This document shows positions 1-64,000 of a DNA stretch of 64,000 nucleotides, in pieces. The stretch covers positions 3,005,501 through 3,069,500 of the forward strand of contig NZ_CP096971.1 of assembly GCF_024758705.1 (NCBI RefSeq). Direction: 5' to 3'. The notes under the pieces are model-generated. The model did no database searches, was not told the origin of the DNA, and saw only the letters and a program-made list of their open reading frames with translations. The stretch is from Sphingomonas sp. SUN019 (GTDB lineage Bacteria; Pseudomonadota; Alphaproteobacteria; Sphingomonadales; Sphingomonadaceae). Made by a program: the position numbers and the translations under genes. Within the stretch, counting starts at the first letter, position 1. Each line of letters opens with the position of its first letter.

Positions 1-184
1 TCGTCGCGATCGTCGGCGATTTCACTTCGTCCATCACGATCGCGAACGGATCGCGCACGCCGGTCGCCAGCAACGCCTCGCGCTCGGCGATCAGGTGGTC
101 GAACTTGGAGAGAAGATTGTGTTCGGGCGCGATCGTGTCCGGCTCGATCGGCAGCGCGTGGGCGGCGGTGGCGGCTTCGGTCAT
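1..184 (-). CDS. spt: Serine palmitoyltransferase, N-terminal fragment (runs off window)
   Basis: Only the first 61 residues are inside the window. After an Ala/Pro-rich start they read LLSKFDHLIAEREALLATG followed by a DPFAIVMDEVKSPT segment. This matches, from memory, the N-terminus of the soluble Sphingomonas serine palmitoyltransferase, a PLP enzyme of the alpha-oxoamine synthase family that condenses L-serine with an acyl thioester to 3-ketosphinganine. The PLP lysine lies outside the window. The ATG begins 4 bases after the stop of the upstream acyl carrier protein gene, so the two should be co-transcribed. The ACP neighbour and the upstream SDR gene agree with bacterial ceramide synthesis. 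Other alpha-oxoamine synthases (KBL, AONS) do not share this N-terminal segment. Confidence 0.85.
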   Translation of the reverse strand, partial: MTEAATAAHALPIEPDTIAPEHNLLSKFDHLIAEREALLATGVRDPFAIVMDEVKSPTIAT

Positions 185-188
185 GCGC

Positions 189-431
189 TCAGGCCTTCAG
201 TCGCGCGACCGCGTCGACGAGCTGGCCGACGGTTTCAATTTCGGCCTGCATGTTCATCGTGATGATGATGTCGAATTCGTCCTCGATCGCAGCGACGAAG
301 TCCATGACGGTCAAGGAGTCCCATTCCAGATCGCCCTGGAAGGTGGTCGCATCGGTGATCGCGACACCCTTCTTGTTGAACGGTTCGATCTGGGCCTTGA
401 CGGTGTCGAAGATGGCGGCGCGGTCGCTCAT
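189..431 (-). CDS. Acyl carrier protein of the sphingolipid operon
   Basis: An 80-residue acidic protein with the phosphopantetheine attachment motif LEWDSLTVMDF; the serine of DSL, near residue 39, is the attachment site. Length and fold pattern are those of a stand-alone ACP. It sits directly upstream of serine palmitoyltransferase (4-base gap) and downstream of an SDR gene. In Caulobacter and sphingomonads a dedicated ACP next to spt is known to deliver the acyl chain for ketosphinganine formation. The fatty-acid-synthesis ACP is normally next to fabF/fabG, so this is more likely the specialised paralogue. Confidence 0.88.
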   Translation of the reverse strand: MSDRAAIFDTVKAQIEPFNKKGVAITDATTFQGDLEWDSLTVMDFVAAIEDEFDIIITMNMQAEIETVGQLVDAVARLKA

Positions 432-506
432 GCGGGATCCCTATGACGATAAATGCCTGGTGTCGGCTGCGTGGTGACAGCCAAATGCGGCGGCTTTCCG
501 GCGCGC

Positions 507-1394
507 TTATAGCAGCCGCTGGGCGCGATACCATGCGGCGGTCTCGGCGAGCCCTTTTGCGGTCGGGATGGAGGGCGTCCACAGGTGGGGCGGTGGGCGA
601 CGGTCGGCGCGCGCGGTCCAGTCGGGGTGGCAGAGATAGCCGACGCGATCGGGGGTGAGTTTCGCGTTTGGTCCCCGGACCGCGCGGTCGAGTCTCGCGC
701 CGAGGCGCAGGAGCGGGGCGGGGAGATGCATCGGCAGCACCTTTTGCCCTACCGCGACACCGATCGCGTGCGCGAGATCGGCGTGGGTCAATACCGCGCC
801 GTCGTCGACCTCATAGATCGTCCGGTCGCCGGGCCGTCCGGCGAGCGTCACCAGCAGCCGGGCGAGATCGTCGACGTGGATCAGCGCGACCTTGCCCGGC
901 GGGGGCAGGAAGGCGAGGCCGCGCTTCGCGAGGCGGAACATGTCGCGCAGTTCGGTGTCGCCGGGGCCATAGACGCCGGTCGGGCGGACGATCGTCCAGT
1001 CGGTGTCGCTCGCCTCGACGACGCGCTCCGCTTCGCGTTTGGACCGACCGTAGTCGGAAAGTTGCGGTTCGCGCGCCGACAGCGAGGAGACATGGACGAA
1101 GCGCTTGTTGGCCGCGGCGACGAGGATCGCGCGCGTGCCGTCGACGTTGCCCGCGACAAAGCCTGCGCGGTCGGCGGCGTTCACGACGCCCGCGATGTGG
1201 ATCACCGCGTCCGCGCCGTCGACGAGGCGGGCGAGGGCGGGGAGATCGTCGAGCGCGCCTTCGATCCAGGTGACGCCCGCGCGATCGGGCTGGGGGCGTC
1301 GGGTCAGCGCGCGGATGTGGTGCCCCGCGGAGAGTGCCCGGTCGATCGTGCGGCGGCCGACGAAGCCGGTGCCGCCGGTCAGCGCGAGGATCAC
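507..1394 (-). CDS. cerR: NAD(P)-dependent SDR, probable 3-ketoceramide reductase
   Basis: A 295-residue extended SDR. The N-terminus MILALTGGTGFVG carries the GxxGxxG nucleotide-binding motif, and the YGRSK segment near residue 136 gives the catalytic Tyr-x3-Lys. The ATG overlaps the stop of proB by 4 bases and the downstream gene is the ACP, so the order proB-SDR-acp-spt looks like one transcription unit. In Caulobacter an NAD-dependent epimerase-like SDR beside spt and acp is known to be required for ceramide synthesis and was named CerR; assignment here rests on that context. A generic NAD-dependent epimerase cannot be excluded from the sequence alone. Confidence 0.75.
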   Translation of the reverse strand: MILALTGGTGFVGRRTIDRALSAGHHIRALTRRPQPDRAGVTWIEGALDDLPALARLVDGADAVIHIAGVVNAADRAGFVAGNVDGTRAILVAAANKRFVHVSSLSAREPQLSDYGRSKREAERVVEASDTDWTIVRPTGVYGPGDTELRDMFRLAKRGLAFLPPPGKVALIHVDDLARLLVTLAGRPGDRTIYEVDDGAVLTHADLAHAIGVAVGQKVLPMHLPAPLLRLGARLDRAVRGPNAKLTPDRVGYLCHPDWTARADRRPPPHLWTPSIPTAKGLAETAAWYRAQRLL

Positions 1395-2491
1395 AGCAGC
1401 GCCATGTGGTTGCGATGCACCAGCGCGGAGCGCGGCGCATAGCCGAGGATCGCGGCGTGATCCTCGCTGCGCCGTCCCAGCAGGCGCGCGGCGTCCGAAG
1501 CATCATATTCCGCCAGTCCGCGCGCGATCGGCCCGGATGGGCCGGCGATCGTCACCAGATCGCCCCGCGCAAACGATCCTTCGGCCCGGACGACCCCCGC
1601 CGCGAGCAGGCTGCGACCATCGGTCAGCGCCTTCGCCGCGCCCGCATCGACATGCAGCACGCCCTTTGCGGTCAGGCCGCCCGCCAGCCACGCCTTCCGC
1701 GCGGAAGCGGCACGTTCCGCGACGAACATCGTATGCCGCGCAGGCGTCGACAGCGGGCGATCGACGCGACCACTGGCGATGGCGAGATGTGCGCCCGCGG
1801 CGGTAGCGATACGCGCGGCGGCGATCTTCGACACCATCCCGCCCGATCCCATGCCCGATGCGGACCCGCCATCGGCCATCGCCTCGATTGCGCCATCGAT
1901 CCGATCGACGCGCGGAATGTGGACCGCTGCCGGATCGGCCGGGTTCCGATCATACAGCCCGTCGATGTCGGACAGCAGCAGCACGCCGTGCGCCCCCGCC
2001 GCCTGCGCGACACGCGCGGCGAGCCGGTCGTTGTCGCCGAAGCGGATTTCCGCGGTCGCGACACTGTCGTTTTCGTTGATGACCGGCACGACCCCCAATT
2101 GCAGCAGTCGCGACAGCGTGGCGGCGGCGTTCAGATAGCGCCGCCGGTCCTCCAGATCGTCGAGCGTGACCAGCATCTGCGCCGCGGTCAGCCCCTCAGC
2201 ACCGAGCAGTTCGGCCCACACGCCGGCCAGCGCGATCTGCCCCGTCGCCGCGGCGGCCTGAGCGTCCTCCAGCGACGCACGACCGCCCTTCGCCAAGCCC
2301 AGCCGCCGTGCACCGAGCGCGATCGCTCCCGATGAAACCACCGCCACTTGCTGACCGGCGCGCGTCCGTTCGGCGATGTCGGCCGCGATCCCGGTCAGCC
2401 AGTCGCGCCGCACGCCGCCGTCGGGATCGACGAGCAGCGCGGAGCCGATCTTCACGATCAATCGCGGGACGGAGGCGGGGGGAAACAGCAT
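1391..2491 (-). CDS. proB: Glutamate 5-kinase
   Basis: First enzyme of proline synthesis; phosphorylates L-glutamate at the gamma-carboxylate in the cytoplasm. The N-terminal amino-acid-kinase domain starts LIVKIGSALLVDPDGG, with VSSGAIALG and the INENDSVAT/FGDNDRL substrate segments following, and a C-terminal PUA domain (about residues 270-350) is present as in E. coli ProB. I chose ATG at 2491 (MLFPPAS, 366 residues, the usual length) over an upstream TTG at 2527. The stop overlaps the start of the ceramide SDR gene. obgE-proB adjacency is common in alphaproteobacteria; here an AraC gene on the opposite strand separates them. Confidence 0.95.
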   Translation of the reverse strand: MLFPPASVPRLIVKIGSALLVDPDGGVRRDWLTGIAADIAERTRAGQQVAVVSSGAIALGARRLGLAKGGRASLEDAQAAAATGQIALAGVWAELLGAEGLTAAQMLVTLDDLEDRRRYLNAAATLSRLLQLGVVPVINENDSVATAEIRFGDNDRLAARVAQAAGAHGVLLLSDIDGLYDRNPADPAAVHIPRVDRIDGAIEAMADGGSASGMGSGGMVSKIAAARIATAAGAHLAIASGRVDRPLSTPARHTMFVAERAASARKAWLAGGLTAKGVLHVDAGAAKALTDGRSLLAAGVVRAEGSFARGDLVTIAGPSGPIARGLAEYDASDAARLLGRRSEDHAAILGYAPRSALVHRNHMALL

Positions 2492-2685
2492 CGGCAGCGC
2501 CGTACTGTGCGCGGCGGTTCGCGCCAATGGTGTCGCGATGATCGCCGCCGATCAATCGGCCGCCAAATATTACGCCCGTTTCGGACAAAACATTCGCAAA
2601 ATTTGCAGTTTCGCGGCTATGACGTTGAAGGAACACGAACTTGCGGAGCGATGACATCCGCGGGTCGAACGGGGCGCGGTGCGGA
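2492..2685. promoter_or_regulatory. Divergent intergenic region, proB / AraC-type gene
   Basis: A 194-base region between divergent genes. It is distinctly A/T-richer than its surroundings around 2560-2610 and contains a short perfect palindrome, GCAAAATTTGC, at 2596-2606. It should hold the promoters of both the proB-sphingolipid unit and the AraC-type gene; I could not assign -35/-10 boxes with confidence. Confidence 0.4.
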
Positions 2686-3624
2686 ATGATCGAGAGCGGA
2701 AGCCTTACGCCGGGCGTGTCGGCGGATATGTTCGGCCTGCCGCCGCACACCGCACTGCGTTACGAACAGCCCGCGGTCGCGCTGCAATCCCTGATCACCA
2801 GCTATGTTGTCCTTGATTCCGATGATCTGCCGGGCGGGCAGGGCGAATGGATGCTTCCGGCGTGGGCGCAAATCTGGTTCATCCTGACCGATGGGCCGAT
2901 CTCCGTGAAGATCGGCAATCGCCGTTACGATCCGATGCCCACGCCCGCGCTGTACGGCGTCACCAGCCGCGCGATGCCGGTGCAGTCGCACGGCGGGGTA
3001 ACCGTCGGCGTGGACCTGACCGCGCTCGGATGGGCGCGATTGATCGACCGGCCCGCGGAGGAGTTTCGCGATCGCGTGACCCCGCTGCGCGAGGTGATCC
3101 CTGAGCCTATCGTCGACGAGATCGTCGGGCGCCTGCAGAAGTCGGATCAGGCGCGCGATGTGAAGGGGATCCTGGACGACGTCTTCGGCCGCTGCCTGGC
3201 GACGCCGCATCCCGACGAGCCGTTGATCGCGTCGGTCCTCGCGCTGATCGCGGACGGCACGGTCGGCGATGTCGCGACCATCGCCGCGCGGATCGGGATC
3301 GATGGTTACGACCTGCGCCGCGTCTCGAAACGATATTTCGGATTTCCGCCCAAGACGCTGATGATGCGCGGACGGTTCCTGCGCCATTTCGTGCCCATGC
3401 TGATGCGCCCCGATCGCGCGAAGAACATAAAGGTGCCCGACGTCTATCATGACGCGTCGCACTTCCTGCGCGATTCGCATCGTTTCCTGGGAATGACGCC
3501 GCGCCAGTTCCTGGCGATCGATACGCCGTATCTGAACGCGGCGCTCCGCGCCCGTTGGGCCGTGATGGGGGCGGCGACGCCGACGCTCGACGCCACGCCG
3601 CCGCTAATGGTCGCGAACGGCTAA
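2686..3624 (+). CDS. AraC-family transcriptional regulator
   Basis: A 312-residue DNA-binding regulator. The C-terminal third shows the two AraC helix-turn-helix units: VATIAARIGIDGYDLRRVSK, then YHDASHFLRDSHRFLGMTPR, the last being the family signature around the second recognition helix. The N-terminal ~200 residues form a sensing domain I cannot assign to a ligand. Start set at ATG 2686 (MIESGS); an in-frame TTG at 2641 would add 15 residues with no support. It is transcribed away from proB and converges on obgE with only 11 bases between the stops. It could control the divergent proB-sphingolipid operon, but nothing in the sequence proves it. Confidence 0.85.
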   Translation: MIESGSLTPGVSADMFGLPPHTALRYEQPAVALQSLITSYVVLDSDDLPGGQGEWMLPAWAQIWFILTDGPISVKIGNRRYDPMPTPALYGVTSRAMPVQSHGGVTVGVDLTALGWARLIDRPAEEFRDRVTPLREVIPEPIVDEIVGRLQKSDQARDVKGILDDVFGRCLATPHPDEPLIASVLALIADGTVGDVATIAARIGIDGYDLRRVSKRYFGFPPKTLMMRGRFLRHFVPMLMRPDRAKNIKVPDVYHDASHFLRDSHRFLGMTPRQFLAIDTPYLNAALRARWAVMGAATPTLDATPPLMVANG

Positions 3625-3635
3625 AGAGCGGCGCG

Positions 3636-4682
3636 TCAGACCGGCGACCATTCGATCGCGTCCTCGCCCTCGTCGTCCGCCGCGATCTTCGCCGCTTCGG
3701 GTCCGATCGCCTCGATCAGCCGGTCGAGCGCCCAGTCGATCCCGACGTGGCTCGCGCCTGAGATGGGCAGCACTTCGGCACCGCTCGCTTCCTCAAGTTC
3801 GGCAGACAGCGCGGCGATCAGTTCATCGTCGAGCGTGTCGATCTTGTTCAGCGCGACGACGTGCGGCTTGTCGATCAGCCCGCCGCCATAGTTCGCGAGT
3901 TCCTCACGCACGATACGGTACGATTCGCCGACATCGGTGTCGTTCGCATCGACCAGATGCAGCAGCACGCGACAGCGTTCGATATGCCCCAGGAAGCGAT
4001 CGCCGATCCCCGCACCCTCGGCCGCGCCCGCGATCAGGCCGGGAATGTCGGCGATGACGAATTCGCGCTGCTTGTGGCGCACGACGCCCAGCTGCGGCCG
4101 CGTGGTGGTGAAGGCGTATTCGCCGACCTTCGCCTGCGCATTGGTCACCGCATTGATGAAGGTCGACTTGCCCGCGTTCGGCAGTCCGACCAGCCCTGCA
4201 TCGGCGAGCAATTTCAGCCGCAGCCAGACCCACGCCTCTTCATACGGCCAGCCGGTGCCGTGCTGGCGGGGCGTGCGGTTGGTCGAGGTCTTGTAGCTGG
4301 CGTTGCCGCGCCCGCCGTCGCCGCCGCGCATGAAAATCTCGCGCTGGCCGACCTTCGTGAAGTCGAGCAGCACCTCTTCCTTGTCCTCGGACAGCACCTG
4401 CGTCCCGACCGGAACCTTGATGAGCAGATCGTCGCCGCCGGCGCCGGTGCGATTGCTGCCCGATCCGCCGTGTCCGCGCGGCGCGCGGAAATGCTGGGTG
4501 TAGCGAAAGTCGATCAGCGTATTCAGCCCCGCGACCGCCTCGAAGATGATGTCCCCGCCCTTGCCGCCGTTGCCGCCGTCGGGACCGCCATATTCGATGA
4601 ATTTTTCGCGCCGGAAACTGACCGCGCCGGGGCCGCCGAGGCCGGAGCGAACGAAGATCTTTGCCTGGTCAAGAAAGTGCAT
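3636..4682 (-). CDS. obgE: GTPase ObgE/CgtA
   Basis: Essential ribosome-associated GTPase of 348 residues. The glycine-rich Obg fold occupies residues 1-158 (GGPDGGNGGKGGD near residue 33 is typical). The G domain follows with P-loop GLPNAGKST (about 166-174), switch/G3 DIPGLI, G4 NKID and G5 ISGAS. The protein ends in an acidic tail (DDEGEDAIEW) and lacks a long C-terminal OCT domain, as is usual in alphaproteobacteria. It lies downstream of a TetR gene and upstream of proB in the rplU-rpmA-...-obgE-proB order. Confidence 0.97.
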   Translation of the reverse strand: MHFLDQAKIFVRSGLGGPGAVSFRREKFIEYGGPDGGNGGKGGDIIFEAVAGLNTLIDFRYTQHFRAPRGHGGSGSNRTGAGGDDLLIKVPVGTQVLSEDKEEVLLDFTKVGQREIFMRGGDGGRGNASYKTSTNRTPRQHGTGWPYEEAWVWLRLKLLADAGLVGLPNAGKSTFINAVTNAQAKVGEYAFTTTRPQLGVVRHKQREFVIADIPGLIAGAAEGAGIGDRFLGHIERCRVLLHLVDANDTDVGESYRIVREELANYGGGLIDKPHVVALNKIDTLDDELIAALSAELEEASGAEVLPISGASHVGIDWALDRLIEAIGPEAAKIAADDEGEDAIEWSPV

Positions 4683-4696
4683 GGCGCGCTGCCTAG

Positions 4697-4776
4697 CGCT
4701 TTAGCACCGCTAAAGCGACAGAGCAGCGCGCCCGGCCGGCGCGATCCATCGCGACCGACGGCACGGCTTTGCCGTG
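4697..4776. repeat. Two small inverted repeats between the TetR gene and obgE
   Basis: A perfect 9-bp inverted repeat with a 3-base loop (CGCTTTAGC-acc-GCTAAAGCG, 4697-4717) lies 15 bases upstream of obgE. A 6-bp hairpin (CACGGC-ttt-GCCGTG, 4762-4776) lies just after the TetR stop codon. The second may end the TetR transcript, although no U-tract follows on the minus strand. The first could be an operator or an obgE leader hairpin; it has no U-tract either. Confidence 0.4.
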
Positions 4777-4782
4777 ACGCGC

Positions 4783-5382
4783 CTAATCTTTGGTTGTTTC
4801 CCGCCCCCGCATCAACAACCCCTTCGCCAACTCCCGCGCGCGTTCCCGCGGCACGCCCAGCGCGCGCGTCAGCGGCCCGCCGAACAGCGCATCGCCCAGC
4901 GCCATCAGGATTAACTGCAGCGTCTCGTCCGCGATCGGCTGTTCGGGGTTGGAATGTTCGACCGACAGATCGTCGACCAGGTCGTGGATCGCGTTCAGGA
5001 TCGGGTCGAGCGCATCCTCGTTGCCGTTCAGGATCATCCAGCTGGCCAGCGCGCCCGCGCCGCCCGAATCGAACGCGTCGAACGCCATGTCGACGATCTC
5101 GGCGGGGTTCTGGTCGCCCGCGCGCTGGCGCAGCACCGCGTCGCGGATCGTCGAGGTGACGAACGCCGCCATGCGCTCGATCAGCGCCTGCTGCAGCCCG
5201 GCGGCCGATCCGAAATGATGCAGCAGATTCGCGTGGGTCCGTCCGATCCGCGCCGCCACCGCCTTCAGCGTCACCGCCTGTGGCCCGACCTCAACCAGCA
5301 ACGCCCGCGCCGCCTCCAGCGCGGCGTCGCGCGACTCCTCCGGGGACAGGCGTTTGCGCAAGGGGAGAGGGGTGACGGACAT
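4783..5382 (-). CDS. TetR/AcrR-family transcriptional regulator
   Basis: A 199-residue repressor-type protein. The N-terminal TetR helix-turn-helix covers about residues 15-62: SRDAALEAARALLVEVGPQA, then VAARIGRTHANLLHHFGS, the recognition helix with the family H-F ending. The helical C-terminal domain presumably binds a small ligand or mediates dimerisation. Start taken at ATG 5382 (MSVTPLPLRKRL), immediately before the DNA-binding domain; an upstream in-frame ATG at 5445 would add residues without family support. It lies between the acetyltransferase and obgE on the same strand. Its target is unknown. Confidence 0.88.
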   Translation of the reverse strand: MSVTPLPLRKRLSPEESRDAALEAARALLVEVGPQAVTLKAVAARIGRTHANLLHHFGSAAGLQQALIERMAAFVTSTIRDAVLRQRAGDQNPAEIVDMAFDAFDSGGAGALASWMILNGNEDALDPILNAIHDLVDDLSVEHSNPEQPIADETLQLILMALGDALFGGPLTRALGVPRERARELAKGLLMRGRETTKD

Positions 5383-5449
5383 GGCACAGGCTGTCGGCCG
5401 TTTGAGTGGGAATTTCAATCCTTCCCACGCCGGGGAGGATTTCAACGGT

Positions 5450-5995
5450 TCACGCCGCCATCGGCACGTCGGTTCGGTCCTCCGCGTCCAGATCGAGCGC
5501 CAGCACCGCGCAATCGACGTCGCGGCCCTGGGCGAGCGAGTAATGCGGTTCGCGCCGCACTTCGCGGAATCCCAGCTTCGTCAGCACGCGACGCGACGCG
5601 AGATTGTCGGCGTGGTGGCTCGCCTCGATCCGCCGCACCGGCAACGCGTGCCGCGCCATGTGAAGCACCGCGCGTGCCGCTTCGGTCGCATAACCGCGGC
5701 CCCACGCCGCCGGGGTCAGCCAATAACCGAGCTCGTGCGCACCGTTATCCAGCGCGCCGAGGCCGATCCCGCCGACCAGTCGCGGGTAATCGTGGTCGTG
5801 GCTGAGGATCAGGAAGCGCGCTTCGACCGGCCCGCGTGGGACGGACAGAAACGCCTCCGCGTCGGCAACGTCATACGGCCACGGCAGACGCGCCAGCTTC
5901 ATCGCGACGCTCTCGTGCGCGATCGCCTGCGTCAATGCCGTCGCATCCTCCGGCCAGCCGGGCCGAAGCGTCAACCTTCTCGTCCGCGCGAACAT
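5450..5995 (-). CDS. GNAT N-acetyltransferase (RimJ/RimL-like)
   Basis: A 181-residue GCN5-related acetyltransferase transferring acetyl from acetyl-CoA to an amine. Features seen: RRLTLRPGWPEDATAL at the start (beta1-alpha1 of the family), GYWLTPAAWGRGYATEA around residue 100 (motif A, acetyl-CoA pyrophosphate loop W-G-R-G-Y-A), and NLASRRVLTKLGF (motif B, typical of ribosomal-protein and amino-acid acetylating members). ATG 5995 is preceded on the minus strand by GGAGAGAAGG, a good ribosome binding site, so longer versions are not needed. A GNAT gene between rpmA and obgE is common in sphingomonads; the substrate is unknown. Confidence 0.9.
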   Translation of the reverse strand: MFARTRRLTLRPGWPEDATALTQAIAHESVAMKLARLPWPYDVADAEAFLSVPRGPVEARFLILSHDHDYPRLVGGIGLGALDNGAHELGYWLTPAAWGRGYATEAARAVLHMARHALPVRRIEASHHADNLASRRVLTKLGFREVRREPHYSLAQGRDVDCAVLALDLDAEDRTDVPMAA

Positions 5996-6070
5996 TCCTT
6001 CTCTCCTCGCCTGCGCGCGCCTCAAGCACATCTGGATGACGTGCCCGCGACACCGGTTTTCGAGGGAGCA

Positions 6071-6105
6071 AGAAAAAAGGGAGCCGGGGCGGACCCGTCT
6101 CCCTT
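6071..6105 (-). terminator. Rho-independent terminator of the rplU-rpmA operon
   Basis: Read on the minus strand: AAGGGAG, an inner G/C stem of about 4-5 bp, then CTCCCTT followed by TTTTTCTT. This strong hairpin with a U-tract lies 66 bases after the rpmA stop codon. Two further short hairpins, GGTTCC-gctacg-GGAACC and GGGTCGCCC-tggt-GGGCAACCC, lie between it and rpmA. Confidence 0.85.
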
Positions 6106-6170
6106 GATTGGCTGGTTCCGCTACGGGAACCCGGGTCGCCCTGGTGGGCAACCCGTCTGGTTACCCGATG

Positions 6171-6440
6171 TTATTCGGCCGCTTCCGCCATAATGTCGAC
6201 CGAACAGAACTTTCGGCCGAGCTTGCCGTCGTGGAACACCACGCGGCCGTCGACGAGCGCGAAGAGAGTGTGGTCGGTGCCGATGCCGACATTACGGCCC
6301 GGATAGAATTTCGTCCCGCGCTGACGCACCAAGATGTTGCCCGCGATCGCTTCCTGACCGCCGAACTTCTTCACGCCAAGGCGACGACCGGCCGAATCAC
6401 GACCGTTGCGCGACGAACCGCCTGCTTTCTTATGTGCCAT
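6171..6440 (-). CDS. rpmA: 50S ribosomal protein L27
   Basis: 89 residues, the full family length. It begins [20 protein letters not shown], the conserved L27 N-terminus that reaches the peptidyl-transferase centre, and continues with [15 protein letters not shown] and [11 protein letters not shown]. There is no cleavable N-terminal extension of the Firmicutes kind. It is second in a two-gene operon after rplU (13-base gap) and is followed by a clear terminator. Confidence 0.98.
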
Positions 6441-6453
6441 CTCGAACTACTCC

Positions 6454-6834
6454 TTACGCCTGCGCGGCCGGGGCGGCGTCGCCCTCCGGCTTCGCGGTCT
6501 TGGTCGTCTTCGCCTTCTTTTCGGCCCCCTTTTCAGAGCTGCCGATCGACACGATCTTCAGGATCGTGTGCTGCTGGCGGTGGCCATTCTTGCGGCGGTA
6601 ATTCTGGCGGCGGCGCTTCTTGAACACGATGACCTTGTCGGCCTTCGCCTGCGCGATGATCTCGGCGGCGACGGTCAGGCCAGCGGTCGACTTCAGTTCC
6701 GAGCCTTCGCCCGCGAGCAGCACGTCGCCCAGCGTGATCGACGATCCAGCGTCGCCGTCGATCTTCTCGACGACGATCTTGTCTCCGGCGGCGACGCGAT
6801 ACTGCTTGCCGCCCGTGCGCACGATAGCGAACAT
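6454..6834 (-). CDS. rplU: 50S ribosomal protein L21
   Basis: 126 residues. The N-terminus [19 protein letters not shown] is the canonical L21 start, so ATG at 6834 is preferred to a GTG four codons upstream. The conserved [14 protein letters not shown] segment (about residues 73-86) binds 23S rRNA. About 20 residues of Lys/Ala-rich tail ([14 protein letters not shown]...) extend beyond the E. coli protein, which is common in alphaproteobacteria. It heads the rplU-rpmA operon; a candidate promoter lies about 65 bases upstream. Confidence 0.97.
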
Positions 6835-6897
6835 GGCTTTAGTCACTTCCCAAATTCATATGCCCGTCCAGGCGCAGGCCCGTCGGGAGGAACGGCG

Positions 6898-6926
6898 CGG
6901 TTAGGCGAGGGGGGGCGAAGTGTCAA
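6898..6926 (-). promoter_or_regulatory. Candidate sigma-70 promoter of rplU-rpmA
   Basis: On the minus strand a perfect TTGACA (-35, 6921-6926) is separated by 17 bases from TAACCG (-10-like, 6898-6903), about 65 bases ahead of the rplU ATG. Exact -35 sequence, spacing and position fit a housekeeping promoter; the -10 box is weak. Confidence 0.55.
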
Positions 6927-7001
6927 CGATTCTTGTTTGGCTCCCGCGCCGATCGATGAAGCGGTGCAAGCGGCTGTCGTTTGATCGGCTCACGCCGATG
7001 C

Positions 7002-7086
7002 AGCGGTGCCAGCCCGCTCCCCCACCCCGCCTCCCAAGACACTATGCTGATTGGGAGGCGGGGTGGGGGAGCGGGCTGGCACCGCT
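7002..7086. repeat. Perfect 36-bp inverted repeat (giant hairpin)
   Basis: Two arms of 36 bases, 7002-7037 and 7051-7086, are exact reverse complements separated by a 13-base spacer (gacactatgctga). The arms are G/C-rich, running GCGGTGCCAGCCCGCTCCCC... on the left. The element fills much of the 379-base gap between rplU and hspQ, which otherwise holds only the rplU promoter and no gene I can support. It has no U-tract and no coding content. The most likely explanation is a dispersed REP/MITE-like intergenic repeat. Confidence 0.85.
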
Positions 7087-7213
7087 TCACGCCCGTGAGG
7101 GCGTCAAAAAAACGATGCCCCGGACCCCACGCCGTCAGACGAAGTCGGCTGCGCCGACATCGCTGCCCGCCATGGCGAGTCCCGGCTTGCCTTCGGCAAA
7201 CCGGGCCGCCCGC

Positions 7214-7594
7214 TTAGTGCCGGTGTTCACGCCGCAGATTGTAGCGCCCATCCTCGAACGCCGTGAACAGCCCGGCGATTGCGGGATGGTCGACCGGTTC
7301 GTCGCTGTCGTCGGGCACCAGATTCTGCTGGCTGACATAAGCGACGTAGCTCGATTCCATGTTCTCGGCGAGCAGATGATAGAACGGCTGGTCCTTGCGC
7401 GGGCGGATGCCTTCGGGGATCGCGTCATACCATTCGTCGCTGTTGGCGAAGACCGGATCGACATCGAAGATCACGCCGCGGAAATCGAACATCCGGTGCC
7501 GCACGACTTCGCCGATCGCAAACCGCGCGGTCGCGACCGGCGGCGCGTCGGGCAAGGCGATGGCGGCGCGGGGGGTGGCGTTGGTGCGGTTCAT
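7214..7594 (-). CDS. hspQ: Heat shock protein HspQ
   Basis: 126 residues of the HspQ/YccV family (hemimethylated-DNA-binding-protein domain). Conserved segments: RFAIGEVVRHRMFDFRGVIFDVDP, then PFYHLLAENMESSYVAYVSQQNL, the YHLLAEN signature being diagnostic. In E. coli HspQ promotes degradation of denatured DnaA and acts as a Lon specificity enhancer. The first ~20 residues are a low-complexity extension absent from the E. coli protein. It is divergent from the adjacent tRNA-Ser gene, with about 147 bases between them that must carry both promoters. Confidence 0.9.
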   Translation of the reverse strand: MNRTNATPRAAIALPDAPPVATARFAIGEVVRHRMFDFRGVIFDVDPVFANSDEWYDAIPEGIRPRKDQPFYHLLAENMESSYVAYVSQQNLVPDDSDEPVDHPAIAGLFTAFEDGRYNLRREHRH

Positions 7595-7741
7595 GCGGGC
7601 AATCTAGTCACTCCTTTGCGTCGCAACAATGCCTGTGTCGCGACGTCTTGCGACACCCGCTTGCGCGACCCCATCGCTTGCGTTAGAGGCGCGCCCTCCA
7701 TCGACCGGCCGCCCCGTTTGCGCGCCGCGAACTACCTCTGC

Positions 7742-7831
<90 letters not shown>

Positions 7832-7878
7832 CCTATCGCGCATTGAACCGACAGCGCGTTTGGCCTTACCTTGCCAGA

Positions 7879-9690
7879 ATGACCGATGTCCGCCGCGATT
7901 CCGCGCCAAGCGGCCTCGGTCCTTTGCGATTGGTGCCGCGGTCGCGATTGGGGATCGGTGTCACGGGCCATCGGCTCGACCGGCTCGGCGTAGAGAATGG
8001 TGCGGTGGCGGGGCTGGCGATCGGCGCGATCCTTGGCCTCGTCGAGCAGGCGGCCGGTCCGCTCGATCGGGATGCGTTGCGACTGGTCACGTGCCTGGCC
8101 GACGGTGCGGATTCGATCGCGGCGGATGTGGCGGCCGATCGCGGATGGACGGTCGACGTCGTGTTGCCGTTCTTCCGAGAGGACTACGCGCAGGACTTTG
8201 CGGTGGGCGCTGCGCGAGACCATTATCTCTCGCAGGTCGCGCGGTGCGCGGCGGTGATGGAATTGCCGGGCGACCGCGCGTCGCCCGATGGCGCGGGCGT
8301 CGCCTATGAGCGCGCGGGTCGCATCGTCCTCGCGCAAAGCGACGTCCTGATCGCGGTGTGGGACGGCGGACCAGCGCGCGGGCGTGGCGGCGCGCCGCAG
8401 ATCGTCGCGGAGGCCGTGTTGGAGGGCATTCCGGTGATCCATATCGATCCGGCCGCGCGGCACGACCCGGTGCTGCTGTGGGATGGCCTGGAAGAACGTG
8501 ATCTGGGCCAGCAGACGATCGATACCGTCGCGCGGGGCGATCTGTCGGCGGTGGCGGGGCTTGTTCGCGCGGTGCTCGATCCGCCCGCAGACCGTGAAGG
8601 CCGCGCCGCGCTCGCGCGGTTCGAAAGGCCGTTGCCGCGACGGCGGACGGTCGCCTTCGCCTATCCTTTGTTGCTTGCGATCATGGGCGTGCGGCGGCTG
8701 CGGCTCGCGGATGTCGGCGGCCGGATCGATCCCGCTCGCCCGGCCGGCGAAATTCGCGGCATCTGTACCTCGGACGCCAGCTTCGCCGCGGCGGTGCGCG
8801 ATCGCCTTGCGCCACGGTTCGCGCACGCGGATTCGCTCGCGACGCGGGCCGCGCAATTGTTTCGCAGCGTGTATGTGACCAACTTCGCCTTCGCCGCGCT
8901 GGCGGTGGTGCTGTCGTTGCTCGGGCTTGCGCTGCCGTCCGGTCTGAAGCCGGTGCTGATCACGCTCGAACTGCTGACGATCGGCACGATCCTGATCCAG
9001 ACGCGGGCGGGAATGCGCGGCGCGTGGCACCGCGCATGGCTCGACAATCGCGCGCTGGCCGAGCGCATCCGCTGCCTGGCGGTGTCGAGCCAGTTGGGCG
9101 AACTGGAATTGCGCGCCGGAGAGGATCCGGCAGGATGGGTCGGCTGGTACGCCCGCGCGACCGCGCGAGAGGTCGGACTTCCTTCGGTGCGGGTCGATCC
9201 CGCTTATCTCGCGAGCGTGCGCGACGATCTGACGACGCTGATCGACGGGCAGATCGCGTATCTGAACGCCGATGCGCACCGGATGCACCGGCTGGAGCAT
9301 CGCCTGCATTTGCTCGGCACCATATTGTTCGGGCTAACCGCCTTCGCCTGCGTCGGATTGCTGGCGTTCAAGGCGGCGGCGACGATGGTGCAGCAACTCC
9401 ATCCGCTCGCCCAACCGCTGACGATCACGGCGACGATCCTGAGCGCCGCGCTGCCCGCGATCGGCGCTGCGATCTACGGCATCCGGATGCAGGGCGATTT
9501 CGCGGGTATCGCCGAGCGCAGTCATACGCTGGGCGAGCAGTTGCAGACCTTGCGTGCGGTGATCGACGAGGATGCGACGACGTTCGACACGCTCAGCCGC
9601 CGCGCGCGTCGCGTGACCGGGTTGCTGACCGCCGATCTAGCCAGCTGGCTGCAAACCTATCGCGCCCGGCCGCTGGCCTTACCTGGCTAA
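7879..9690 (+). CDS. SLOG-like nucleotide-sensor domain fused to a four-helix membrane region
   Basis: 603 residues, no exact family recognised. The N-terminal half looks like a SLOG (DprA/LOG-like Rossmann) domain: LGIGVTGHR at residues 24-32, TCLADGADSIAADVA at 71-85, VVLPFFREDYAQDF at 94-107, then WDGGPARGRGGAPQIVAEA at 161-179, the glycine-rich nucleotide-contacting loop. The C-terminal half holds two helix pairs, about 335-355/358-375 and 478-498/515-534, separated by a charged segment with RTRAG..WHRAWLDNRALAERIR, resembling the SLATT/DUF4231 effectors that accompany SLOG sensors in predicted conflict systems. Start is ATG 7879 (MTDVRRD); longer versions run into the tRNA gene. It follows tRNA-Ser by 47 bases. 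Possible role: nucleotide-gated membrane effector; this is inference. Confidence 0.6.
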   Translation: MTDVRRDSAPSGLGPLRLVPRSRLGIGVTGHRLDRLGVENGAVAGLAIGAILGLVEQAAGPLDRDALRLVTCLADGADSIAADVAADRGWTVDVVLPFFREDYAQDFAVGAARDHYLSQVARCAAVMELPGDRASPDGAGVAYERAGRIVLAQSDVLIAVWDGGPARGRGGAPQIVAEAVLEGIPVIHIDPAARHDPVLLWDGLEERDLGQQTIDTVARGDLSAVAGLVRAVLDPPADREGRAALARFERPLPRRRTVAFAYPLLLAIMGVRRLRLADVGGRIDPARPAGEIRGICTSDASFAAAVRDRLAPRFAHADSLATRAAQLFRSVYVTNFAFAALAVVLSLLGLALPSGLKPVLITLELLTIGTILIQTRAGMRGAWHRAWLDNRALAERIRCLAVSSQLGELELRAGEDPAGWVGWYARATAREVGLPSVRVDPAYLASVRDDLTTLIDGQIAYLNADAHRMHRLEHRLHLLGTILFGLTAFACVGLLAFKAAATMVQQLHPLAQPLTITATILSAALPAIGAAIYGIRMQGDFAGIAERSHTLGEQLQTLRAVIDEDATTFDTLSRRARRVTGLLTADLASWLQTYRARPLALPG

Positions 9691-9813
9691 ACGTCCATCG
9701 GTGCGTGGCGGGACTATTCGGGGGCATCATGAGGTCCGCGTCGTTCCATCCGGGGACAAATTTCGCTATCAGAACGGCCGCGTCGCAGCGGAACTTTCCT
9801 GAAAGGCCGGCGG

Positions 9814-11841
9814 ATGGATTTCGATCAGATCGCGCCCTCTCTGAACACGGGCGACATCGTTCTGTTCCACGGCACGACGACAATCAGTTCGATCATCGAC
9901 CGGATCACCCACAGCCAATATTCGCACGTCGGCATGGTCGTGCGGCAGGGTGGGCAACCGGGCAACGAAAACCTCTATATCTGGCAGTCGTTCGAGCCGC
10001 AGCACGGGGTGGTGTACGAACCGCTGGAAGCGTTCCTGCAATTGTATGTCGCGAGCGAGAAAGGCGCGAGCTTCGCCATGCGCCAATTGTCGGCCACGCC
10101 CGACGCGGCGCAGGTCACCGCGCTGACGCAATTCATGGCGCAAGTGAAGGGGCGGCCGTTCCCTGCGATGATTCCGTGGGTGCTCGATTATATCGCGGGC
10201 AGGCTGGGCATCCCGACCAACGAGACGACCTTTTATTGCTCCGAGCTGGTCGCGCAGAGCTTCATGGACATGGGGTTGCTCCCCGCGCGTCCGCTGGCGA
10301 CGACCTACACGCCGGGCAGCTTTTCCGCCGCCAACGATGCGTTGCCGTTGCAGGGCGGTGTCAGCTTCGGTCCCGAAATTCAGGTGACGCTCGATCCCGC
10401 CGCCGCGCCGGTCGCCACCGCCTTTGCGAAGATTTCGGCGAAGACCGGGCGGGCGGCGGTCGATCCGGTCCCACCATCGGCCTATCCGACGTTCCGCCCG
10501 GTCACGACGCCCGCCCCGGCGATGCCCGATGCGTGGAGCGGCGTGGTGCTGCTCCATCCGTTCAGCCCGCCGCCGACCGACGATCCCAAGCCCGACAACC
10601 CGTTCTTCCAGATGGGCATCGCGGCGATCGATTGTGTGAAGGACGAGTTCTTCTCCGCGCGGGTCGCCGGGTGCGAGAGCAACTGGTGGTATGTGACGAC
10701 CAAGACCGAAACGCGGTTGTCGATCGACGGCGGCGCGACGTGGACGACGATCGATCTCGGCTGGTCGCTGCCGTCCGACTGGTATGGCGCGCAAGGTCCG
10801 AATGCGCGCTGCGCCGGGGCGTCGGCGCTCAACTGGATGTCGTCGCGGTCGCGCGACTGGTGGGTGATCCCGGTGCCGCAGCCGGGCGATTCGCCACCCT
10901 ATGCGACGTGGCTGTGGTTCGATTCGGCGACCGGCGATCCGGTGCGGATGATGTTCGGCAACGGCCCGCCGCAGCCGACCTTCGGCGACCCGACGCAGCT
11001 TGCGTTCTTCCAGATGTTCTCGCTGACGTGTTTTTCCAGCTTCACCCGCTACGACGCGGCGGATGCGCCAGCGCTGCCGACCGCGTGGGAAGACCCGGTC
11101 ATCCCCGGCCTCAGCGTCGGCAATCCGAGGGGCTACAAGCCGTTCGTGTGGAACATCAACAGCGCGCTTACGTCCTTCTCCACCCCGGTGAACGGCAATT
11201 TCAACCCGCTGCAAAGCCGCACGCTTTATGTGTGGAAGCCCGATGCACGCTTCGCGACCTATACCGATCGCGCGCAGAGCACGTTGATGCACTATACCTA
11301 CAACCAGTCGCTGCCGAATATTGGCAAGCCGATCTCGACGGTGGAATCGTTGCTTACTGGCAATGGTCCGACCAGCGCGCCGCCTCAACCGCACGCCGGG
11401 ACCGGCTTTCTCTACACGAAGTATGACGACGGCAGCGAGGCGTGCGAAACCGGCGCGGATTTCAGCTTCGGGCAGGAGCGGCCGAACTGGGTGTCGACCC
11501 CGGGCGTGCAGGGCACGTGCGAGGCGACGATCGTCGACAATCCTGCGCTGACGCCGAACACCACCGTAACGGTCTATTCGGTGCTATTTCCGCCCGCCGA
11601 TAAATATCCGCAGGGGACGTATCTGTGGGCATGGTATTCGCCGCTGTCGGCCGACGGCGTGTCGAGCCGCCCGGTCCTGTTCATGCAGGCGCAGTCCGCG
11701 CTAAACGCGGGCACCAGCCTCGCGCTCGACGATTACTTCTTCTACGACACGCCGTGGCAGCCGATCGATCCCGCCAATTTCGAGATACCGCCGGTGTGCC
11801 TGACCAGCCCGAACGATCAGACGCCGGGATCAAATACCTGA
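9814..11841 (+). CDS. Permuted NlpC/P60-like (YiiX-type) protein with large unknown C-terminal region
   Basis: 675 residues. Residues 1-165 resemble the circularly permuted papain fold of YiiX/YaeF-type NlpC/P60 proteins: NTGDIVLFHGTTTISSIID, the catalytic-type His in SQYSHVGMVV, and the Cys in TFYCSELVAQSF, in the permuted His-before-Cys order. Such proteins are predicted amidases or acyltransferases acting on peptides or lipids. Residues ~170-675 are Trp/Pro/Asp-rich with several Cys and no family I recognise; segments such as TRLSIDGGATWTTIDLGW recall beta-propeller or carbohydrate-binding modules. No signal peptide is evident. AAAGG lies 8 bases upstream of the ATG. It follows the SLOG/TM gene by 123 bases on the same strand; a functional link is only a possibility. 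Confidence 0.6.
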   Translation: MDFDQIAPSLNTGDIVLFHGTTTISSIIDRITHSQYSHVGMVVRQGGQPGNENLYIWQSFEPQHGVVYEPLEAFLQLYVASEKGASFAMRQLSATPDAAQVTALTQFMAQVKGRPFPAMIPWVLDYIAGRLGIPTNETTFYCSELVAQSFMDMGLLPARPLATTYTPGSFSAANDALPLQGGVSFGPEIQVTLDPAAAPVATAFAKISAKTGRAAVDPVPPSAYPTFRPVTTPAPAMPDAWSGVVLLHPFSPPPTDDPKPDNPFFQMGIAAIDCVKDEFFSARVAGCESNWWYVTTKTETRLSIDGGATWTTIDLGWSLPSDWYGAQGPNARCAGASALNWMSSRSRDWWVIPVPQPGDSPPYATWLWFDSATGDPVRMMFGNGPPQPTFGDPTQLAFFQMFSLTCFSSFTRYDAADAPALPTAWEDPVIPGLSVGNPRGYKPFVWNINSALTSFSTPVNGNFNPLQSRTLYVWKPDARFATYTDRAQSTLMHYTYNQSLPNIGKPISTVESLLTGNGPTSAPPQPHAGTGFLYTKYDDGSEACETGADFSFGQERPNWVSTPGVQGTCEATIVDNPALTPNTTVTVYSVLFPPADKYPQGTYLWAWYSPLSADGVSSRPVLFMQAQSALNAGTSLALDDYFFYDTPWQPIDPANFEIPPVCLTSPNDQTPGSNT

Positions 11842-11892
11842 CTCTGTCGGCGGGGCGTTCGTCATCGTCGGTCAGAGTCCATACGGCATATT

Positions 11893-12468
11893 CTAGAACC
11901 CCAAGCGCAGCCGGATATGCCGCCGCGACGCGGCGAGCGTCTCCGCCGCCTCCGCTATCCCCTGCGTCCTTGCCAGCGCCACCGCGCCGACGAGTTCGCT
12001 AAGCATAGAGCGGGCGAGGGCTTCGGCGTCGGAGCGGCCGCATTCGGCGAGTAACGCGGCGATCCGTCCGACCAGCGCAGCGACGCCGTCGCGGTAACTT
12101 TCGCGTGCGCCGTCGTCCATGTGCGGCAGTTCGCTGGCAAGCGTCGGGACGGGGCAGCCACGCGCCAGGCGGGCGACATGCGAGGCGGAGAGATAGCGGT
12201 CCATGAAGCGGCCGATGCGGTCGGGGGCGGGCAGATCTTCGCCCGCGTCGAGCAACGCCGCGCCCTCTGCGAACATATAGGTGACCGCGGCGGCGACCAT
12301 GGCGTCGCGGCTGACGAAATGCTGGTAGAACCCGCCGTGCGTCAGCCCCGCGCGCTTCATGATCGCGGCGACCCCGATCCCGCGCACGCCCTGTTCGCGT
12401 AAGCCCGCGGCGGCGTGGAACAGGATCGCGGCGCGGGTTTCGGCCTTGTGGGTGGGGGTGTAGCGCAT
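11893..12468 (-). CDS. TetR-family regulator
   Basis: 191 residues. The N-terminal helix-turn-helix reads TRAAILFHAAAGLREQGVRG, then AAIMKRAGLTHGGFYQHFVS; the recognition-helix ending THGGFYQHF is typical of the TetR subgroup that often controls a neighbouring oxidoreductase or efflux gene. No such partner is adjacent: it converges on the YiiX-like gene (51 bases between stops, containing a 7-bp inverted repeat GACTCTG/CAGAGTC) and faces a palindromic repeat upstream. Ligand and targets unknown. Confidence 0.88.
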   Translation of the reverse strand: MRYTPTHKAETRAAILFHAAAGLREQGVRGIGVAAIMKRAGLTHGGFYQHFVSRDAMVAAAVTYMFAEGAALLDAGEDLPAPDRIGRFMDRYLSASHVARLARGCPVPTLASELPHMDDGARESYRDGVAALVGRIAALLAECGRSDAEALARSMLSELVGAVALARTQGIAEAAETLAASRRHIRLRLGF

Positions 12469-12522
12469 CGGCGAACGTCTATCGGATGATGGGCGTCATT
12501 CAAAGGGTTGGCCGTAATCAAA

Positions 12523-12643
12523 TCCTCCCCGGCACGGGGAGGTGGCAGCCGTAGGCTGACGGAGGGGGCAAGCCACAGGCGGTTCGCTCTCGGCCCGCCC
12601 CCTCCACCAGCTTCGCTGGTCCCCCTCCCCGTGCCGGGGAGGA
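12523..12643. repeat. Nested palindromic intergenic repeat
   Basis: Outer arms TCCTCCCCGGCACGGGGAGG (12523-12542) and CCTCCCCGTGCCGGGGAGGA (12624-12643) are inverted copies with one mismatch and are each nearly self-palindromic. An inner pair, GGAGGGGGC (12561-12569) and GCCCCCTCC (12597-12605), adds a second stem. It has no coding content and is typical of dispersed REP-like elements in sphingomonads. It occupies most of the gap between the TetR gene and the PBP1A gene. Confidence 0.8.
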
Positions 12644-12702
12644 ACTGAGATCAAGCTGGCGCTTCCCCCGGCCCGCGAACCTGCTAAACGCTCGACGCTA
12701 GT

Positions 12703-15216
12703 ATGGCGTCGACACCTCCCGAACCGATGAAGCTGCGGCTGCGCCGTGAGGCGAGTGGCGTGCGCGAGCGGCTGTCACGGCTGTGGCGATCGCGCTGGAT
12801 CAAGGCTCTGGTCGCGCTGTTCGCGTTGTTCCTGATCGGGATCGGGGCGTTCTGGCTGATCTTCATGCGCGATCTGCCGTCGGTCGAGCAGCTGCGCACT
12901 TATGAACCGCCGTTGCCGACCAACGTGCGCGGGATCAACGGCGCGCCGATCTATTCCTATGCCCGCGAACGTCGCGTCGAGCTGGCCTATGCAGAATATC
13001 CGCCGATGCTGGTGCGCGCGTATCTCGCCGCGGAGGACCGGACGTTCTTCGAACATCACGGCGTCGATTTCCCCGGCCTGGCGGGCGCGGTGATCGATTA
13101 TGCGTCGAAGATCGGGTCAGGCAAGCGCGCGCGTGGCGGTTCCACGATCACGCAGCAGGTCGCGAAGAATCTGCTGATCGGCAACGCGTATTCGCCGACC
13201 CGCAAAGTGAAAGAGGCGATCCTTGCGTACAAGATCGAGGAGACGCTGACCAAGCCGCAGATCCTGGAATTGTATCTCAACCAGATACCGCTCGGCCGCA
13301 ACGCGTTCGGCGTCGAGGCCGCGGCGCACGCGTATTTCGACAAGGAACTGGACGAGCTGACACTGGGTCAGTTCGCGTACCTCGCGATACTGCCGAAGGG
13401 GCCGGCCAATTACGATCCGTTCCGCAATACCGACCGCGCGCTGGAGCGGCGCAACTACGTGTTGAACGAAATGGAGCGCAACGGCTTCATTAGCGCAGGC
13501 CAGCGTGAGCAGGCCGCGGCCGAGCCGATCGGCGCGGTGCTGCGTCGAACGCCGAAGTTCGAGCGTGTCGGCGGCTATTTCGTCGAGGAAGTGCGCCGCC
13601 AGCTGATCGACAAGTTCGGCGAGACGGCGCGCGACGGGCCGTACAGCGTCTATTCGGGCGGGCTGTGGGTGCGCACCTCACTCGATCCAAAGGTCCAGGG
13701 TTTCGTCGCGCAGGCGTTGCGCGAGGGGCTGCTGCGCTTCGATCGCGGGCGCGGCTGGGCGGGACCACTGAAGCACGTCGATATCGATGGCGACCGCTGG
13801 CTGTCGGCGTTGATCAACACGAACATCGGGCTGGACTATAACGACTGGCGCGCGGCGATCGCGATCGCGCGGGACGGCGACGCGTGGCAGATCGGGTTCG
13901 CCGACGGCCAGACCGCGACCATGCCGCGCTGGGCCGCGCAGACCCCGGTGCGCGGCGAGGGCGGCACCGCGTTCGCCGCGATCGAGGCGGGCGACATCAT
14001 CGCGGTCGCACCGGAGGGCGGGCGGTTCGCGCTGCGATCCGTACCGAAGATTTCCGGCGGGTTCGTGGTGCAGGAGCCGTCGTCTGGCCGCATCTTGGCG
14101 ATGCAGGGCGGCTTCGACGCCTCGCTGCAGGCGTTCAACCGCGCGACGCAGGCGCAGCGGCAGCCGGGCTCGACGATCAAGCCGATCGTCTACTCCGCCG
14201 CGCTCGAACACGGCATGACCCCCGCGTCAATCATCGTCGACGGGCCGTTCTGCGTGTATCAGGGCGCACGGCTGGGGCAGAAATGCTTCCGCAACTTCGG
14301 CAATTCGCGCGGTGCGGGGCCGCACACGATGCGCTGGGGCATCGAACAGTCGCGCAATTTGATGACCGTGCGCGCGGCTGCGACGACCGGCATGACCAAC
14401 GTCGTGAAGCTGATGAAGGACATGAAGGTCGGCGATTATCAGCCGTATCTGTCCTATGCGCTGGGCGCGGGCGAGACGACGGTGACCAAGATGGTCAACG
14501 CTTATGGTGTTCTCGCCAACAACGGCCGCTGGCACGCGCCATCGCTGATCGATTACGCGCAGAACCGGCGGGGTCAAGTGATCTGGCCCGAGAATTGGCG
14601 CGCGTGCGACCGCTGCAATACGCCCGACTGGGACGGCAAGGCGATGCCGCGCCCGGCGTCTCGCGGGAAACAGGTGATGGACGCGATGAGCGCGTTCCAG
14701 ATGGTCCACATCACCGAAGGCGTGATCCAGCGCGGCACCGCGACCGTGCTGCGCGATCTCGGCCGTCCGATCTTCGGCAAGACCGGCACCAACAACGGCC
14801 CGACCGACGTGTGGTTCATCGGCGGCACCCCGCAGATGGTCGGTGGCCTGTATATCGGTTATGATTCGCCGCAAAATCTAGGCGGTTATGCGCAGGGCGG
14901 GACGCTCGCTGCGCCGATCTGGAAAGCGTTTGCGGTGAAGGCGTTCGAGGGGATGCCGGTGCTGCCGTTCCGCGCGCCGCCGGGAATCAGGATGGTGCGG
15001 ATCGATCGCGCGTCCGGCCGCCCGGTCTATGCCGGCTGGCCCGCGTTCGACGATGTGAAGCCCGGCATCATCTGGGAAGCGTTCAAGCCGCAGAGCGAGG
15101 CGCGCCGCGCGTCGCGCCGCCGCGGACCCGAACCCACCGCTTCCGCGACCGCCGCGCCGAAGGCCGCGGCCCCCGTCGACAGCGACTTCTTGCAGAGGCA
15201 GGGTGGCATCTACTAA
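12703..15216 (+). CDS. mrcA: Penicillin-binding protein 1A (bifunctional transglycosylase/transpeptidase)
   Basis: 837-residue class A PBP that polymerises and cross-links peptidoglycan at the inner membrane. Cytoplasmic tail 1-28 and one membrane anchor at about 29-51 (WIKALVALFALFLIGIGAFW). The GT51 domain has AAEDRTFFEHHGVDFPG around residue 107 and GGSTITQQVAKNLL. The transpeptidase domain has the serine motif STIK (Ser490, Lys493), SRN (550-552) and KTGT (693-696). The tail after ~800 is Arg/Ala-rich. ATG 12703 is used; ATG 12727 (MKLRLRR) is an alternative. Most alphaproteobacterial PBP1A proteins are of similar length. Confidence 0.95.
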   Translation: MASTPPEPMKLRLRREASGVRERLSRLWRSRWIKALVALFALFLIGIGAFWLIFMRDLPSVEQLRTYEPPLPTNVRGINGAPIYSYARERRVELAYAEYPPMLVRAYLAAEDRTFFEHHGVDFPGLAGAVIDYASKIGSGKRARGGSTITQQVAKNLLIGNAYSPTRKVKEAILAYKIEETLTKPQILELYLNQIPLGRNAFGVEAAAHAYFDKELDELTLGQFAYLAILPKGPANYDPFRNTDRALERRNYVLNEMERNGFISAGQREQAAAEPIGAVLRRTPKFERVGGYFVEEVRRQLIDKFGETARDGPYSVYSGGLWVRTSLDPKVQGFVAQALREGLLRFDRGRGWAGPLKHVDIDGDRWLSALINTNIGLDYNDWRAAIAIARDGDAWQIGFADGQTATMPRWAAQTPVRGEGGTAFAAIEAGDIIAVAPEGGRFALRSVPKISGGFVVQEPSSGRILAMQGGFDASLQAFNRATQAQRQPGSTIKPIVYSAALEHGMTPASIIVDGPFCVYQGARLGQKCFRNFGNSRGAGPHTMRWGIEQSRNLMTVRAAATTGMTNVVKLMKDMKVGDYQPYLSYALGAGETTVTKMVNAYGVLANNGRWHAPSLIDYAQNRRGQVIWPENWRACDRCNTPDWDGKAMPRPASRGKQVMDAMSAFQMVHITEGVIQRGTATVLRDLGRPIFGKTGTNNGPTDVWFIGGTPQMVGGLYIGYDSPQNLGGYAQGGTLAAPIWKAFAVKAFEGMPVLPFRAPPGIRMVRIDRASGRPVYAGWPAFDDVKPGIIWEAFKPQSEARRASRRRGPEPTASATAAPKAAAPVDSDFLQRQGGIY

Positions 15217-15234
15217 GTCGCTCACGACACTTCA

Positions 15235-15341
15235 GTCATCCCCGCGAAAGCGGGGACCCATGTCGGGCCCGTTCCGCGAGGACTTCCCCGCAGTTTTCGG
15301 CGATAGCGCGGGCCATGGGTCCCCGCTTTCGCGGGGATGAC
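15235..15341. repeat. 28-bp perfect inverted repeat flanking a 51-bp spacer
   Basis: The left arm (15235-15262) begins GTCATCCCCGCGAAAGCGGG and the right arm (15314-15341) is its exact reverse complement. Each arm is itself a hairpin (CCCCGC-gaaa-GCGGGG). The element lies between the PBP1A stop and prfB. The right arm is followed by TGATTTTTGG, so it may also end PBP1A transcripts. This GTCATCCCCGCGAAAGCGGGG motif recurs in alphaproteobacterial intergenic regions. Confidence 0.85.
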
Positions 15342-15364
15342 GCCTGATTTTTGGAGAATATCCC

Positions 15365-16492
15365 ATGCGCGCCGAAGCGCAGGCTCATGTCGACGACATC
15401 AACGAGGCGCTGGCGTTGCTCCGCCGCTTCCTCGACTGGGACCGTGCGCTCCGCCGTCTCGACGAGCTGAACGCGCGGGTCGAGGACCAGGCGTTGTGGA
15501 ACGATCCGAAGGCCGCGCAGGACGTGATGCGCGAACGCCGCCGTCTCGACGAGGCGATCGCCGCCACGCGCGCGATCGAAAGCGAACTGTCGGACACGAT
15601 CGAACTGATCGACATGGCCGAGGCCGAGGGCGATACCGAGATGGAGACCGAGGCGGTCGGCAACCTGGGTGTGCTGTCGAAACGCGCGCAGGCCGACAAG
15701 GTGAAGGCGCTGCTGGCGGGCGAGGCCGACGGCAACGACACCTATATCGAGGTGAACGCAGGCGCGGGCGGCACCGAGAGCCAGGATTGGGCCGGGATGC
15801 TGAGCCGCATGTATTCGCGCTGGGGCGAACGCCACGGGCTGAAGGTCGAGCTGGTCGATCAGCATTCGGGCGAGCAGGCGGGGATCAAATCCGCGACGTT
15901 GCTCCTGAAGGGCGAGAACGCTTATGGCTATGCCAAGACTGAGAGCGGCGTGCATCGGCTGGTGCGGATCAGCCCGTATGACAGCGCGGCGCGGCGGCAT
16001 ACGAGCTTTGCCAGCGTCTGGGTCTATCCCGTGATCGATGAGAATATCGAGGTCGACTATAACGAGAGCGACCTGCGTATCGACACGTACCGCGCGTCCG
16101 GCGCAGGCGGGCAGCACATCAATACGACCGATTCGGCGGTGCGCATCACGCACATCCCGACCGGCATCGTTGTCCAGTGCCAGAACCAGCGTTCGCAGCA
16201 CAAGAACAAGGCCGAGGCGTATAACCAGCTCCGCGCGCGACTGTACGAACGCGAACTGGCGATCCGCGAGGCGGCGGCCAATGCCGAGAACGACACGAAG
16301 ACCGACATCGGCTGGGGGCACCAGATCCGATCCTACGTCTTGCAACCGTATCAGATGGTGAAGGATCTGCGCACCGGCGTGGTCTCGACCGCGCCGTCCG
16401 ACGTGCTCGACGGTGATCTCGACGCGTTCATGGCGGCGGCGCTGTCGCAGCGCGTGACGGGTGAGGCGGTCGAAGTCGAGGACGTCGATTAA
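15365..16492 (+). CDS. prfB: Peptide chain release factor 2
   Basis: 375 residues. Recognises UGA and UAA stop codons and triggers peptidyl-tRNA hydrolysis. The GGQ motif sits in ASGAGGQHINTTDSAVRITH, and the codon-recognition region reads ISPYDSAARRHTSF, so the SPF tripeptide of E. coli is SPY here. The segment that in E. coli spans the programmed +1 frameshift (VLRGYLDYD) aligns with LLRRFLDWD, encoded in frame without a UGA; no autoregulatory frameshift is present. It follows a palindromic repeat and is immediately followed by a methyltransferase-like gene. Confidence 0.96.
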   Translation: MRAEAQAHVDDINEALALLRRFLDWDRALRRLDELNARVEDQALWNDPKAAQDVMRERRRLDEAIAATRAIESELSDTIELIDMAEAEGDTEMETEAVGNLGVLSKRAQADKVKALLAGEADGNDTYIEVNAGAGGTESQDWAGMLSRMYSRWGERHGLKVELVDQHSGEQAGIKSATLLLKGENAYGYAKTESGVHRLVRISPYDSAARRHTSFASVWVYPVIDENIEVDYNESDLRIDTYRASGAGGQHINTTDSAVRITHIPTGIVVQCQNQRSQHKNKAEAYNQLRARLYERELAIREAAANAENDTKTDIGWGHQIRSYVLQPYQMVKDLRTGVVSTAPSDVLDGDLDAFMAAALSQRVTGEAVEVEDVD

Positions 16493-16493
16493 G

Positions 16494-17285
16494 GTGCGCG
16501 TTCCTTCCGCACTGGTGCTGATCGCGCTGCTCGCCGCGTGCGACGGGTCGCAGCCGCTGATCAAGCGCGAGACGGAGGAGCCGGGTCCGTTTCCCGCCGC
16601 CGATCGCCCGGTCGCGTCGATCGTGTCGGATCGCTGGTCGAACGAGGAAGCGCGCGACCGGCTGAACGAAGCGGGCCTGGTGATGGCGAAGGCCGCGATT
16701 CGGCCGGGCATGACCGTCGCCGACATCGGCGCGGGCGAGGGCTATTACACCGTCCGCCTGGCACAGAAGGTGGGTGCGGACGGCCGCGTGCTGGCGGAGG
16801 ACATCATGCCCGCGGTGCGCGATGCGCTGGCCGAGCGGGTTGCGCGCGAACGGCTGGAGAACGTCAGCGTGAAACTCGGCACCCCCGCCGATCCGAAGCT
16901 GCCCGAGGGCAGTTTCGACCGTATCTTCATGGTGCATATGTATCATGAGATCGCGCAGCCGTATGAATTCCTGTGGCGGATGCGGCCGTCGCTGAGGCCC
17001 GACGGGCTGGTGGTGGTGGTCGACGCCGATCGTCCGACGCGCGATCACGGCACCCCACCCGAATTGCTGAAATGCGAATTCGCCGCGGTCGGATACCAGC
17101 GGGTGGCGACCGACGAGATGCGTTCGGCGGGAGGCTATATCGCGACGTTCCGCCCGGTCGGAGCGCGGCCCGACCCCGCGAGTATCAAGGCGTGCCGGAT
17201 GAAACCGTCACAGCAAACCGCGTCCCCGGAAGCTGGTGACCACGTCCCCCGCCAGCACCAGATGGTCGATCAGCCGGATCCCTAG
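16494..17285 (+). CDS. Lipoprotein with a class I methyltransferase fold
   Basis: 263 residues from a GTG (16494) one base after the prfB stop, so probably translationally coupled. The start VRVPSALVLIALLAACDGS is a lipoprotein signal peptide with lipobox LAAC; Cys is about residue 16. Residues ~65-200 form a Rossmann methyltransferase: VADIGAGEGYYTVRLAQKVG is SAM motif I, then FDRIFMVHMYHEI and LRPDGLVVVVDADR. Similar predicted secreted methyltransferases exist in proteobacteria, but SAM is not expected outside the cytoplasm, so the role is unclear. The last ~25 codons overlap the convergent RadC-like gene. Confidence 0.75.
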   Translation: MRVPSALVLIALLAACDGSQPLIKRETEEPGPFPAADRPVASIVSDRWSNEEARDRLNEAGLVMAKAAIRPGMTVADIGAGEGYYTVRLAQKVGADGRVLAEDIMPAVRDALAERVARERLENVSVKLGTPADPKLPEGSFDRIFMVHMYHEIAQPYEFLWRMRPSLRPDGLVVVVDADRPTRDHGTPPELLKCEFAAVGYQRVATDEMRSAGGYIATFRPVGARPDPASIKACRMKPSQQTASPEAGDHVPRQHQMVDQPDP

Positions 17286-17570
17286 AGCGTCGAACGCTGT
17301 CGCGATGCCGCGCGTGACGCGGAGATCCTGGGTGCTGGGTTCTGGATCGCCGCTGGGGTGATTGTGCGCCATCACGACCGCGCGCGCATCGAACGCCAGC
17401 GCGTCGGTCGCGACGAGCCGGATCGGCACATTGACCGATGCGAACCGCGCGGATGGGATATGGCGCATCCCCAGCAATCGGCCGTGCGAATCGAGAAACG
17501 CGAAGACCACCACCTCCATCCCGACGACCGCGATCGGCGCGAACAGGTGAGCGAACGAAGTTTCTGACAT
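17208..17570 (-). CDS. Short RadC-like JAB/MPN-domain protein
   Basis: 120 residues covering only the JAB-like metalloprotease-fold domain of RadC proteins: VVMAHNHPSGDPEPSTQD gives the HxHPSGDPxPS..D metal-binding signature, preceded by FASVNVPIRLVATDAL. It lacks the N-terminal UPF0758 helix-hairpin-helix part found in the full-length radC at 61.4-62.1 kb. Start ATG 17570 (MSETSFAHL); longer in-frame ORFs are antisense to thyA. Biochemical function of the RadC family is unresolved. The 3' end overlaps the methyltransferase lipoprotein gene by 78 bases. Confidence 0.8.
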   Translation of the reverse strand: MSETSFAHLFAPIAVVGMEVVVFAFLDSHGRLLGMRHIPSARFASVNVPIRLVATDALAFDARAVVMAHNHPSGDPEPSTQDLRVTRGIATAFDALGIRLIDHLVLAGDVVTSFRGRGLL

Positions 17571-17715
17571 TATTGCAGGATGAACTGGCCTGTGTCGCTC
17601 GTATCGCGGTCGGTCCAATTCGGAGAGGATAGTGGCGTACAATCGCCTACGATCTTCTGGTCTTGGCACATCGCGCCTGATCGGCGACAGCGTTTCCCAT
17701 CGGGAGATTGCGGCG

Positions 17716-18645
17716 ATGACGGCCGAGCGGCATGAAGAAGACCAGTATCTGACCCTGCTCCGCGCAGTCTGGGAACGGGGCGACGAACGGCGCGATCGCA
17801 CAGGTGTCGGCACGCGGTCGCTGTTCGGCCCGACGATGCGGTTCGATCTGTCCGATGACGCCGTTCCGTTGCTGACCACGAAGCGGATCGCGTGGAAGAC
17901 AGCGGCGCGCGAAATGCTGTGGTTCCTGACCGGCGACACCAACATCCGCGAGCTTGTCCGGCAGAAGGTGCATATCTGGACCGACTGGCCGCTCGATCGC
18001 TATCGCCGCGCGAGCGGAGAGGCGATCGACCGCGACGCGTTCGAGGCGCGGATCATCGCCGACGACGCGTTCGCTGCGCAATGGGGCGATCTCGGCCCGG
18101 TGTATGGCAAGCAATGGGTCGACTGGGAAACGTACGAGCCGGTCGGCGACGGGCTGTTCCGGCGCGGGGCCGGGATCAACCAGATCGCTGCGCTGGTCGA
18201 CGGGTTGCGCACCAATCCGGCGTCGCGGCGCCATATCTTCACCGGGTGGAACGTCGCACATCTGGACGAAATGGCGCTGCCGCCCTGTCACATGACGTAT
18301 CAATATCATGTCGCGAACGGTCGGTTGTCGGGAATGTTGTGGCAGCGGTCGTGCGATCTCGGCCTGGGCTTTCCCTTCAACGCATTCTCCGCAGCGTTGC
18401 TGATCAGGATGCTGGCGCAGCAATGCGATCTGGAGCCCGGCGAACTGGTGTGGAGCGCGGGCGATGCGCACGTCTATCTGAACCACGAACATCTGGTGAC
18501 CGAACAATTGTCGCGCGAGCCACGGGGATGGCCGAAGCTGCGGATCAATCGCCGCGCTGCGTCGATGTTCGACTACGAAATCGAGGACTTCGCGATCGAG
18601 GATTACGATCCGCACCCGCATATCGCCGCGCCGGTGGCGGTGTGA
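17716..18645 (+). CDS. thyA: Thymidylate synthase ThyA
   Basis: 309 residues. Methylates dUMP to dTMP using methylene-THF. Seen: RTGVGTRSLFGPTMRFDL (phosphate-binding Arg), LWFLTGDTN, the catalytic cysteine in LPPCHM (Cys191), and QRSCDLGLGFPFN. The region around 100-145 carries an insertion compared with short ThyA forms. Start ATG 17716 (MTAERHEEDQ) chosen over 17632 because residues upstream show no similarity. The folA gene needed to regenerate THF lies at 56.5 kb. The 3' end overlaps a convergent glycosyltransferase gene by 101 bases. Confidence 0.95.
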   Translation: MTAERHEEDQYLTLLRAVWERGDERRDRTGVGTRSLFGPTMRFDLSDDAVPLLTTKRIAWKTAAREMLWFLTGDTNIRELVRQKVHIWTDWPLDRYRRASGEAIDRDAFEARIIADDAFAAQWGDLGPVYGKQWVDWETYEPVGDGLFRRGAGINQIAALVDGLRTNPASRRHIFTGWNVAHLDEMALPPCHMTYQYHVANGRLSGMLWQRSCDLGLGFPFNAFSAALLIRMLAQQCDLEPGELVWSAGDAHVYLNHEHLVTEQLSREPRGWPKLRINRRAASMFDYEIEDFAIEDYDPHPHIAAPVAV

Positions 18646-19759
18646 GCGTATCGTAGATCGCCATCACCGCGTCGGCATGCTGCCGTTCGCCGAACCGGAC
18701 GCGTGCGTCGGCTGCGGCCAGCGTGACGAGATCGTGCAGGCGCGGCGTGTCGGCGAGCAGAGAATTGGCGGCGCTGGCCAGCGCCGCCGGGTTCTCGGGC
18801 GGAACGAGCACGCCCAGCGCCCCGTCGCGCAACGCATCGGGGTTGCCGCCCGATGCGGTGGCGATGATCGGCGTGCCGACCAACATCGCCTCGATCAGCG
18901 TCCGGCCGAACGGTTCGTCGATCGCCGGGCATAGAAGCAGGTCGCAGCCCGCGATCCAGCGGCTGCCGGGTGCGCGGAATCCCATGATCGCGATGGCGTT
19001 CGAGATCCCTTGTTGGGCGGCGCGCGCCTCTATCAAGGCGTTGGTAACGTCGAACGGCTCGCCAAAGATCAACCCGAGCACCGCGCGATCGGGCGCGATC
19101 GCGCGCATTCGGGCGATTGCGTCGACAAACAGCAACGGCCGTTTCCGATCGATGAGCGCACCGAAGAAGCCGACTAGCTGAGTGTCGGGGCCGACGCCCA
19201 GTTCATCGAGCAAAGCGCGTCGTGCGGCCCTGCGATCTTCCTGGACAGTCGTATCGAACGGGCTGTGAATGACGCTGGAAGACCGCCGTCCCCAGTGCGC
19301 CCCGGCGGCGAAGCGCGAGACGGAGACGACATGGCTGGCCAGCAACGGCGCAACCAGCCGCAGACCGAGCGCATCGGGTGCACCACGATGATGCCAGACG
19401 AGCCGGCATCCCGCGAGCCGCGCGGGCAGCGCCCAGACGGCGTGCGTCCGGCCGTCGTTGGTGTGGACGATGTCGATCTGTCGATCGCGCAGCACCGCGC
19501 GCAATCGCTCGGCGGCGGCGATGATCGCCGGAATCTGCAACGGCCGTAGCCTTTCACCATGATTCAGGCCGGGCGTTCTGGGCGCTTGTACGATTTCCAC
19601 GTCGGCGCTGCGAAACAGCGCCGCGATCGCGCCGTCCAGCGCGTCGACCAGCACCAGCGGCGTGAAGCGCGTCCGGTCGAGTTGCTTCACCAGGCCGAGC
19701 GCGGAAATATGGCTGCCGCCGACGGCGTCGCCGGAAAATGGAAAGCAGATTCGGCGCAT
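18545..19759 (-). CDS. GT4-type glycosyltransferase
   Basis: 404 residues. A GT-B fold retaining glycosyltransferase: N-terminal SGDAVGGSHISALGLVKQL (acceptor side), FFGALIDRKRPLLFVDAI (start of the donor domain), then DEPFGRTLIEAMLVGTPIIAT, the E-x7-E nucleotide-sugar motif. ATG 19759 (MRRICFPFSG) chosen. The last ~30 residues are Arg/Ser-rich and overlap thyA antisense, so they are probably non-functional. It lies ahead of the polysaccharide region but is separated from it by the large RTX gene; a role in the same glycan is plausible. Confidence 0.85.
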   Translation of the reverse strand: MRRICFPFSGDAVGGSHISALGLVKQLDRTRFTPLVLVDALDGAIAALFRSADVEIVQAPRTPGLNHGERLRPLQIPAIIAAAERLRAVLRDRQIDIVHTNDGRTHAVWALPARLAGCRLVWHHRGAPDALGLRLVAPLLASHVVSVSRFAAGAHWGRRSSSVIHSPFDTTVQEDRRAARRALLDELGVGPDTQLVGFFGALIDRKRPLLFVDAIARMRAIAPDRAVLGLIFGEPFDVTNALIEARAAQQGISNAIAIMGFRAPGSRWIAGCDLLLCPAIDEPFGRTLIEAMLVGTPIIATASGGNPDALRDGALGVLVPPENPAALASAANSLLADTPRLHDLVTLAAADARVRFGERQHADAVMAIYDTLTPPPARRYAGADRNPRSRSPRFRSRTSTQRGD

Positions 19760-20033
19760 GACGCTCCTGAAACATGTGCCGGATCGCGTGTTCGCGGCGT
19801 TCGCCACTCTACGATGCCGGTATGCCGCGCGACGGGGCCTTTAGAGCATCACCCAAAAGGTTAGGGATGCACGAATGGGAGGGCGGCGCGGCAATTTCTC
19901 GTCGTGCACGCTCGTCATTGCAATTCGCCGATGAGGCCCACGCCGTTACGATAAAGACGCGGGCGTAATCGACAATGTGCGGGAGTCGCCGGCGCGGACG
20001 CGGTGGGCGCGGCGTCCCTGGGGGAGACTGACG

Positions 20034-23000
20034 ATGGCTGGGGCCTATACCGAACTCACGCCGGACGTGCTGGTCAACACCACGACCACCGGCCTGCAGA
20101 CCGATCCGACCATCACCGCGCTGGCCGATGGGGGGTTCGTCGCGATCTGGACCGACGGCAGCGCAAGCGGCGCGGACGTCAGCGGGAATGCGGTGCGCGG
20201 TCAACGCTATGATGCGCTGGGCAACCGCGTCGGGACGGAATTTCTGGTCAACACCACGACCGCCAACGCGCAGGAACTGGCGTCGGTCGCGGCGCTGTCC
20301 GGTGGCGGCTTCGTCGTTACGTGGAGCGATTCGAGCACGGCAGCCGATCCCGACCTGCAGGGCATCCGCGCACAGGTGTTCGACGCCGGCGGCGCAAAGG
20401 TCGGCAGCGAATTGCTGGTCAACACGCAGACCCGGTTGGGCCAGACGAACTCCACGGTGACCGGGCTGGCGGACGGCGGGTTCGCGGTCAGCTGGACGGA
20501 CGGCAGCGGCCGCGGGGTCGACACGTCGGGCACCGGCGTCAAAGCGCAACTGTTCACGGCGGCCGGTGCGCGCAGCGGCAGCGAGTTTCTGGTCAATTCG
20601 ACGACAGGGGCCAGCCAGACCTTTCCGGCGCTGACCAGTCTGGCGACCGGCGGGTTCGTCGCGATCTGGACCGACGCCAGCGGGCTGGGCGGCGATCCTA
20701 CCGCGCCCAGCGTCAAGGGACAGATTTTCAGCGCCAGCGGCGTCAAGCTGGGCAGCGAGTTTTTGGTGAACACGACCACCGCGTCCACGCAGGACCAACC
20801 CGTCGTCGCGACCTTGGCGAATGGCGGCTTCGTCGTCGCATGGCGCGACGTCAGCCTGATCGGCGACACCAGCGGATCGGGCATCAAGGCGCAGATTTTC
20901 AGTGCGTCGGGCGCGAAGGTGGGGGCGGAGTTTCAGGTCAACACCACCGAACTCAACACGCAGGATCAGCCGACGATCACCAGCATCCCCGGCGGCGGAT
21001 TCGTCATCGGCTGGCGCGACAACAGCACGCTCGCCGCCGACGCCAGCGGGTTCGGGATCAAGGCGCAGGTCTTCAACGACAGCGGCGCGAAGCTGGGCAC
21101 AGAGTTTCAGGTCAATGGCGTCACCACCGGAAACCAGCAATTGCCCGCAATCACCGCGCTGAATTCGGGCAATCTGGTCTTCGCCTGGAGCGACCTCGGC
21201 ACGACGCAGGCGAACGACGCCGACGGCAGCGTCAGGATGCGGCTGCTGGCGGCGACCAGCGGCGCGATAACGGATCTGACTTTGGCCGCCAATCCGATCT
21301 CAGAGGCGGCGGTTCAGAATACGGTCGTCGGCAGCCTTTCGGGCAATGGCGCGATCAACGCGGCCTACACCTGGTTGCTGATCGACGATTCGACCGGCGG
21401 CGGGTTTCGGATCCGCGGATCGCAACTGGAGATACGCGACAGTCTCTTGCTGGACTATGAAACGGCGCCGGTCGTCTCGCTTACGATCCGTGCGACCGAT
21501 ACGTTCGGCAACACTTTCGACAAGACGATATCGCTGACGCTGCGCGATGCGATCGACGAGGACCGTTATGCGGCGGGACCGGAAAAGCTGGTCAACGTCG
21601 CGATCACGGGAAACCAGCAGCAGGCGGCGCTCGCGGCGCTGACGTCGGGCAACCATGTCGCGGTGTGGAGCGATCCGAGCGGCGTGGGCGGCGATACGAG
21701 CAGCTATGGTATCAAGGGCGTCATCCTGAACGACGCAGGCGACCGCATCGGCGGCGAATTCCTGATCAATGGTCAAACCGCCAACAGCCAGGACAATGCG
21801 AGTGTCGTGTCGCTCGCCACCGGCGGTTTCGTCGTGACCTGGACCGACGCCAGCCTGTTGGGCGGCGATGCGTCGGTAACGTCGATCAAGGGCCGGTTGT
21901 TCGACGCCGGTGGAACCGCGATCGGCGCCGAATTCCTGGTCAATACCGCAACCGCCGATGCGCAGCGCGCGTCGTCGGTAAGCAGCCTGTCGGGCGGCGG
22001 GTTCGTGGTCGTGTGGACCGATTCGAGCTTGCAGGGCGGTGATTCGAGCGTTTCGTCGATCAAGTCGCGCCTTTACGATTCCGCGGGCAACGCGATCGGC
22101 GGCGAGGCGCTGGTCAATACACAGACGTCCAATCGTCAGGACGCAGGGGTGGTCGCCGGGCTGGCGTCCGGCGGCTATGTCGTGACCTGGGCGGACAGCA
22201 GCACCGTCGGCGGCGACATCAGCAAGGACGCGGTGAAGGCGCAGATGTTCGGTGCGAACGGCGCGAAGATCGGCGGCGAATTCCTGGTCAACACCGAAAC
22301 CGCGGGCAACCAGCAACAACAGGCGATCGTGGCGTTGATTGATGGCGGTTTCGTGATCGCATGGGCCGACGGCAGCCGAATCGGTGGCGACGCGGACGCG
22401 TTCGGGATCAAGCTGCAACGCTTCGACGCGAATGGCGCGAAGGTCGGCGGAGAGGTGCTGGCCAACACCACGACGGCCGGATCGCAGATGGCGCCGACGC
22501 TGGCCGCGCTGGCGAACGGCGGGTTCGTGGTCAGCTGGAGCGACTATAGCGGCGCGGGCGCGGAGAATGCGACGGCCGGCGTCAAGGCGCAGGTGTTCGA
22601 CGCGAGCGGCGCGAAGGTCGCCGGCGAATTCGTGGTCAATGACGAAACGCTGGGGATCCAGGCCGATCCGGCGATCATCGGGAGCCTGGACGGCGGGTTC
22701 CTGATCGGCTGGGCAGACAGCAGCGGCCAAGGCGGCGACGACCTGGGATCCGGGCTGAAGCTGAGAGCGTTCGATCAATTGGGGCCGCAAGGGCCGCCGC
22801 CGGTGCTGGTCGCCAACCCGGACACCGTCAGCGGCACCGAGGACACCGTCGCGACGATCGACATCAGCGCGCTGCTGGCCAACGACGTCAATGCGAACGG
22901 CCTGCCGTTCCAGTTGGTCGCGGTCACCGCGATCACCGGAGGCAGCGTGGCGCTGGACGGCGCGGGGCATGTGATCTTCACGCCCTCGCCGAATTTCAGC

Positions 23001-24563
23001 GGTTCGGCGCTGTTCGGCTATACGATCGCCGATACCGATGGAGAGGTCGCGCGTGGCCGCGTCACGGTGCAGGTCGCCGGCGTCAACGATGCGCCGACCG
23101 CGAATGGCGATCAGGTCAGCGTGTCGGAGGATGGTGGCGCGATCCAGGCAGCGCTGCTGCTGGCCAACGATTCGGACCCGGATCCGTCCGATCAGATCAC
23201 GGTGGCGTCGATCTCAACGACCAGCGCGCAGGGCGCTGCGCTGACGCTGTCGGGCGGATCGATCGGTTATGCGCCGGGTGCGCAATTCCAATACCTTCGC
23301 GCCGGTCAGAGCGTGACCGACAGCTTCTCGTACACGATCACCGACCTGGCGGGACTGACGTCCAGCGCCACGGTCACGATGACGATCGTCGGCGCGAATG
23401 ACGCGCCGGTGAACCTAGCGCTGGCGGGCGGCGCGGTGAACGAGAATGCCGCGGGCGGGACCGTCGTCGGCACGCTGTCGGCGAGCGATCCCGACAGCGG
23501 CGACACGATCCGGTACAGCCTGACCGGCACTGGCGGCGGGCGGTTCGTGGTCGACGCGATCACCGGCGTCATCAGCGTGGCGGCGGGGGCGTTGATCGAT
23601 TTCGAGGCCACGCCGTCGATCACCGTCACGGCGCGCGCGACCGATGCAAGCGGCGCGTTCGTCGAATCGGCCTATGCGATCGCGGTCAACAACCTCCCCG
23701 AACCGAAGAGCTGGACCGGCGACAACGGCGTGAACATCTTCACCGCGCCCAGCAACGATTTGTGGACGATCAACGGCTTGGGCGGGAACGACGTACTGAC
23801 CGGCAACGCCAGCGCGGACACCATCAACGGCGGCAGCGGCAACGACACGCTGGACGGCGCGGGTGGCGCGGATACGTTGATCGGCGGGACCGGCAACGAC
23901 ATCTATTTCGTCGACAATGCCGGCGATCAGGTGACCGAGAATACTGGTGAGGGCGCGGACACGGTCAACGCCTCGATCGACTATGTGCTGGGATCGGCGG
24001 TCGAAAATTTGAACCTGACCGGCCTCGCCGACCTGAACGCCACCGGCAATGATCTGACCAACACTATCAACGGCAACGACGGCGCGAACATCATTCGCGG
24101 CGGGCTGGGCGGCGATTTGCTGAACGGCAATGGCGGCGCGGATCAGCTATATGGGCAGGATGGCGGGGATTTCCTGCAGGGCGGCGACGGCGCGGACCTG
24201 TTGGTCGGCGGCGCGGGAGGGGATGAGCTGACCGGCGGGGCGGGGGCGGACACGTTCCTGTTCGACAGCCTGACTACATCTGCCGACCGCGACAAGCTGC
24301 GCGATTTCACGCCTGGGCAGGATGTGATGGCGTTTTCCCGCGCGGTGTTCGCAGCCCTGGGCGGGCAACCCGCCGGGACGCTGGCGGCCAATCAGTTCGT
24401 CAACGGCACGCAGGCGCTGACCGCGGATCACCATTTCATCTACCAGGTGGCGACCGGCAATCTGTGGTATGATCCCGATGGCGTCGGCGGCGTAGCGCAG
24501 ATCCAGATCGGGTTGCTCAGCACGCGCCCGACGCTGACCGCGGCGGATTTTCTGCTGATCTGA
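20034..24563 (+). CDS. Large secreted RTX/VCBS/cadherin-like repeat protein
   Basis: 1509 residues, no Sec signal peptide; ATG 20034 follows GGGGGAG. Two blocks of seven repeats of about 57 residues (consensus FLVNTxTxxxQxxPxVxxLxxGGFVVxWxDxS...GIKAQxFDAxGAKVGxE) surround a cadherin-like domain. Next come an Ig/VCBS-type stretch (SGTEDTVATIDISALLANDV; VSEDGGAIQAALLLANDSDP) and another cadherin-like domain. Hemolysin-type calcium-binding nonapeptides follow (GGSGNDTLDGAGGADTL...), then a C-terminus DKLRDFTPGQDVMAFSRAVF...FLLI of the kind that carries a type I secretion signal. Likely an exported adhesin or matrix protein. No ABC exporter or membrane-fusion protein is nearby. Confidence 0.85.
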   Translation: MAGAYTELTPDVLVNTTTTGLQTDPTITALADGGFVAIWTDGSASGADVSGNAVRGQRYDALGNRVGTEFLVNTTTANAQELASVAALSGGGFVVTWSDSSTAADPDLQGIRAQVFDAGGAKVGSELLVNTQTRLGQTNSTVTGLADGGFAVSWTDGSGRGVDTSGTGVKAQLFTAAGARSGSEFLVNSTTGASQTFPALTSLATGGFVAIWTDASGLGGDPTAPSVKGQIFSASGVKLGSEFLVNTTTASTQDQPVVATLANGGFVVAWRDVSLIGDTSGSGIKAQIFSASGAKVGAEFQVNTTELNTQDQPTITSIPGGGFVIGWRDNSTLAADASGFGIKAQVFNDSGAKLGTEFQVNGVTTGNQQLPAITALNSGNLVFAWSDLGTTQANDADGSVRMRLLAATSGAITDLTLAANPISEAAVQNTVVGSLSGNGAINAAYTWLLIDDSTGGGFRIRGSQLEIRDSLLLDYETAPVVSLTIRATDTFGNTFDKTISLTLRDAIDEDRYAAGPEKLVNVAITGNQQQAALAALTSGNHVAVWSDPSGVGGDTSSYGIKGVILNDAGDRIGGEFLINGQTANSQDNASVVSLATGGFVVTWTDASLLGGDASVTSIKGRLFDAGGTAIGAEFLVNTATADAQRASSVSSLSGGGFVVVWTDSSLQGGDSSVSSIKSRLYDSAGNAIGGEALVNTQTSNRQDAGVVAGLASGGYVVTWADSSTVGGDISKDAVKAQMFGANGAKIGGEFLVNTETAGNQQQQAIVALIDGGFVIAWADGSRIGGDADAFGIKLQRFDANGAKVGGEVLANTTTAGSQMAPTLAALANGGFVVSWSDYSGAGAENATAGVKAQVFDASGAKVAGEFVVNDETLGIQADPAIIGSLDGGFLIGWADSSGQGGDDLGSGLKLRAFDQLGPQGPPPVLVANPDTVSGTEDTVATIDISALLANDVNANGLPFQLVAVTAITGGSVALDGAGHVIFTPSPNFSGSALFGYTIADTDGEVARGRVTVQVAGVNDAPTANGDQVSVSEDGGAIQAALLLANDSDPDPSDQITVASISTTSAQGAALTLSGGSIGYAPGAQFQYLRAGQSVTDSFSYTITDLAGLTSSATVTMTIVGANDAPVNLALAGGAVNENAAGGTVVGTLSASDPDSGDTIRYSLTGTGGGRFVVDAITGVISVAAGALIDFEATPSITVTARATDASGAFVESAYAIAVNNLPEPKSWTGDNGVNIFTAPSNDLWTINGLGGNDVLTGNASADTINGGSGNDTLDGAGGADTLIGGTGNDIYFVDNAGDQVTENTGEGADTVNASIDYVLGSAVENLNLTGLADLNATGNDLTNTINGNDGANIIRGGLGGDLLNGNGGADQLYGQDGGDFLQGGDGADLLVGGAGGDELTGGAGADTFLFDSLTTSADRDKLRDFTPGQDVMAFSRAVFAALGGQPAGTLAANQFVNGTQALTADHHFIYQVATGNLWYDPDGVGGVAQIQIGLLSTRPTLTAADFLLI

Positions 24564-24593
24564 CGCGGCCCCGCCATCATTGCATCGGGCGTT

Positions 24594-24624
24594 ATTTTAC
24601 GCGGGCAGTCGGCTCGCGTAAAAT
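24594..24624. terminator. Bidirectional terminator-like hairpin
   Basis: ATTTTACGCG (24594-24603) and CGCGTAAAAT (24615-24624) form a 10-bp stem with an 11-base loop between the convergent RTX and LuxR genes. The A/T ends of the stem give short U-runs on both strands. Classical long U-tracts are absent. Confidence 0.6.
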
Positions 24625-24675
24625 CTCGTCCTCTCACATCTTGTGACGGATCGGTCGCCTAATCGGAAGTATTAC

Positions 24676-25500
24676 TCAATCGGATTCTTCGTCGCGGGGC
24701 CGGTTCGTCATCCCGGCCAGCATCGCGACGATCTGCGTTCGGTTGGTCGCACCCATTCGGCGCATCAGTTCCTGCACGTGGCCCTTTACGGCGCGCTCGC
24801 TGATGCCGAGACCATTTGCGATATCGCGGTTCGTCATGCCGCGTTGAAGGTTCTGCAGCACCTGCCGTTGTCGCGACGTCAGCGTAAGGCCCTCGGCCAG
24901 ACCGGGGAAAGAGCCGGACTCGCGCGTATCCGGCGCGAGCAGTTTCGGGTCGAGCGGCGGATAAACCGTCCACCCGCGACTGACTAGTCGGAGCGCCTCG
25001 AGAATGATGTCGGTGGGCGTGTCGCTGCTGAGAAATCCGAGCACGCCCTGCTTCAGCGCGGCGAGCATATGAACGCGATCGACCAAGCCGGTCAGCAGCA
25101 CAATCGCGCCCGGCGGAAGGACTGGGTCGAGGACTTCGCGCATCAACGCGACGCTGCGCTCATCGAACGGATCGCCGGCCAGGTTGAGCAGCGCGACATC
25201 GGCGCCACCATGGTCGCCGATCCGGGTCAACGCATCGCTTTCGTTGCTCGCCGCGACGATGCTACCAATCTCGCGCGTGTCGGCAAGCGCGGCGACCAGG
25301 CATTCCAGCGTCAACGATCGCCGGTCGATCACCAGCAGGCGCAGCGGTGCGCGCACGTTCGGCGATTCGTCGATACCGTCGATATCGACCGTGGCGACGG
25401 TCGGCGACTGACGGCCGTTGGCGTCCTTACGGATCGGATCGGCGGCGAACGGCGATCTTGCGACGGCCGCGGGCGATGGCGCTGCGATGGACCAGTCCAT
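24676..25500 (-). CDS. NarL/LuxR-type regulator with degenerate receiver domain
   Basis: 274 residues. The receiver-like domain (about 53-180) starts LRLLVIDRRSLTLECLVAAL, but the strand-3 segment reads ADVALLNLAGD, so the usual phospho-accepting Asp is Asn106. The LuxR helix-turn-helix (about 205-262) is intact: LTSRQRQVLQNLQRGMTNRD, then GISERAVKGHVQELMRRMG. It starts 8 bases after the stop of the co-polymerase gene, so both are likely one operon and this protein probably regulates polysaccharide synthesis without ordinary phosphorylation. No histidine kinase is nearby. Confidence 0.85.
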   Translation of the reverse strand: MDWSIAAPSPAAVARSPFAADPIRKDANGRQSPTVATVDIDGIDESPNVRAPLRLLVIDRRSLTLECLVAALADTREIGSIVAASNESDALTRIGDHGGADVALLNLAGDPFDERSVALMREVLDPVLPPGAIVLLTGLVDRVHMLAALKQGVLGFLSSDTPTDIILEALRLVSRGWTVYPPLDPKLLAPDTRESGSFPGLAEGLTLTSRQRQVLQNLQRGMTNRDIANGLGISERAVKGHVQELMRRMGATNRTQIVAMLAGMTNRPRDEESD

Positions 25501-25508
25501 CGGCGTCG

Positions 25509-27743
25509 TCAGGCCGAGCGCCAGGGCAACCGACCGAAGCCGGCCGCTCGTTCACCCGGGAAGTAGGCGCCGAATTTTCGGAAATGCTGAATGCCGTCGC
25601 CATAACCGAGTTGCGCGTGCTTCGCGAACCGGACGCGGTTGAAGACGACGCCGGTGATATCCGAATCGAGTTCCTGAACCGCCGCGCGCAACAGATCGGG
25701 CGTAGTGCGGCCCCACCGCAATACCAGCAGCGTCGCGTCGACCAGATCGGACAGCGCCTGCGCATCCCCGGTCGCTAGTACAGGAGGCGTGTTGATGACG
25801 ACCAGATCGAACTGTTCGCGCAACGTCGTCAGCAGGGTCGCGAGCCGCGGGGAGGCCAGCGCCGCGCCGGGATCCTCCGCGGCGGCGCGCACTGGGATCG
25901 CCTTGAGCGTGGGAAGCGCGGGTGACGTGACCAGCACGTCTTCCAGGGTAGCGCGACCCGCAAGGTAATCGAGCAAGTCGTATTCGCACGCGGTGCCGTC
26001 CAGCACGTCGGGAAGCCCCGGACGACGCAGGTCGAGATCGATCATCACCGCGTTGCGACCCATCGCCACCGCTGCCGCGGCCAGCCCGATCGCCAGCGTC
26101 GTCTTGCCGTCGCCGGGCAGCGGGGACGTGATCATCACGACCTTTCCCGAATGCGCGGCCAAGAAGCGATGCAGCTTGCCCTCGGTCATGCGGATCGCCT
26201 CGGCGAACAGCGAATAAGGCTGTTTCGCCACCGTCAGGTGCGCGTGCCAGCCGCGTCGCCGGGCGGCGATTTCCGGGATCATCCCGAACGTCGGCAGGTC
26301 AACCAAGGTCAGCACGTCGGCGGACGTGCGCACTTGGTTCTCCAGTGCTTCGGCCAGCAAAACCAGGATAAGACCGAGCAGCAAGGCGGCACCAGCGGCG
26401 ACCCCGAAGATCTGCCCGCCGCGCGGGAAGCTCGATTGCGTCGGCAGCAATGCCGCCGAGGCGAGAGTCGCGTCCGGTTTGACCATCTCCTGCATCCGGC
26501 GCGCCTCCTGCAGGCGCTGAAGCAGGGCGACATAGACTGTGCGGGCGGTCTCTGCGTTGCGTTCGAGGTCGGCCAGCGGCACGCTGGCGATGCCGCGCTC
26601 GAGCGATTGCGCGCGCATCGCACCCAGACTCCCGGCGACCTGACGTTCGCGCGCCGACTGCGCGGACGCCTCGTTCGCGAACTGCTGCTGGATGCGGCCA
26701 CTTTCGACGACGATCGCGGAGCGGATCTGGTCCAGTTCCGCCGACGCCTTCAGCACATCGGGGTGCGCCGCGCCGTACAGGGTCGACAGCTCGGCCAGGC
26801 GGCGTTGCACGGTCGTCCGCTGACCCTGCAGGTCGGCTAGCAGTCCAGACATGATCTGGCCGCTGGAGCCGGTCCGCGCCATGCCCTCTGCACGGCCGGC
26901 GCCGGCCGCTGCGAGCTCCGAGCCCAGCCGCGCCATTTGCGCCACATCCGCATCGCGCCCCGGTCCCGCGTCGATCCGGTGCGCGCGGCGATAGGCTGCG
27001 GCGGTCAGCTCGGCCCGGTACAGATCGACACGCAGTTCGCGGACCTGGCGTTCCAGCACGGCGACCGCGCGCTGGCGCGATGCGCGGCGTTCGGCGACCT
27101 GCAGCGACAGATAATTGGCGACCAGCTTGTTGGCGATCCGGGTCGCTTTTGCTGCGTTGTGCGATGAAACGGTGACGGTCAGGAAGTCGGACTGTCCATC
27201 CTGCTTCACCTTCACCGCACGCAGAAGTTCGCCCGTCGTCCGTTCGATCACCTGGGGTGACGGCTTTCCGGCGGTCTGAGGCGCGATCGGTGCGGTTCCG
27301 CCGCCAAGGCCGAGCATCGCCGACAAGCGTCCGATCGGACTGACCGCGGGCTTGTCGGGATCGGCCGCCGGATTGAATTCGCGATCGTCGTACAACGCCA
27401 GATCGTTCACCGTCTGACGCGCGACGGGCCGCGATCCGATCAACTGGATTTGAGTCTCGATCTGGTGAGTACGCAGTTGCTCCGCATCGCGGACCGATGC
27501 GGCCGTCTGATCGGCGGACGGTTGCCAGTCATCGATCGCGACGCGCATCACCGCGGTGGCGTCGTACCGCGGTTCCAGCACCAGATACGTGACGAATGCG
27601 GCCCCCATCACGATCGCGCCGGTGATCATCAACAGCCGCAAGTGCCGACGAAGAACCCGCAGGACATCCTGCGTCGATCCGCCGGACGGGGCGGGGCCTT
27701 GAAACATCGAACGATCGACGATCGCGCGATCGTGCATATTCAT
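25509..27743 (-). CDS. wzc: Polysaccharide co-polymerase fused to BY-kinase (Wzc/GumC-like)
   Basis: 744 residues in the inner membrane. Wzz domain with TM1 about 38-56 (LMITGAIVMGAAFVTYLVLE), a long periplasmic coiled-coil part (~200-420), the PxxP-type junction and TM2 about 444-467. The cytoplasmic kinase has Walker A GDGKTT (544-549), Walker A' VMIDLDLRRPG (566-576) and Walker B LVVIN (647-651). The C-terminal tyrosine cluster expected for autophosphorylation is nearly missing: only Tyr714 and Tyr727. It controls chain length and assembly of a Wzy-type polysaccharide. GGGGGATAACGC precedes the ATG. Divergent from wzx across 282 bases. Confidence 0.9.
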   Translation of the reverse strand: MNMHDRAIVDRSMFQGPAPSGGSTQDVLRVLRRHLRLLMITGAIVMGAAFVTYLVLEPRYDATAVMRVAIDDWQPSADQTAASVRDAEQLRTHQIETQIQLIGSRPVARQTVNDLALYDDREFNPAADPDKPAVSPIGRLSAMLGLGGGTAPIAPQTAGKPSPQVIERTTGELLRAVKVKQDGQSDFLTVTVSSHNAAKATRIANKLVANYLSLQVAERRASRQRAVAVLERQVRELRVDLYRAELTAAAYRRAHRIDAGPGRDADVAQMARLGSELAAAGAGRAEGMARTGSSGQIMSGLLADLQGQRTTVQRRLAELSTLYGAAHPDVLKASAELDQIRSAIVVESGRIQQQFANEASAQSARERQVAGSLGAMRAQSLERGIASVPLADLERNAETARTVYVALLQRLQEARRMQEMVKPDATLASAALLPTQSSFPRGGQIFGVAAGAALLLGLILVLLAEALENQVRTSADVLTLVDLPTFGMIPEIAARRRGWHAHLTVAKQPYSLFAEAIRMTEGKLHRFLAAHSGKVVMITSPLPGDGKTTLAIGLAAAAVAMGRNAVMIDLDLRRPGLPDVLDGTACEYDLLDYLAGRATLEDVLVTSPALPTLKAIPVRAAAEDPGAALASPRLATLLTTLREQFDLVVINTPPVLATGDAQALSDLVDATLLVLRWGRTTPDLLRAAVQELDSDITGVVFNRVRFAKHAQLGYGDGIQHFRKFGAYFPGERAAGFGRLPWRSA

Positions 27744-27949
27744 GCGTTATCCCCCGTCCCGCAGTTTCGGTCTGACAGGCGTGCTGCCAGTCGCCGACGA
27801 ATGGGAAGATTAGACGTCCAACCGCGGCCTGCGGCAGGTCCAACTGCGGATATGACGCGACCATAATGCGCTTCGCGCTTGATCCGAAAGATGGGCAATT
27901 TCGCCGTGGTCGGATGACGAAAAGGCCCATTAGGGTTAGCCACGACGCG

Positions 27950-27968
27950 ATATGGCGCTTGGCCATAT
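27950..27968. promoter_or_regulatory. Inverted repeat, possible operator between wzc and wzx
   Basis: ATATGGC-gcttg-GCCATAT is a perfect 7-bp inverted repeat with a 5-base spacer in the divergent wzc/wzx intergenic region (27744-28025), about 58 bases before the wzx ATG. Size and symmetry fit a dimeric regulator such as the two LuxR-type proteins nearby. This is a candidate only; no second copy was recognised. Confidence 0.4.
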
Positions 27969-28025
27969 TGTCGGTGCAGTTTCGCCGCGCATCGCGAGCG
28001 GAGACAGTAGATCCAAGCCAAATCC

Positions 28026-29381
28026 ATGCCGCCCGATGCGCCGCGGCACTCGCGCCACGACGGCGTAGGGCGCCGGCTGGTGCGTAATCTGGCGCACCTT
28101 ACCGGTGGCAAGGCTGTATCCGTTGCGCTGGGGATGGCGACCTTGGCGATCACCGCCAAGATGCTCGGTCCCGGCCTGCTCGGGATCGTCGCGATGATCG
28201 AAAGCTATGGGCGGCTGATCGATCAGATGATCCGGCTGGAGACATGGCAGACCGTGATCCGGTATGGCGCCCGCGCGATCGAGGACGACGATCGGTCGCG
28301 ACTGACACGGCTGATCAAGCTGGGCGTCACGACGGATATCATCGGAGCGACGATCGTCGCGGGCGTTGCGCTCGTCGGGGCGCCGGTCGCGGCGCGCCTG
28401 CTGCACTGGGATGCGGAGACGCTCAGGATGGCGCAGATTTATAGCGCGGCGCTGCTGTTCGGCGTTTCGTCCACTCCGATCGGTATCCTGCGGCTGTTCG
28501 ACCGGTTCGCGCAGGCGGCGTGGGTGGAACCGGTCATCGCGGCGATCCGGCTGGCGGCGATCGCCACGATCTGGCTGTTCGGCGGATCGGTTTGGGCGGT
28601 GGTCCTGCTGGGCGTGGCGCTGATCATCCTCGAGCGGCTCGTGATGTCATGTCTGGCGTGGCGCGTGCTGCGTCAGGAGGGAGTTACCGGCGTTCTGCGT
28701 GCGCCGTTGCGGGGGGCGATCGCGCTATTTCCGGGAATTGCCGGTTTCGTGCTCGCCGCCAACGGAACGGTGCTGATCCGCAAGAGCACGCAGGAAGCGG
28801 ATGTCCTGATCGTCGGCGCGATCGCCGGTTCGGTCGGGGCGGGCCTGTATCAATTGGCGCGCAAGGTCGCGCTGGCGGCGGCGAAAGGCGGGCAGATGAT
28901 CCAGCAGGCCGCCTTCCCCGAACTGGCGCGATTGTGGGCCGCGGGCCAGCGCGACCGGTTCTTGCATCTGGTGGGGCGGATCGAATGGATTACGCTGGGC
29001 CTCGCATTGCTGCTGCCGTGCGCGGTGGCGCTGATGGGGCCACGGTTGATCCCCTTGATCGCCGGCGACGGGTTCGAGGACGCGTACGTTCCCTTGTTGG
29101 TCCAGTCGTTTGCGGTGGTCATCTTCCTAGGCGGCAGCGCATTGCGCGCGGCCCTGATGGCGGCGGGGGGCCAAGGGCGATTCCTAGCCGCCTCCGCACT
29201 TGCCGCGATCGCCTTTTACGCGACGATATTCCCGGCGGTTCATATGCTGGGAGTCGTCGGTGCGGCGATCGCGCACATCGTGTTCAATGCGGTGTCGCTG
29301 CCATTGGCGCTGGCGACGTTCCGATCGGTAACATGTGCGCCTCCGGCAACGCCATATCCTCCCGCCCAAGCCCACGACTGA
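28026..29381 (+). CDS. wzx: Wzx-type lipid-linked oligosaccharide flippase
   Basis: 451 residues of the MOP/polysaccharide-transport superfamily. It begins VRNLAHLTGGKAVSVALGMATLA, typical of Wzx helix 1, with AKMLGPGLLGIVAMIESY after it, and about 12 hydrophobic segments are visible to the C-terminus. It should translocate the undecaprenyl-linked repeat unit to the periplasm for Wzy polymerisation. ATG 28026 used; the ribosome binding site is weak. Divergent from the Wzc-like gene. The 3' end overlaps the convergent second LuxR gene by 98 bases. Confidence 0.88.
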   Translation: MPPDAPRHSRHDGVGRRLVRNLAHLTGGKAVSVALGMATLAITAKMLGPGLLGIVAMIESYGRLIDQMIRLETWQTVIRYGARAIEDDDRSRLTRLIKLGVTTDIIGATIVAGVALVGAPVAARLLHWDAETLRMAQIYSAALLFGVSSTPIGILRLFDRFAQAAWVEPVIAAIRLAAIATIWLFGGSVWAVVLLGVALIILERLVMSCLAWRVLRQEGVTGVLRAPLRGAIALFPGIAGFVLAANGTVLIRKSTQEADVLIVGAIAGSVGAGLYQLARKVALAAAKGGQMIQQAAFPELARLWAAGQRDRFLHLVGRIEWITLGLALLLPCAVALMGPRLIPLIAGDGFEDAYVPLLVQSFAVVIFLGGSALRAALMAAGGQGRFLAASALAAIAFYATIFPAVHMLGVVGAAIAHIVFNAVSLPLALATFRSVTCAPPATPYPPAQAHD

Positions 29382-30006
29382 CCGCCCAGATCGCCGCCTG
29401 CGTGCGGTTCTTCACGCGCAATTTCCGCAGGATCGCCTTGATGTGGACCTTCACCGTGGCGTCGGTGATGCGCAACCGGCGCGAAATCACCTTGTTTGCA
29501 TCGCCGTCCAGCAGACAGCGCAGGATTTCGATCTCGCGGTTCGAAAGATTCAGCCCGCCGCAATTGACGTCCCATGTCATCGGCAGCAGGCGGTTCGAAC
29601 TGTCGGTGAAGGATTCCACCAGTTGCGACGGCATCAGTTTTTCGCCCATCGCGACGAGCCTCAGCGCGCCGCCAAGTGGTTCGCACGGGATCGTCTTGAC
29701 CAGATAACCATCGACGGCCCCAGTCGCGAACGCCTTGGCGATATGGTCGAGGTCATATTCGTCGACCATCAGGACGATCCGCAACTCGGGGTGTTCAGCG
29801 CGAACCTGCTCGCACGAAAGTACACCCTCGGAAAACGCGTTCGCGTCGACGATGACCAGTTCGGCGTCGCACGGCGAGGGATGCAATTCGCGCGGTTCCG
29901 CGACCGTCTGGATCACCGCGAAGCCCTGGTCCGTCAGAATGCGACGAAGCCCCTCCCGCACAATTTCATTATGGCTAAGTACCGATACTACCGTTTGTTC
30001 GCGCAC
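29284..30006 (-). CDS. Second NarL/LuxR-type response regulator, GTG start
   Basis: 240 residues. The receiver domain (1-115) keeps a candidate phospho-acceptor Asp54 (AELVIVDANAF) and Lys104 (GYLVKTIP), but the acidic pair that binds Mg2+ is replaced by Ser-His (VSVLSHNEIVREGL). The LuxR domain at 152-212 is intact (LSNREIEILRCLLDGDANKV, then ATVKVHIKAILRKLRVKNRT). GGGAGGA lies 7 bases before GTG 30006; the upstream ATG 30027 would place that ribosome binding site inside the coding region, so GTG is preferred. Convergent with wzx. Confidence 0.82.
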   Translation of the reverse strand: MREQTVVSVLSHNEIVREGLRRILTDQGFAVIQTVAEPRELHPSPCDAELVIVDANAFSEGVLSCEQVRAEHPELRIVLMVDEYDLDHIAKAFATGAVDGYLVKTIPCEPLGGALRLVAMGEKLMPSQLVESFTDSSNRLLPMTWDVNCGGLNLSNREIEILRCLLDGDANKVISRRLRITDATVKVHIKAILRKLRVKNRTQAAIWAVSRGLGREDMALPEAHMLPIGTSPAPMAATPH

Positions 30007-30478
30007 GATGTGTCCTCCCAATGGCATCTTACAGACAACCAGAGCTTGATCGGACCCTTTCGGGTATCCGGATCCAAACATGCGACACCGATACGATTAT
30101 CCGCCCGAACAACCTCACACCGCAGCATTGGCGGAAATGGGTGCTCATTGCGATTCGTTCCCCACCGTTGGTGCTATACCGAAAACCAGAATGGATCAAT
30201 ATGAGTCATTTGGTGAAAGCACGATTTTTCCAATCCTGACACTCGAATTGTAAATAAGCGACATCACGCTCTCGACTTATCGTAACGAAAGTAAAGTGGT
30301 ACCGTCTTTTGACAGCAAATAGTCATCGCAGTTGAGCGTGCCGCATTGGGACAAGATATTTTTCCGTCCATGGGGTTCATGACGACGGCCCATTGCCCCG
30401 GCAATGAACTGTAATTCGTACTGCTATGATTGCGGCTAATCACAAATGATTAGGTCGAACGGGCAAGGAGGACGCCCT
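30007..30478. other. AT-rich 472-base intergenic region with small palindromes
   Basis: A region between the LuxR regulator start and the stop of the seven-gene glycan operon, clearly A/T-richer than the rest of the window, especially 30180-30460. It contains CATTGCC-cc-GGCAATG (30391-30406) and CTAATCA-caaa-TGATTAG (30436-30453); the latter lies just after the glycosyltransferase stop and may end that transcript. No convincing ORF is seen. It should contain the LuxR promoter. Confidence 0.5.
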
Positions 30479-31570
30479 TCAGGCGCGATGCTGCCCAGCG
30501 CGGTGCAAAAGGTCCAGCCAGAGGGTCGCGACGTCGCGAGCCGCGAAGCGCGCGATCCGCCGGCGGCCGCTGTCGGCGAGTTGTTGGCGGAGCGCATCGC
30601 TCAACAGCAACCGGCGCAGACCGGCCGCCAACGCCGCCACGTCCTCGGGCGGGATCAGCAGCCCGCTCACCCCGTCCTCGACCAGATCGGCCGGGCCGAA
30701 ATCGCAGTCGAACGCGACGACTGGCAGGCTGGCCGCCATCGCCTCTGCCAGGACGTTGGGCCAGCCTTCGTAGCGCGACGACAGGACGAACGCGCTGGCC
30801 AAGTCGATCCAGCCGGCTGGCGTGGCGGACGGTCCGGGAAACGTCGCCCGGTCCGCCAGCCCCAGCGCGTTGCGCCGCGCCTCCAGCACATTGCGCGATG
30901 GTCCGTCGCCCCATACGACCAGCCGCCAGCGGGGCACCTCGGGCGCGATTTGGGCGAAGGCGGTCAGCAGCAGGTCGAACCCCTTCTGGTGGGTCAATCG
31001 ACCGACCGCGGCCAGGGTCGGCGGCGATTGTGATGGATCGCGCGGCGGACGCAGTTCGACCGGATTGGGGATGACGACCGCATTGCGCCGCGCGGTCGCG
31101 GGCAGCGCGTTCCTGCCGCGTTCGGTCTGTACGACCACTGCCGCAGCGCGCGGATACAGCAAGGCGGTTGCGCGGTTCCACAGCGGATGCGCATCCTGGC
31201 GCTGCGGATTGTTGCGCTCGGCGACGACGACGGGAAGTCTCAGACCGAGACTCGCCAGCAGCGTGACGACGTTTATCTTGGTCAAGAACGACAAGACGAC
31301 ATCGAACGCGCCGTCGCGTAGCACGCGTCGCAGCGCCGCGACCCGGCGGATGCTGCGCGCCGTCCCGAGGAACGCGTTAGTTCCAGGGGAGAGCGCGAGC
31401 CGCCGCAGCGTCACCGCGGGATGAAGCGGATGATAGATCGGGTCCGTCGGCGCGTCGAACGCGATGACCGTGACGCTCCATCCCTGCTCCACCGCATGCG
31501 CCGCGATCTGCGCGATCACACGCTCCGCGCCGCCCGCTTGCAGCCCGGCCAGGACGAACGCGGCGCGCAT
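30479..31570 (-). CDS. GT4 glycosyltransferase, last gene of the minus-strand glycan operon
   Basis: 363 residues. N-terminus MRAAFVLAGLQAGGAERVIA is the GT4 hallmark with the GGAER motif. The donor domain begins LAAVGRLTHQKGFDLLLTAF and contains SSRYEGWPNVLAEAMAASLPV, the E-x7-E type site, then DCDFGPADLVEDGVSGLL, which resembles the GalNAc/glycosyl-transfer GT4 group with DCPTGP-like loops. The start overlaps the HAD gene stop (TGATG), showing translational coupling. Probably adds one sugar of the repeat unit. Confidence 0.9.
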   Translation of the reverse strand: MRAAFVLAGLQAGGAERVIAQIAAHAVEQGWSVTVIAFDAPTDPIYHPLHPAVTLRRLALSPGTNAFLGTARSIRRVAALRRVLRDGAFDVVLSFLTKINVVTLLASLGLRLPVVVAERNNPQRQDAHPLWNRATALLYPRAAAVVVQTERGRNALPATARRNAVVIPNPVELRPPRDPSQSPPTLAAVGRLTHQKGFDLLLTAFAQIAPEVPRWRLVVWGDGPSRNVLEARRNALGLADRATFPGPSATPAGWIDLASAFVLSSRYEGWPNVLAEAMAASLPVVAFDCDFGPADLVEDGVSGLLIPPEDVAALAAGLRRLLLSDALRQQLADSGRRRIARFAARDVATLWLDLLHRAGQHRA

Positions 31571-32274
31571 CACACGCCGCCGACCGCCAGTTCCCACGCG
31601 GCGGGGGCGACCAGTTTTTCGAGTTCGGCGAGCGAGCTGATCGTAACGTCCGCGCGATGCCGTTCGCTGGGGGCGGTGCGGGAGTGGACCGCACCGTCCC
31701 GGTCGATCTGCACCGTGCGCCAGCCGAGCGTTCGGGGTCCGAGAAAATCCTTCGCCGGATTGTCCGCGACATAAATCATCTGCGCGCCGCTCCCCCCGTG
31801 CCGCGCCTCCACCATGCGGAAGGCACGGGGGTGCGGTTTGCCGAAGCCGTCGCCCCATACGCCGGTGCGGATCAGCGGATCGATTCCCGCACGGTCGAGC
31901 CTGAGCGCCTCGATCTTGCGTAATTGCGCGACCGGCGGACCGTCGGTGATCAGCGCAAGTCGGCTGCCGAGCGGATCGGCGAGGAATGCGGCGGCGTCGG
32001 GCGCGAGGTGAATGTCGGGGAGGTGTGCGCGGTAAGTGACGATCAATGCCTCGACCAACGATCGATCCGGCGTGATCCCCAATTGCGCCAGCGTGGCGTC
32101 AAACAAGTGGCCGCGCTGCCCGGCGTCCCACAGCGCTTGTGCAGTGTATGCGAAATCGGCCGCGCCGCGCCGTTTGCGCATCCAGTCGCCGACCGCAACG
32201 ATGCCGCTGCGCACGTAGTCGCGCTCCAGATAGAGCGTGTCGTCCAGATCGAGGACGATTGTCGTCAGGCGCAT
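31570..32274 (-). CDS. HAD-family hydrolase
   Basis: 234 residues. Haloacid dehalogenase-fold phosphatase: motif I IVLDLDDTLYLERDYV (nucleophile Asp and general acid Asp), motif II LALITDGP, motif III/IV GKPHPRAF and YVADNPAKDFLG. The C1-type cap is helical. Substrate probably a sugar or carboxylate phosphate. Its position between the ATP-grasp gene (10-base overlap) and a GT4 (1-base overlap) argues for a role in making or modifying a precursor of the glycan. Similar ATP-grasp plus HAD pairs occur in other polysaccharide loci. Confidence 0.82.
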   Translation of the reverse strand: MRLTTIVLDLDDTLYLERDYVRSGIVAVGDWMRKRRGAADFAYTAQALWDAGQRGHLFDATLAQLGITPDRSLVEALIVTYRAHLPDIHLAPDAAAFLADPLGSRLALITDGPPVAQLRKIEALRLDRAGIDPLIRTGVWGDGFGKPHPRAFRMVEARHGGSGAQMIYVADNPAKDFLGPRTLGWRTVQIDRDGAVHSRTAPSERHRADVTISSLAELEKLVAPAAWELAVGGV

Positions 32275-33242
32275 CGGTCAATGAAGATCGCGGCGTCGTA
32301 GCGGAGCATCGTGACGCCCGCGGTCCAGCCGTCGTGCGCGGTGTCGGGCAGCCCGGTGCAGCGTTCCAGCAGCCAGCGGGCGAAGGTCGCCCCGGCGCGG
32401 TCGGCGAGCGGATAGCCGCCGCCGAACCGCGCGTTGATTTCGAACACGCTGAACGCGCCGCCCGCGTCGCGCATCGCCTGAAAACAAAGGACGCCGCGCG
32501 GGCCGGGCAGGTGGTCCGCGATCCGCTCGGCGATTGTTTGAAGCGCTGGATCACGCTGGACCACGCCCTTTTCCACTTCGCCCGCGCGGACTTGCAGCCG
32601 GCGGTGCGGCACGACCGTCCGGAGCGCACCGTGGTCGTCGAAATAGAGATTCACGGTCCATTCCTCGCCGCTCAGCAATTGCTGAACGATCATCGGCTCT
32701 TGTTCCGTCTGCGGCAGATCGTCGGGACCGCGTGCGATCGCCAACCCGCGGCTCGCGCTGCCGTGGCGTGGTTTGAGAATGGCGGGCCAGCCGCAATCCG
32801 CGCAGCCGGCGCGCAACGCTGCGAGCGCGGTGGTGCGCGGGGACGGGATTCCAGAGGCGTCGAGAAACGTCGCGGTCGCCAGCTTGTCGCGTGCGATGTC
32901 GATCACCGCTGGAGCGCTGATCGCGACATGGCAACCAATCGAAGCGAACGATTCGGCAGCATTGGCCAGCGCGAGCAATTCCGTATCGATCGTCGGCACC
33001 AGCAGGCCAACATTGTGATCGCGGCATATCGCCAGCAGGGCGGTGATGTAATCGGGATCGTCCACCCGCGGCACCGCGAAACGGCGATCCGCGACGCGGC
33101 AGGCGGCGCTCATGTCGGGCGCGAGATCGCAGGCCAGCACCGTGAGATCGATCCCAGCGGCCTCCGCGCCGTGCCGGAATGCCTCCAGCAACGCGACGCG
33201 TCGTCCAGCCGAGGTCAACAGCAATGTAACCGGCATCACCAT
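32265..33242 (-). CDS. ATP-grasp ligase (carbamoyl-phosphate-synthase-like)
   Basis: 325 residues. Pre-ATP-grasp domain MPVTLLLTSAGRRVALLEAF, then VPTIDTELLAL. The ATP-grasp core has GWPAILKPRHGSASRGLAIA (nucleotide loop, Lys and Gly-rich segment), IVQQLLSGEEWTVNLYFDD, and metal-ligand Glu/Asn in FSVFEINARFGGGYPLADR. Such enzymes couple a carboxylate to an amine via an acyl phosphate. Beside a PIG-L deacetylase and a formyltransferase it may attach an amino acid or other carboxylate to an amino sugar; this is inference from context. Two ATGs (33242 and 33236) are possible starts, both coupled to the PIG-L stop. Confidence 0.85.
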   Translation of the reverse strand: MVMPVTLLLTSAGRRVALLEAFRHGAEAAGIDLTVLACDLAPDMSAACRVADRRFAVPRVDDPDYITALLAICRDHNVGLLVPTIDTELLALANAAESFASIGCHVAISAPAVIDIARDKLATATFLDASGIPSPRTTALAALRAGCADCGWPAILKPRHGSASRGLAIARGPDDLPQTEQEPMIVQQLLSGEEWTVNLYFDDHGALRTVVPHRRLQVRAGEVEKGVVQRDPALQTIAERIADHLPGPRGVLCFQAMRDAGGAFSVFEINARFGGGYPLADRAGATFARWLLERCTGLPDTAHDGWTAGVTMLRYDAAIFIDRCA

Positions 33243-33922
33243 ATCGCGCGCACCAGGATGAACGCCTCGGCAGCGCGGCGATGGACCGTCGCGCCGCGCA
33301 GCACGGCAAGCGCGCGAATCGCTTCAGGCGAGCGTTCATCGGGAAAATCGCGGCATTGCGACGCGAAGGCGGCGAAGGCGGCTAGCTTCCGCTCCAGCGT
33401 ATCGGCGATGTCGATGAACACGGTCGGCGCGAAGGCCGGATCGATTCCCGGCGCGCCCCAATTGGTTTCGGACAGCGTCTCATACGCCAGCAGCCGCGCG
33501 GGCGCAGCGTCGTCGCGTGGGCGCGCGACGACCAGACAGGAACGGAAGACCAATTGGTGATCGAGATGCACGTCGCCAACGAAAGGTACGAACGCGGTGC
33601 CGGGACGGACCGCGGCGAATATGCGTGCGATGGCCGCATTCAGGTCGGCATGCGGCAAGCGATCGAGCTCGGCGGCGGGCAGATCGAGCCAATGCGTCTG
33701 CGTGACGCCCAGCATTCGATGCGACACCGCGGCCTCGGCGCGCACGGCCGCGACTTGCTCGGCCGAAAAACGCGGGCGCGCGCCGGTCGTGACGATCGCG
33801 ACGTGGACATCGCGTCCCGCCTCGGTCAACCGCGCGATCGTGCCGCCGCACCCCAACACTTCATCGTCAGGGTGCGGTGCGACGATCAGGACAGGGCCGG
33901 AATCGTCATTGAGTACGGTCAT
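33236..33922 (-). CDS. PIG-L/LmbE-family N-deacetylase
   Basis: 228 residues. Zinc-dependent de-N-acetylase fold: APHPDDE (PHPDDE at residues 16-21) supplies Zn ligands and the catalytic Asp, and DVHLDHQ supplies the third Zn ligand. Family members deacetylate GlcNAc-type substrates (GlcNAc-PI, GlcNAc-inositol, N-acetyl sugars in lipids). It overlaps the formyltransferase gene upstream by 4 bases and the ATP-grasp gene downstream by 7, so all three should be made together. The product amine would be a natural substrate for the neighbouring acyl-transferring enzymes. Confidence 0.88.
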   Translation of the reverse strand: MTVLNDDSGPVLIVAPHPDDEVLGCGGTIARLTEAGRDVHVAIVTTGARPRFSAEQVAAVRAEAAVSHRMLGVTQTHWLDLPAAELDRLPHADLNAAIARIFAAVRPGTAFVPFVGDVHLDHQLVFRSCLVVARPRDDAAPARLLAYETLSETNWGAPGIDPAFAPTVFIDIADTLERKLAAFAAFASQCRDFPDERSPEAIRALAVLRGATVHRRAAEAFILVRAIW

Positions 33923-34827
33923 TGCGCGGTCCCGAGATGACTGTGCATCGCTGGCGGCTTGATCGCGTCCGATTCGACGATGAGCAGCGCGCGCCCGTCG
34001 CCGCAGCAGACCGCGAACCCATCGGCGTCACGCGCGATCACCTGACCCGGCAGAGCGTGGTGTCGCGCGCCGTCTTGCCAAGGCTCGGTTCGCCAGATCG
34101 TGATCCGGGCGTCGCGCGCCTCGGTGAACGCGCCGGGATATGGGCGGCCGACCGCGCGGACCAGACGGTGGATGTCGTCGGCCGGACGCCGCCAGTCGAT
34201 CCGCCCGTCGTCGGGACGACGGCGCGTCGCCCAGGTCGCGAGCCGCTCGTCCTGCACCTCGCCCGCGACCTCGCCCTGCGCCAGCCGCGGCAGCAGGTCG
34301 TCGAGCATGTCATACAGGGCGCCCATGTGCTTCGCATACAGGGTCAACGCGGTTTCGTCGGGCGCGACGTGGAAGAAGCGTTGCGCCATGATCGCGCCGC
34401 TGTCGACGCCGTCGTCGATCCGGAACAAGGTCGATCCGGTGATCTTCTCGTCGAGCAGGATCGTCCACGGGATTGTCGCCCGGCCGCGGAGCCGAGGCAG
34501 CGCGGCGGTGTGGTAGCCCACGACGCGGTCGTTCACCGCCGCGCGCAGCGCCGGGCCGCACAATTGCGACCAGCCGATCACGAACGTCATGTCGGGCGCG
34601 ACCGCGCGGACCTGTTCGACGAATGCTGCGCCATTGCCTTCGACGACATGGATAAGCTGCGCCCCCGCGGCCGCCGCCGGATCGGTCAGGTCGACATAAT
34701 CCGAGTGGCGCGCGGCGCGGTCTGGCGGCAGCGTGGCGACCGCCGCCAGCGTCCAGCCCGGCGCGGCGGCGATGGCGTCCAGCGCGACGCGCGTGCCTTC
34801 AACCGCGCCGATCAGCAGTGCGCGCAT
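33919..34827 (-). CDS. Formyltransferase-family protein, probable sugar N-formyltransferase
   Basis: 302 residues of the methionyl-tRNA/GAR formyltransferase fold, using N10-formyl-THF. The core reads GYHTAALPRLRGRATIPWTI, then GSTLFRIDDGVDSGAIMAQ. Of the ArnA-type Asn-His-Asp triad, His106 and Asp142 are present but the Asn position is Gly104. Some sugar-formyltransferase relatives I recall also carry a GYH variant, so the enzyme may still be active. The C-terminal domain (~195-302) resembles the OB-like Fmt_C domain. It is not the housekeeping fmt, which normally accompanies def. Start ATG 34827 overlaps the upstream glycosyltransferase fusion by 29 bases. Confidence 0.75.
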   Translation of the reverse strand: MRALLIGAVEGTRVALDAIAAAPGWTLAAVATLPPDRAARHSDYVDLTDPAAAAGAQLIHVVEGNGAAFVEQVRAVAPDMTFVIGWSQLCGPALRAAVNDRVVGYHTAALPRLRGRATIPWTILLDEKITGSTLFRIDDGVDSGAIMAQRFFHVAPDETALTLYAKHMGALYDMLDDLLPRLAQGEVAGEVQDERLATWATRRRPDDGRIDWRRPADDIHRLVRAVGRPYPGAFTEARDARITIWRTEPWQDGARHHALPGQVIARDADGFAVCCGDGRALLIVESDAIKPPAMHSHLGTAQ

Positions 34828-36556
34828 AGGCCCTCTCGATCTGGTGTGAGCGGACCGTTTCGCCACCGACGACGACCCACAAGGTGCGCGCGACGATCCG
34901 TGCGTCGAGCGACAGCGACCGATGCGCGATATACCACAGGTCCAGCGCAACCTTGTCGCCGTCCCCCAACAACGCATTGCCGTTGACCTGCGCCCAGCCG
35001 GTCATCCCCGGCCGCACCGCGCCGCGCGCGACACCTTTGGAGCCCATCGCCTGAATGGTGGGCGGCAGCAGCGGGCGCGGGCCGATCAGGCTCATGTCGC
35101 GCCGTAGCACGTTCCACAGGCCCGGCAGTTCGTCCAGCCGCGCGCGACGGAGCACGCGGCCGGTGGGGGTCAGCCGCTCGGCGTCGGGCAGCGGATCGCC
35201 CGCGGCGTCGACGCTGTCCCGCATCGTGCGGAACTTGCGCAGCGTGAAAGGAATGCCGTCGCGGCCCGCGCGCGTCTGCGCAAACATGACCGGGCGGCCG
35301 AGGGTGGCGAACACCACCAGCGCGACCAGCGCCATGACCGGCATCGCCAGCAGCATCGCGACCATCGCGAGCGGCAGTTCGATCGCGGGCCGGTCCCCCA
35401 GCGCACGCCGCGTCGCGACGGCGGCGGAGGGAGCGCCCCGCTGCAATCCCATCGCAGCGATGATCCGGTCGTTCACCTTGTCTACGTCGTACACGTCCTC
35501 GGCGATCGTGCGTGACGCCGCACCCATCGACGCCGCCAGCGCGGGATCGTCGACGAAGCATTGCATCGCCGCCGCGAGCGCATCGGCATCGCGCGGCGGC
35601 ACGAGCAAGCCGTTCGTGCCTTCGGTGATCGGCTCGCGGCAGCCGGGCATGTTTGTGGTGACGATTGCGCGTCCAGTGGCCATCGCCTCCAGGATCGTGC
35701 GTGGAAGACCCTCCCGGTAATAGCTTGGCAGGACGAAGACGCTTGCGCGGGCGAGCATCGGGGCGACGTCCCGCGTCTCGCCGAGATATTCCACATCGCC
35801 CGATCGCGCCCAGCGATCGATGTCGGCGCGGGTGATGCCGGTCGGGTTGGGATCGAGCGGTCCGAGAATCTGGAAGCGCACCGCGGGATGCCGCGCGCGG
35901 ATCGCGCGGGCGGCGGCGACGAATTCCGCCAGTCCCTTGTCGCGCATCAGGCGCGCGACCATCAGGAACGTGAGCGGACCGGGCGGTAGCGGCGCATGCG
36001 CGAAGCGGTGCACATCGACCCCCGACCCCGGCAGTTGATCGACCGGCTGCGCATCCACGATCCCCAGCGCGCGCATCTCTGAGGCGTCGTCGCGATTGAA
36101 GACGAAGATGCGTTCGGCGCGTGCGACTGCGGCGCGGTACATTCGCGACAGCACCACACGCAACGCGCGCCGCCGCGCCCCGCCGCCGTCGCTGAAGACA
36201 TGGCCGAGCCCGCTGACCATCGCGAAGAAGCGGATGCCGCCGACGATCCGGCTGGCCAGCCCGCCATAGACGATCGGTTTCTGCGTATAGGCCAGCAGGA
36301 CGTCGGGGCGTTCGGCGCGCAACAGCCGGACGAGCCGCCGAAGCGTCGCAAGATCCTGCAGCGGATTCGCGCCGGTGCGATCCATCGCTACGGCCACATA
36401 TCGCACGCCGATCTTCGCCAGCGCCGCGGCCTCCGGCGGCGCGGGATCGGGGGCGCAGGCAACCACCTCATGCCCCTCCGCCACCATTCGCGCGAGCAAT
36501 GCGCCGCGGAAGTTGACCAAGGAATAGGCCAGGCTGGCGAGAACGACGATCTTCAT
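34799..36556 (-). CDS. GT4 glycosyltransferase fused to polyprenyl-phosphate phosphoglycosyltransferase
   Basis: 585 residues, two enzymes in one chain. Residues 1-375: GT4 domain (MKIVVLASLAYSLVNFRGAL; FLMVARLMRDKGLAEFVAAA; YYREGLPRTILEAMATGRAI). Residues ~385-575: small monotopic PGT (PglC/WcaJ-C type). It has one re-entrant hydrophobic helix (IELPLAMVAMLLAMPVMALV), the FTLRKFRTMRDS segment, the catalytic Asp-Glu dyad in RARLDELPGLWNVLRRDMSL (D475, E476), IGPRPLLP and RPGMTGWAQVNG. The fusion would place the first sugar-phosphate on undecaprenyl phosphate and add the second sugar. Start ATG 36556 overlaps the upstream GT4 stop (ATGA). Confidence 0.9.
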   Translation of the reverse strand: MKIVVLASLAYSLVNFRGALLARMVAEGHEVVACAPDPAPPEAAALAKIGVRYVAVAMDRTGANPLQDLATLRRLVRLLRAERPDVLLAYTQKPIVYGGLASRIVGGIRFFAMVSGLGHVFSDGGGARRRALRVVLSRMYRAAVARAERIFVFNRDDASEMRALGIVDAQPVDQLPGSGVDVHRFAHAPLPPGPLTFLMVARLMRDKGLAEFVAAARAIRARHPAVRFQILGPLDPNPTGITRADIDRWARSGDVEYLGETRDVAPMLARASVFVLPSYYREGLPRTILEAMATGRAIVTTNMPGCREPITEGTNGLLVPPRDADALAAAMQCFVDDPALAASMGAASRTIAEDVYDVDKVNDRIIAAMGLQRGAPSAAVATRRALGDRPAIELPLAMVAMLLAMPVMALVALVVFATLGRPVMFAQTRAGRDGIPFTLRKFRTMRDSVDAAGDPLPDAERLTPTGRVLRRARLDELPGLWNVLRRDMSLIGPRPLLPPTIQAMGSKGVARGAVRPGMTGWAQVNGNALLGDGDKVALDLWYIAHRSLSLDARIVARTLWVVVGGETVRSHQIERAYARTADRRG

Positions 36557-37776
36557 CCCGCGACCATCTGTTCCGTGCGGCAGGCGGCCGTCGTCCGGCC
36601 CTGCGGCGCCACCGCGTCGCCGCGCAGGATCGCGCTGTACAATTGGCGATAGCGGCGGGCGACGCTGTCGATCTCGAATTCGTCGACGACCCGTGCGCGC
36701 GCCGCGATCCCGCGGCCGTGGCGTTCGGTCGCGCCGTCCTCTCCCAGCCGGACCAGCGCTGCCGCCATCCCCGTGACGTCGCCGGGCGGCACGATCGTTC
36801 CGCTTTCGCCCAGCACCCAGGCGCTGTCCCCCACGTCGGTCGCCACGCACGGTATGCCGCAGGCCATCGCCTCCCCCAGGATATTGGGAAAGGCCTCTCC
36901 CCAGGCGGATGACAACGCGACGATATCGACGCCGGGCAACCATTCCGCGACATCGGTGCGTTCACCGACCAGCGTCACGCGGGTCGAGGGAATCTGCCGT
37001 GCGATGCGATCCGCCAGCGCGCGGGGCGGCCCGTCCAGGCCGGTGCCGACCAGCAGCAGATGCAGATCGACTCCTGCCGCGCGGGCGCGCGCGACGGCAT
37101 CGACCAGGGTCGCGTGGTCCTTCATCGGGTGTAGCCGCGCCACCATCGCCACCACGATCGGCCCCGGCGGCACCCCGAACCGTTGTTCCAGCGCCGTACG
37201 GCCCGCGGGATCGGGACGGAAGCGGCCGCAGTCGAAGCCGTTGGCGATATAGATCGAGCGTTCGGGCGCGAAGCCCACCGCCTCATGTTGCCGCGCCGCG
37301 ACCTGCGAATTGTAGACGATCGCCGCCGTGCCGCGCGACAGCCGTGCGCTGAGCGCGATCAGCCGCCGCGTCGCACGGCTTTCCAGCGCCAGGTCGACCA
37401 GCGAATGTCGCACGTTCCACACCACCGGCGTCCCGCGCGTCTGAAGTGCGCCCGCGATGCTGGCGGCGAGATTGCCGTGGTACATCCAGCCCTGCAGCAG
37501 ATCGGGCCGAACCCGGCCGGTAATGCGCAACAGCCGCACGATCGCGGCCGGCCCCGGCAACCCGCGCGCCATGCCCAGCGTGTAGACCGGCGCCTCCTCT
37601 CGCGAGGGAGTCAGAACGCCCGGTTTCAGCATCGACACGATCGCGTGGCGCGATCCGCCGTGCCGGGGTTCGGCCTCGATCAGCTTGACCAGCATCGTCT
37701 GCGCGCCGCCCATGTCGAGGCTGGTCGACACGTGCTGGATCGTGGCGCCGTGGTGCCGCGGCAATCGTCGCGTCAT
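36553..37776 (-). CDS. GT4 glycosyltransferase, first gene of the minus-strand operon
   Basis: 407 residues. IQHVSTSLDMGGAQTMLVKL at the N-terminus is the GT4 GGAQ/E signature. The middle has VVAMVARLHPMKDHATLVDA, and the donor site reads SSAWGEAFPNILGEAMACGI (E-x7-E). ATG 37776 (MTRRLPRHHGATI) is preferred; ATGs at 37812 and 37851 are in frame but encode Arg-rich sequence without similarity. It ends in an ATGA overlap with the GT4-PGT fusion. It probably adds an inner sugar of the repeat. Confidence 0.87.
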   Translation of the reverse strand: MTRRLPRHHGATIQHVSTSLDMGGAQTMLVKLIEAEPRHGGSRHAIVSMLKPGVLTPSREEAPVYTLGMARGLPGPAAIVRLLRITGRVRPDLLQGWMYHGNLAASIAGALQTRGTPVVWNVRHSLVDLALESRATRRLIALSARLSRGTAAIVYNSQVAARQHEAVGFAPERSIYIANGFDCGRFRPDPAGRTALEQRFGVPPGPIVVAMVARLHPMKDHATLVDAVARARAAGVDLHLLLVGTGLDGPPRALADRIARQIPSTRVTLVGERTDVAEWLPGVDIVALSSAWGEAFPNILGEAMACGIPCVATDVGDSAWVLGESGTIVPPGDVTGMAAALVRLGEDGATERHGRGIAARARVVDEFEIDSVARRYRQLYSAILRGDAVAPQGRTTAACRTEQMVAG

Positions 37777-38220
37777 GCCGCGATCCTGCGATCCCGGACC
37801 CGGCCGTCCCATATTGTGCGCACGCCTGCGCGGCGCGCCGAAGAAAACCATGTGCGCATCGTGTTCCACCCCATCACACGCGTCCCACCACCCCGAAGCT
37901 AGAGCGGCGACGCCATGCAAACAGTTGCGATTCCGGGTATCGCCCGGATGGAAAAGGCGCGGCTCCAATGGCGACCGCACGACGCGAATGCCCTTTCGGG
38001 ATGCATGGGGCATCCGTTTGCGCCGACACAATGGCGCATGGGAGCGCATCGCCCAAAGGGGTAATCCGAAGTCAAATCATGGTGAGCGTGCGGTTAGGGA
38101 AGTCGTTCGCCCGAAAGTGAGCGATCGGGGTCAAGATTAGTCGCTGGTCCTTCCGCACGCGCCAATCGCTGCGGTGCGGGCCGAAGCTATGCTGCCCGCT
38201 CTGGTGTGGGGGGCAGACCA
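37777..38220. promoter_or_regulatory. Divergent intergenic region between the two glycan operons
   Basis: 444 bases that should carry the promoters for both the minus-strand glycosyltransferase operon and the plus-strand dehydratase-wzy-export operon. A small inverted repeat GGATGC-atggg-GCATCC lies at 37999-38015. GGGGGG before ATG 38221 is the ribosome binding site of the dehydratase gene. No ORF supported; promoter boxes not assigned. Confidence 0.45.
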
Positions 38221-40221
38221 ATGAAGACGACGGTGTCGATTCAGGCGGTGCGGCAACCGCTGCGAACGCTATTGATCATCGGATTGGACACGACCGCCGC
38301 AGCGTTTTCGCTGGTCGCGGCGATCGATCTGCGGGTGGGGGCGCCGCGCACGTCGATCGTCCTGGCGGAGGCGCCGTGGGCGGTGTCGGTGTTCGCCGCG
38401 ACCGCTGCTGCGACCTTCTATCTGTTCGGCCTGCACCGGCGCATCTGGCGCTTTGCGTCGCTGGGCGACCTTTTGGCCATCGCGCAGGCGGTGACGGTGT
38501 CCATCCTGGCCTTCTCGCTGATCCTGCTGGCGACCGGATCGATCGGCTGGATGCCGCGGTCGATTCCGGTGATCCAGTGGCTGTTGCTGGTCATGCTGCT
38601 GGGCGCGATGCGGATGGCGCGGCGCATGGGCGGCGAATTCATGAGCGGATCGGTCAAGCCGCCGCAACCGACCAAGTCGACGCGGCGCGGATCGCGCAAC
38701 GCGCTGGTGCTGGGTCCGGGGGACGACGTCGACGTGCTGCTGCGCCGGCTGGAAGCCGATTCGCAATCGGGATTCCGTCCGGTCGGGATCATCGGCGATC
38801 TCGGCATCCATCGCCAGACCCGCATTCGCGGCGTGCCGATCCTGGGCGCATACGGCGAACTCGCCCGAGTCGTTGAACGGCTGGAGGCCGAAGGCCGCCG
38901 CCCCGAATGCCTGGTGTTCGCGGGCAGCGTCGACCGGATGCGCGGCGCGGCGATGGCGAACATCGTGTCGGGTGCGCAGCTGCTGGGGCTGGAGGTGGCC
39001 TATTCCTCCGGGTTCACGGCCTATGGCGACGACGCCGATCGTGCGCCCGATTTCCGCTTCATCAACGTAGCCGACCTGCTCGGGCGGCCGCAATCGACGC
39101 TGGATGCGACGCCGGTCGGGGCGGCGATCGCCGGGCGCTGCGTGATGGTGACCGGGGCGGGCGGCACGATCGGGCGCGAGTTGGTGCGGCAGGTGGCCGG
39201 ATTCCGGCCGGGCAAGCTGATCCTGCTCGATGCGAACGAGTTCAACCTGTACGAAGTCGATCTGGAGATGCGCGAGAATTACCCCGACGTCCCGCGCGCG
39301 CCGGTCCTGTGTTCGATTCGCCAGCGGCAGCAACTGATGCGCGTGTTCGACCTGCATCGGCCCGAACTGGTGTTCCACGCCGCCGCGCTGAAGCACGTGC
39401 CGCTGGTCGAGGGACATCTGTCGGCGGGTATCCAGACCAACGTGCTGGGCACACGCAACGTGGCCGACGCGGCGCAACGGTATGGCGCGCGGGCGATGAT
39501 CCAGGTGTCGACCGACAAGGCGGTCAATCCGGTCGGTTTCATGGGGATGACCAAGCGGCTCGGCGAACTCTATGCGCAGGCGCTGGATTTGAACGGCGCC
39601 GGCGATCCCGCCGCGCCGCGTTTCATGACGGTGCGGTTCGGCAACGTGCTGGGGTCGAGCGGATCGCTGATCCCGCTGTTTCAGCGTCAGCTGGGTCGCG
39701 GCGGACCGCTGACCGTGACGCATCCCGACATCGAACGCTTCTTCATGACTGTCCACGAGGCGGTGCAGCTGGTGCTGCACAGCGCCGCCTGCGGCCTGGA
39801 CGCGCGGGCCGAACGCGGCCGGATCTTCGTATTGGACATGGGCAAGCCGGTGCGGATCATCGACATCGCGCGGCGGATGATCCGCCTGGCGGGGTTCGAG
39901 CCCGAGGTCGACGTCGCGATCGAGATCACCGGCCTGCGGCCGGGCGAGAAACTGTACGAAGAACTGTTCGATGCGATCGAGACGCGGCAGCCGGCGTCGA
40001 TTCCCGGCGTGTTCGAGGCCGAACCAAAGGCGGTTCCGCTGGCGCAGCTCGACCAGGCGTTCCAGTTGCTTGAGGCGGCGAGCGCGGCGGGGGATGACCG
40101 GACCTGCCGTGCGATTGCGGACGACGTGCTGCGACAACGCGAGGACGAACCGATCGTGGCGATCGAGATCGCGGCGAACGATCGTCCGGTCCACGAACTC
40201 ATCCTGTCGCAGGCCGGCTGA
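38221..40221 (+). CDS. Membrane-bound UDP-sugar 4,6-dehydratase (PglF/WbpM/CapD-like)
   Basis: 666 residues. Four N-terminal membrane helices (about 15-135), a Rossmann linker domain, then a catalytic extended-SDR domain. VTGAGGTIGRELVRQVAG (from Thr311) is the NAD+ site; STDKAVNPVGFMGMTKRLGE contains Thr431-Asp432-Lys433 and Met441-x3-Lys445, the Met-for-Tyr variant known for PglF/WbpM enzymes that make UDP-4-keto-6-deoxy-GlcNAc. The next gene is a sugar 4-aminotransferase (TGATG overlap), which completes the route to a 4-amino-4,6-dideoxy sugar. Heads the plus-strand operon. Confidence 0.9.
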   Translation: MKTTVSIQAVRQPLRTLLIIGLDTTAAAFSLVAAIDLRVGAPRTSIVLAEAPWAVSVFAATAAATFYLFGLHRRIWRFASLGDLLAIAQAVTVSILAFSLILLATGSIGWMPRSIPVIQWLLLVMLLGAMRMARRMGGEFMSGSVKPPQPTKSTRRGSRNALVLGPGDDVDVLLRRLEADSQSGFRPVGIIGDLGIHRQTRIRGVPILGAYGELARVVERLEAEGRRPECLVFAGSVDRMRGAAMANIVSGAQLLGLEVAYSSGFTAYGDDADRAPDFRFINVADLLGRPQSTLDATPVGAAIAGRCVMVTGAGGTIGRELVRQVAGFRPGKLILLDANEFNLYEVDLEMRENYPDVPRAPVLCSIRQRQQLMRVFDLHRPELVFHAAALKHVPLVEGHLSAGIQTNVLGTRNVADAAQRYGARAMIQVSTDKAVNPVGFMGMTKRLGELYAQALDLNGAGDPAAPRFMTVRFGNVLGSSGSLIPLFQRQLGRGGPLTVTHPDIERFFMTVHEAVQLVLHSAACGLDARAERGRIFVLDMGKPVRIIDIARRMIRLAGFEPEVDVAIEITGLRPGEKLYEELFDAIETRQPASIPGVFEAEPKAVPLAQLDQAFQLLEAASAAGDDRTCRAIADDVLRQREDEPIVAIEIAANDRPVHELILSQAG

Positions 40222-41513
40222 TGGCACGCCCGCTGCGCATAGAAAGCGACGTCGCCGCCCCGTTGCCGATCGGCCTGGCGACGCCCGTTCGCGTTCACGA
40301 CCCGATCCCGACATGGACGCCGCGCCGGGCGCTGACCGCTCCGATCGTCAGCCGCTGGCCATGCCATGACGAGGCGGAGATCGACGCGGTCGTCGCCACG
40401 TTGCGGTCGGGCCGCGTCAACGCGCTGCATCACGGCGAGCACAACCGTGCGTTCGAGGCCGCCTTCGCCGCGCGCTGCGACGTGCCGCACGCGATCGCGG
40501 TCGCGAACGGAACGCTGGCGCTGGAACTGGCGCTGCGCGCGCTGGAGGTCGGCCCCGGCGACGAAGTGATCGTCCCCGCACGCAGCTTCATCGCGTCGGC
40601 CAGTTGCGTCGCGGCGGTCGGCGCGACGATCGTATTCGCCGACGTCGACGAAACGACGCAGGGATTGAACGCGGCGACCGTGTCGGCAGTGCTGTCGCCG
40701 CGCACGCGTGCGATCATCGCGGTCCATATCGCGGGCTGGCCGTGCGCGGTCGACGAACTGGCGGTGCTGGCCGACGCGCTGGGCATCGCGCTGATCGAGG
40801 ATTGCGCGCAGGCGCACGGCGCGCGTCTGAACGGCCGGCCGGTCGGTTCGTTCGGGGCGGCCGCGGCGTTTTCGTTCTGCACCGACAAGATCATGTCCAC
40901 TGGCGGCGAGGGCGGCCTGCTGGTGCTGCGCGACGACGCGATCTGGGGGCGCGCGTGGGCGTACAAGGATCACGGCAAGAACCCGGCCGGACCGCCAAAG
41001 GGCGGCACGCCGGGCACGTTCAAGTGGCTGCACGAGAATCTGGGCAGCAATCTGCGGATGACCGAGATGCAGGCGGCGATCGGGCGACATCAGTTGGCGA
41101 AGCTTGACGAATGGGTCGATGCGCGGCGGCGCAACGCCGCGTCGATCGATCGTGCGCTGGCGCCGCTACCGGCGGTGCGACTGACCATTCCGCCGCCGCA
41201 GACACAGCACGCTTACTACAAATACTACGCCTTCGTCCGGCCGCACATGCTGGCGTACCGCTGGTCGCGCGACCGGATCGTCGCCGAACTGATCGCGGCG
41301 GGCGTGCCCGCGGGGACCGGCATCTGCCCCGAAATCTACCTTGAGCAAGCCTTTGTCGGTACGCCCTTTGTCCCCTCGCATCGATTGCCCACGTGCCGGA
41401 TGCTGGGCGAGACAAGTATCATGCTGCCGGTCGATCCGACGCTGGACGAGGCGACGGTCGCCGACATGGGCGAGGTGGTGGCGGATGTGATCGCCGCGGC
41501 GTCGCGCGGATAG
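40221..41513 (+). CDS. DegT/DnrJ/EryC1/StrS sugar aminotransferase
   Basis: 430 residues, PLP enzyme with fold-type I. VANGTLALELALRAL (phosphate-binding), LIEDCAQAHGA (PLP-ring Asp), and AFSFCTDKIMSTGGEGG with Schiff-base Lys223. The normal lysine contrasts with the His enzyme at 52.8 kb. It should transaminate the 4-keto sugar made by the preceding gene, giving UDP-4-amino sugar. An N-terminal extension of about 40 residues precedes the usual start (SRWPCHDEAEIDAVV), as in PglE/LegC-like members. Coupled to the dehydratase (TGATG); a 31-base gap follows. Confidence 0.9.
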   Translation: MARPLRIESDVAAPLPIGLATPVRVHDPIPTWTPRRALTAPIVSRWPCHDEAEIDAVVATLRSGRVNALHHGEHNRAFEAAFAARCDVPHAIAVANGTLALELALRALEVGPGDEVIVPARSFIASASCVAAVGATIVFADVDETTQGLNAATVSAVLSPRTRAIIAVHIAGWPCAVDELAVLADALGIALIEDCAQAHGARLNGRPVGSFGAAAAFSFCTDKIMSTGGEGGLLVLRDDAIWGRAWAYKDHGKNPAGPPKGGTPGTFKWLHENLGSNLRMTEMQAAIGRHQLAKLDEWVDARRRNAASIDRALAPLPAVRLTIPPPQTQHAYYKYYAFVRPHMLAYRWSRDRIVAELIAAGVPAGTGICPEIYLEQAFVGTPFVPSHRLPTCRMLGETSIMLPVDPTLDEATVADMGEVVADVIAAASRG

Positions 41514-41544
41514 GGACGCTGTCAGGGCTGCGCGTGGGGGAAAG

Positions 41545-42384
41545 ATGACGGGCGTTCGGTTACCCAGCTTCATCGTCATCGGCGCGGCGAAAGCGGCGAC
41601 GACATGGATCGCGCATCAGTTGCGATCGCGTCCCGACGTGTTCATGCCCGGCCCCGAGCCGCATTTCTTCAGCCGCGACCACGGCAAGGTGGCGCGATAC
41701 GCGCAGTGGTTCGGCGGCGCGCAGGCGGATCAGATGGTGGGTGAGAAATCGGCCGACTATCTTGCCGATCCCGACGCCGCTCAGCGGATGGCGGACCTGC
41801 TGCCGACGGTCAGGCTGGTCGCGCAACTGCGCGATCCGGTGGCGCGCGCCTATTCGGATTATCGCATGCTGTTCCGGCGCGGGCAGGTGGGGAATGATAT
41901 CGCCGCCTATCTCGACCGGGCGCGCACGACGATGCCGCGATTTCTGGACGACGGGCTTTACGCGCAGCATCTGGAGCGCTGGTTCGATCATTTCCCGCGC
42001 GAGCAGATCAAGATCATCCTGCACGACGACATCAGCGTCGCGCCCGAAAGCGTCGCGGCGGACGTCGCCGATTTCCTGGGGCTGCCGCGCCTGCCGCTGG
42101 CCGATGCGCAGCGCCGCGTGAACGACGGCGCGGCGGCGGTGCTGCCGCTCGCGCTGCGTCGGTTGCCGCAACCGCTGAAGAAGCTGGCGGCGCCGTTGCG
42201 CGGCAAACGTGCGTTCGACCAGGTCCGGGGCCTGTTTGCGCGGCCGGTGGTCTATCCGGCGCTGCCAGACGACGTGCGCCGCCGGGTCGAGGATTTCTAC
42301 CGCGACGATATCGTGCGGCTCGAACAGATGATCGACCGCGATCTCAGCCACTGGAAAGCGCGCCAGCGATCGGTGGCGGCGTGA
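41545..42384 (+). CDS. PAPS-dependent carbohydrate sulfotransferase
   Basis: 279 residues. SFIVIGAAKAATTWIAHQL holds the 5'-phosphosulfate binding loop (Lys16, TT). RPDVFMPGPEPHFFS has the catalytic-type Glu and His region, and QLRDPVARAYSDYRML is the 3'-phosphate binding motif. This is the NodH/heparan-sulfotransferase-like family. It should transfer sulfate from PAPS to the growing repeat unit on the cytoplasmic face. PAPS synthesis genes are not in the window. The last codon overlaps the wzy GTG (GTGA). Confidence 0.88.
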   Translation: MTGVRLPSFIVIGAAKAATTWIAHQLRSRPDVFMPGPEPHFFSRDHGKVARYAQWFGGAQADQMVGEKSADYLADPDAAQRMADLLPTVRLVAQLRDPVARAYSDYRMLFRRGQVGNDIAAYLDRARTTMPRFLDDGLYAQHLERWFDHFPREQIKIILHDDISVAPESVAADVADFLGLPRLPLADAQRRVNDGAAAVLPLALRRLPQPLKKLAAPLRGKRAFDQVRGLFARPVVYPALPDDVRRRVEDFYRDDIVRLEQMIDRDLSHWKARQRSVAA

Positions 42385-43742
42385 CGGCGGCCGCCACCGG
42401 TCGCTGGCGCGTCGCTCCCCGTGAGCCGACGGTCGCGCGCCCGGGCCAGATCGCGGCGCTGGGCAGCGCGGTTCTGGCGGGCGCATTGTTCCTGACGCCG
42501 TATCTGACGTGGCGCGTGCTGCCCGATATGCTGTTCACGATCAGCGATGCGCTGTTCCTGCTGGCGGCGCTGCTGTTGCTGGCGGGCAATGCGATCAACG
42601 CCACCCCGCTGCGCGGCCTGACGCTGCCGTGGATGGGTGGGCTGTTCGCCCTGTTGCTGGGCCTATTCGTCGCCAGCGTCCTGAACGACGATTCGTCGCG
42701 CTGGCTGATCGTGGCGGGGCAGTATTTCATGGCCTATGCGGTATTGCCGCTGCTGGTGATCCAGCGCGATCCGGCGCGATCGATCGCGATCTCCCGGCCG
42801 ATGCTGTACGGCGTGCTGGCGATGGAGCTGTTCGGGATCGCGGTCTATTTCGTCACCGGCGGTTCACGCGACGAGACAAAATGGATGGCGCACGAATTCA
42901 TCACCGGTGCGCACCGGTTGAGCACGTTCATGGCCGACGCGAACTGGAACGCGGCGATGATCGCGATGACGATGCCGTTCCTGCTGTATCTGTCGCGCGT
43001 CCGCGCCATCCCGACCGTGATCACGTACGCCGGACTGGTGGTGCTGGGGACTGCGCTGCTGCTGTCGGGATCGTTCACCGGGTTCACCAGCGCGGTCGCG
43101 GCGCTGCTGCTGTTCACCATCGTCGCCGGCGGATCGCACGCTTTTCGCATGGTCGCGGTGATCGCGGCGGCGCTCGGCGTGGCGTTCGCGATGGGATTGA
43201 CGCTGCCGTCGGTGTTCCAGGCCCGCGTCGCTGGCGCATTCGAGGCGGGCGACATCAATCAGGCGGGCACGTTCGCGGGCCGTTGGGAATTGATCAAGGA
43301 AGCATGGGGCATCGTGAACAACACGACCTGGGTCGGGCTGGGGGTCGACCGGTATCGGGTGGTCTCCGCGGACCAGGCCCCGGTTCACAACATGTACCTG
43401 CTGATCTGGGCCGAGGGCGGGGTGATCGCGCTGCTCGGCTGGCTGGCGATGATGCTGGCACCTTTGGTGGCGGCGCTGCGCGCGATGCGTCACGACCGCG
43501 CCGCCGCGGCGCTGGGGCTGGCGGTCCTGCTCGCGTTTTTCGCCTTCACGCTGGCGTCGCCGCATCTGTATGCGCGCAGTTTCATCGTGCCGTTGCTGTT
43601 GTCGATGGGCATCTCGCTGTCGGCCGGCGTGCAGCATAGGCTGACCGATCAACGCGCGGACCGATCCGAACGGATTACCACCTTCGGGAGTGAGGTACGT
43701 CGAAAGAACACCTCCCGACGGGGCGCGAAAGGCGTAGCTTGA
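42381..43742 (+). CDS. wzy: Wzy-like polysaccharide polymerase
   Basis: 453 residues with about ten hydrophobic helices and no other domain. The large periplasmic loop RWELIKEAWGIVNNTTWVGL, then VHNMYLLIWAEGGVIALLG, is typical of the O-antigen ligase/polymerase (Wzy_C) family, with the conserved His in VHN. GTG 42381 overlaps the sulfotransferase stop (GTGA). It polymerises lipid-linked repeat units in the periplasm with the Wzc-like co-polymerase. A WaaL-type ligase has a similar sequence, but the locus (wzx, wzc, opx) favours Wzy. The last 35 residues are a basic tail. Confidence 0.85.
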   Translation: MTAAATGRWRVAPREPTVARPGQIAALGSAVLAGALFLTPYLTWRVLPDMLFTISDALFLLAALLLLAGNAINATPLRGLTLPWMGGLFALLLGLFVASVLNDDSSRWLIVAGQYFMAYAVLPLLVIQRDPARSIAISRPMLYGVLAMELFGIAVYFVTGGSRDETKWMAHEFITGAHRLSTFMADANWNAAMIAMTMPFLLYLSRVRAIPTVITYAGLVVLGTALLLSGSFTGFTSAVAALLLFTIVAGGSHAFRMVAVIAAALGVAFAMGLTLPSVFQARVAGAFEAGDINQAGTFAGRWELIKEAWGIVNNTTWVGLGVDRYRVVSADQAPVHNMYLLIWAEGGVIALLGWLAMMLAPLVAALRAMRHDRAAAALGLAVLLAFFAFTLASPHLYARSFIVPLLLSMGISLSAGVQHRLTDQRADRSERITTFGSEVRRKNTSRRGAKGVA

Positions 43743-43778
43743 ACATCAGAATCGAACAGGTTGCGGGGGATCGGAATC

Positions 43779-44348
43779 ATGCATCGTCGATGCGCGCTGG
43801 CCGCGTTGCTGCTGCCGGCTCCGCTGCTTTTGTCCGCGTGTTCGAGCGGCCTGGGTGACCTGCCGCCGATCGAAAGCAGCGGTCCTGCGGTCTATCGGTT
43901 GGGGCCGGGCGACGAAATCCGGCTGGCGGTGTTCGGCTTCGACCAGATGAGCAACAGCTACACCATCAGCGACGACGGCACGATATCGCTGCCGCTGCTG
44001 AGTTCGGTCAAGGCGACCGGTCGTACGCCGCCCGAGTTGGAAACCGCCATCGCGGGCATCCTGCGCGAGCGGCAACTGGCCCCCAACGCCAGCGTCAGCG
44101 TGCAGGTAATGAAATACCGGCCGATCTATATCCTGGGCGAGGTGCAGAAGCCGGGGCAATATCCCTATGTGCCGGGCATGACCGTGACCACCGCGGTAGC
44201 GATCGCCGGGGGGTACACGTTCCGCGCGAACCAGAAGGCGGCGTCGGTGCGCCGCGTCACTCCTGCAGGAGGCACGCAGCGCCGCGCGGGTCCGAACGCC
44301 ACGATCCTGCCTGGCGATACGATCCGGGTGCCCGAAGCATGGTTCTGA
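43779..44348 (+). CDS. wza: Short outer-membrane polysaccharide export (OPX) lipoprotein
   Basis: 189 residues. Lipoprotein signal LLLPAPLLLSACSSG (lipobox LSAC). Poly_export domain: YRLGPGDEIRLAVFGFDQMS, then ISDDGTISLPLLSSVKATGR. One SLBB domain: KYRPIYILGEVQKPGQYPYV, then ATILPGDTIRVPEAWF. It ends there, without the extra SLBB domain and the C-terminal amphipathic helix of E. coli Wza; it belongs to the short OPX class (GumB-like), which needs a separate beta-barrel for passage through the outer membrane. GGGGGA precedes ATG 43779. Coupled (TGATG) to an outer-membrane protein gene. Confidence 0.9.
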   Translation: MHRRCALAALLLPAPLLLSACSSGLGDLPPIESSGPAVYRLGPGDEIRLAVFGFDQMSNSYTISDDGTISLPLLSSVKATGRTPPELETAIAGILRERQLAPNASVSVQVMKYRPIYILGEVQKPGQYPYVPGMTVTTAVAIAGGYTFRANQKAASVRRVTPAGGTQRRAGPNATILPGDTIRVPEAWF

Positions 44349-45595
44349 TGCCCGCCGTCCACGGCTCCGCCGGGTTGAAGCGTGCGATCGTCGGGGCGGC
44401 GTTGGTGGCGGCGCCAATGTTTCCCGCCCAAGCGCAGCAGGAGCGCCGCGGCGGATCGCCACTGGTCCTGCCGCGACCGGGACTGGAACCCGTGGTGCGG
44501 CAAATCGGCCCGGCCGAACTGCGGCTGGGCGTCGACGTTTCTGCGATATACGATTCGAACGTCTATGCGACATCGGCGAACGCGCGGGATGACGTGATCG
44601 CGGTGATCGCGCCGCGCGCCGAGATCGACTGGCAATCGCGCTCGACCAACGTCCATGGCGAAGCCTACGGAAATTTCCGGCAATATTTCGATACGACGCG
44701 CGAAAATTCGGCACAGTTCGGCGCGGAGGTTTCGGGCAGCACGCGGCTGTCGCCGACGCAGACATTGGATGCCCAATTAAGGTTCGACCGTGCGGTGCAA
44801 TCGCGCGCGGATCCGGAAGCGCGCGCGCCGACCAACGTATCGCCGCGCAAGATCAACCTGTTTTCGGGCGAAGTGGGCTATTCGTTTCGCGGCGGACCGT
44901 TCGAGGTGAAGCTGACGCCGGGCTTCGATCGCTATGATTTTCTCGATCGATCGGAACGCGATCGCAACATGAAATCCTATCGCGCCGCGGCGCGTGTCAG
45001 CTATCAGAGCGCGGCTCCAGTCGCGTTCTTCCTGGAGGGGTTCGCGACGCGGCGGAATTTCGACCTGCGACGGGATTTCAGCGGCGTCGATCGTGATGCG
45101 ACGACCTATGGCGCGTTGTTGGGCGCCAGCCGCGAGGTGTCGGGGCGGCTGCGCGGCAGCCTGGGCGTCGGCGTGTTTCGCGCCGAGGCGGATGATCCGG
45201 CGCTGCAATCCTACACCGGTATCGCGGTCGATGGGCGCGTCATCTGGTCGCCGCGCGCGCGCACCGCGCTGACCTTCGCGGCGTTTCGCGGGAATGTCGC
45301 CACGGTGCGGTCTGGCGCTTCGGGACGTACCGATACGCGCGCGTCGCTGCGGGTCGATCAAGAAGCGCGGCACAATCTGGTCTGGTACACGCAGGCGGGC
45401 TGGCGGCGTTCTTCGTTTCGTGGCGTCATCCCGAATAGTCAGGACATCTACGAGGGTCAGTTCGGCGCCGAATACATCCTCAGCCGCAATCTTTCGCTGT
45501 TTACGACCCTGACCGCGGCGGAGCGCAATGCCAGCCAGCCGCTCGATGAATTTTCCCGCTTCACCGGGCAGCTGGGGGTGCGCGCCAACTTCTGA
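44348..45595 (+). CDS. Outer-membrane beta-barrel protein of the export machinery
   Basis: 415 residues. Signal peptide with cleavage near AQA|QQE. The mature part has many alternating amphipathic strands with aromatic girdles (for example EVGYSFRGGPFEVKLTPGF) and ends in LGVRANF; a terminal Phe is typical of BAM substrates. I see at least 14-18 possible strands. Start ATG 44348 overlaps the opx stop (TGATG); ATG 44339 adds 3 residues. Short OPX proteins are known to depend on a Wzp-like porin, so this is a good candidate for the outer-membrane channel of the polysaccharide. Confidence 0.78.
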   Translation: MPAVHGSAGLKRAIVGAALVAAPMFPAQAQQERRGGSPLVLPRPGLEPVVRQIGPAELRLGVDVSAIYDSNVYATSANARDDVIAVIAPRAEIDWQSRSTNVHGEAYGNFRQYFDTTRENSAQFGAEVSGSTRLSPTQTLDAQLRFDRAVQSRADPEARAPTNVSPRKINLFSGEVGYSFRGGPFEVKLTPGFDRYDFLDRSERDRNMKSYRAAARVSYQSAAPVAFFLEGFATRRNFDLRRDFSGVDRDATTYGALLGASREVSGRLRGSLGVGVFRAEADDPALQSYTGIAVDGRVIWSPRARTALTFAAFRGNVATVRSGASGRTDTRASLRVDQEARHNLVWYTQAGWRRSSFRGVIPNSQDIYEGQFGAEYILSRNLSLFTTLTAAERNASQPLDEFSRFTGQLGVRANF

Positions 45596-45611
45596 ACCGG
45601 GAAGGCGAAAG

Positions 45612-47000
45612 ATGCCGTTCGCAGTGTCCAAGGGTGCCATGGTCGTGAGCCTGTTCGCTGCGGCGGTCGCTGCGTGCGGCAGCGACGCCGGTCCGAAGCA
45701 AAACGCTTCGGCCGCGGCGCCGGTCGCGCGTCTCACCGCGGTGCGGTCCGACGACCGGCTGGCCTTTCCGGGGGCAGAGGGTCACGGGCGCGGCGCGGCG
45801 GGGGGGCGCGGGGGGAGGATCATCGCGGTGACGACGCTGGCCGACGCCGGGCCGGGGTCGCTGCGGGCGTGCATCGACGCCGCCGGGCCGCGCGTCTGCG
45901 TGTTCCGGGTCGCAGGGCTGATCCGCTACACCACCAGGCGGCCGATGATCCAGAATCCGTTCATCACCATCGCGGGGGAAACCGCGCCCGGCGGCGGCAT
46001 CCTGATCGCGCATGCCGGGGGCAAGGGGGCTACAACCCCGTTCGTGATCAAGGATACGCATGACGTCGTGGTGCGGCATATCCGGGTGCGCAACGATCGC
46101 GACGGCGAACTGCGCCGCGCCGACAGCGCCTTCATCATCGAGAACAGCGACAATGTGATCCTGGATCACGTCAGCTCATCGTGGGCGCGTGACGAGAACG
46201 TCGGCGGCTATGCGCAGAACGACCGCATCACGATCTCCTGGTCGATCTTCGCGCAAGGCACGCCGCGGCACGACAAATGCGCGTTGCTGTCGAGCGATCC
46301 GAAAGGGCCGCAGCGCGTCAGCTTCCTGCACAATTTGTGCGCGCACAACGGCGATCGCAATCCGGACGTGAACTTCGCGCCGGGATCGTGCGTCGAGGTC
46401 GTCAACAACGTGCTGTACGACGCATCGCTGCAGTTCACCGAGATCTGGGAAAGCTATGGCGGCACGCCGGTCAACGTCGTCGGCAACATCTATCGCCGCG
46501 GCCCCAGCACGTCGCGCGAGGCGTTTGCGATCGATCGTCCGCTGATCGGATCGACCGGGCGGGCGCGGATCTATCAGCGCGACAATCTGATCGATGGCGA
46601 TGGGATTGTCGTGCCGCCCGTTGCGCAGGAGGCATTCGTCGCCGCGCCGGTGTGTCCGCTGAGCCTGAAGCCCGCCGCGGCGCGCGACGCCTATCCTGCG
46701 GTGCTGGCGCAGGCGGGGGCGTTTCCGCGCGACTGGTTCGACGAGCGCATGGTGTCGGAGGTGCGGACGCGCACCGGGCATATCGGAATGCCCGATCGCA
46801 CGCTGCCGCTGATCGATGCGGGCGTGCCCTACCCCGACAGCGACGGGGACGGCATGGCCGACGGTTGGGAACGCGCGCGGGGCCTGGACCCGGCAGTCAA
46901 CGACGCCTGGCGCGACCGCGACGGCGACGGCTGGGCAAATCTGGAAGAGTTCCTCGACTTCGCGCACCGTGAACGGTTGGCGGGGCGCGCGGTGCGGTAA
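45612..47000 (+). CDS. Lipoprotein pectate-lyase-like polysaccharide lyase
   Basis: 462 residues. Lipoprotein signal VVSLFAAAVAACGSD (lipobox). FPGAEGHGRGAAGGRGG is the classic N-terminus of PL1-type pectate-lyase-like beta-helix proteins. Repeated beta-helix turns follow (FVIKDTHDVVVRHIRVRNDR; FIIENSDNVILDHVSSSWA). Near the C-terminus two DxDGDG calcium motifs (DSDGDGMADGWE and DRDGDGWANLEE) form a thrombospondin-3/dockerin-like element. The last gene of the export operon; a lyase acting on the exported glycan, for trimming or release, is the simplest role. GAAGGCGAAAG precedes the ATG. Confidence 0.85.
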   Translation: MPFAVSKGAMVVSLFAAAVAACGSDAGPKQNASAAAPVARLTAVRSDDRLAFPGAEGHGRGAAGGRGGRIIAVTTLADAGPGSLRACIDAAGPRVCVFRVAGLIRYTTRRPMIQNPFITIAGETAPGGGILIAHAGGKGATTPFVIKDTHDVVVRHIRVRNDRDGELRRADSAFIIENSDNVILDHVSSSWARDENVGGYAQNDRITISWSIFAQGTPRHDKCALLSSDPKGPQRVSFLHNLCAHNGDRNPDVNFAPGSCVEVVNNVLYDASLQFTEIWESYGGTPVNVVGNIYRRGPSTSREAFAIDRPLIGSTGRARIYQRDNLIDGDGIVVPPVAQEAFVAAPVCPLSLKPAAARDAYPAVLAQAGAFPRDWFDERMVSEVRTRTGHIGMPDRTLPLIDAGVPYPDSDGDGMADGWERARGLDPAVNDAWRDRDGDGWANLEEFLDFAHRERLAGRAVR

Positions 47001-47003
47001 AGG

Positions 47004-47849
47004 TCAGTCGCCTTCCAGCAACAACCGCTCGACCTCCGAACCGCCGCCGTAGCGCTCATAAGCCATCAGCGTACCGTCGGCGCGGACGCGGAACAGGGTG
47101 CCGCGGTGGTCGTCGATGCCGTGCGTGCGCAGCACCAAAAGCCATGCGCCGGGGCCATCGAGGTAGCTCAGCACATTGACGATCGCGCGACGCAAGGCGT
47201 CGGGCGTGAAATAATGGATGTTCAGCAGGTTGGCGGCGCGGATGAACTGGAAGCGGGCGCGCAGCCGCGGGTTGTTCACGGTGATGTCGTCCTCGATCAG
47301 CGACACCGCGGATGCGCTGGACAGGCGTGGGCTGACCAGCATCACGGGATGCGTGAAGCGCTTTCGCCGCCGCCGGTCGCGAATCGCGCCGCCCAGCAGC
47401 CGGTCGGCTGACCAGCGCACCGCGGCCATGCCGGTGACATAGTCCAGCCGCCGCCGCCACGGCCGGAGCGACCGGCCCATCACCTCATATTGCAGGACGT
47501 GCCCCTCCGGCTCGACCAGCGCGCGGCACCCCCACGGCAGGTCGACCAGGTCGGCGCGCAGGAGGCGATCGGTGCCGGTGATCGTCACGTCATGGCCCGC
47601 CGCCCGCAACGCCGCGCGTAGTTCCAGCGTGGTGACGCCAGACGAGATGCCGAGGTCGAGCACCTCGCGCAGCTGCCCGCCTTCCGCGCCGATCCGTCGC
47701 GCGACCGCGGCGTCGATTGCGTCGAGGCGTCCGGGTTCGGTGCGTTTGAACGTGTCGTTGCCGGTCTTCAGCCCGCCGAAGAAGCGCGCCTCATGCGCGG
47801 CGGTGATCGCCTCGACCGGCATCGTGAAGAAATCGCTCGCCGCCAGCAC
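47004..47849 (-). CDS. SAM-dependent methyltransferase-like protein
   Basis: 281 residues. VLDLGISSGVTTLELRAALR is SAM motif I of a class I methyltransferase. The first 30 residues contain TAAHEARFFGGLKTGNDTFK, and the C-terminal part (RAANLLNIHYFTPDALRRAI, then GAWLLVLRTHG) resembles CheR-like/unknown methyltransferases with a substrate cap. Substrate unknown; possibly a sugar hydroxyl in the glycan made by the flanking operons. GTG 47849 has GGGGG upstream; ATG 47822 is an alternative. Convergent with the lyase gene (3-base gap) and divergent from the GT-C gene. Confidence 0.65.
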   Translation of the reverse strand: MLAASDFFTMPVEAITAAHEARFFGGLKTGNDTFKRTEPGRLDAIDAAVARRIGAEGGQLREVLDLGISSGVTTLELRAALRAAGHDVTITGTDRLLRADLVDLPWGCRALVEPEGHVLQYEVMGRSLRPWRRRLDYVTGMAAVRWSADRLLGGAIRDRRRRKRFTHPVMLVSPRLSSASAVSLIEDDITVNNPRLRARFQFIRAANLLNIHYFTPDALRRAIVNVLSYLDGPGAWLLVLRTHGIDDHRGTLFRVRADGTLMAYERYGGGSEVERLLLEGD

Positions 47850-48009
47850 CAGACGCCCCCGTCCTCGCCGCGAAGTCTGTGCGGCCTAGGCGACCATAGC
47901 AGCGCGTCTGCCAAAGCGGCGACGGCTTGGCGGGGGTACTCCCCCTGCGCGCTCGGCATCGCGGGCGGTGGGTTTATCGTTCGGCGGGCGGATCGCGGGG
48001 AGCGTTGCC

Positions 48010-49659
48010 ATGCACGAGATGACCGGCCGGGAAGATCGGCGGCTGCAGCCGGACACCGCGTCGCGCTGGCGCTGGGCGGCGCTGGCCGCGGCGTTGCTGT
48101 GCGTGCTGGCGATCGCGGCGCGGGTGATGGCGTTTCCGTTGCAGCATGACGAGCAATTCTATGTGAGCGCAGGCGTCTTGTTCTCATTCGACGGATTGTA
48201 TGACGGGCTGGGGTTCAGCCATCTGCCGAACCTGCCGATCCTGCTGGCCGCGATCTACGGGGTGACCGGGACCGACCATTACCTGTTCTTCGGGCGATTG
48301 CTGATCGTTGCCGCGTGGGGCGGGGCGCTGGGCGCGATGTGGCTGATTGGGCGCGCTTATGCGCGGAGCATGCTGGCCGCGGTGGCGCTGGTCGCGTTGC
48401 TGGCGTTCAACGTCGCGCTGCTCGACCAGACCGGCATGACGGTGACAAACAATTTCCTGCCCGTGCCGTTCATGCTGGGCGGACTGTACTGCTTTTTTCG
48501 CGCGGTCGACCGGCCGCTTCCGTCGATCTCGCTGGCAGCGGCGAGCGGATTGCTGCTGGCGTGCGCGGCGGGGCTGAAGGCGAATTACGCGGTGCTGATC
48601 GCGCCGGTCGCGATCGCCGCCCTGATCGCGCCGGCCGGGGGCGGATTCGCCGCGCGGGTGTCGCGGTTGATCGTGCCGATGGTCGTGGGCGGGTTGGTCG
48701 GGCTGGGGCCGTCATTGTGGTTTTTCGCGACCGACCCGGCGGGATTCATTGCGCACAATGTCGCGTTCCACCGCGGGCCGCAGCTGCATTACTGGGCGCT
48801 TCATGCCGATCCGGACGCGCCGCAGGTCATCGCGCTGCGCGACAAGCTGATCCTTGCACGGTCGCAGTGGTTTTCGGGCACGACGCTGGTGACCGCGGTG
48901 GCGATCGTGACACTGGCGTTCGCGGCCGGACGCCGATTGCTTGACTGGCGGATCGCGCTGGTGGCGGCGATGCTGGCGTTGTCGTTCGCGCTCTCGTTCC
49001 TGCCGACGCCCGCCTTTCCGCAATATTATACGATTCCGATCCCGTTCGCGGTTCTGCTGCTGGGGCTGATCGCGGGCGTGCTGGACGATGAGCGCCGCGC
49101 CGCTGCGCGACCGCTGCTGATTGCGGCGATCGCGGTGTCGGGGGTGATCGCTGCGCCGTTGCTGGTCGCCGCGCTGCCCACGGTCGCCGAGCCCAAGAAG
49201 GTCACGGGCGCGCGCGTCCACCGCGACGGCGCGCTGATCGCGGCGATGGCGCGCGCCGGCGGACGGACCGGCCGGATCGCGACCCTGGGGCCGCTGCACG
49301 CGCTGGAGGGGGGCGTGCCGATCTATCCAGGGCTTGCCCTGGGACCGTTCGTCTATCGCGCGCTGCAATGGGTTCCGGCGGACGAGCTGCGTCATTACCG
49401 CCATCCCGTCACGCCTGCGAGCGTAGGCGCGGTGCTGGATCGCGATCCGCCCGCCGCGGTGGTCGTGGGCTATGAGGGCGCGCTGGACCGGCCGTTGCTC
49501 GATTGGGCGCTGGCGCATGGTTACGTGCCGACGCGCATGAAGCTGCGCAATTCGGGCGATGCGGATCAGGCGATCGTGCTGGTCGCCCCGCTGGCTAGCG
49601 CACCTCGCGCAGCGCCGTCGACGCCTGCGATTCCAGCGACAGCGGTCCCGCGCCGTTGA
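48010..49659 (+). CDS. GT-C family integral membrane glycosyltransferase
   Basis: 549 residues with about ten membrane helices. The first periplasmic loop after TM1 carries LQHDEQFYVSAG with Asp47-Glu48, the metal/catalytic acid site of GT39/GT83-type (PMT/ArnT-like) enzymes that use polyprenyl-phosphate sugars. The C-terminal part beyond ~400 is soluble and periplasmic. Its convergent partner (65-base overlap) is a GtrB-like polyprenyl-phosphate glycosyltransferase, a natural donor-making enzyme. Likely decorates lipid A, the polysaccharide or a protein in the periplasm. Start ATG 48010. Confidence 0.82.
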   Translation: MHEMTGREDRRLQPDTASRWRWAALAAALLCVLAIAARVMAFPLQHDEQFYVSAGVLFSFDGLYDGLGFSHLPNLPILLAAIYGVTGTDHYLFFGRLLIVAAWGGALGAMWLIGRAYARSMLAAVALVALLAFNVALLDQTGMTVTNNFLPVPFMLGGLYCFFRAVDRPLPSISLAAASGLLLACAAGLKANYAVLIAPVAIAALIAPAGGGFAARVSRLIVPMVVGGLVGLGPSLWFFATDPAGFIAHNVAFHRGPQLHYWALHADPDAPQVIALRDKLILARSQWFSGTTLVTAVAIVTLAFAAGRRLLDWRIALVAAMLALSFALSFLPTPAFPQYYTIPIPFAVLLLGLIAGVLDDERRAAARPLLIAAIAVSGVIAAPLLVAALPTVAEPKKVTGARVHRDGALIAAMARAGGRTGRIATLGPLHALEGGVPIYPGLALGPFVYRALQWVPADELRHYRHPVTPASVGAVLDRDPPAAVVVGYEGALDRPLLDWALAHGYVPTRMKLRNSGDADQAIVLVAPLASAPRAAPSTPAIPATAVPRR

Positions 49660-50587
49660 GTTGAGCCTCGATGATTGGGGTCGGACGCGCCTTCGACTGC
49701 ATGAAGATGCGGCCGAGATATTCGCCGATGATCCCCAGGAACAACGCGTTCAGCATGATGCCGAGCAACAGAAGCAGCGTCGTCGTGGCGAAACCGGCGG
49801 GCCAGTTCTGTCCGAAGATCACGCGACCGGCGAGATAGCCGACGATCCCCAGCATTGTCGCGACGCCGACCGCGATGCCGACGCCGGATGCGACGCGCAG
49901 GGGAATCAGCGAATGGTTCAGCACGCCATCCATCGCGAGGCCGACCATCTTGCTGAACGGGAACTTGCTTTCGCCCGCGACCCGCGCAGCGCGATCGTAT
50001 TCGAAGCCGATCTGCGAAAAGCCCATCGAGCTGATCAGGCCGCGCAGATACGGGCTGGTGTCGCGCACCGCACGCAATTCCGTCAGCAGCCGCGCATCGA
50101 CCAGCCGAAATTCGCCCGCGTCGTGCGGCAGATCGTCCTCGCTCAGCGCGTTGACCATGCGGTAGAACCAGCGCCGCGACGCCGCGGTCAGCGGGCCGTC
50201 GGCCAGCGAGCGGCGCACGCCGTATACCACCTGATGACCCTGCCGCCACAACGCGAGCATTTCGGGAATGCGATCGGGCGGATCTTGCAGGTCGCAATCG
50301 ATCTGCACCGAACAATCGCCGCGCGCGCTTTGGTAGGCGATCAACAAGGATCGTTGATAGCCGTAGTTGCGCGCGAACCGGATCACGCGGACGCGCGGGT
50401 CGCGCTCGGCGATGGCGCGCAGCAGCGGGAAGGTGCGGTCGGTGGAATGGTTGTCGGTGAAGATGATCTCGCAATCGTGATCGGGTAGCGCGTCGAACAC
50501 CGCGACGATCGCGGCATAGGCGCGCTCGACGTTCGCCTCCTCATTATAGGCGGGCACCAGCACCGAGACGAGCGTGGGAGCGGTCAT
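49595..50587 (-). CDS. GtrB/DPM-like polyprenyl-phosphate glycosyltransferase (GT2)
   Basis: 330 residues. GT-A domain: LVSVLVPAYNEEANVERAYA, DNHSTDRT, RFARNYGYQRSLLIAYQSAR, and the IDCDLQDPP metal site. Two C-terminal membrane helices (about 232-258 and 268-300) with LNALFLGIIGEYLGRIF, the signature of GtrB/ArnC-type enzymes that make undecaprenyl-phosphate sugars. It is the last gene of the CDP-sugar operon (start overlaps the reductase stop by 4 bases), so its donor is probably the CDP-sugar made by that operon. No GtrA-type flippase is seen. Confidence 0.88.
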   Translation of the reverse strand: MTAPTLVSVLVPAYNEEANVERAYAAIVAVFDALPDHDCEIIFTDNHSTDRTFPLLRAIAERDPRVRVIRFARNYGYQRSLLIAYQSARGDCSVQIDCDLQDPPDRIPEMLALWRQGHQVVYGVRRSLADGPLTAASRRWFYRMVNALSEDDLPHDAGEFRLVDARLLTELRAVRDTSPYLRGLISSMGFSQIGFEYDRAARVAGESKFPFSKMVGLAMDGVLNHSLIPLRVASGVGIAVGVATMLGIVGYLAGRVIFGQNWPAGFATTTLLLLLGIMLNALFLGIIGEYLGRIFMQSKARPTPIIEAQLNGAGPLSLESQASTALREVR

Positions 50588-51561
50588 GCCGAGGCCGCCA
50601 TCGCAGACGCTGCCGTCGGAACTGCCACGCGATCGGGCAGTCGCGCTGCCCGGTGCGCACGCACCGTGCGCGCGACGCCGTCGCGCAGCGAGACCGCGGG
50701 CCGCCAGCCGAGTTGCGCGAAGGCGCGCGCGTTGCTGCCCCAGATGGTCCGCGCGCCGCGTCCGGCCGCATTGCCGAAATGGAGTCGCGCGGGATCATAG
50801 CCGCACGAACGCGCTACCAGATCGGCGATGTCGCGCACGGTCGGGGCCATGCCGGAGGACAGGTTGACGATGGCGCAGCCCGCGCGGTCGGCTGCGGCGA
50901 GGCGGCGGAGGCCGTCGATCGCGTCCTCGATGAAGATCATGTCGCGACGCGCCAGCGGTGCGTTGATCATACTGTCCTCACCCGCCAGGCAGCGATCGAT
51001 CAGCCACGGGAGCAGGAAGGTGCGTGACTGGCCCGGGCCGTAGGTCAACGCCAGGCGTGCGGTGCGGACCGGGAAGGGAAGTTGCGGCTGGAGCATCCGG
51101 CAATAATGCGCGCCCGCCACCATCGCGGCGGTATAGGGGGACAAAGGCTGTTCGCGCTGGTCCTCGTCAGAAGGAGTCGCCCCGTCGCCATATTCGGCGA
51201 GCGACCCGGCGCGGATGAACGCCTTCAGCGGCGGCCGGACGCTGACCGCTGCGGCGAGCAGGGCGATCAGATTGTCGAGATCGCCCAGCAATGCGCGGCG
51301 ATTGGGTTCCGGCGGCGGATTGCCACGCCCGGAATCGCTGGCCAGATGATAGATCAACGTCGGGCGCGCTGCCGCAACGCAATCCTCCACGTCGTACCGG
51401 TCGGACAGATCGATCGCATGCGTGGTGACACCGTCGATACCCAAGGAACTCGATCCCGGCCGGACGACGATGTGGACCTCGCTGCCCTCCGCCAGATGCC
51501 GTGCGGCAAGGCGCGCGCCGATGAAGCCCGCGCCCCCCGTGATCAGAACCCGCTCGGTCAT
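50584..51561 (-). CDS. NAD(P)-dependent sugar 4-ketoreductase/epimerase (extended SDR)
   Basis: 325 residues. VLITGGAGFIGARLAARHL is the GxxGxxG site. The usual catalytic YxxxK reads SPYTAAMVAGAHYCR, so the Tyr is present but Lys is replaced by Met/Val at the standard spacing. GPGQSRTFLLPWLIDRCLAG is a sugar-binding segment of the RmlD/ColC/RfbJ type. Downstream of the dehydratase and C-methyltransferase it should reduce the 4-keto group of the CDP-sugar, but loss of the Lys makes catalytic activity uncertain. It lies 10 bases after the methyltransferase gene and overlaps the GT2 gene by 4. Confidence 0.78.
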   Translation of the reverse strand: MTERVLITGGAGFIGARLAARHLAEGSEVHIVVRPGSSSLGIDGVTTHAIDLSDRYDVEDCVAAARPTLIYHLASDSGRGNPPPEPNRRALLGDLDNLIALLAAAVSVRPPLKAFIRAGSLAEYGDGATPSDEDQREQPLSPYTAAMVAGAHYCRMLQPQLPFPVRTARLALTYGPGQSRTFLLPWLIDRCLAGEDSMINAPLARRDMIFIEDAIDGLRRLAAADRAGCAIVNLSSGMAPTVRDIADLVARSCGYDPARLHFGNAAGRGARTIWGSNARAFAQLGWRPAVSLRDGVARTVRAHRAARLPDRVAVPTAASAMAASA

Positions 51562-51571
51562 CGCCGCGCCG

Positions 51572-52795
51572 TCAGGACACGAGCGTCGGCTGCGGCAGCG
51601 GCACCAGAAACCGCCCTCCGCGCGCGGTGAAATCGGTTTGTTGCGCGCGGATCTCGTCGAAGAAATTCCACGCCAGCACCATCAGCACGTCGGGCCTTTC
51701 TTCCGCGATCGCGTCCACGTCGCGCACCGGAATCTTCATGCCGGGCGAATAGAGGCCGTGCTTCAGCGGGTTGCGGTCGACCAGGAAATCCAGCTTGTCG
51801 GGGCCGATGCCGAAATAGTTGAGCAGGGTGTTTCCCTTCGCCGGTGCGCCATAGCCGGCGACTTTCAGCCCCTGGCCCTTCAGATCGCCGAGCATCGCCG
51901 CGAGTTGTTTGCCGATCGCGCTGATCCGGTCGGCGAATTTGTCATAGGTGTCGGCGTCCAGCATCCCGGCGTCGCGTTCCTCCTGCAGCATGTCCGCCAC
52001 CGCAGCGGTCGGCTTGCGTGTGCCGGTGTGGCGCAGGAACACGCGCATCGACCCGCCGTGGACGGTGAGCCGGTCGACATCGACGACCTCCAGATCGAAG
52101 AACGCGCCCAATTTCTGCAATGACAACAGGCTGAATTCGGAGACATGTTCCTGATATACGGTGTCGAATTCATTGTGTTCCAGCAGCTTGCGCGCCCACG
52201 GCACCTCGATCACGAACACGCCGTCGGGGGCGAGCAGATGTTCCACCCCGGCCATGAAATTGTGCAGGTCGCCGATGTGGTTGAAGGTGTTGGTGGTGAC
52301 GATGACCTTCGCCGGTCCGCGTTCTTTTCGGACGGTTTCCGCGGTTTTCGGATCGAAATAGGCGACATGGATCTCGACTCCGCGCTCCTTGGCGATCTCC
52401 GCCAGATTGGCCGCGGGATCGACGCCCAGCGTCTTTGCGCCCAGCGCATTGCAGGCGCGCAGCAGCAGGCCGTCGTTCGCGCCGATGTCGACGATCAGCC
52501 CGCCCTCGGCCTCCTTCGTCAGCACCTCCGCGAATGCGCCGAAATGCGTGTGCATCGTATCCGCACCCGACGGAACGTACAGATAGTGGCGGAAGAAATC
52601 GGCCGGGATCTGGTCCGCGACCTGGATCAACCCGCAATGCAGGCAGGCTTGCGTGTTCAGCGCGAAGCTCGGCTGTACCTCCGCCAGTTCGGCTGCGCGC
52701 ACGAACATGTTCGCGGGGGGATGATCGCCCATCGGCAGGAACAGATACGGTTTCGGCGCAAGGCAGGCGCGGCATTCGTGCAACTGGTCGTTCAT
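51572..52795 (-). CDS. NDP-sugar C-methyltransferase (TylC3/NovU-like)
   Basis: 407 residues. An N-terminal zinc finger with CRAC (Cys8, Cys11) and CLHC (Cys51, Cys54). The SAM domain has LIVDIGANDGLLLRACNALG (about 100-119), and YQEHVSEFSL matches the catalytic EHxxxFS motif of TylC3-type enzymes. The C-terminal half (GYGAPAKGNTLLNYF; VLAWNFFDEI) is the C-terminal methyltransferase domain of that family. These enzymes methylate the carbon next to a keto group of a deoxy sugar nucleotide. Placed between the dehydratase and ketoreductase genes of a CDP-sugar operon, it predicts a branched (C-methyl) sugar. Confidence 0.88.
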   Translation of the reverse strand: MNDQLHECRACLAPKPYLFLPMGDHPPANMFVRAAELAEVQPSFALNTQACLHCGLIQVADQIPADFFRHYLYVPSGADTMHTHFGAFAEVLTKEAEGGLIVDIGANDGLLLRACNALGAKTLGVDPAANLAEIAKERGVEIHVAYFDPKTAETVRKERGPAKVIVTTNTFNHIGDLHNFMAGVEHLLAPDGVFVIEVPWARKLLEHNEFDTVYQEHVSEFSLLSLQKLGAFFDLEVVDVDRLTVHGGSMRVFLRHTGTRKPTAAVADMLQEERDAGMLDADTYDKFADRISAIGKQLAAMLGDLKGQGLKVAGYGAPAKGNTLLNYFGIGPDKLDFLVDRNPLKHGLYSPGMKIPVRDVDAIAEERPDVLMVLAWNFFDEIRAQQTDFTARGGRFLVPLPQPTLVS

Positions 52796-52821
52796 CTTCT
52801 TCCCCCCAAAATTCGAAAAAC

Positions 52822-54039
52822 TCAGGCCGCGCCGGCGCGACGCGCCGAGGTGACGTGTGCGGTTGCAAAGTCGGCGAAACTCTCGTGGACGTAGTCGATC
52901 TGCGCGTCGGTCAGGCCGTGATGGCAGGCGAGCAGCATCCCGCCGCGCATCACCGCATCGGCGACCGGATAACCGCCGGGCGCGGCGCGCAGGTCGACGT
53001 TGGCCATCGCGGGCTGGCGCAGGATGTTGCCGGTGAACACGACGCGCGTCTGGATGTCGCGCTGTTCGAGCCAGACCTGCAGGTCGCGGCGCGAGAAAGG
53101 CGCATCTTCGCGGATCGTCAGCGGGAAGGCGAGCCAGCCGGTGACCGAGCGATCCAGCTGCTGCGGCAGGACGAACCAGTCCTCGTAAGCGGCGAAGAAA
53201 TCCATGTGCCGCACGAAATTGCGTTCGCGCAAGCCGATGTTCTGTTGCAGCTTGTCGAGCTGGACCAGCCCGAACGCAGCGCCGATTTCGGACGGTTCGA
53301 GATTGTAGCCAAGTTCCTCGAACACGAACTTAGCGTCGTATTGAATCCCCTGCAGCGACACGTTGAAGCGGTTTTCGACATTTTCCGAATCGACGAACAG
53401 CGACGACGATCGCCCCCACGACCGCAACAGCTTTGCACGGTCGGCCAGCGCCTGATCGTTGACGCACAGCATGCCGCCGTTGCCCGCGGCGTTGATGACG
53501 TGACTGCCATAGAAACTGGTCGTGCTGATATGCGAACGGGTGCCCGTGCTGCTGCCGCGGATGGTCGCGCCGAGCGTGTCGGCGCTGTCTTCTATCACCA
53601 TCAGATTGTGGTCGTCGGCGATAGCGCGGATGCGGTCCCAGTCGGGCAGATTGCCGATCAGCGACGGGATCATCATCGCACGCGTGGCAGGCGTGATCAT
53701 CACCTCGATCGAGTCCTCGTCGATATTGTATGTGCCTTCGCGCACGTCGACGAAGGCGGGGATCAGGCCGTTGCGGATGATCGGCGCGACGGTGGTGACA
53801 AAGGTCAGGGCGGGAGTGATAACCTCGCTGCCCGGCGGCAGTTTCAGCAGTTCGACCGCCAGATAGTTGGCCGAGGAACCCGAATTGACCATGATGCCGT
53901 GGCGCTTGGCGAACAGTTCGGCGATCCGCGCCTCCATCGTGCGGACGCGCTCGCCCATCTGCGTCGAGCTGCGCAGCACGTCGACGACGGCCGCGATCTC
54001 TTCCTCGCCGTGTACGGTCTGGCCATAGTTCACGCGCAT
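52822..54039 (-). CDS. PLP/PMP-dependent NDP-4-keto-6-deoxyhexose 3-dehydratase, His-type, no Fe-S cysteines
   Basis: 405 residues, DegT/RfbH fold. The lysine that normally binds PLP is His180 (TTSFYGSHVINAAGNGG), as in DdhC/RfbH (E1) and ColD, so it should be a dehydratase, not a transaminase. Homology to E1 is clear to the end (VVFTGNILRQPAMANVDLR; HHGLTDAQIDYVHESFADF). However, the E1 segment with the [2Fe-2S] cysteines after RDWGRDCWC is SWGRSSSLFVDSENVENRF here: no Cys. This suggests ColD-like, glutamate-driven chemistry needing no DdhD reductase; none is present. It overlaps rfbG by 10 bases. Confidence 0.82.
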   Translation of the reverse strand: MRVNYGQTVHGEEEIAAVVDVLRSSTQMGERVRTMEARIAELFAKRHGIMVNSGSSANYLAVELLKLPPGSEVITPALTFVTTVAPIIRNGLIPAFVDVREGTYNIDEDSIEVMITPATRAMMIPSLIGNLPDWDRIRAIADDHNLMVIEDSADTLGATIRGSSTGTRSHISTTSFYGSHVINAAGNGGMLCVNDQALADRAKLLRSWGRSSSLFVDSENVENRFNVSLQGIQYDAKFVFEELGYNLEPSEIGAAFGLVQLDKLQQNIGLRERNFVRHMDFFAAYEDWFVLPQQLDRSVTGWLAFPLTIREDAPFSRRDLQVWLEQRDIQTRVVFTGNILRQPAMANVDLRAAPGGYPVADAVMRGGMLLACHHGLTDAQIDYVHESFADFATAHVTSARRAGAA

Positions 54040-55187
54040 GCTGCAACCTCGATCCGTGGTTCGTGGGCGGGGAATGGGTGGACCGACGCGGACGCCGCGC
54101 CCACATATTGTGCGATCTGGCGTTCGGTGACGTCGCGCATGTCGGCGACGCCGAGATGCTGCGCGCGATACCAGTCGACGGTCAGTGCGATCGCTTCGTC
54201 CAGCGACAGGCGTGGCCGCCAGCCGAGGCCCACCTTCGCCTTGGTGCTGTCGAGCCGCAGAATGCCCGCTTCGGGATGCGCGGCGCCTTCGTCGCCGAAC
54301 ACGAAGCGTGGGCCGTCCGCGCCCCATTCCCGCGCGAAGCCGTCGGCGAGCGTGCGGACGTCGACGACGCTGTCGGTGTCGGGGCCGAAATTCCATGCCT
54401 CTCCGACACGGCGATCGCCCTCAAGGATCGCGGTCGCAACCTGAAGATAGCCCGCGAGCGGTTCCAGGACGTGCTGCCACGGGCGGACGCTGTGCGGATT
54501 GCGGATCGTGACCGGCGTTCCCGCGGCCACCGCGCGGGCGATGTCGGGCACCAGCCGGTCGACCGACCAGTCGCCGCCGCCAAAGACGTTTCCGGCGCGC
54601 ACGCTGGCGATGATCGGCGCGTCCTCGCCCGTAAAGAAGGACCGGCGATACGCATCGACGACGATCTCTGCGCAGCCCTTTGAGGCGCTGTATGGATCGG
54701 CCCCGCCGAGCGGATCGCTTTCGCGGTAGCCCCACACCCATTCGCGATTGTCGTAGCATTTGTCGCTGGTGACCGCGACGACGCCCTTCAGCGACGGCAT
54801 CCGCCGCGCGGCGTCGAGCACCGCGGCGGTCCCGACGACGTTGGTGCGCATCGTGCCGACCGGATCGGCGTAGGACGGCCGCACCAGCGACTGCGCGGCC
54901 ATGTGGATGACAAGCTCCGCGTCGATCCCTGCGAGAACCGCGGCCAGCGCCGATTCGTCGGCGATATCGGCGATACGATGATCGACCAGTTCGGCGACCC
55001 GCGCGGCGTCGAACAGGTTCGGACCCTCGCTTGGCGGCGGCAGCGCCACCGCCGTGACGTCGGCCCCCAGCCGCCGCAGCCAGATCGCCAGCCAACCGCC
55101 CTTGAACCCGGTATGCCCGGTCAGCAGGACGCGGCGGCCGCCGAACGCGGCGCGCGCGCGGGCTTCGTCGAACCCCGCGTCACGCAT
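54030..55187 (-). CDS. rfbG: CDP-glucose 4,6-dehydratase
   Basis: 385 residues. The N-terminal nucleotide site VLLTGHTGFKGGWLAIWLRR (from residue 20) is specific to CDP-glucose dehydratases. SDKCYDNREWVWGYRESDPL and DPYSASKGCAEIVVDAYRRS contain the catalytic Tyr-x3-Lys, and RAGNVFGGGDWSVDRLVPDI is another family block. It makes CDP-4-keto-6-deoxyglucose with tightly bound NAD+. ATG 55187 overlaps the rfbF stop by 8 bases. Second step of the CDP-sugar operon. Confidence 0.95.
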   Translation of the reverse strand: MRDAGFDEARARAAFGGRRVLLTGHTGFKGGWLAIWLRRLGADVTAVALPPPSEGPNLFDAARVAELVDHRIADIADESALAAVLAGIDAELVIHMAAQSLVRPSYADPVGTMRTNVVGTAAVLDAARRMPSLKGVVAVTSDKCYDNREWVWGYRESDPLGGADPYSASKGCAEIVVDAYRRSFFTGEDAPIIASVRAGNVFGGGDWSVDRLVPDIARAVAAGTPVTIRNPHSVRPWQHVLEPLAGYLQVATAILEGDRRVGEAWNFGPDTDSVVDVRTLADGFAREWGADGPRFVFGDEGAAHPEAGILRLDSTKAKVGLGWRPRLSLDEAIALTVDWYRAQHLGVADMRDVTERQIAQYVGAASASVHPFPAHEPRIEVAACA

Positions 55188-56016
55188 GGCCGGAAATCTG
55201 CGCCGAAATCTTGGGAGTGACGGGGATCGTGTGCGGTGCGGGGACGGGCTCCGGCACAAGCCACGGCGCATTGCCGGCGGCGCACAGGTCGGACAGGTGA
55301 TCGCGGTCGCGCACCGTGTCCATCGGGTGCCAGAAACCGGTGTGGCGATAGGCGTAGAGTTCGCCGTCCGCGGCCAGCCGTGCGAGCGGGGCCTGTTCCA
55401 GCGGCTCTGCATCGCCGGTCAGGTAATCCAGCACCTGCGGCTCGAATACGAAGAAGCCGCCGTTGATCCAGGTCTCGTGCTTCTGGACCTTTTCGGTGAA
55501 CTCGCTGACCCGGTCGCCTTCCAGCTCCAGGTTGCCGAAGCGCGCGGGGGGCTGGACCGCGGTGACGGTGGCGAGTCCGCCGTGCTCGCGGTGGAAGCGG
55601 ACGAGTTCGTTGATGTCGATATCACCGACGCCGTCCGAATAGGTGACCATGAACGGCTCGTCGCCGATCCACTCGCGCAATCGCAGCAGGCGTCCGCCGG
55701 TCATCGTCAACTCGCCGGTGTCGACGACCGATACGTCCCAATCGATCGAGCGATTCTGCTTCAGCGCGATCGCGCCATTGTCGACATGGATCGTGAAGTC
55801 GTTCGCCATGAAGTGCAGGTCGTGGAAGAATTTCTTCATCACCATCGATTTGTAGCCGCACGCGACGACGAAATCGGTGAAGCCCTGACGCGCATAGATG
55901 TCCATGACGTGCAGGATGATCGGGCGTCCGGCGACCTCCACCATCGGTTTCGGAATGCGGACCGTCTCCTCCGCCAGGCGCGAGCCGAGACCGCCCGCCA
56001 GCAGCACCGTCTTCAT
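55180..56016 (-). CDS. rfbF: Glucose-1-phosphate cytidylyltransferase
   Basis: 278 residues. MKTVLLAGGLGSRLAEETVR, then IPKPMVEVAGRPIILHVM, is the nucleotidyltransferase signature with the RfbF-specific EET/IPKPM variant; VTYSDGVGDIDI carries the metal-binding Asp; GGFFVFEPQVLDYL and FWHPMDTVRDRDHL are further RfbF blocks. It makes CDP-glucose from CTP and glucose-1-phosphate, the first step of the operon. GGGGG lies just before the ATG on the minus strand. About 20 C-terminal residues extend past the usual end. Confidence 0.95.
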   Translation of the reverse strand: MKTVLLAGGLGSRLAEETVRIPKPMVEVAGRPIILHVMDIYARQGFTDFVVACGYKSMVMKKFFHDLHFMANDFTIHVDNGAIALKQNRSIDWDVSVVDTGELTMTGGRLLRLREWIGDEPFMVTYSDGVGDIDINELVRFHREHGGLATVTAVQPPARFGNLELEGDRVSEFTEKVQKHETWINGGFFVFEPQVLDYLTGDAEPLEQAPLARLAADGELYAYRHTGFWHPMDTVRDRDHLSDLCAAGNAPWLVPEPVPAPHTIPVTPKISAQISGHA

Positions 56017-56375
56017 CGAACAACCCCCGTTACCCGTATGCCGTGCAGAATAAGGCAGCCGCCGGAACGAAGGGATATGCGCAGTCGGATAGGCCTATAC
56101 CTCAACGGGGTAGGCGCTTTTGGGGCGGGGACATGCCCGTCGTGGCCGCCGCGACCCCGCGCGGATCACCGCGGCGCATTCGCCCCCGGGCGTCCCGACG
56201 GCCTCCCCCGAATGCGCCGACGACCCAGCAAAGCCTCCGCCCAACCGATCCCGCCACTTCGCGCTTCCCGGCGATGGGCGCGGCGGATATCAGGCCGCAG
56301 AGAACAACTAAATGGTGGTTCAGGTGTCATTCAGCGATTTCGACTACAAATGTAATCGACGAGGGAGTGACAGCG
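56017..56375. promoter_or_regulatory. Intergenic region between the CDP-sugar operon and the folA group
   Basis: 359 bases between divergent genes, expected to hold the rfbF promoter (minus) and the promoter of the small-protein/folA group (plus). GAGGGAG 8 bases before ATG 56376 is a clear ribosome binding site. TGTAAT at 56351-56356 could be a -10 box for the plus direction. I see no conserved gene in it. Confidence 0.4.
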
Positions 56376-56498
56376 ATGCGCGACTATCTGATCACGATTG
56401 CGACCGCGACGTTGATGGCGCTGGTGCTGCAGCACGCAGCGTCACCGCCGCCGCCGCCGCCTCATCAACAGGCGGCGCCGCCGATCGCGCCGGGTTGA
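56376..56498 (+). CDS. Small 40-residue predicted membrane/secreted peptide
   Basis: Begins MRDYLITIATATLMALVLQH, one hydrophobic helix, followed by a Ser/Pro-rich tail with six consecutive Pro and ending APPIAPG. It has a good ribosome binding site (GAGGGAG, 8 bases from ATG) and ends 7 bases before folA, so it is probably translated and co-transcribed with folA. No family recognised. A leader peptide role or a small membrane protein is possible. Confidence 0.55.
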   Translation: MRDYLITIATATLMALVLQHAASPPPPPPHQQAAPPIAPG

Positions 56499-56505
56499 GC
56501 GCGGC

Positions 56506-56982
56506 ATGACGCGCGTCACGTTTCACCTGGCGCGCGCGGATAATGGTGTGATCGGTCGCGACGGGACGCTGCCGTGGCATCTGCCCGCCGATCTGAAGCG
56601 GTTCAAGGCGCAGACGATGAGCCGGGCGATGATCATGGGGCGCAAGACGTTCGAAAGCTTTCCCGCCCTTTTGCCGGGCCGTCGGCACATCGTGCTGACC
56701 CGCGATGCCGATTGGGCGGCGGCCGGCGCGGAGGCGGCGCATTCGGTCAAGGACGCACTCGCGCTGGCGGGGGACGATGCGGCGGTGATCGGCGGGGCGG
56801 AGATATTCGCGCTTTTCCTGGATCGCGCCGAGCGGATCGAACTGACCGAGGTGCACGCAGCGCCGCCGGGCGACGCGGCCGTGCCGCCATTCACGGGCTG
56901 GCGCGAACAGGCGCGGGAGGATCATCCTATGCAGGGCGACCGGCCGGGCTATAGTTTCGTTACGCTGGTGCGCGGCACGTGA
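56506..56982 (+). CDS. folA: Dihydrofolate reductase
   Basis: 158 residues. VTFHLARADNGVIGRDGTLP, then WHLPADLKRFKAQTM, is the conserved substrate/NADPH region (W-H-L-P-x-D-L-x-x-F). IMGRKTFESFP is the NADPH Met20-region continuation, and VIGGAEIFALFLDRAERIEL ends the Rossmann part. Reduces dihydrofolate with NADPH; needed with ThyA at 17.7 kb. It follows the small peptide gene by 7 bases and precedes ribF by about 50. Confidence 0.95.
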   Translation: MTRVTFHLARADNGVIGRDGTLPWHLPADLKRFKAQTMSRAMIMGRKTFESFPALLPGRRHIVLTRDADWAAAGAEAAHSVKDALALAGDDAAVIGGAEIFALFLDRAERIELTEVHAAPPGDAAVPPFTGWREQAREDHPMQGDRPGYSFVTLVRGT

Positions 56983-57030
56983 TCCGCGCGGGGATTGTCG
57001 CGCGACCGGCGCTTCCTTAAGGCGCGGCGC

Positions 57031-57957
57031 ATGGAGCGGCTGGACGGCGGCTCGGTGGTTCCGGGCGCTCTTGCGGGCGGGATCGTCGCGCTCGGCAATT
57101 TCGACGGATTTCACCTTGGGCACCAGGCGGTGGTGGGGCGTGCGATCGATCGCGCGCGTGAACAGGGACGCCCCGCGCTGGTCGCGACGTTCGATCCGCA
57201 TCCGGTGCGACATTTCCGGCCCGATGCGCCGCCGTTCCGGCTGACCACGCTCGATCAGCGCGAGCGGTTGTTCGCCGAGGCGGGCGCGGATGCGATGGTG
57301 GTGTTCCATTTCGATGGCGATCTGGCGGCGTTGTCCGCTGAGGAATTCGTCGCCGAACGGCTGGTCGGCGCGCTGCAGGTTGGCGGGATCGTGACCGGCG
57401 AGGATTTCACCTTCGGCCACAACAAAAGCGGCGACGTGTGCGTGATGGCCGAGCTGGGCCGCGCGCATGGCTTCATGGCGGAAACGGTGGGGGCGGTGAC
57501 GCTGAATGGGGAGGCGGTTTCGTCGACGCGCATTCGCGACGCGCTGAAGGCGGGCGATCCGCGTGCGGCGACGCGGCTGCTAACGCGGCCGTTCGCGATC
57601 GAAGGGCGCGTGCAGCATGGCGACAAACTGGGGCGCGAGATCGGCTATCCGACCGCCAATGTCGACATGGGGCCGTATCTGCGGCCCGCTTATGGTATTT
57701 ATGCGGTGCGTGCGCGGCTGGCCGAGGGGCGTGTGGTCGACGGCGCGGCGAACCTTGGCATCCGCCCCAGCTTCGATCCGCCGAAGGAATTGCTGGAGCC
57801 GTATTTCTTCGATTTCTCAGGCGACCTGTACGATCAGGTGATCGAGGTCGCGCTGATCGAATATCTGCGGCCCGAGGCGAAGTTCGACACGCTCGAGGCG
57901 CTGACGGATCAGATGGCGCGCGATTGCGAACAGGCGCGCGCCATCTTTGCGGGCTAA
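57031..57957 (+). CDS. ribF: Bifunctional riboflavin kinase/FAD synthetase
   Basis: 308 residues. N-terminal FMN adenylyltransferase: VALGNFDGFHLGHQAVVGRA (residues 19-38, HxGH nucleotidyltransferase site), then VSSTRIRDALKAGD. C-terminal riboflavin kinase (~180-308): GREIGYPTANVDMGPYLRPA is the conserved GxPTAN motif, with LRPEAKFDTLEALTDQM near the end. ATG 57031 (MERLDGGSVV) chosen; AAGGCG lies upstream. The stop overlaps the convergent purB stop by 4 bases. Confidence 0.96.
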   Translation: MERLDGGSVVPGALAGGIVALGNFDGFHLGHQAVVGRAIDRAREQGRPALVATFDPHPVRHFRPDAPPFRLTTLDQRERLFAEAGADAMVVFHFDGDLAALSAEEFVAERLVGALQVGGIVTGEDFTFGHNKSGDVCVMAELGRAHGFMAETVGAVTLNGEAVSSTRIRDALKAGDPRAATRLLTRPFAIEGRVQHGDKLGREIGYPTANVDMGPYLRPAYGIYAVRARLAEGRVVDGAANLGIRPSFDPPKELLEPYFFDFSGDLYDQVIEVALIEYLRPEAKFDTLEALTDQMARDCEQARAIFAG

Positions 57958-59252
57958 ACGCCGCCGAATACCCGCGCGAAAATCGTGTCGACGTGGCGCA
58001 GGTGGTAGGCGAGGTCGAACTTGTCCTCCAGTTCGGCGTCGCTGAGTGTCACTTCCGCGTCGGCCTTCAGCAGGTCGAGCAGCGACAGGTCGCCGTCCGA
58101 TTCCCATACCTTCATCGCGTTGCGCTGGACGAGGCGGTAGGCGTCCTCTCGGCTGACCCCGGCCTGCGTCAGCGCGAGCAGGACGCGCTGAGAATGCACG
58201 AGGCCGCCCATCTTGTTGAGGTTCTTCTCCATCCGCGCGGGATACACGACCAGTTTGTCCATCACCTGCGTTAGGCGGGCGAGCGCGAAATCCAGCGTGA
58301 TGGTCGCGTCAGGACCGATATAGCGTTCGACCGACGAATGGCTGATGTCGCGTTCATGCCACAGCGCCACGTTCTCCAACGCAGGGGTGACATAGCCGCG
58401 GACCATGCGCGCCAGGCCGGTGAGGTTTTCGGTCAACACCGGGTTGCGCTTGTGCGGCATCGCCGACGAGCCCTTCTGGCCGGGTGAGAAATACTCCTCG
58501 GCCTCCAGTACTTCGGTGCGTTGCAGGTGGCGGATTTCGGTCGCGAGGCGTTCGATCGAGGAGGCGATCACGCCGAGCGTTGCGAAATACATCGCGTGGC
58601 GGTCGCGCGGGATGACTTGGGTTGATACTGGCTCGATCGTCAGACCCAGCTTCTCCGCGACGTGCGCCTCGACGAACGGATCGATGTTAGCGAAGGTGCC
58701 GACCGCGCCCGAAATCGCGCAGGTGGCGATGTCGGCGCGGGCGGCGACTAGCCGGGAGCGGTTGCGCTGGAACTCGGCGTGCGCCTGCGCGAGTTTCAGC
58801 CCGAAAGTGACGGGTTCGGCGTGGATGCCGTGGCTGCGCCCGATCGTCGGCGTCATCTTGTGCTCGCGCGCGCGGCGTTCGAGCACGACCAACAGCGCAT
58901 CGATGTCGGCGAGCAGGATGTCGGAAGCGCGCGCGAGCTGCACCGCGAGGCAGGTGTCGAGCACGTCGGAGCTGGTCATGCCCTGATGCAGAAAGCGTGC
59001 AGGTTCGCCGACGTGTTCGGCGACGTTGGTCAGGAAGGCGATGACGTCGTGCTTCGTCTCACGCTCGATCTCGTCGATGCGGTCGACCTCGAACGCGCCC
59101 TTTTCCCAGATCGCGGCGGCGGCCTCTTTCGGCACCACGCCCAGTTCGGCGAGCGCGTCGGTCGCGTGCGCCTCGATCTCGAACCAGATGCGGAAGCGCG
59201 ATTCGGGGGTCCAGATCGCGACCATGTCGGGGCGGGAATAACGAGGAATCAT
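57954..59252 (-). CDS. purB: Adenylosuccinate lyase
   Basis: 432 residues. Catalyses two steps of purine synthesis (SAICAR and adenylosuccinate cleavage). MIPRYSRPDMVAIWTPESRF is the typical N-terminus. Catalytic His region GRSHGIHAEPVTFGLKLAQA; fumarase/aspartase signature GSSAMPHKRNPVLTENL with the mobile catalytic Ser loop; C-terminal lyase domain RVLLALTQAGVSREDAYRLV. ATG 59252 is the family start. Converges on ribF. Confidence 0.97.
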   Translation of the reverse strand: MIPRYSRPDMVAIWTPESRFRIWFEIEAHATDALAELGVVPKEAAAAIWEKGAFEVDRIDEIERETKHDVIAFLTNVAEHVGEPARFLHQGMTSSDVLDTCLAVQLARASDILLADIDALLVVLERRAREHKMTPTIGRSHGIHAEPVTFGLKLAQAHAEFQRNRSRLVAARADIATCAISGAVGTFANIDPFVEAHVAEKLGLTIEPVSTQVIPRDRHAMYFATLGVIASSIERLATEIRHLQRTEVLEAEEYFSPGQKGSSAMPHKRNPVLTENLTGLARMVRGYVTPALENVALWHERDISHSSVERYIGPDATITLDFALARLTQVMDKLVVYPARMEKNLNKMGGLVHSQRVLLALTQAGVSREDAYRLVQRNAMKVWESDGDLSLLDLLKADAEVTLSDAELEDKFDLAYHLRHVDTIFARVFGGV

Positions 59253-59346
59253 GGGGCGAAATCCTTTGTCGCGGCTGGGCCACGCTTCGTCGTGCGGTCG
59301 CGGAGCCAAACGGGGCAGGCCGCCGTTAGCAGGGGACAGGCCGAGG

Positions 59347-59374
59347 TTCAAATTTCGAATTCGGAACCTATATT
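59347..59374 (+). promoter_or_regulatory. Weak promoter candidate upstream of the EF-hand gene
   Basis: TTCAAA (59347-59352), 16 bases, then TATATT (59369-59374), about 100 bases before the EF-hand gene start. The region 59345-59460 is notably A/T-rich. The -35 box is poor; treat as tentative. Confidence 0.3.
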
Positions 59375-59474
59375 GATGATCGGCGGTTAGTTATCCAGAG
59401 TTTCTTGCGGGACGGTGTTTAACTTACCGATCGCGATTTTCCTTTTCACCAAACACTCTGATTGGAGATTGATG

Positions 59475-59993
59475 ATGCTTAAGTATGTTCTTCTTGGCTC
59501 GGCCATGATTCTTGCTGCTCCTGCAGTTGCGCAGGACATGGCGACCCCGCAGTCAGCGGCACCTTCTGCTTCGACCGCGGCACCGCAGACTGTAACACCT
59601 GCGGCCCCGACCACGGCGACTCCGCCGTCTGATCCTGCGGCAGCGACCGCGCAAACCCCGGGAACGCCGCCCGCCGCGACCGATCCGACGGCAGCAGCAC
59701 CGGCGCAGACCGCGGACGCCGCGCAGCCTGCCGGTGGCAGCCAGGTGAGTTCGATCGTCGAGACCGAATTCGCGTCCTATGACAAGGACAGCAGCGGCTC
59801 GCTCAGCAAGAAGGAATTCGCGGCCTGGATGGACGCGCTGAAGGCGAAGGCTCCGGCCGGTACCGAAACTGCGGCGAAGCCCGATCCGAAGTGGAACGAG
59901 GCGGCATTCAAGCAGGCCGATGGCGACAAGTCGAAGTCGGTGTCGAAGGAGGAATTGGCAAGCTTCCTCAGCGGTGCGGCCAACGCTTCGTAA
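59475..59993 (+). CDS. Secreted EF-hand calcium-binding protein
   Basis: 172 residues. Signal peptide MLKYVLLGSAMILAAPAVAQ with cleavage near AVA|QD. Residues 21-88 are Ala/Pro/Thr-rich and likely disordered. Two EF-hand loops: D103-K-D105-S-S-G-S-L-S-K-K-E114 and D149-G-D151-K-S-K-S-V-S-K-E-E160. GGAGA lies 6 bases before ATG 59475, preferred to the adjacent ATG 59472 and to an upstream GTG. Function unknown; such small periplasmic EF-hand proteins are common in sphingomonads. Followed by a strong terminator. Confidence 0.85.
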   Translation: MLKYVLLGSAMILAAPAVAQDMATPQSAAPSASTAAPQTVTPAAPTTATPPSDPAAATAQTPGTPPAATDPTAAAPAQTADAAQPAGGSQVSSIVETEFASYDKDSSGSLSKKEFAAWMDALKAKAPAGTETAAKPDPKWNEAAFKQADGDKSKSVSKEELASFLSGAANAS

Positions 59994-60021
59994 ATATCTG
60001 ACACTTTCCAGTGTATGAGGG

Positions 60022-60052
60022 CGGCCGCCGGAGCAATCCGGCGGCCGTTTTC
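60022..60052 (+). terminator. Rho-independent terminator after the EF-hand gene
   Basis: CGGCCGCCGGA-gcaa-TCCGGCGGCCG forms an 11-bp stem with a 4-base loop followed by TTTTCG on the plus strand, 29 bases after the stop codon. A smaller hairpin ACACT-ttcc-AGTGT (60001-60014) precedes it. Confidence 0.88.
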
Positions 60053-60061
60053 GTGTGTCAG

Positions 60062-60739
60062 CTATCGTGCGAGCTGATTGCGAACCGAAACGCGATCTAA
60101 CGATACCGAAACTGGCCGCGCAGCCTCGCCCGCGGGGACCAGGAACATACCAAATGTTAGGACCCCGCTTTCGATGGTGGGTACGGTCGGCTCCAGCGAC
60201 GGATCGTAGCGTCCATTCATCGTAATGTTGATCTTTGTCGGGCTGTCGTTCTTCGACAGGTTGGCGAAATCGCTTGCGGACCGATCGAAGCACGCTTGCG
60301 CCACCTCGTTGCGCCCGCACCGCGCAATGCCGTCGATCCTTCCGTAAAAGCTGCTTACCTGCGCGCCATTGTCCAGATTGAAGACGGCTGGCGTATTCGG
60401 CATGGCGACGCTGATCGGATCGTCGCCGCGGTTTTCGAGCGAGATGACGCCGCGCACCATCACCGCCTGCGGACGTTCACGGGACAGCACCATCGCTTGT
60501 GGCCGAACGACCAGCGGCCCGAAGCAACTCGCGCCTTCGGGGCAGCGCGCGGCGGGTGGGGGCGACGTAGCTATTGAGGGCGCGGCTGCCTGTTCCGCTT
60601 GCCCCGACAGATCGGGAGCAGCAACGGCCTTCCCCGTCACGGAATTGTCTTCGGTCGTCGACGTCGCGCCGTCCGGCTGCGAGCAGGACGTCAACGCAAG
60701 GAGAAATACGGCTGCGGCGTGGGGAGCGGTCAGCTGCAC
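60062..60739 (-). CDS. Putative lipoprotein of unknown function
   Basis: 225 residues from GTG 60739, which has AGGAGA 6 bases upstream. The N-terminus VQLTAPHAAAVFLLALTSCS is a lipoprotein signal with lipobox LTSC. Residues ~25-75 are low complexity; ~75-225 form a beta-rich domain (ARCPEGASCFGPLVVRPQAM; VRGVISLENRGDDPISVAMP) with Cys pairs that could form disulfides. No family recognised. The start overlaps the upstream unknown gene by 10 bases, so the two probably act together. Confidence 0.6.
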   Translation of the reverse strand: MQLTAPHAAAVFLLALTSCSQPDGATSTTEDNSVTGKAVAAPDLSGQAEQAAAPSIATSPPPAARCPEGASCFGPLVVRPQAMVLSRERPQAVMVRGVISLENRGDDPISVAMPNTPAVFNLDNGAQVSSFYGRIDGIARCGRNEVAQACFDRSASDFANLSKNDSPTKINITMNGRYDPSLEPTVPTIESGVLTFGMFLVPAGEAARPVSVSLDRVSVRNQLAR

Positions 60740-61320
60740 GAAGATTCTCCTGATTTCTCGGTGGCGGCGATTGCGTTGTTGAGACGCGCGGCGATGGCTT
60801 CTACGAGGGCCGAATGATTGGCGAACCGCAGCCCGACCGGGCCGCACAAGCGCCAGCCGCGGCTCGGCGTCCGCATCGCCCAGCGCAGATCGACTGCGCT
60901 TCGCGCCGTACCGGTGGAGTGCAGGTCGCCGAGCCGATAGACGATCCTCGTTCCAGTCAGCGGGGCCGCCACGGAACGCACTCGCTCGACAATGCGCAGG
61001 TGCATAGGGGCGACGAGCCGGCTCGCGGGACTGTTGTCGGATTGCAACTCGATCCCCACGATACCCTCGGGTCGCTGCGGAGCATTCAAACCGTCCGATC
61101 GCACCGAAGAAATGATCTCCCGAGGACTTGGCAGATTGCCCTCTTTCACCTGCCATATGTAGCTTGTCAGCGCCCCTCCGAGCATTGTCGTGCTGACACC
61201 GACCAACACCTGGAAGGCATAGTCCTGAAAGAACCGTCCTACCTTGCGGATCGGCCAGGGTCTGACCGCGGGCGCATCGCCGCCGCCCGGACGGGTTCCA
61301 GGCGGATTGCTGACGATCAT
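60730..61320 (-). CDS. Predicted single-pass membrane protein of unknown function
   Basis: 196 residues. One hydrophobic helix at about 36-58 (FQVLVGVSTTMLGGALTSYI), a cytoplasmic Pro/Arg-rich N-terminus and a ~135-residue C-terminal part containing HLRIVERVRSVAAPLTGTRI. No family recognised. It is followed by the lipoprotein gene with a 10-base overlap. Upstream, 68 bases separate it from radC on the same strand. Confidence 0.6.
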   Translation of the reverse strand: MIVSNPPGTRPGGGDAPAVRPWPIRKVGRFFQDYAFQVLVGVSTTMLGGALTSYIWQVKEGNLPSPREIISSVRSDGLNAPQRPEGIVGIELQSDNSPASRLVAPMHLRIVERVRSVAAPLTGTRIVYRLGDLHSTGTARSAVDLRWAMRTPSRGWRLCGPVGLRFANHSALVEAIAARLNNAIAATEKSGESSCS

Positions 61321-61388
61321 CGGTGGTGAGTCATGCTGAATGCCCCCGCGGGCAGATTGCCGAATTTAACCGAAAAGCGCAACGCAGC

Positions 61389-62078
61389 TCAGATCAATCC
61401 CTTGGAGCGTAGGCTGACGTGGCCGGACGTGCCGACGATAATGTGGTCGTGGACCGCGATCCCCAATCTCTTCCCCGCATCGATGATCGCGCGGGTGATT
61501 TCGATGTCGGCGCGGCTGGGGGACGGATCGCCACTGGGGTGGTTATGGACCAGGATGATCGCGGCCGATCCGAGGTCGATCGCGCGACGGATCACTTCGC
61601 GGACGTGGACCTGCGCCTGATCGATCGATCCTTCGCTGACCACCTCGTCGCGGATCAGCATATTCCGGGTATTGAGGTGCAGGACGCGGACGCGTTCGAT
61701 CGCGTGATGCGCCATGTCGGCGTGAAGATAATCGGTCAGTGCCTGCCAGTTGCCGAGCATCGGCCGCGCGGCGACCTCGCTGCGGAGCAGACGGAGCGCG
61801 GCGGCGTGCGCGATCTTGATCGCGGCGGCGCTGGTGTCGCCCATGCCGGGAACGCGCGACAAGGCGTCCGGATCGGCAGTCAGCAGGCCGCCGATGCCGC
61901 CGAATTCCTTTAGCAGCGCCTTCGCCAGCGGTTTCGTATCGCGGCGCGGGATGGCGAGCGCGAGGAGGTATTCGATCAGTTCGTGATCGAGCAAAGCGTC
62001 GCCGCCGCGCCCGAGCAACCGTTCGCGCAGCCGCGCGCGGTGGCCGTGATTGTCGGGGGGCGCATCGGCGTCGGCCAT
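61389..62078 (-). CDS. radC: RadC (UPF0758 family), full length
   Basis: 229 residues. The N-terminal helix-hairpin-helix-like UPF0758 domain (HRARLRERLLGRGGDALLDH, then RVPGMGDTSAAAIKIAHAAA) is followed by the JAB/MPN domain with the HNHPSGDPSPSRADIEIT metal-site signature, preceded by EVVSEGSIDQAQVHVREVIR. Historically linked to DNA repair, but a role is not established. A second, JAB-only paralogue lies at 17.2-17.6 kb. ATG 62078 is the family start. Confidence 0.93.
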   Translation of the reverse strand: MADADAPPDNHGHRARLRERLLGRGGDALLDHELIEYLLALAIPRRDTKPLAKALLKEFGGIGGLLTADPDALSRVPGMGDTSAAAIKIAHAAALRLLRSEVAARPMLGNWQALTDYLHADMAHHAIERVRVLHLNTRNMLIRDEVVSEGSIDQAQVHVREVIRRAIDLGSAAIILVHNHPSGDPSPSRADIEITRAIIDAGKRLGIAVHDHIIVGTSGHVSLRSKGLI

Positions 62079-62176
62079 CGAGGGCCACGCTATTGCGGTG
62101 TGATGCTCGGCGCAATTGCGCGTGTCGCCTCGGGCTGTTTAAGGTGGCTGGTAACGCGTTTAGTGGATGGGACTTG

Positions 62177-64000
62177 GTGGCTGCGGCAGACGAACAGGAT
62201 GCGCCGCGCCGCCGATCGACGCGTTTCCGCGTGTTCGTGGCGGTGGCGGTACTTGTCTGTGTGCTGCTGTTCGGCGTGTGGCTGGCACGCGTGCCGATCG
62301 CGAGCGGGCTGATCGACGATCGGTTGGCGGCGAGCGGCGTGCGCGCGCAATACGAGATCGCGGATCTGGGATTCGGGCGGCAGCGGTTAACCAATGTCGT
62401 GCTGGGCGATCCGGCGCGGCCCGATCTGGCGGCCGATTGGGTCGAGACCGTGACGCGGATCGGTATTGGTGGACCGGTGGTGACCGGCGTGCGTGCGGGA
62501 TCGGTGCGGATGCGTGGGCGGTTGGTCGACGGGAAATTGTCGCTGGGCGTGATCGACCGGTTGCTGCCCGCGCCGTCGGGTGCGCCGTTTGCGCTGCCCG
62601 CGATCGACCTGTCGGTGGCGGACGGGCGGATGCGGCTGGAGACGCCGATCGGGCTGGTCGGGGTGAAGCTTTCCGGGCGTGGGCGGCTGGACGACGGGTT
62701 TCGGGGGACGCTGGCGCTGGCGAGCGAGCGACTGGCGGCGAGCGGGTGCGCGGTGACGGGGCCGACCGCGTTGCTGTCGATCGCGACGCGTGCGACGGGG
62801 CCGCGGGTTTCTGGGCCAGTGCGGGCGAGGGCGGTCGACTGCTCGGGCGGGACCGCGCGTGACGTTGCGCTGAGCGTGGAAGCGACGTTGTCGCCGGCGC
62901 TCGATCGCTGGAACGGGCGGGCTGGTGTGAACGTGGCGCGCGTGGCGGGGGGCGGGGCGAGGCTTTCTGCGCTGGGCGGGACGATCGACTTTGCGGGCGA
63001 TGCGCGGCGGACCGAAGGGCGGATGGCGCTGACCGGCGGGGCGTTCGCTGCGGCGGGGGCGTCCGGGCGGGCTGTCGCCCTGCGGGGCACATGGCGCGTT
63101 GCGGGCGGTCGCGCGATCGTTGCGGGTCGGGCGGAGGCGCAGGGCGTGGCGGCGAGTCGCGCGACGCAGCGGATGCTGGCTTCCTCCGGCGATACAACGG
63201 TGGGAACGCCGGTCGGGCCGCTGGCCGCTTCGGCGGGGCGCGCAGCGGCGGCGGCGGCGCGTAATTTCGATGCGGCGGGCGAGTTCGCGTGGGGGACGGG
63301 CGGGCTGCTTACCTTGCGCCGGCTTGGACTGAACGCGGCGAATGGCGCGCGCGCGACCTTCGGGCAGGGTGAGGGCGTGATCGTCGGCGATCCGCGCGGC
63401 GTGCGGATCGACGGGGTGGCGATCGTCGCTGGGGGCGGCTTGCCAGGAATGCGCGTGTCGCTCTCGCAACCGCTGGCGGGTGGGGCGATCAGCGGGGAGG
63501 CGCGGGTCGATCGATATGCGACGGGTGGTGCGAATCTGGCGCTGACACCCGTGCGGTTCAGCGCGACGCCGGGCGGGGCGACGCGGATCGCCGCCACCGC
63601 GACATTGTCGGGGCCGTTGGGCGACGGGCGAGTTGACGGGCTGCGGCTGCCGGTCGTGGCAGTGTGGGACGGACGATCGCGGTTGACGGTCAACACCTCC
63701 TGCGCGCCGGTGGCGTTCGAGCGGCTGGCGGTGGCGGGGCTGGTACTGCGGCCGATGTCGGCGAGCCTTTGCCCGGTCGACGGGGCGCTGGTGCGGGTCG
63801 ATTCGCGCGGGGTGAGCGGCGGCGCGCGGACCGGGGCGTTGCGGCTGGCGGGGACTTTGGGGTCTTCGCCGATCGCGATCGCTGCGGCGGGTGCGGAGAT
63901 GCGGATTGGCGCGCGCGGGTTCACGGTCGATCGGCTCGGGGTGCGGCTGGGATCGACGGAGCGGGTGACGCGGCTCGATCTGGCGCGGCTGGACGGCGCG
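62177..64000 (+). CDS. YdbH/AsmA-like envelope protein, N-terminal part (runs off window)
   Basis: An open frame of at least 608 codons to the window end. GTG 62177 follows GGATGG; GTG 62144 and TTG 62174 are alternatives. Translation gives a basic N-terminus, one signal-anchor helix (FRVFVAVAVLVCVLLFGVWL, about 17-36), then VPIASGLIDDRLAASGVRAQ and repeated beta-strand segments rich in Gly/Ala/Val (LTNVVLGDPARPDLAADWVE; RMRLETPIGLVGVKLSGRGR). This pattern resembles YdbH, a member of the AsmA-like inner-to-outer membrane phospholipid transport group. Because the end is missing, the ynbE/ydbL partners cannot be checked. Several longer antisense ORFs are shadows of it. Confidence 0.7.
   Translation, partial: MAAADEQDAPRRRSTRFRVFVAVAVLVCVLLFGVWLARVPIASGLIDDRLAASGVRAQYEIADLGFGRQRLTNVVLGDPARPDLAADWVETVTRIGIGGPVVTGVRAGSVRMRGRLVDGKLSLGVIDRLLPAPSGAPFALPAIDLSVADGRMRLETPIGLVGVKLSGRGRLDDGFRGTLALASERLAASGCAVTGPTALLSIATRATGPRVSGPVRARAVDCSGGTARDVALSVEATLSPALDRWNGRAGVNVARVAGGGARLSALGGTIDFAGDARRTEGRMALTGGAFAAAGASGRAVALRGTWRVAGGRAIVAGRAEAQGVAASRATQRMLASSGDTTVGTPVGPLAASAGRAAAAAARNFDAAGEFAWGTGGLLTLRRLGLNAANGARATFGQGEGVIVGDPRGVRIDGVAIVAGGGLPGMRVSLSQPLAGGAISGEARVDRYATGGANLALTPVRFSATPGGATRIAATATLSGPLGDGRVDGLRLPVVAVWDGRSRLTVNTSCAPVAFERLAVAGLVLRPMSASLCPVDGALVRVDSRGVSGGARTGALRLAGTLGSSPIAIAAAGAEMRIGARGFTVDRLGVRLGSTERVTRLDLARLDGA

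What the first reader, a model, noticed from the sequence alone, without database searches (positions are those of the whole stretch)
49595..56016. CDP-sugar operon predicts a branched C-methyl deoxysugar made without an Fe-S reductase
The operon encodes, in order, RfbF, RfbG, an RfbH/DdhC homologue, a TylC3-type C-methyltransferase, an SDR ketoreductase and a GtrB-like transferase. The DdhC homologue keeps the His (His180) in place of the PLP lysine, but every cysteine of the E1 [2Fe-2S] motif is gone and no DdhD/E3 gene is present. That combination resembles ColD, which works on GDP-sugars. A ColD-like 3-dehydratase on a CDP-sugar followed by C-methylation would give an unusual branched CDP-3,6-dideoxyhexose. 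The CDP assignment follows from rfbF and rfbG; the order of reactions is inference.
Basis: partly seen in the sequence, partly recalled or inferred. Interest (0 to 1): 0.72.

Follow-up and report, generated by a model that had tools for sequence, protein, structure and literature searches.

The report
Iron-sulfur-free CDP-deoxysugar operon with C-methyltransferase
This bacterium carries a compact gene set that probably builds an unusual methyl-branched sugar for its surface polysaccharide, removing an oxygen with a vitamin-B6 enzyme that lacks the iron-sulfur cluster used by the best-known enzyme for that step, and the same enzyme type turns up in scattered bacteria of several phyla.

Summary
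The operon is real and tightly packed: rfbF, rfbG, an RfbH-like enzyme, a TcaB9/mycarose-type C-methyltransferase, an SDR and a GtrB-like transferase. The RfbH-like protein has His180 at the PLP-lysine site and none of the four E1 [2Fe-2S] cysteines. In all 46 related loci His180 is kept and three of the four Cys positions never hold Cys; 41 of 46 also carry rfbF and rfbG. It fails NCBI's RfbH equivalog cut-off and forms its own clade beside E1 and ColD; its sister is unresolved. The complete genome has no E3-like reductase, but 5 of 13 tested Fe-S-type genomes gave none either, so that alone proves little. Best reading: a ColD-like, PMP/glutamate-dependent 3-dehydratase acting on CDP-4-keto-6-deoxyglucose. 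The methyltransferase is an optional tailoring step, lost or gained repeatedly. New here: the SDR lacks the Lys of YxxxK (Met147), and in 169 of 171 aligned rows either Arg117 or Lys147 is present but not both, so it may be a ketoreductase with a relocated positive charge. The product, probably a C-methyl-3,6-dideoxyhexose passed via undecaprenyl phosphate to a periplasmic glycosyltransferase, is inferred, not shown.

The parts
55180..56016 (-). rfbF, glucose-1-phosphate cytidylyltransferase (CDP-glucose synthesis), 278 aa
   Evidence: TIGR02623 336 bits, cut-off 300.25; tblastn hit over 100 bits in 42 of 46 related loci
54030..55187 (-). rfbG, CDP-glucose 4,6-dehydratase, 385 aa from the internal ATG; with that start it overlaps the end of rfbF by 8 bases, and its end overlaps the start of the next gene by 10
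   Evidence: TIGR02622 442 bits, cut-off 278.45; solved CDP-glucose 4,6-dehydratase 1rkx E 1.2e-108; SDK...YxxxK signature as in the table of PMC8987622 (passage); in 42 of 46 loci
52822..54039 (-). Fe-S-free RfbH-like 3-dehydratase, 405 aa; His180 at the PLP-lysine site; A153/S212/L214/V221 at the four E1 cluster cysteines
51572..52795 (-). sugar C-methyltransferase, 407 aa (TcaB9 / sugar 3-C-methyltransferase type)
   Evidence: PF08421, PF13489, PF08484; D-mycarose 3-C-methyltransferase 4rv9 E 4.5e-87; Tyr73, His173, Tyr214, Glu216, His217 in register with the solved 3-C-methyltransferase 5t64
50584..51561 (-). extended SDR, 325 aa, probable C4-ketoreductase; Tyr143 kept, YxxxK Lys replaced by Met147, Arg117 in strand beta5
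   Evidence: PF01370; AlphaFold2 pLDDT 90.0 with strand 114-120; best Foldseek match 2pk3 GDP-4-keto-6-deoxy-D-mannose reductase
49595..50587 (-). GtrB/PgfS-like polyprenyl-phosphate glycosyltransferase, 330 aa, two C-terminal hydrophobic segments
   Evidence: PF00535; solved glycosyltransferase sll0501 5ekp E 7.1e-51 (its name GtrB is recalled); hydrophobic segments and presence in 29 of 46 loci
47968..49659 (+). GT-C-like integral membrane protein, 563 aa, about 10 hydrophobic segments; overlaps the gtrB end tail to tail; likely periplasmic transferase partner (GT-C label is my reading)
   Evidence: no Pfam or NCBIfam match; hydrophobic segments by a simple window score; a homologue over 100 bits in the fetched stretch of 30 of 46 related loci

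Best explanation
The operon makes a CDP-activated, probably C-methyl-branched 3,6-dideoxyhexose and hands it to undecaprenyl phosphate for decoration of an exported polysaccharide. RfbF and RfbG make CDP-4-keto-6-deoxyglucose. The RfbH-like enzyme holds PMP (His180 in place of Lys), removes the C3 hydroxyl, and releases CDP-4-keto-3,6-dideoxyhexose by hydrolysis, with glutamate restoring PMP as in ColD; no Fe-S cluster or E3 reductase takes part. The SAM-dependent methyltransferase then adds a methyl next to the C4 ketone, most likely at C3. The SDR, with Arg117 perhaps standing in for the missing catalytic Lys, reduces C4 with NAD(P)H. GtrB moves the sugar to undecaprenyl phosphate and the GT-C-like protein attaches it in the periplasm. 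Shown by sequence: gene content, active-site residues, missing ligands, conserved order. Inferred: every reaction, the methyl position, the stereochemistry and the acceptor.
For: His180 in 46 of 46 related loci and in 120 of 120 listed homologues (one of the 120 is the window's own; 120 listed of 8000 scored); Ser at the Cys251 position and Leu/Val/Ile at the Cys253 position in all of them; Ala, or in 4 of 46 and 3 of 120 Cys, at the Cys193 position. Fold as E1 and ColD. rfbF and rfbG both present in 41 of 46 loci, against 2 of 15 loci fetched for ColD-type or other non-E1 enzymes, and those two also hold an E1. No PF00970 protein in the complete genome; no E3-like match in 14 of 22 tested genomes with this enzyme. 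28 of 30 loci counted as alphaproteobacterial keep F-G-H-(MT)-SDR-GtrB in order, and 4 of those 28 lack the methyltransferase; a 36-row RfbH tree needs at least 6 gains or losses of it, 4 forced by well-supported branches. This fits a tailoring step on a finished 3-deoxy-4-keto intermediate. 25 of 27 printed methyltransferases keep the Tyr/His/Tyr/Glu/His set. ColD-type chemistry with glutamate and PLP is described in PMC8987622 (passages) and PMC10440746 (passages).
Against: No activity was measured for any member here, and I found no report of one. The sister of the clade is unresolved (90/66 with ColD; AU p 0.376 for grouping with E1). E3 is missing or unrecognised in many genomes with the Fe-S type (E3 in 4 of 23 E1-type loci; of 13 such genomes 5 have a strong match, one of them the query's own, 3 a weak one and 5 none), so its absence is not diagnostic. 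8 of 22 genomes with this enzyme have weaker ferredoxin-reductase-like matches (up to 125 bits). The SDR lacks a catalytic Lys. 3 of 46 loci (L039, L040, L047) have neither rfbF nor rfbG in the fetched flank. Methyl position (C3 or C5) cannot be read from sequence.
Confidence: 0.6

Rival explanations
1. The RfbH-like enzyme still needs outside electrons (SpnQ-like use of a general ferredoxin or flavodoxin reductase), by a route without its own cluster.
For: The genome has several 2Fe-2S (PF00111) proteins (7 hits); SpnQ may use general reductase pairs (PMC8987622 passages); 8 of 22 genomes with this enzyme have weak ferredoxin-reductase-like matches.
Against: E1 and SpnQ both bind a [2Fe-2S] cluster through four Cys (same passages); here three of the four positions carry no Cys in 46 of 46 loci and the fourth does in only 4. 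No E3-like match in 14 of 22 genomes including this one.
Confidence: 0.1
2. The enzyme is a 4-aminotransferase making a CDP-4-amino-4,6-dideoxyhexose rather than a dehydratase.
For: DegT/DnrJ/EryC1/StrS family (PF01041); SpnQ can transaminate without a reductase (PMC8987622 passages); family aminotransferases match the model only a few Z units below E1.
Against: The Schiff-base Lys is His in 46 of 46 loci. The passages report that ColD and E1 did not transaminate under those conditions. No acyl- or formyltransferase lies inside the operon; the C-methyltransferase fits a 4-keto substrate better.
Confidence: 0.1
3. The product is not C-methylated at C3: the methyltransferase acts at C5 (NovU-like, recalled), or it is dispensable and the main product is a plain 3,6-dideoxyhexose.
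For: C5 is also next to the C4 ketone; the operon lacks the methyltransferase in 4 of 28 ordered loci; two copies look damaged (L055 has lost the Tyr and the His of YxEH, L026 is shortened and has lost the first Tyr).
Against: The ten best solved relatives are named 3-C-methyltransferases or TcaB9. Methylation at C3 before or after dehydration would give the same product.
Confidence: 0.3
4. The SDR is not a reductase (Lys lost): a structural or dead paralogue, with C4 reduced by another enzyme.
For: Position 147 is never Lys in 30 of 30 operon SDRs.
Against: NAD(P) motif glycines, Glu123 and Tyr143 stay invariant or nearly so, and position 120 is Ser or Thr in 120 of 120 listed homologues; loss of Lys goes with gain of Arg117, which suggests kept function.
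Confidence: 0.2

Closest known systems
E1 / DdhC / RfbH (CDP-4-keto-6-deoxyglucose 3-dehydrase, Yersinia; 3bcx)
   Same: CDP-sugar operon with rfbF and rfbG; His for Lys; Asp and Tyr at the E1 D194 and Y217 positions; same fold; 36% identity over the structural alignment
   Different: No [2Fe-2S] ligands, below the NF011936 cut-off, no E3 found in the genome, separate clade, one-residue longer active-site loop (GSHVINAAGNGG against PAHHITMGEGG)
ColD (GDP-4-keto-6-deoxymannose 3-dehydratase; 2gms) and the Campylobacter GDP-heptose C3-dehydratases (PMC10440746, passages)
   Same: His for Lys, no Fe-S cluster, expected glutamate/PMP chemistry; ColD has the same fold
   Different: GDP-sugars against CDP here; only 28-29% identity to ColD; Glu against Asp at the E1 D194 position; not in the ColD clade
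SpnQ (TDP-sugar 3-dehydratase)
   Same: His for Lys, C3 deoxygenation (from PMC8987622 passages)
   Different: SpnQ binds a [2Fe-2S] cluster and acts on a TDP-sugar; no SpnQ row was in my tree
TcaB9, D-mycarose 3-C-methyltransferase and other TylC3-type sugar C-methyltransferases
   Same: Three Pfam domains and catalytic residues
   Different: Known ones act on TDP-sugars bearing a hydroxyl or amino group at C3 (recalled); here the expected substrate is a CDP-sugar with CH2 at C3
GtrA/GtrB/GtrS periplasmic glycan modification (recalled)
   Same: GtrB-like GT2 with two C-terminal hydrophobic segments plus a GT-C-like membrane protein kept together in many loci
   Different: I identified no GtrA flippase gene beside the operon (not searched for by profile); the GT-C-like protein matches no curated family

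Membership tests
E1/DdhC/RfbH (NF011936) | Score above the curated equivalog cut-off of 423 bits | tested here: not met
   316.6 bits; two distant clade members, L050 and L043, score 350 and 289
E1/DdhC/RfbH (NF011936) | Four [2Fe-2S] cysteines (E1 C193, C251, C253, C261; numbering recalled, checked against the printed chain) | tested here: not met
   A153, S212, L214, V221
E1/DdhC/RfbH (NF011936) | His in place of the PLP lysine (E1 H220) | tested here: met
   His180
E1/DdhC/RfbH (NF011936) | Partner E3 reductase (DdhD) | tested here: not met
   no PF00970 and no E3-like match in the complete genome; weak as a criterion, since 5 of 13 tested E1-type genomes gave no match either
E1/DdhC/RfbH (NF011936) | CDP-glucose pathway genes beside it | tested here: met
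   rfbF and rfbG; both in 41 of 46 related loci
ColD | His for Lys and no Fe-S cluster ligands | tested here: met
ColD | Falls in the ColD clade | tested here: not met
   own clade 100/100, ColD-type rows a separate clade 100/100
ColD | Acts on a GDP-sugar | not tested
   context points to CDP; no assay
ColD | Glutamate-dependent PMP regeneration, no external reductant | not testable with these tools
   needs purified enzyme
TylC3/TcaB9 sugar C-methyltransferases | Methyltransf_13 + SAM domain + Methyltransf_14 | tested here: met
TylC3/TcaB9 sugar C-methyltransferases | Catalytic Tyr/His/Tyr/Glu/His (roles and TcaB9 numbering recalled) | tested here: met
   Y73, H173, Y214, E216, H217 aligned with solved 3-C-methyltransferase 5t64
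Extended SDR ketoreductases | Catalytic Ser/Thr...YxxxK | tested here: not met
   S120 and Y143 kept, Lys replaced by Met147
GtrB-like polyprenyl-phosphate glycosyltransferases | GT2 domain plus two C-terminal hydrophobic segments, similarity to the solved sll0501 enzyme | tested here: met

The most novel reading that the evidence does not exclude
A fourth kind of sugar 3-dehydratase: a CDP-specific, Fe-S-free, glutamate-driven enzyme found in several phyla, feeding an optional C-methyltransferase that may trap the enolate (or even the enamine) at the deoxygenated C3, followed by an SDR whose catalytic lysine has migrated as an arginine to strand beta5. Together they make a CDP-3-C-methyl-3,6-dideoxyhexose that none of the listings of my literature searches named.
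Probability: 0.4. Interest if true: 0.75.

Novelty: new variant of a known kind. Interest (0 to 1): 0.58.

Why it matters
A 2022 review (PMC8987622, passages read) names as well characterised E1 (CDP, Fe-S), ColD (GDP, no Fe-S) and SpnQ (TDP, Fe-S); a 2023 paper (PMC10440746, passages read) adds GDP-heptose enzymes of the ColD kind. A CDP enzyme without Fe-S would separate two traits that had gone together and give a clean test of whether E1's cluster is needed for the chemistry or is lineage history. It could give a reductase-free, perhaps more air-tolerant route to CDP-3,6-dideoxyhexoses, and would correct labels now carried by its relatives, which range from 'reductase, E1' to 'aminotransferase' and 'transcriptional regulator'. 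The Arg117/Lys147 exchange in the SDR is a testable case of a catalytic charge moving within a very large enzyme family.

Tried and rejected
Idea that the clade is an E1 that lost its cluster: not shown; the tree leans weakly to ColD (90/66) and the AU test does not reject E1+ours (p 0.376). That tree warns of long branches among its outgroup rows and L098, and holds no SpnQ row. Idea that E3 absence proves the mechanism: rejected as not specific. Idea that synteny could fix the reaction order: it shows only that the methyltransferase is optional. A regular-expression hunt for E3 in 23 E1-type loci found 4; tblastn with three of those four as queries found the same 4 of 23, and none in 46 loci of ours or 15 others. 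A regular expression for an acidic motif in the GT-C-like protein was faulty and is not used. In one search two columns labelled as C251 and C253 were off by one; one search gives the right columns and replaces them. Independent-pairs test of Arg117/Lys147: only 2 independent pairs, so no significance. Structure 9wvy (named a putative NDP-4-keto-6-deoxyglucose-3-dehydratase) matches less well than E1 and ColD (134 bits). Literature: 10 counted searches. Listings were partial (20 of 340; 20 of 27; 15 of 718; 40 of 63), complete in 56 (24), 57 (13) and 84 (8); some found nothing. I read passages of PMC8987622 and PMC10440746 only. No listed title or abstract start named a C-methyl CDP-dideoxyhexose or an Fe-S-free CDP 3-dehydratase; subscription papers are mostly not held, so absence from print is not shown.

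Rows dropped or left out: L054 of 47 loci (partial 29% match). The main tree: 24 of our 47 sequences were picked, and 14 of the 75 rows (3 of them ours) were then dropped, leaving 61. The methyltransferase tree used 36 of 47 RfbH rows. From the 34-row SDR set L037, L038, L041 (not the operon SDR) and L021 (cut by the contig end) were dropped, leaving 30. The SDR tree used 60 of 171 rows. The E3 search was given 21 of the 46 loci's genomes plus the window's own, and 13 genomes with a Cys-type RfbH out of the 36 over the cut-off. L052, named a Rickettsiales MAG, was not counted among the 30 alphaproteobacterial loci.
Full report
What is there. Six genes on the minus strand, 56016 down to 49595, run rfbF, rfbG, RfbH-like, C-methyltransferase, SDR, GtrB-like, with overlaps of 4 to 10 bases or gaps of 10 and 26 bases, taking the internal rfbG start, so they are very probably one operon. 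RfbF and RfbG pass their NCBI equivalog cut-offs and point to CDP. RfbG best matches solved CDP-glucose 4,6-dehydratase and has the SDK and YxxxK residues that PMC8987622 tabulates for that enzyme (passage). A GT-C-like membrane protein on the plus strand (47968-49659) overlaps the end of gtrB; it has no curated family, but a homologue lies in the fetched stretch of 30 of 46 related loci. The window's genome is a single 3.81 Mb contig rated 100% complete.

The dehydratase. Aligned with E1 and ColD, the 405-residue protein has His180 at the PLP-lysine site, and Ala153, Ser212, Leu214 and Val221 at E1 Cys193, 251, 253 and 261. A scan of genome contigs gave 47 loci; I dropped L054, a partial 29% match, leaving 46. 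In 46 of 46 His is kept, position 212 is Ser, 214 is Leu and 221 is Ile (42), Ala (3) or Val (1); position 153 is Ala in 42 and Cys in 4. None has a Cys between residues 205 and 230. Among the 120 listed database homologues, one of them the window's own, 120 have His180 and Ser212; 214 is Leu, Val or Ile, 221 is Ile, Val or Pro, and 153 is Ala in 117 and Cys in 3; three have some other Cys in that stretch. By record titles the loci come from Sphingomonadales, Rhodobacterales and kin, and from MAGs named Gemmatimonadota, Acidobacteria, Bacteroidetes, Gammaproteobacteria, Neomarinimicrobiota and Kaiserbacteria, at 56 to 78% identity. The scan used six short patterns of the query, so it is not a census. 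In 398 evenly drawn Pseudomonadota genomes only the window's own reached E 1e-130, while 36 of 398 had an RfbH above the curated cut-off.

Reductase. The genome has no FAD_binding_6 (PF00970) match; one NAD_binding_1 (PF00175) match in a 1104-residue open frame, whose end looks to me like a P450-fused reductase; and 7 Fer2 (PF00111) matches. An E3 found beside an E1-type gene in genome G158 has no match at 1e-10 in this genome, nor in 13 of 21 other genomes with this enzyme; 8 of the 22 have weaker matches, up to 125 bits. I gave that search 21 of the 46 loci's genomes. Of 13 genomes with Cys-type RfbH, 5 have a strong match (190 bits or more, one of them G158 itself), 3 a weak one and 5 none. 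Within E1-type loci E3 was found in 4 of 23, some of them short. So E3 absence fits but does not prove the point; the missing ligands carry the argument.

Nucleotide. rfbF occurs in 42 and rfbG in 42 of 46 loci, both in 41. In 15 loci fetched for ColD-type or other non-E1 enzymes they occur in 2, and both of those also hold an E1 gene; among 23 E1-type loci rfbF occurs in 17 and rfbG in 20.

Methyltransferase. Its nearest solved relatives are D-mycarose 3-C-methyltransferase, a sugar 3-C-methyltransferase and TcaB9. It is present in 26 of 46 loci, and in 1 of 23 E1-type loci. Of 30 loci counted as alphaproteobacterial, 28 keep rfbF-rfbG-rfbH-SDR-gtrB in order, and 4 of these (L018, L028, L031, L033) lack the methyltransferase. 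On a 36-row RfbH tree its presence changes at least 6 times, 4 forced by strong branches. Of 27 printed copies 25 keep the catalytic set; L055 has lost the Tyr and His of YxEH, and L026 is shortened and has lost the first Tyr. It is therefore an optional tailoring enzyme on a pathway that runs without it. Acting on CDP-4-keto-3,6-dideoxyhexose it would place a methyl at C3 (favoured) or C5; acting at C3 before dehydration it would give the same product.

SDR. The cofactor motif, Ser120 and Tyr143 are kept, but the Lys of YxxxK is Met147; in 30 operon SDRs this position is M14, L7, I4, A2, Q2, S1. Of 24 SDR-like frames listed beside E1-type genes and in distant relatives, 22 hold a YxxxK in the expected stretch, by a pattern search without alignment. 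In 171 aligned rows (window counted twice, some near-duplicates) 157 have Arg117 without Lys147, 12 have Lys147 without Arg117, 1 has both (P0256) and 1 neither (P0242). P0232, whose contig length equals that of RfbH homologue P0015, looks like a natural reversal inside the family. On a 60-row tree Lys changes twice and Arg four times; only two independent pairs exist, and in nearly all random pairings both go opposite ways, so this is suggestive only. I propose Arg117 takes over part of the Lys role; its distance to the cofactor was not measured.

Destination. GtrB resembles the solved sll0501 enzyme. Beside the operon lies an exopolysaccharide cluster, read from Pfam matches and partly from NCBIfam matches below their cut-offs: Wzc-like, Wzx, glycosyltransferases and a fused initiating transferase, a PglF/CapD-like dehydratase, a DegT transaminase, a formyltransferase, Wzy, an export protein, a porin and a pectate-lyase-like protein. 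Decoration of that polysaccharide in the periplasm is the likely fate, by inference; most relatives do not show that same neighbourhood (pectate-lyase-like gene in 2 of 46 fetched loci, EpsL-like in 1 of 46).

Verdict. It is a new variant of a known enzyme kind, worth a bench test, with two corrections: it is a clade of its own, and the ketoreductase is atypical.

Noticed in passing
window 50584-51561 and P0121-P0257: SDR family with catalytic Lys of YxxxK lost and Arg117 gained; near-perfect either/or pattern (169 of 171 rows), with P0232 a possible reversal and P0256 carrying both.
   Followed up: partly
L094:6753-7886, L095:3113-4246, L096:6283-7467, L097:6858-7964, L099:6468-7595: Another Fe-S-free His-type DegT clade (SFY..HH...MEGG or LEGG) without rfbF or rfbG in the fetched flanks; substrate unknown.
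   Followed up: no
L098:6800-7894: Single divergent His-type member (SFHVAHNITTGEGG) with only the first of the four E1 cysteines; best solved matches E1, then 9wvy.
   Followed up: no
L100 and L101: Both contigs carry an E1-type and a ColD-type 3-dehydratase a few kilobases apart.
   Followed up: no
L109 (genome G241, same genus as the window's): A congeneric genome has a Cys-type RfbH but no E3-like match, so both enzyme kinds occur in one genus.
   Followed up: partly
L055:11491-12744 and L026:10227-11294: C-methyltransferase copies that look damaged: L055 lost the Tyr and His of YxEH, L026 is shortened, while the rest of the operon stays.
   Followed up: no
window 24676-47000: Exopolysaccharide cluster with PglF/CapD-like dehydratase, DegT transaminase and formyltransferase-like gene, suggesting an N-formyl amino sugar, plus a sulfotransferase-like gene.
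   Followed up: no
window 47004-47849 (-): 281-residue protein without a Pfam or NCBIfam match, with no tblastn hit over 100 bits in the 46 related loci, placed between the pectate-lyase-like gene and the GT-C-like gene.
   Followed up: no
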